Shown in pieces: positions 1-12,098 of a stretch of 12,098 nucleotides of DNA (positions are counted from its first letter, which is position 1; each line of letters begins with the position of its first letter). Both the position numbers and the translations under genes were made by a program. Source of the DNA: Ruminococcus sp. (GTDB taxonomy: Bacteria; Bacillota_A; Clostridia; Oscillospirales; Ruminococcaceae); the NCBI GenBank assembly GCA_017418765.1, contig JAFOMV010000034.1:1-12098 (forward strand), in the 5' to 3' direction. The notes below the pieces were generated by a model, which saw nothing but the letters and a program-made list of their open reading frames with translations, was not told the DNA's origin and did not search any database.

Positions 1-780
1 AGCCGCCAACTCTGCCGCAGCCGACGGAGTAGGCGCTCTCAGGTCAGCCGCCATGTCGGCTATGGAAATATCCGTTTCATGTCCCACCGCAGAAATAACA
101 GGGACTTTGCAGTTGTACACCGCATAGGCTACCTTTTCGGTGTTGAATGCGCTCAGGTCCTCGGATGAACCTCCGCCACGCCCCACTATAATGACATCAC
201 AGCCTGCGGCCTCCGCTCTGAAAATACCACGACATATGGAATCGGGAGCGCCTTCGCCCTGTACAAGTGCGTTTACGGCGTAGACCTCGCAGAGAGGATA
301 GCGGCGGGAAAGCACGTTGATAATATCCCTGACAGCCGCACCGCTGAGAGATGTGACTGCGCCTATTTTCTTCGGCATATAGGGAACGGGACGCTTATGC
401 TCGGGAGCGAATATCCCCTCATTTGCCAGCTTCTTTTTAAGCTGTTCAAGTGCAACTCCTGCTGCACCTGCGCCTTCGGGGAGTATATCGTTCACGTAAA
501 GCTGATATGCACCGTCACGCTCGAACACATTTATACTTCCTCTGCAAATGACGGACATACCGTCCTCGGGCTCAAATCTGAGCCTTGCTGCCGCCGAAGC
601 GAACATAACGCATTTGACGGCGCTTTCGCTGTCCTTGAGAGTGAAGTACATATGACCGCTTTTCCAGTGCAGAGTAAAGTTGGATATCTCACCCTTGACC
701 ATTACTCCCTGTAAATTGCGGTCTCCTTTGAGTATAGAACCGATATATTTGTTTATCTGTGTAACTGTAATTACAGGCAT
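1..780 (-). CDS. xseA: Exodeoxyribonuclease VII large subunit, N-terminal part (cut by window edge)
   Basis: XseA is the catalytic subunit of exonuclease VII, which degrades single-stranded DNA to oligonucleotides together with the small subunit XseB. The reading frame is open from the ATG at 780 to base 1, giving 260 residues of a protein that is usually 400-450 residues long. Residues 1-100 form the OB-fold DNA-binding domain (GEISNF and GHMYFTLKD are visible). The catalytic domain follows with KKIGAVTS (about 137-144), GRGGGSSEDL (200-209), GHETDISIAD (233-242) and RAPTPSAAAEL (248-258), all typical of the family. The start directly abuts the upstream stop (TAAATG), and AGGAG lies inside the end of the upstream gene, so translation is probably coupled. 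It is the last visible gene of the yqhY-nusB-tsaD-like-xseA cluster; xseB would be expected beyond the edge but cannot be seen. Confidence 0.97.
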   Translation of the reverse strand, partial: MPVITVTQINKYIGSILKGDRNLQGVMVKGEISNFTLHWKSGHMYFTLKDSESAVKCVMFASAAARLRFEPEDGMSVICRGSINVFERDGAYQLYVNDILPEGAGAAGVALEQLKKKLANEGIFAPEHKRPVPYMPKKIGAVTSLSGAAVRDIINVLSRRYPLCEVYAVNALVQGEGAPDSICRGIFRAEAAGCDVIIVGRGGGSSEDLSAFNTEKVAYAVYNCKVPVISAVGHETDISIADMAADLRAPTPSAAAELAA

Positions 781-1728
781 TTACTTTTCTCCTGTGTATT
801 TAAGATATCCGTATATAGCCACACCTGACGCATTATCGCAGGAAAACTGCGGCTCGGCAAAGCTTGCGTCATTGTATAGGGAAATAATGCGGTCACGGAT
901 AAGCTTGTCCGACATAACTCCTCCTGCAAAAACAAGAGGAAGTCTGCCGTACTTTTCGATAGCCTTGTCAGTCATAGCTGCCACTGTCACGCATATGGTA
1001 TCAAGGCAGAATTTCGCTATATTCTCAGGTTTTTCACCCTTATCCAGCATATCCCTGCATTTGTTCTCCACTCCGGAAAGGCAGCAGCTGCTGTCCTTCA
1101 GTACTGCCTTGACCTTGTAGGACTTGTCAGCTTTCACCGCCAGCTTTTCAAGTTCGGGGCCGCATGGGAACTGAAGTCCCAGCATAACGCCTGTGCGGTC
1201 CACCACCTGACCGGCTTTCAGGTCAAGGGACGTACCGACTTCGGTGATCTTTATGACATCATCAGCATCGGGCTCGCAGTACAGACAATCGGTAGTGCCT
1301 CCGCTTACATGAAAAGCAATGAAACGCTCGTTAACCAGTTCCATCCTGCCGGCGGAATACAGCGCAGCGAGGATGTGTCCCACCTGATGTGATGTGCGGA
1401 ACAGCGGTATATCGTTCACTGCCGAGAGTGAGCGTCCGAAGCCTTCGCCGCAGAGAAAGCACGGCATATAGGAGCCTTCAACATTTCTCGGACGTACAGA
1501 CGCAGAAACGGCGGCAGGCTTCATGCTGCCATATTTACTGCGGAGTTCCTCTATCATATCGGGGAGCTGCTTCGTATGATGGAAAACAGCATCGCTCTGT
1601 CTCAGGCCCAGTTCTCCCTGTTTTACGGGAAGAAGCCTTTTCACCTGAACTATCCTGTTCTCCTCGCTTATGTAGAGAGCGGCGGATGTGGTGTAATTAC
1701 TGGTATCAACTCCGAGAAAATCAGGCAT
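781..1728 (-). CDS. TsaD/Kae1-like protein (peptidase M22 family paralogue)
   Basis: This 315-residue protein belongs to the ASKHA-fold family of TsaD/Kae1/YgjD, whose main member makes the t6A modification of tRNA. Visible family elements are the N-terminal GVDTSNYTTSAAL (6-18, the phosphate-binding loop region), SHQVGH (113-118, the metal-binding HxxxH), SGGTTDCL (142-149), QFPCGPELEKLA (186-197), FAGGVMSDKLIRDRI (267-281) and DNASGVAIYG (298-307). The canonical TsaD SGGHT reads SGGTT, and the nucleotide loop differs from the usual ETSCDE(T/S). I therefore read it as a paralogue rather than the housekeeping TsaD. No function is established from sequence; annotations such as O-sialoglycoprotein endopeptidase are historical. 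The start overlaps the nusB stop by 8 bases and has only a weak ribosome site, which suggests translational coupling. In Bacillus this position is held by folD. Confidence 0.88.
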   Translation of the reverse strand: MPDFLGVDTSNYTTSAALYISEENRIVQVKRLLPVKQGELGLRQSDAVFHHTKQLPDMIEELRSKYGSMKPAAVSASVRPRNVEGSYMPCFLCGEGFGRSLSAVNDIPLFRTSHQVGHILAALYSAGRMELVNERFIAFHVSGGTTDCLYCEPDADDVIKITEVGTSLDLKAGQVVDRTGVMLGLQFPCGPELEKLAVKADKSYKVKAVLKDSSCCLSGVENKCRDMLDKGEKPENIAKFCLDTICVTVAAMTDKAIEKYGRLPLVFAGGVMSDKLIRDRIISLYNDASFAEPQFSCDNASGVAIYGYLKYTGEK

Positions 1729-2137
1729 TGTCCGACTCTTTCTGCTTCTGATCTCTTGAAAATGCGCCGAGTACGCCGTTTATAAATTTGGAATCCTCTT
1801 TATAGGAATAGGTATTTGTCAGATTTATAGCTTCACTTATAGCCGCATTCATAGGTGTATTGTCATCGTAGAGCGATTCAAAAAGGGCTATTCTCAGTAT
1901 AGCGATATTGAGTTTGGATATTCTTGAAAGTGACCTTGACTTGCTGTAGCCTGCGATAATGCTATCCAGTTCCTCAGCGTGGGCAAGTGTACCCTCAACT
2001 ATCTTCTTCACCTCATCATTTACGATTATCTCGTCGATCTCCTCAGCGATATCGTAAAGCTCGCTTATATCATCATCACGCAGAAGCTGTTCAAAAACCA
2101 GCTTGAATGCGCTGTCTCTTATTTCACGTCTTGACAT
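1721..2137 (-). CDS. nusB: Transcription antitermination factor NusB
   Basis: NusB binds boxA RNA together with NusE (ribosomal protein S10) and supports antitermination of rRNA transcription. The 138-residue product has the normal length for the family. It shows the N-terminal RREIRDSAFKLVFEQL, the central RISKLNIAILRIALFESLYDD (92-112) and the C-terminal helix region PMNAAISEAINLTNTYSYKEDSKFINGVLGAF, all diagnostic. AAAGGAG lies 8 bases before the ATG. The gene starts 16 bases after the yqhY stop and its end overlaps the next start by 8 bases, so it is part of one operon. The C-terminal tail (RDQKQKESDNA) is charged and probably unstructured. Confidence 0.97.
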   Translation of the reverse strand: MSRREIRDSAFKLVFEQLLRDDDISELYDIAEEIDEIIVNDEVKKIVEGTLAHAEELDSIIAGYSKSRSLSRISKLNIAILRIALFESLYDDNTPMNAAISEAINLTNTYSYKEDSKFINGVLGAFSRDQKQKESDNA

Positions 2138-2153
2138 TTTTTACTCCTTTATC

Positions 2154-2495
2154 TTAATCAAAAGCAACTCCGCCCACAGTCACATTGACTCTTGCAACGG
2201 GAACGCCTGTCATATTCTGAACATTTTCCTTTACAGCGGCCTGGACCTCCTGAGCAACATTGACAGCTTTCACGCCGTTTTTTACAATTATACTCATATC
2301 TATCGCAGCTACATCGCCTATCATGCTGATCTTTATAGGACCGTTATTTCTGAGTTTACTCATTTTGCCTACTTCACCGGCCATCTTAGCTACGCCCTTG
2401 ACATCAAGAGCGGCAAGACGGGCAACCGTAACGATCACATCGTCGGATATTTTCAGTTTGCTTGATGCAGATTTTTTGATATCTTCAGCTTCCAT
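2154..2495 (-). CDS. yqhY: Asp23/Gls24 family protein (YqhY-like)
   Basis: Small acidic cytoplasmic protein of the Asp23/Gls24 family (Pfam DUF322). YqhY in Bacillus is linked genetically to acetyl-CoA carboxylase and lipid synthesis; the biochemical role is not settled. The family signature is visible as KISDDVIVTVARLAALDVKGV (15-35) and the C-terminal VARVNVTVGGVAFD (100-113, the VNVxVxGV motif). I chose the ATG at 2495 (113 residues) rather than an in-frame ATG at 2576. GGAGG lies 7 bases before 2495, family similarity begins right after it, and the extra 27 residues would lie inside an inverted repeat. It sits between spoIIIAH and nusB, as in Bacillus, but the accB-accC genes found there between spoIIIA and yqhY are absent here. 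Confidence 0.93.
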   Translation of the reverse strand: MEAEDIKKSASSKLKISDDVIVTVARLAALDVKGVAKMAGEVGKMSKLRNNGPIKISMIGDVAAIDMSIIVKNGVKAVNVAQEVQAAVKENVQNMTGVPVARVNVTVGGVAFD

Positions 2496-2533
2496 TTTTT
2501 GACCTCCGATCGGAATTACTTCTGATTTATTAT

Positions 2534-2598
2534 TTAAGGCAGCACTGCACAAAGCATATAAGCAGGCCTTGTGCACTCATTGCGCAGTGCTGCCTTAA
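2534..2598. repeat. Perfect 15-bp inverted repeat in the yqhY leader
   Basis: TTAAGGCAGCACTGC at 2534-2548 is matched exactly by its reverse complement at 2584-2598. The 35-base interior can form a further short stem (ACAA 2549-2552 with TTGT 2569-2572). It lies between the yqhY promoter and its ribosome site, so on the minus strand it would form a large hairpin in the 5' untranslated RNA. No run of T follows it on either strand, so it is not a clean intrinsic terminator. Alternatives are an RNA regulatory element, a transcript-end structure for spoIIIA, or a small palindromic mobile repeat with TTAA ends. Confidence 0.8.
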
Positions 2599-2626
2599 CT
2601 ATAGTAAGATAAACCCTCACTTATAT

Positions 2627-2655
2627 ATTATACCAGAAAATTTCCGATTGTACAA
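2627..2655 (-). promoter_or_regulatory. Vegetative (sigma-A type) promoter of the yqhY-nusB cluster
   Basis: On the minus strand TTGTAC (2650-2655) and TATAAT (2627-2632) are separated by exactly 17 bases, and the -10 is preceded by TGG, giving an extended -10 (TGnTATAAT). The -35 box abuts the spoIIIAH stop codon at 2656. Transcription would start near 2620, about 125 bases before the yqhY ATG. This gives the housekeeping genes a promoter independent of the sporulation operon. Confidence 0.75.
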
Positions 2656-3207
2656 CTACTTTACTTCAAAAATTCTTATATTTTCAGCAGAAACATCTGA
2701 CTGATCTATAATTATATCTTTTATCGAAGCAGCCTGAGCCTTGTCAAGGCCTTCTGTCTTCACGACCACCTTTGCAGATTCACCGTCAAGATAGGCAACA
2801 CAGTCTTTAAACCCCTGAGCTTTCACCAGTGATTCAATAGTTCCCTCACTTTCTATAAGCTTTGATACCTCAACTGCATCGATCGCCTTTGCAACTTGTT
2901 CGTCCTCTGTAACATCACCTCCGCCTATCATAGCCTGCAGTGTCTGTATAGCCTCATCACGGTTGTTCATCTTGTCAAGCCTTGCCTGAGCAAAATAATC
3001 GTCAGCGGCAGGCTGTGCTTCGGCATTTACAAATTCAGTCTCGCCGTAATTCAACTCATCAGCCTCGTCCGAGACCGATACTATCTTATCGGGTTCTTTT
3101 ATGTCAGGGGCAGTCGTATAGTTTATGTACACTGCAACCGCCAGCATAAGTGTCAGGCATGACATTATTATCTGTTTCTTTCCGATTATAATTGATGGCT
3201 TTTTCAT
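2656..3207 (-). CDS. spoIIIAH: Stage III sporulation protein AH
   Basis: SpoIIIAH is the mother-cell membrane protein whose extracellular YscJ/FliF-like domain binds forespore SpoIIQ across the two engulfing membranes. The product is 183 residues from the ATG at 3207: a short basic N-terminus, one membrane segment (about 13-30), a variable acidic linker, the conserved helix DYFAQARLDKMNNRDEAIQTLQAMI, and a ring-building domain to the end (VVVKTEGLDKAQAASIKDIIIDQSDVSAENIRI). A longer frame from a TTG at 3228 is possible. I reject it because AAAGGAG (3216-3222) is ideally placed 8 bases before 3207. It starts 13 bases after spoIIIAG and is the last gene of the operon. Confidence 0.95.
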   Translation of the reverse strand: MKKPSIIIGKKQIIMSCLTLMLAVAVYINYTTAPDIKEPDKIVSVSDEADELNYGETEFVNAEAQPAADDYFAQARLDKMNNRDEAIQTLQAMIGGGDVTEDEQVAKAIDAVEVSKLIESEGTIESLVKAQGFKDCVAYLDGESAKVVVKTEGLDKAQAASIKDIIIDQSDVSAENIRIFEVK

Positions 3208-3220
3208 ATAAATATCTCCT

Positions 3221-3751
3221 TTATTCAAGTGTTGTTACATATATCCTGTTTGTAGGGATATCAAGTGCAGCTGATGCTGCTTTATAAATTCTTTCACACA
3301 CAGCAGGACTTTTACACCCTGAAGCTGCTATCACTGCCCCGCAAACCTCAGGCTGTTCTATTTTTTCGATAAGAGCAGTTTTCCCGCTTCCGTTTCCTGT
3401 CATTACATATTTTTCTTCCACTTCTTTCCTTTTATCTGATTCTGAGCGTCTTTCCTCTGCGGCATATACGTATCTCTCTCCGCTGCCAACATTAAGATAT
3501 ACCTTTACTTCCCCTGCCCCGTCTATTCCTTTCAGAAATGTCTCAAGCCTCCTTTCTGTCTCCGAGCAATAGCTCTCAGCAGCGGCAGCAGATATACCTT
3601 TCTCTTTTGCAGAAGTATCAATATCATCCTTTTTGTCAGGAATAACAGATGACAGCATAATAAGCGCTAATCCTGCTATTCCGCATACAGCTACAGCCGA
3701 TGAAAGCTTCTTTTCGTTTCTCATGTCTTTTAGTTTATTCAGTATATCCAT
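3221..3751 (-). CDS. spoIIIAG: Stage III sporulation protein AG
   Basis: SpoIIIAG forms a large ring in the intermembrane space of the sporangium, related to the rings of type III secretion systems. The 176-residue product has a cytoplasmic N-terminus, one membrane segment (about 18-35, AVAVCGIAGLALIMLSSV) and an extracellular domain with GAGEVKVYLNVGSGERYVYAAEE (78-100) and the family-typical C-terminus PEVCGAVIAASGCKSPAVCERIYKAA followed by LDIPTNRIYVTTLE. It is shorter than the roughly 229 residues of the Bacillus protein, mostly in the linker. GGAGG lies 6 bases before the ATG, and the start overlaps the spoIIIAF end by 17 bases. Confidence 0.95.
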   Translation of the reverse strand: MDILNKLKDMRNEKKLSSAVAVCGIAGLALIMLSSVIPDKKDDIDTSAKEKGISAAAAESYCSETERRLETFLKGIDGAGEVKVYLNVGSGERYVYAAEERRSESDKRKEVEEKYVMTGNGSGKTALIEKIEQPEVCGAVIAASGCKSPAVCERIYKAASAALDIPTNRIYVTTLE

Positions 3752-4199
3752 AAACTACCTCCGTCTCATTACCAAGACAGCCTTTTATGATCTCTGCCGA
3801 TTTTTCAATATTATCTGCATTTACAGTGACCTTAGTAATAATTATGCTGCCATCATCAGAAATATTAACATCCACTGAAACTTTACTGCATTTTATCCCT
3901 GATGCTTGTATCTGCTGCTGAAGCACCTGTGAAATATTATCGGCTGTCTGCTCTGCCAGGGCACTTTTGTAAGCTTCACGAGAATAGTTATTCTCCAACA
4001 GCTCACGTTCTGATAATTCAGGCAGTTGAACTTCAAATCCGCCTTTAACAAACGGTGTTAACAGCACAATAACGAAAACCATTTTCAGTATAAGCTCCAT
4101 CCTTTTTCTCAGCACAGACACAGCTGTAAGTTCCCTTACAGCCCATATGCCTGCCGATAATATACAGACTGAGAGCACTGCTGATTTAAGAGCATCCAT
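3735..4199 (-). CDS. spoIIIAF: Stage III sporulation protein AF
   Basis: SpoIIIAF is a membrane protein of the SpoIIIA complex. The 154 residues show two N-terminal membrane segments (about 4-21 and 36-53, the second with KMVFVIVLLTPFVKG) and a soluble domain from about residue 60 to the end. That domain ends in a segment of beta and alpha elements (IIITKVTVNADNIEKSAEIIKGCLG) like the small ring-forming folds of AG and AH. The length is about that expected of the family. AGGAGAG precedes the ATG by 6 bases, and the start is 14 bases after spoIIIAE. No motif is missing as far as I can judge. Confidence 0.92.
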   Translation of the reverse strand: MDALKSAVLSVCILSAGIWAVRELTAVSVLRKRMELILKMVFVIVLLTPFVKGGFEVQLPELSERELLENNYSREAYKSALAEQTADNISQVLQQQIQASGIKCSKVSVDVNISDDGSIIITKVTVNADNIEKSAEIIKGCLGNETEVVYGYTE

Positions 4200-4213
4200 C
4201 TTCTACTCTCCTG

Positions 4214-5302
4214 TCAGTCGCTGCAGCAGTTCAGCAATATACCGCTGCATAGTACGAACACTACTGAAAAACACACAAGAACGCTTTGTGCTATTGCAAG
4301 TCCGCAGTCCAAAGCATTAAGCAGCTTGACAACAGGGCCAACAGAGAATAATTCAGCTGCAGCAGAGGATATCCACATGACCAGCCTGTATATCATTATC
4401 TCTATAACAGGCGGAAGCATTATGATCATCAGTGCAGTTGTTCCAATAGTTCCGATAGATGTCCTGATTATATCAAAACTGCCGCGTACGGTGGAGTATG
4501 CATCAGAAACTGCGCCTCCGACTATAGGTACAAATCCCGATAAAGCAAACTTGACTGTTTTAGTAGCGACTGAATCCGCCTTGCCTGCTATGGTACACTT
4601 CATCGTAACAAATCCTGTGAACAAAGTCATAATAGCTGTCATCCCCCAAACTATGATCTTTTTCAGCAAAGACGTAAGCTTTTCGAGTGATGTATCGGAA
4701 AATATGCTGCCTGATATTGCAAGGACCGTTACTATGCTTATAACAGGCATTAAGTAATTGTCAGTAACAGTCACCATCAGCTCAGACATTGCAAGGATAA
4801 GGATATTATATATGCCCGCCGCAGAAATGTTCCCCATTGCAGCTGTAACACCTGCAAATACAGGAACAAAAACTGTAATAAAACCGCCTGTCCTTCCCAC
4901 AGATCCCAGTGCTCTGCCATAAACTTCAAATAATGCAGGAAATATGACAGTTACTGAGGAAAGAACACATATCATTCCGTAGATATCCTTATCTGAACTA
5001 TGCAATGCGTCCTTTACAAATGCCGAAAGGATAATAACCGTAATAATTGCAGCAAGCAGCTTAACGGGAGCTGCTGTCATGCCCGATAGCCTTTCTTTCA
5101 TCTCGGATATCAGGAAAGAAATATCAGGGTCAGATATTTGTTCAGAAGAAACTCCAATATCACTTTCTCTGAGTATATCATCAATATCTTCATATATCTC
5201 ATGACAGGAAAAGTCGATATTATCCTCAGCTGAGACACATACAGGCACGCATATCAGAATCAATAAGATAAACGGAACAATAAATATGATAATTCTTTTC
5301 AT
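4214..5302 (-). CDS. spoIIIAE: Stage III sporulation protein AE
   Basis: SpoIIIAE is the large polytopic membrane component of the SpoIIIA complex and a candidate for its export channel. The 362-residue product begins with a signal-peptide-like stretch (MKRIIIFIVPFILLILICVPVCVSA, 1-25), then a short acidic extracellular segment, then repeated hydrophobic stretches to the end. Family-like features are VFAGVTAAMGNISAAGIYNILILAMSELM, the GFVTMKCTIAGKADSVATKTVKFALSGFVPIVGGAVSDAYSTV stretch, and the C-terminal LLNALDCGLAIAQSVLVCFSVVFVLC. It is slightly shorter than the Bacillus protein (about 399 residues). AAAGGAG overlaps the end of spoIIIAD about 13 bases before the ATG, a rather long spacing. 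The gap after spoIIIAD is 4 bases. Confidence 0.96.
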   Translation of the reverse strand: MKRIIIFIVPFILLILICVPVCVSAEDNIDFSCHEIYEDIDDILRESDIGVSSEQISDPDISFLISEMKERLSGMTAAPVKLLAAIITVIILSAFVKDALHSSDKDIYGMICVLSSVTVIFPALFEVYGRALGSVGRTGGFITVFVPVFAGVTAAMGNISAAGIYNILILAMSELMVTVTDNYLMPVISIVTVLAISGSIFSDTSLEKLTSLLKKIIVWGMTAIMTLFTGFVTMKCTIAGKADSVATKTVKFALSGFVPIVGGAVSDAYSTVRGSFDIIRTSIGTIGTTALMIIMLPPVIEIMIYRLVMWISSAAAELFSVGPVVKLLNALDCGLAIAQSVLVCFSVVFVLCSGILLNCCSD

Positions 5303-5306
5303 TCAG

Positions 5307-5696
5307 CTACATCATCTCCTTTACCATATCCACCACTACCCTGAGTAAGGGCATTGATATAAAAGTCAGTGAAGCTCGTCCCCATAATTCTGATGCTGAA
5401 GCCATTGCATTCTCTCCGCTGTCAATGCAGATATTCTTTGTAATATCTGTTATTATACATATAGCTGCTGCTTTGAAAATAATGGCATAGTATCCTTCAT
5501 CAAGACCTGCCGAAACAAAAAGTTCCCTTATTTCATCAGTTACAGGATACATGAATTCCGCAGCACCTGCGATCACAGCTGCACATACAAATATCGTTAG
5601 AAGGACTGAGTGTTCTCTGCAATATTGTTTGAGTAAAACTGCAATGACCGATGCACATATGCAGAATAACGAGACCTGAAAACAGCTGTTTACCAT
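5307..5696 (-). CDS. spoIIIAD: Stage III sporulation protein AD
   Basis: A 129-residue integral membrane protein homologous to SpoIIIAD of Bacillus (about 133 residues). It has an N-terminal membrane segment (VSLFCICASVIAVLLKQY), a second hydrophobic stretch (VLLTIFVCAAVIAGAAEF), a conserved central helix region (YAIIFKAAAICIITDITKNICIDSGENAMASASELWGRASL) and a final hydrophobic segment (LTFISMPLLRVVVDMV). The DSGENAMASASELWGR segment corresponds to the conserved DAGQGAIASKIELAGK of Bacillus. The start overlaps the spoIIIAC stop by 7 bases. AC and AD are thought to form membrane elements of the complex. Confidence 0.93.
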   Translation of the reverse strand: MVNSCFQVSLFCICASVIAVLLKQYCREHSVLLTIFVCAAVIAGAAEFMYPVTDEIRELFVSAGLDEGYYAIIFKAAAICIITDITKNICIDSGENAMASASELWGRASLTFISMPLLRVVVDMVKEMM

Positions 5697-5887
5697 AATC
5701 CAAACACCGTTTTTACAGTTTCAAACAATCCGCCGATCTCCTCAACTATTATAACAAGAACAACGATAAGACCTGCAAGGGTAGTCATCATCGCCTGTTC
5801 CTCACGCTCAGCTCTTTTCAACACAAGATTCAGCACAGCTACGATTATTCCCGTACCTGCAATTTTAAAGATGAGGTCTATGTCCAT
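5690..5887 (-). CDS. spoIIIAC: Stage III sporulation protein AC
   Basis: A 65-residue, two-helix membrane protein matching SpoIIIAC (68 residues in Bacillus). The N-terminus MDIDLIFKIAGTGIIVAVLNLVLK aligns with the Bacillus start, and the second membrane stretch is MTTLAGLIVVLVIIVEEIGGLF, ending KTVFGLW. An in-frame GTG at 5896 would add three residues. I prefer the ATG at 5887 because AAGGTGA lies just before it and family similarity begins there. It lies 14 bases after spoIIIAB and overlaps spoIIIAD by 7 bases. Confidence 0.92.
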   Translation of the reverse strand: MDIDLIFKIAGTGIIVAVLNLVLKRAEREEQAMMTTLAGLIVVLVIIVEEIGGLFETVKTVFGLW

Positions 5888-5901
5888 TGTCTTCACCTTC
5901 C

Positions 5902-6390
5902 CTAAACTATCACTATTCCTGCCATAAGTCCGAATAATATGCCTATAGACCTGTAAAGGCGTCCGTATCGGATGTATTCACTGCTGCGTCTGCTTCTTAT
6001 TTCGCTTGCAGATTCGGTAAGTGAATCAAGCATAGCCGATTGCCCCTCGATATCAGAAGTACCCAGTTCTCTGCAAAATCCTGAAAGCAGCCTTTTTTCT
6101 TCATCATTGATCTCTGCTTTTTCAACACATCCGCAAAGCAATGTGTTAATATCTTCAGTTACGGGGATAATATCGGGCATTGTCTTAAAAATAGGAGATA
6201 TGTCTTTCAGCTCATTGATTATATCTTCTGTATCGCAGCAATTACATCTTATCAAAGTGCTTGTACGCCTTAACATAGAAATGATCTCATCGCATATTTC
6301 TACTTTTTTTCTGTATGCTGCACCTTTTGATATCCCCCATAGTCCTCCGCATATAACAATAAGACATATCCCCACCGCTTTAACAAACAT
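5902..6390 (-). CDS. spoIIIAB: Stage III sporulation protein AB
   Basis: SpoIIIAB resembles the GspF-like platform proteins of secretion systems and probably partners the ATPase SpoIIIAA. The 162-residue product has an N-terminal membrane segment (about 4-20), a cytoplasmic helical domain (from about 25 to 140) with the family motif CRELGTSDIEGQ, and a C-terminal membrane segment preceded by YIRYGRLYRSIG (IGILFGLMAGIVIV to the end). Normal length is about 170. TAAGGAG lies 8 bases before the ATG inside spoIIIAA, and the two genes overlap by 11 bases, so translation is probably coupled. Confidence 0.95.
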   Translation of the reverse strand: MFVKAVGICLIVICGGLWGISKGAAYRKKVEICDEIISMLRRTSTLIRCNCCDTEDIINELKDISPIFKTMPDIIPVTEDINTLLCGCVEKAEINDEEKRLLSGFCRELGTSDIEGQSAMLDSLTESASEIRSRRSSEYIRYGRLYRSIGILFGLMAGIVIV

Positions 6391-7288
6391 TTATTAGGCT
6401 CCTTATCTCTTTTATCTTCCACCCCTGCCTGCTGAGAAAGACAGCTTTCTCAAAATATCCTGCCTCAAGAAGTTCACGTGAGAATTTACGGCTGATCAGA
6501 TCATCCATGTTTTCGGCGTGGAGCGTTGCTATAAACTTAACACCGCACCCAACTCCGTCACGGATAGCGGCTGCGTCACTGCTGTCAGCGATCTCATCGC
6601 AGAAAATGTAATCAGGAGACAATGTGCGTATAGCACAGATTATACTGTCATGTCTATTCTTGTCTGTAATAATATCTGTAAGATATCCCACATCGTTAGT
6701 TGGACATCCTTTAACAACAGCTGCAATTTCGTTTTTTTCATCTATAAGGGTACACTTCGATATATTTCCGAATGACCTGCATATATCCCGAAGAAGCGTT
6801 GTCTTTCCGGAATTTACGGCTCCGCAGATAAGAGCACTTCTGCCGTATACTGAACTGAAAAGTTCATCGGAACAACCAGTCACCTGACGAGCTATACGAA
6901 AATTTATCGATGAGATGTCCCTTATCATTCCTTTATCTCCCTCTGAGTATGTACCGCTAAGACCTGCACGAACCCCGTTTTCAAGTACAAAGCAGCCAAC
7001 AGCCAATTCTCTTTCATGGCTGTAAACAGAATATTTGCTTATCCTTGTAAGTATCTCCCTCATATGCGCAGAGTTAACAGCAATACATTTCGAGTTGAAA
7101 ACCGATGTAATGTCACCGTTTCTGCACAGATATTTTATACCTTCACTGCTAACTATAGCAATGCCTCTGCCGTTATACAACCGTATCTCAGAAATATTGT
7201 TTCCGGCTTTCTTCTCTGCTGAGATAAGGGCACTTCTTATATCCTCAGCCATGTAGTCACATACTACACCAAAGCTTGTCCTTGACAT
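6380..7288 (-). CDS. spoIIIAA: Stage III sporulation protein AA, ATPase
   Basis: SpoIIIAA is the cytoplasmic secretion-type ATPase of the SpoIIIA complex in the mother cell. The 302 residues (Bacillus about 307) contain a Walker A motif GAVNSGKTT (156-164), the DEKNEI segment (183-188, equivalent to DERSEI), a Walker B region DYIFCDEIAD (226-235), and the TLHAEN box (255-260). No catalytic residue appears lost. A frame from a GTG at 7300 is possible. I chose the ATG at 7288 because the near-perfect Shine-Dalgarno AAAGGAGGTGA (7297-7307) includes that GTG and sits 8 bases before 7288. This is the first gene of the eight-gene operon. Confidence 0.95.
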   Translation of the reverse strand: MSRTSFGVVCDYMAEDIRSALISAEKKAGNNISEIRLYNGRGIAIVSSEGIKYLCRNGDITSVFNSKCIAVNSAHMREILTRISKYSVYSHERELAVGCFVLENGVRAGLSGTYSEGDKGMIRDISSINFRIARQVTGCSDELFSSVYGRSALICGAVNSGKTTLLRDICRSFGNISKCTLIDEKNEIAAVVKGCPTNDVGYLTDIITDKNRHDSIICAIRTLSPDYIFCDEIADSSDAAAIRDGVGCGVKFIATLHAENMDDLISRKFSRELLEAGYFEKAVFLSRQGWKIKEIRSLINVC

Positions 7289-7311
7289 AAGCCTGTTCAC
7301 CTCCTTTGTAC

Positions 7312-7341
7312 AATATATTCAAGCAGACAGGTGTATATGAC
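7312..7341 (-). promoter_or_regulatory. Possible sigma-E-like promoter of spoIIIA
   Basis: The minus strand reads GTCATATA (7334-7341), 14 bases, then AATATATT (7312-7319). This resembles the mother-cell sigma-E pattern (a -35 like GTCATATT, 14-15 bases, a -10 like CATACAnT or CATATAnT), with one mismatch in the -35 and the -10 C replaced by A. In Bacillus spoIIIA is a sigma-E operon, which makes this reasonable. The weakness is that the start point would fall near 7305, at or inside the ribosome site, giving an unusually short leader. Confidence 0.3.
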
Positions 7342-7345
7342 AAAA

Positions 7346-7385
7346 GGGCTGCACAGCTGCAAATATTTAAGCAGCCATACAGCCC
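7346..7385 (-). terminator. Second hairpin after the sugar importer operon
   Basis: GGGCTG (7346-7351) pairs with CAGCCC (7380-7385), and inside it GCTGC (7356-7360) pairs with GCAGC (7371-7375), with symmetric 4-base internal loops. On the minus strand the hairpin is followed by TTTTG. It lies directly downstream of the stronger terminator, so it may be a backup terminator. It may also shield spoIIIA from read-through. Confidence 0.55.
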
Positions 7386-7387
7386 AC

Positions 7388-7414
7388 AAAAAACAGCACA
7401 CCGAAGTGTGCTGT
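7388..7414 (-). terminator. Intrinsic terminator of the sugar importer operon
   Basis: On the minus strand a perfect 9-bp stem, CAGCACAC with GTGTGCTG plus one A-T closing pair (7393-7414), encloses a TTCG loop and is followed at once by six T (7388-7393). It begins about 10 bases after the stop of the second permease. This is a textbook Rho-independent terminator. Confidence 0.9.
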
Positions 7415-7424
7415 GATTTTTGAA

Positions 7425-8321
7425 TTATTCCTTTACACCGCCAAGAGCAACACCAGCAATGATGAATCTTGAAAGGAGTATGTAAATGATTACGATAGGA
7501 AGAATTGAAAGTGCAATTGCAAGATATACTGCACCAAAATCAGTGAACTTATCAGAAGCCTGCATAGCAGAGATCATCATAGGAAGTGTCTTCTGCTTGA
7601 AGTTAGAGCTGATAAGAATCATGTTTGGTGTATAGAAGTTGTTCCAGCTTGCTATGAAGACGAAGATAGACTGTACAGCAATAGCCGGCTTCATCATAGG
7701 AAGTGCAATTGAAAGGAAAGTTCTGAACTCAGAGCATCCGTCAATACGTGCAGCTTCAACAATCTCTTTCGGGAATGAAGACTTCATGTAAGAACTCATG
7801 AAGTATACAACTGCAGGTGCTGCGATAGCAGGGATGATAAGAGGCCAGTAAGTATCTGTAAGATGAAGCTTCAGCATGAATGCTACGAAACCTGCTGATG
7901 TTACCTGCATAGGCACCATCATTACAAGAAGTATGATAGTATATGAAATATCTTTCAGTTTAAAATCATAAACCTCGATACCATATGCTGTCATAGCTGA
8001 GAAAAATACAGTAAGTACTGTTGAACAAATTGTGATAAAAAAGCTGTTTCTGTAACCGATAAGGACATTGAATATAGATAGATAGTTAACATCCTTGAAT
8101 ACCTTATCAATATTCTTGCCGAGGTTTGAACCGGGTACAAATGAAATACCGTTAACGATCTCTGTAGAACTTCTTGTAGCATTGATTAAAAGAATGTAAA
8201 TAGGAAGCAGACAGATTATAGTCAGAATAATGAACCAGATGGTCAGTATAATAGACTTTGTTCTGAGCTTAGCAGTATAGTTGTCCTTGGCCTCGCCATA
8301 TGTTTTGCTCATTTTACTCAT
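7425..8321 (-). CDS. Sugar ABC transporter permease, MalG/UgpE-like
   Basis: Inner-membrane permease of a CUT1-type carbohydrate importer; it pairs with the upstream MalF-like subunit. The 298 residues have a membrane segment at about 23-47, several more between 95 and 175, the ATPase-docking EAA loop EAARIDGCSEFRTFLSIALPMMKP (189-212), the SWNNFY motif (225-230) and the typical end RFIIAGVALGGVKE. The start at 8321 overlaps the upstream stop as ATGA, and GGAGG (8331-8335) lies 9 bases before it; an alternative ATG three codons later is less well placed. No ATPase gene follows, since a terminator comes next. An MsmX-like shared ATPase from elsewhere would be needed. The substrate cannot be told from sequence. 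Confidence 0.95.
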   Translation of the reverse strand: MSKMSKTYGEAKDNYTAKLRTKSIILTIWFIILTIICLLPIYILLINATRSSTEIVNGISFVPGSNLGKNIDKVFKDVNYLSIFNVLIGYRNSFFITICSTVLTVFFSAMTAYGIEVYDFKLKDISYTIILLVMMVPMQVTSAGFVAFMLKLHLTDTYWPLIIPAIAAPAVVYFMSSYMKSSFPKEIVEAARIDGCSEFRTFLSIALPMMKPAIAVQSIFVFIASWNNFYTPNMILISSNFKQKTLPMMISAMQASDKFTDFGAVYLAIALSILPIVIIYILLSRFIIAGVALGGVKE

Positions 8322-9364
8322 ACACCAAAACCTCCAAACTGCTTAGAAGCAAACTTCTCCTGTTTTGCTTTCTTCCTATTCTGCTTCTTCTTAGCGATAG
8401 CATCCTTGTCTCTTGTCATATAGAATGCGATACATCCGAGAATAAGAGTAATGAAGAACAGTATAACAGATGCTGCACCTGCGTAACCCATCTTAGGATC
8501 TACCTGATCGTGGAAATATTCGTAGATGTATACCGCAACTGTTTTGAGGTTATTGCTGACCTTATTAGGATCCTTATGATAGAGATAAGGAATATCGAAC
8601 ATCTGGAGACCACCGATCATAGATGTTACAAGAGTGTAAGCAAGGATAGGGCTCAGCAGAGGGAGAGTTATCTTCCAGAAAGTCTGCATACCTGTAGCAC
8701 CGTCGATGCTTGCAGCTTCGAACAGTGATGGGTTGAGACCCTGAATACCTGACATAAGCATGATCATGGTATTACCGAACCACATCCATGTCTGGATAAA
8801 CATAACAACACCACGGGACTGCCACATACCCGTAACGAACTTGACTGTATCGTATTTTTCGCCGGGCAGTTCCTTTACGATCCCAATTTTATGGAGAAGA
8901 AGGTTGATAGCACCGGGAAGATTCTGTGCTTCACCGCAGAGCTGAAGGAAAAGAACAGCAACTGAAGCGGCTGTAATGATGTTAGGAAGGTACATTACTA
9001 CCTTGAAGAAGCCCTTTGCTGGTATCTTAGTATTTGCCTCTGTGAACCATACAGCAAGTGTAAGAGACAGAATGAGCTGAGGAATAAAGTTACCTACCCA
9101 AAGTATGACAGTATTTTTTAAAGACATGAAAAAAGTTTTGCTGACGTTTTTGGCAGTACGGTTACCGACAGCAAAAAGAATAGTCTTATAGTTATCGAGA
9201 CCAACGAAATGAGAATCCTTATTATCCTGGAAAGAAAGGATAAAAGTATTGATCAGTGGCCATAACTGGAAAAAGAAATAAACAAGAAAGAAAGGCAGAA
9301 TGAAAAGATAGCCATATTTAGCATAGCTGATTGATTTAATTCGCCTCTGTGCAGCTGATGCCAT
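8318..9364 (-). CDS. Sugar ABC transporter permease, MalF/UgpA-like
   Basis: First membrane subunit of the CUT1-type importer. The 348 residues have an N-terminal membrane segment (about 18-45, ending in LSFQD and followed by FVGLDNY, typical of the family), further segments between 80 and 205, the EAA loop EAASIDGATGMQTFWKITLP (216-235) and a last segment (about 297-316). The C-terminal tail of about 30 residues is very rich in lysine and is longer than usual, presumably cytoplasmic. A GTG two codons earlier is in frame. I chose the ATG at 9364 because GGAGG stands 8 bases before it. The gene follows the binding protein after a 101-base gap with a strong hairpin, and overlaps the next permease by 4 bases. 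Confidence 0.95.
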   Translation of the reverse strand: MASAAQRRIKSISYAKYGYLFILPFFLVYFFFQLWPLINTFILSFQDNKDSHFVGLDNYKTILFAVGNRTAKNVSKTFFMSLKNTVILWVGNFIPQLILSLTLAVWFTEANTKIPAKGFFKVVMYLPNIITAASVAVLFLQLCGEAQNLPGAINLLLHKIGIVKELPGEKYDTVKFVTGMWQSRGVVMFIQTWMWFGNTMIMLMSGIQGLNPSLFEAASIDGATGMQTFWKITLPLLSPILAYTLVTSMIGGLQMFDIPYLYHKDPNKVSNNLKTVAVYIYEYFHDQVDPKMGYAGAASVILFFITLILGCIAFYMTRDKDAIAKKKQNRKKAKQEKFASKQFGGFGV

Positions 9365-9404
9365 ACACACACCCTCCCATATAGTGAATATTTGATAAAT
9401 ATGC

Positions 9405-9434
9405 GCCTACGGAATACATCAGTATTCCGTAGGC
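9405..9434 (-). other. Perfect 13-bp intercistronic hairpin
   Basis: GCCTACGGAATAC (9405-9417) pairs without mismatch with GTATTCCGTAGGC (9422-9434) around a 4-base loop. It lies between the binding-protein stop and the first permease start. On the minus strand it is followed by GCATATTTATC, not a T run, so it looks like a partial terminator or an mRNA-stabilising structure. Such structures commonly let the binding protein be made in excess over the permeases. Confidence 0.85.
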
Positions 9435-9465
9435 AACAATCTTAGGAATTTAAAATATAACGGAA

Positions 9466-10944
9466 TTATTCATCCCAATCGAGTGATGTGATGTCCTCAG
9501 ATACGAGATCCTTGAATGCCTCAACAGTGTCTTCCCATGAAGCGCCGCCCTCGAGGTATTCTTCCCTAACAGCGTTGATGAAGTCAGTCTTAACTGTTGC
9601 ATCATACTCTGTGATAAGGCCGTTGAAGTTGATCTGCTTAGCATTCTCAGCAAGAGCAGCGTAGAAGTTCTGGCCGCCCATGTTGTCTGTGATCTTCTTG
9701 TTGAATACTGTATCAGATGAGATAAGGTCATCCATAACCTTGCTGTTGTTTACATACTCAGGCTTAGATGTTGCATATGCAGCCATCTGAGCTTCGTCTG
9801 ATGTAGCAGATACGATGAAGTCACGAGCTTCTTCACCGTTGTCAGTAGCAGGATTAACAACGATCCATGTACCGCCCCAGTAGAATGGCTGAGGTCCCTC
9901 ACAAACAGCCCACTTGCCGTATGTAGCGCCGCCTTCGCCGCCTGCAGCATCGAGAGCGAATCCGCCGAAGCCCCAAGTTGATACGAAGTAACCCATGCAA
10001 GTATCATTTGTACCAGCTGCTGTCCACTCGTCAGACCACTGGGTGTTCTTTGTGATACCGTCGTTATCCCAGAGTTCCTTAGCTGTCTTAGCGAAGTCCT
10101 CACAGAAATCATCGATCTGGAGCTTGTTGTCAACTACCCAAGGAGCTGTACGTCCGCAAGCGTAAGCCTGCCACATACCGCCGAGTGTATCAGCAAGAGC
10201 TGTCTTGTGATCTGATGCCTCAGCAACTTCCTTAGCAGCAGCAACGAACTTATCCCAGTCGCCGATCTTTTCCTGCATAGCCTCAGGATCCTCAACGCCG
10301 AGGAAATCCTTAGCGAGGTCAGATCTGTAGTAGAAGCCGCCTGCTGCAGCCTGCCATGAAACGCCCTTACGAACGCCGTTCTTATCCTTACCGATCTCAT
10401 CAGTATAGCTGTAGATGTTAGAGAAATCGCTGTCGCCAAGACCGAGCTTATCGAGAGCAAGTGTCTTCTCATCATCGTTGATGTACTTGAGAGCCCAGTC
10501 AGCTTCACAGAAGTAAACATCGAGGTCATCGCCGCTCTTGAAGAGGTTGTCATACTTCTCAGCTGCGTCGCCGCCGCCTACACCGAAGTTGATGAACTTG
10601 ATGCTTGAATCAGCTGTATTATCTGTAACTGCTGCTGCGTCAAGGCCCTTCCACTGAGCGATGAGGTAAGGAACATCGTCTGCGTTCCAAGCAGCAACTG
10701 TGAATGTATCTCCGCCTGTGCCTACAGAAGCGTCGATCTCACCTGTGCTCTCTGTTGCTTCAGAAGACTCTTCGTCAGAAGACTCCTCCTCAGATGATTC
10801 TTCCTCAGATGACTCCTCAACTGAAGACTCTGGCTGTGAAGATGAAGATGAAGATGACTTCTCGTCAGTGCCACAGCTTGCGAATGCAGTAGCTGACATT
10901 GCGAGAGTAGCTACTAATGCTAATGTTTTCTTAAGTGTGTTCAT
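9466..10944 (-). CDS. Sugar ABC transporter substrate-binding lipoprotein
   Basis: Extracellular solute-binding protein (family 1 type) that would deliver a carbohydrate to the two downstream permeases. The 492 residues begin with a lipoprotein signal peptide (MNTLKKTLALVATLAMSATAFAS, lipid Cys at 24; the lipobox FASC has Phe at -3, slightly atypical). A low-complexity Ser/Glu linker (about 30-68) tethers the domain to the membrane. The mature domain starts at about TFTVAAWNADDVPYLIAQW (80-98) and contains the family-like inter-lobe segment FYWGGTWIVVNPATDNGEEARDFI. AAGGAGG lies 9 bases before the ATG. It is first in the operon, preceded by an unusually long leader. The substrate is unknown; a plant-derived oligosaccharide is a guess from the dockerin neighbour. 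Confidence 0.93.
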   Translation of the reverse strand: MNTLKKTLALVATLAMSATAFASCGTDEKSSSSSSSQPESSVEESSEEESSEEESSDEESSEATESTGEIDASVGTGGDTFTVAAWNADDVPYLIAQWKGLDAAAVTDNTADSSIKFINFGVGGGDAAEKYDNLFKSGDDLDVYFCEADWALKYINDDEKTLALDKLGLGDSDFSNIYSYTDEIGKDKNGVRKGVSWQAAAGGFYYRSDLAKDFLGVEDPEAMQEKIGDWDKFVAAAKEVAEASDHKTALADTLGGMWQAYACGRTAPWVVDNKLQIDDFCEDFAKTAKELWDNDGITKNTQWSDEWTAAGTNDTCMGYFVSTWGFGGFALDAAGGEGGATYGKWAVCEGPQPFYWGGTWIVVNPATDNGEEARDFIVSATSDEAQMAAYATSKPEYVNNSKVMDDLISSDTVFNKKITDNMGGQNFYAALAENAKQINFNGLITEYDATVKTDFINAVREEYLEGGASWEDTVEAFKDLVSEDITSLDWDE

Positions 10945-11019
10945 TAGATTTTTCCTCCTTAAATATGTATATCATACCTCTTGCGGGTAAGATATTCGTG
11001 AATAATAAATAATAATGGT

Positions 11020-11373
11020 GTGTTACGGATCCCTCAAGGGCTTGTTCAGCCCGTGTGAATGTCCTCACCCAAGGCTAAAACATCACCCTTCGTTCACCGT
11101 TTGCGACTGCTATTTGGCGCAGTCTATAGAACATGGACCTTACGTCCGTTTGTTTCAGTACAAAGACAATCAAAGCATTACGGATTACCCAAATATGAAG
11201 CCTTGGTTTCATATGCTACGGCGGCACGTGAATGGGGATGTGTTCCGCAGGCACGAGCCATTGCTTTCGCATTTCGCCTTGGCAGTCAAACCCGTGTGAG
11301 ATTCATCAGGGATACTGCCAAGTACGGCACTATCCAAGCCCCTTCTCACTACAATGTTTCGGACTGCTTTTGT
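11020..11373 (-). ncRNA. Candidate structured RNA or long 5' leader of the importer operon
   Basis: This GC-richer island between AT-rich flanks starts at the predicted start point of a strong promoter and has no credible gene. On the minus strand it can form several hairpins: GGATA-G-TGCC with GGCA-G-TATCC (11310-11335, 9 pairs and one G-G mismatch) enclosed by GTGAGA with TCTCAC (11344-11349 and 11296-11301); ATATGAA with TTCATAT (11193-11214); GACTGC with GCAGTC (11105-11124); GGAC with GTCC (11135-11147); GTGA-TGT with ACA-t-TCAC (about 11055-11088); and GGGCT with AGCCC (11038-11052). I do not recognise RNase P, tmRNA, 6S, SRP RNA, a T-box or a known riboswitch. It could be a leader, an independent RNA, or a decayed mobile element. 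The ends are estimates. Confidence 0.5.
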
Positions 11374-11379
11374 ACTACA

Positions 11380-11408
11380 AATATACCGTATTTTTTGTCT
11401 AAAGTCAA
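11380..11408 (-). promoter_or_regulatory. Strong sigma-A type promoter (P2) upstream of the RNA island and importer operon
   Basis: On the minus strand TTGACT (11403-11408) and TATATT (11380-11385) are separated by exactly 17 bases. The start point would be near 11373, giving a leader of about 430 bases before the binding-protein ATG. I find no comparably good promoter between the island and the gene. Confidence 0.8.
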
Positions 11409-11433
11409 TAATCTGAATCGTTCCTTAATCTTT

Positions 11434-11460
11434 TTTGAACACTTTGTACACTTTCAACAC
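11434..11460. repeat. Three tandem 9-bp repeats, candidate operator
   Basis: Three adjacent 9-mers, TTTGAACAC, TTTGTACAC and TTTCAACAC on the plus strand (GTGTnnAAA on the minus strand), run without a gap. They lie 25 bases upstream of the P2 -35 box and just downstream of the start point of P1. That is a natural position for an activator of P2 or a repressor of P1. No known regulator box is recognised. Confidence 0.7.
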
Positions 11461-11473
11461 GGCTTTTTTAGCA

Positions 11474-11504
11474 ATTATAACACAAATAACAGTCTCAATT
11501 TCAA
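11474..11504 (-). promoter_or_regulatory. Possible upstream promoter (P1)
   Basis: TATAAT (11474-11479) is preceded by TGT on the minus strand, giving an extended -10. A TTGAAA (11499-11504) lies 19 bases upstream, longer than ideal but tolerable with an extended -10. Transcription would start near 11467, immediately before the triple repeat, and read through P2. Confidence 0.5.
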
Positions 11505-11521
11505 AAAGTTACAAAACGGTA

Positions 11522-11540
11522 AAGAGACAATATGCCTCTT
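11522..11540 (-). terminator. Weak terminator candidate after the dockerin gene
   Basis: On the minus strand AAGAGGC pairs with GTCTCTT (7 pairs, one G-T wobble) around a 5-base loop. It is followed by TACCGTTTTG, a poor T run. It is the only plausible transcript-end structure I see between the dockerin gene stop and promoter P1. Confidence 0.3.
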
Positions 11541-11627
11541 ATTACACAATGAAAAGCTGAATCTTTTATTGCAATTGCCTAAGCCTCACAAAAAACAATG
11601 CTGTATTTGGTCAAATTTATAGCAGAA

Positions 11628-12098
11628 TTATACAGGTCGTACATAACCATTATTTTTTACTGATTCTCTTGCGTAGTAAGTTATTATGTCTGTGGCATCC
11701 CTTCCATCGATAACATCATTCTCATCAGTGTCACAGTATGGGATCACTTCGCTGTCAAGAACACCTTTTCCTCCTGATGATATCTGAGCATAATGTGTAA
11801 GCACAAGTGTAGCATCTCTGCCGTCAACTATCCCGTTTTTGTCGGCATCACGCTTTAAAAGTATAGTCAGCAGCTTTACCTTTGAGGCAAATTCAGTATC
11901 GGCTGCTTTTTTTCTTATTATATAATGTGTTTTCGATTCAAGCTCAGGCGAATATGCGCTAAATGTATACAAGACTGAATTAAGCTCTTTCTCATCAGAG
12001 ATACCATAGCTGTCAGACATCAGCTTTACAAATTTTTCCCTTTCATTTTCATATTTGTAATCTTCAAACCACTGACCTATAATATCTTTCTCAGTTTC
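11628..12098 (-). CDS. Dockerin-bearing protein, C-terminal part (cut by window edge)
   Basis: The frame is open to the window edge at 12098, leaving 156 residues of a longer protein. The last 75 residues or so are a type I-like dockerin, the calcium-binding module that docks secreted proteins onto cohesins. The two repeats are DADKNGIVDGRDATLVLTHYAQ (84-105) and DTDENDVIDGRDATDIITYYAR (123-144). In each repeat the Asp/Asn at loop positions 1, 3, 5, 9 and 12 needed for calcium are present. The preceding 80 residues (helical, charged, with IIGQWFEDYKYENEREKFVKLM) match nothing I recognise and show no catalytic motif. An internal ATG at 12020 is not the start, since the frame and the sequence style continue upstream of it. 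A secreted protein with an N-terminal signal peptide is expected off the edge. Confidence 0.88.
   Translation of the reverse strand, partial: ETEKDIIGQWFEDYKYENEREKFVKLMSDSYGISDEKELNSVLYTFSAYSPELESKTHYIIRKKAADTEFASKVKLLTILLKRDADKNGIVDGRDATLVLTHYAQISSGGKGVLDSEVIPYCDTDENDVIDGRDATDIITYYARESVKNNGYVRPV

Follow-up and report, generated by a model that had tools for sequence, protein, structure and literature searches.

A candidate structured 5′ leader RNA with a near-invariant hexaloop upstream of a sugar importer gene in Ruminococcus

Our analyses suggest that a hairpin-rich island in a 12,098-nucleotide stretch of Ruminococcus DNA (the window) is the body of a new, gene-specific, cis-acting 5′ leader RNA, which precedes the gene for the substrate-binding protein (SBP) of a carbohydrate ABC importer across the genus. 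According to this reading, to which we assign a probability of about 60%, a trans factor would bind at a hexaloop of the leader and the stability or processing of the message would be affected. We infer that the leader regulates SBP, and it probably tunes the amount of SBP made. The leader sequence diverges fast, while its structure recurs across the genus, in about 97 of the 101 leaders examined.

The structured region is flanked on one side by the SBP gene (10944-9466, minus strand) and on the other by an ORF that weakly resembles a dockerin (12020-11628). The nearest solved chain to SBP was the cellobiose-binding 8bfy (E 1.6e-5); no Pfam match was obtained at 1e-3, NCBIfam matches lay only far below cut-off, and by eye the N-terminus was lipoprotein-like. 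Behind the SBP gene, the same strand encodes the importer's two permeases (9370-8318 and 8321-7425, together 7425-9370), which carry BPD_transp_1 and resemble GlcT/U, UgpA/E and MalF/G with NCBIfam scores that are all below cut-off. No ATPase gene was seen alongside the importer genes (7425-10944), and the ATPase is likely a shared one encoded elsewhere. Behind them, a spoIIIA sporulation cluster (2656-7300, minus strand; AA, AE and AH by Pfam) adjoins NusB, Asp23 and a TsaD-like gene. The dockerin similarity of the minus-strand ORF at 11628-12020 was weak (Pfam E 0.0078, below cut-off); dockerin-like tails, identified by eye, also precede the loci of several relatives.

The sequence-only reading had described a 350-base island with a sharp change in composition at 11020-11373. 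The change is real, with a GC content of 0.54-0.56 at 11200-11349 and of 0.29-0.36 in the flanks, but the island is not uniform, since GC falls to 0.40 at 11100-11199. The TTGACT-17-TATATT promoter reported at its edge is present on the minus strand (11408-11380). Promoter-like sites were no commoner here than in shuffled sequences (5 vs 4.2), so this promoter carries weight because it is conserved in relatives and not because of site frequency. Transcription would start near 11376-11373, with 435 nt of leader between the TATATT box and the ATG. The unit was correctly detected but drawn too short: the structured leader (10945-11379, minus strand) runs from about 11376 to the Shine-Dalgarno sequence AAGGAGG (10960-10954). 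Upstream of the promoter, a block at 11409-11595 (minus strand) is conserved in many relatives and contains, among others, the elements TTTACCGTTTTGTAACTTTT and GTTGAAA-TGTACA, which are possible activator or operator sites.

In order to compare leaders, a protein scan retained 80 of 162 relatives, 29 of them Ruminococcus loci at 56% identity or more; the Ruminococcus loci include R. flavefaciens 007c, ATCC 19208, ND2009, SAb67 and XPD3002. An SBP search over 125 genus genomes gave a match in 123, some of them non-orthologues. The final set of 110 upstream regions comprised the window, 30 loci and 79 more from genus genomes, and includes a few paralogues. Of these regions, 102 had a recognisable promoter of the TTGAC...TATATT type (in L162 by a looser pattern), and the other eight were left out of the counts. 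The paralogue L191 was additionally left out of the hexaloop-spacing and ORF counts (n=101). Leader lengths in the 102 promoter-bearing regions ranged from 197 to 569 nt, ATG included, and L085 and L131 (215 and 197 nt) seem reduced. BLASTN detected the promoter block (approximately window 11365-11595) in 26 loci but the island proper in just three, L005, L027 and L006; at the same place in the other loci, common motifs were found within diverged sequence. An interpretation of the island as a rare insertion, based on its detection by BLASTN in only two of 20 relatives, was overturned by these motifs at the same place in other species.

From 5′ to 3′, the leader is arranged as P0, H-A, H-B, P1 enclosing H-D, H-E and the Shine-Dalgarno sequence. 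The leader together with the first 25 gene bases (454 nt) was predicted to fold at -131.7 kcal/mol, whereas 100 dinucleotide shuffles gave a mean of -116.2 (sd 5.95) with one as good, a z of -2.61 that taken alone is weak evidence. The earlier reading had listed only local stems; these are present, and they are accompanied by the long-range stem P0 (11374-11362 with 11171-11159), which closes the 5′ domain and in the window joins the transcript 5′ end to a strand about 200 nt further on. The 5′ strand of P0 consists of the first transcribed bases, often CAAAAGCAATAC, and its partner, for instance GTATTGCT, lies just before H-A. In the window clade its 12 pairs were 93.2% paired with one double change. 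Among 37 other leaders, taken from the 87 as those with a pattern-recognised H-A and not including the window, the P0 duplex reached -15.4 kcal/mol with its own partner vs -11.1 with species-permuted partners (0/2000, z -8.6), whereas pairing of that 5′ end with a control region gave a z of -0.7 (457/2000).

Within the 5′ domain, the nested stem singled out from the window alone was borne out by the five-species comparison: its 10 pairs at 11335-11325/11320-11310 showed double changes in 5/10, and the 6-bp outer stem at 11349-11344/11301-11296 in 2/6. These stems (11349-11296) are among the best-supported pairs of the five-species consensus. Two inner stems (11295-11289/11186-11180 and 11282-11278/11193-11189) were 100% and 96% paired in the window clade, with one and no pairs showing double changes, respectively. 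H-A (11135-11147, stem 11147-11144 with 11138-11135) was 100% paired without double changes in the window clade. H-A takes the form ATTAC-x-AGAC-loop-GTCT-x-GTAAT; its equivalent helices in 41 leaders were 95.0 and 95.7% paired and had double changes in all four inner pairs. The H-B hairpin (11105-11124) was 100% paired in the five species, with double changes in 2/6 pairs. P1, an outer stem of many forms, surrounds H-D in the window with an outer part at 11099-11096/11029-11026 and an inner part at 11090-11086/11040-11036. Its own duplex was stronger than that of exchanged strands in 87 leaders (z -9.0, 0/2000) and, in a separate run, in 88 (0/1000), the 90 leaders having been reduced to 87 and 88, respectively, by removal of near-identical ones. 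Finally, H-E is an AU-rich hairpin (10969-10995) just before the Shine-Dalgarno sequence, whose arms paired better with each other than with permuted ones in the 87 leaders (-5.34 vs -4.39; 0/2000, z -5.5). In the window clade it was 91.8% paired, with a double change in 1/10 pairs. A DNA inverted repeat is another possible reading of H-E, despite the co-variation of its arms.

Compensatory changes at the stems, whose absence had been named beforehand as an argument against the RNA, were found above the level of shuffles in two alignments. The covariance model R1 was built from 12 leaders and contains 18 pairs. When 41 leaders were aligned on it, 92.3% of cells were paired vs 84.4% in shuffled alignments and 25-49% for slid structures; 12/18 pairs were double-changed (5.6 in shuffles) with 57 changed cells (14.7 in shuffles), and the covariation score was 0.275 vs 0.130, all measures at 0/500. 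These 41 loci were preselected by R1 score and include the 12 of the training set. Since this alignment leans towards the model, the permutation tests of P0, P1 and H-E, which use raw sequences, matter more. For the five species of the window clade, a MAFFT alignment (A5) yielded a 97-pair consensus in which 18 pairs had double changes. Scored on 77 chosen pairs, with 20 left out and the structure derived from that same alignment, 94.3% of cells were paired (89.3% shuffled, 35-42% slid) and 14 pairs had changed on both sides vs 5.6 in shuffles. Over the full length, four of five measures gave 0/500 and the fifth 2/500. Covariation, permutation and clade tests thus agree in pointing to a conserved aptamer-like fold.

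The window leader itself matched R1 weakly (16.2 bits, E 0.077), and of its relatives, G005 and G021 went unmatched in the genus scan while G006 had one match at E 0.24, away from SBP. We place the window in the family because the promoter, the gene, the helix order, the GAGGACATTC hairpin, the spacing to the ATG and H-E all agree; its assignment rests on motif, order and position and not on the R1 score.

The most constant part of this architecture is the hexaloop of H-D (11055-11068), which reads GGACAT in the window (11064-11059) and GNACAW as consensus. The strict motif GAGNACANTC was present in 90/102 leaders. Among the 12 leaders that lack it, seven carry the loop on a different stem of 4 bp or more and L162 on one of 3 bp, L085 and L188 look by eye like variants, L131 has no loop and L191 is the paralogue. 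A fixed rule (a GNACAN loop closed by three or more unbroken pairs and located 80-165 nt upstream of the ATG) was satisfied by 90/101 leaders, L162 among them, vs 44/2020 mononucleotide shuffles, the type of shuffle used for the hexaloop-stem, hexaloop-rule and ORF tests. Eight of the 11 failures have the strict motif but fewer than three unbroken closing pairs, the others being L085, L188 and L131. The stem had double changes in 4/5 pairs across 41 leaders and none in the window clade itself, and closing pairs were swapped from A-U to G-C in L188 and from G-C to A-U in L128 and L157. The stem of H-D thus appears replaceable and the loop hardly so. The distance from the hexaloop to the ATG had a median of 107 nt (IQR 105-111, sd 10), whereas leader length had an sd of 75. 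Because the loop is near-invariant, its stem varies freely and its distance to the start codon is set, H-D has the appearance of a binding site, presumably for a trans factor.

A receptor for the hexaloop within the RNA was not found in a loop-loop pseudoknot search of 90 leaders. The complement of NACAW occurred in 21/90 own leaders (23%) vs 25% of others; the corresponding frequencies were 7% vs 7% for GNACAW and 30% vs 19% for GNACA, an excess that we did not find convincing. Eight leaders (L102-L104, L106, L110, L111, L115 and L138) carry a second GAGTACATTC in the 5′ domain. Its stem is interrupted, with a bulged G by eye, and none counts as a second hairpin of five unbroken pairs; it is possibly an internal duplicate of the hexaloop hairpin.

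We then examined where the leader occurs. Of 125 genus genomes, 46 had R1 hits at E<0.005 (48 hits in all), a fraction that shows the model to be insensitive, and in 45 of these 46 a hit was at SBP. Comparison of coordinates with SBP places put 47/48 hits before SBP or its broken-off start. The remaining hit falls within an ABC-exporter coding gene of G086, and a weaker one in G120 is likewise within a coding gene. In G106 the hits are on two contig ends and in G052 on both strands of one place. Of the weaker hits away from SBP (E 0.008-1), four were looked at: L199 is within a coding gene, and L204-L206 were without an SBP match. Of 396 family genomes, six had an R1 hit at E<=0.02, two of them genus members (G026 and G121); beside the non-genus match in G161 (E 3.6e-4) SBP was not found. 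The leader RNA is apparently limited to the genus Ruminococcus, as judged mainly from inspection of 23 of the 43 listed family SBP matches, 22 of which are non-genus while L217 is a genus member.

The full set of elements was found in none of the 22 inspected non-genus upstream regions. Among the inspected family regions, nine have a TTGAC...TATATT-type promoter, and the AU-rich hairpin is retained, as judged by eye, in many. In L214 a GCACAT hairpin stands at -101, where by eye an upstream gene ends, and in L227 and L234 such hexaloops lie further upstream. L030, a 41% SBP relative labelled Ruminococcus sp., showed by eye only the promoter, a P0-like hairpin and H-E. The leader family may have grown out of an older, minimal leader. 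In seven other family genomes (L212, L213, L216, L219, L221, L222 and L233), the SBP homologue stands by eye directly behind a LacI-type regulator-like gene, and these homologues have only the AU-rich hairpin before the Shine-Dalgarno sequence.

The island had been said to contain no gene and no recognised RNA family. A plus-strand ORF of 187 codons had no Pfam match, and 31 of the 47 gaps among the five closest leaders were of one base and eight of two, so coding is disfavoured in the window clade, where gaps are mostly not in threes. In 82/101 leaders there is an ATG ORF that closes and has 20 codons or more, modestly above the 65% seen in mononucleotide shuffles, and the count of internal matches to a Shine-Dalgarno sequence plus start was 18. 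The leaders may possibly encode a short upstream peptide, though the indels of the window clade oppose a kept frame. At the gathering cut-offs, the 4227 Rfam 15 families gave no hit in the window and Rfam gave none in 20 relatives. Relaxed thresholds produced two chance-level hits around the window leader (E<=10) and, in nine relatives, only four hits (E<=5), all in L018 outside the leader.

The sequence-only reading had left undecided whether the island is a leader of the importer or a free-standing RNA. Double changes, own-strand complementarity, the near-fixed spacing to the ATG, the 47/48 hits at SBP and the lack of a called terminator between RNA and gene favour a cis-acting leader; a free-standing RNA was not supported. 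Comparison supports the architecture of this leader: behind the conserved promoter, the RNA 5′ end pairs forward (P0) and closes the variable 5′ domain, H-A and H-B come next, P1 then presents H-D with its GNACAW hexaloop, and H-E precedes the Shine-Dalgarno sequence directly. In the mechanism that we propose, the hexaloop would be recognised by a factor acting in trans, in all likelihood an RNA-binding protein or ribonuclease, a metabolite being less likely. Acting with the folded body and H-E, this factor would set the lifetime of the SBP message or its cut site, and the binding protein would be made in an amount suited to sugar supply. A strong hairpin of 13-14 bp lies between SBP and the first permease (9404-9435, minus strand; z -4.39), in a scan in which terminator-like sites were not above chance. 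The position of H-E by the Shine-Dalgarno sequence and this hairpin behind SBP fit a control of message processing or stability, and H-E would provide the hairpin near the 5′ side of a stabilised message that characterises systems resembling selective RNA processing and stabilisation (SRPS). It is conceivable, and we put it forward only tentatively, that the leader represents a new signal-responsive class for sugar capture in Ruminococcus, in which the GNACAW hairpin docks a genus-wide RNA-binding protein or ligand and relays sugar status to the SBP message without a terminator or a Shine-Dalgarno switch.

The closest competitor is a passive stabiliser or insulator of the mRNA, for which any stable fold would suffice; H-E would then cap the 5′ end of an SBP message after processing and raise SBP over permease, as SRPS does. 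It agrees with the persistence, by eye, of H-E without the other elements in many non-genus homologues, and with the strong hairpin after SBP (9435-9404), which resembles the internal terminators of Ruminiclostridium as far as these are described in the accessible part of PMC9045158. Such a role would make a near-invariant GNACAW at a near-fixed distance to the ATG needless, as well as the second motif copy in the eight leaders of the L102-L138 type, and we regard it as doubtful.

A riboswitch is less probable still. Here the 5′ domain or the H-D region would bind cellodextrin, a sugar phosphate or another signal and switch SBP transcription or translation, a proposal prompted by the large conserved fold and near-invariant loop before a transporter gene and by the 5′ UTR of a cellulosomal cluster of C. 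papyrosolvens, which the available text of PMC5815224 presents as a speculated riboswitch. The expression platform was not seen in our predictions. The minus strand of the window leader yielded no terminator-like site, so that the intrinsic terminator which a transcription attenuator would place between promoter and gene appears to be missing, and a run of six T within 110-25 nt before the gene occurred in 10/102 leaders. The predicted mean unpaired probability of the Shine-Dalgarno sequence in 102 leaders was 0.45 in the whole leader, 0.47 when the sequence upstream was shuffled and 0.54 for the isolated 3′ end. The window leader gave 0.49, and masking of this site was discarded as showing no effect beyond that of shuffled upstream sequence. 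With neither a terminator nor extra Shine-Dalgarno masking predicted, a classical attenuator or Shine-Dalgarno switch is unlikely. In addition, the strong R1 matches precede one gene only and the 5′ domain differs strongly between clades by eye.

Still more improbable is a trans-acting small RNA cut from the leader, with the SBP gene as its host transcript. The architecture closed from the first transcribed bases by P0 and the large size of the leaders (197-569 nt) would suit it, but no terminator was called in the window leader, the distance to the ATG is near-fixed and, at E<0.005, the only R1 hit apart from SBP is the one within a coding gene. A decayed gene, a piece of a transposon or a divergent housekeeping RNA such as 6S or RNase P, suggested by a GC content above the flanks, the lack of an Rfam match and the failure to find 6S in G005 and G006 (the closest to the window of eight tested genomes), can be practically dismissed: gaps are mostly not in threes and stems carry double changes, each matching genome has one match (2/20 by BLASTN, with which the R1 genus scan agrees), BLASTN of the island against plasmids and phages gave none, 6S was found elsewhere over cut-off in 6/8 genomes, and an RNase P-like RNA lies elsewhere in 5/8, below the B-type model cut-off.

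Systems with some of these features have been described. The xyl-doc cellulosomal cluster of C. papyrosolvens has a long 5′ UTR whose block on transcription is lifted by corn stover, and the authors speculate that it is a riboswitch (PMC5815224, from the portion of the article at hand). Like the leader described here, that UTR is long and structured, belongs to a cellulolytic Clostridium and precedes genes for plant-fibre utilisation; according to the same portion it serves another gene, and its transcription block involves candidate-terminator stem-loops, which were not found here. In Ruminiclostridium cellulolyticum, intergenic stem-loops or internal terminators raise SBP over permease, as stated in the consulted sections of PMC9045158. 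The SRPS and internal terminators of cellulolytic clostridia (PMC4423207, PMC9045158) are similar in that hairpins set the ratios of operon products, including SBP over permease. In the excerpts of these papers they lie between genes or in 3′ regions, whereas the present leader has several helices and a near-invariant loop and stands before the first gene. The candidate leaders of ribosomal protein genes (PMC8040213) are likewise structured, tied to a single gene and presumed regulatory; compared with them, as outlined in the text available from that source, the present leader serves a transport gene, matches no Rfam model, is larger and has a variable 5′ domain. No description of a Ruminococcus SBP leader RNA was found in the open-licence literature, judged by title or abstract start. 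Structured leaders are therefore known as a kind, and this architecture and loop are new as far as the Rfam and literature searches reach.

Ruminococcus species are fibre degraders of the rumen and gut, and we found no study of RNA-level control in this genus in the open-licence literature. A leader of about 200-570 nt with a near-invariant loop would be a concrete entry point, as it predicts a specific binding partner and offers a site for mutation. If the proposed reading is true, the uptake of sugars from plant fibre would be linked to post-transcriptional control.
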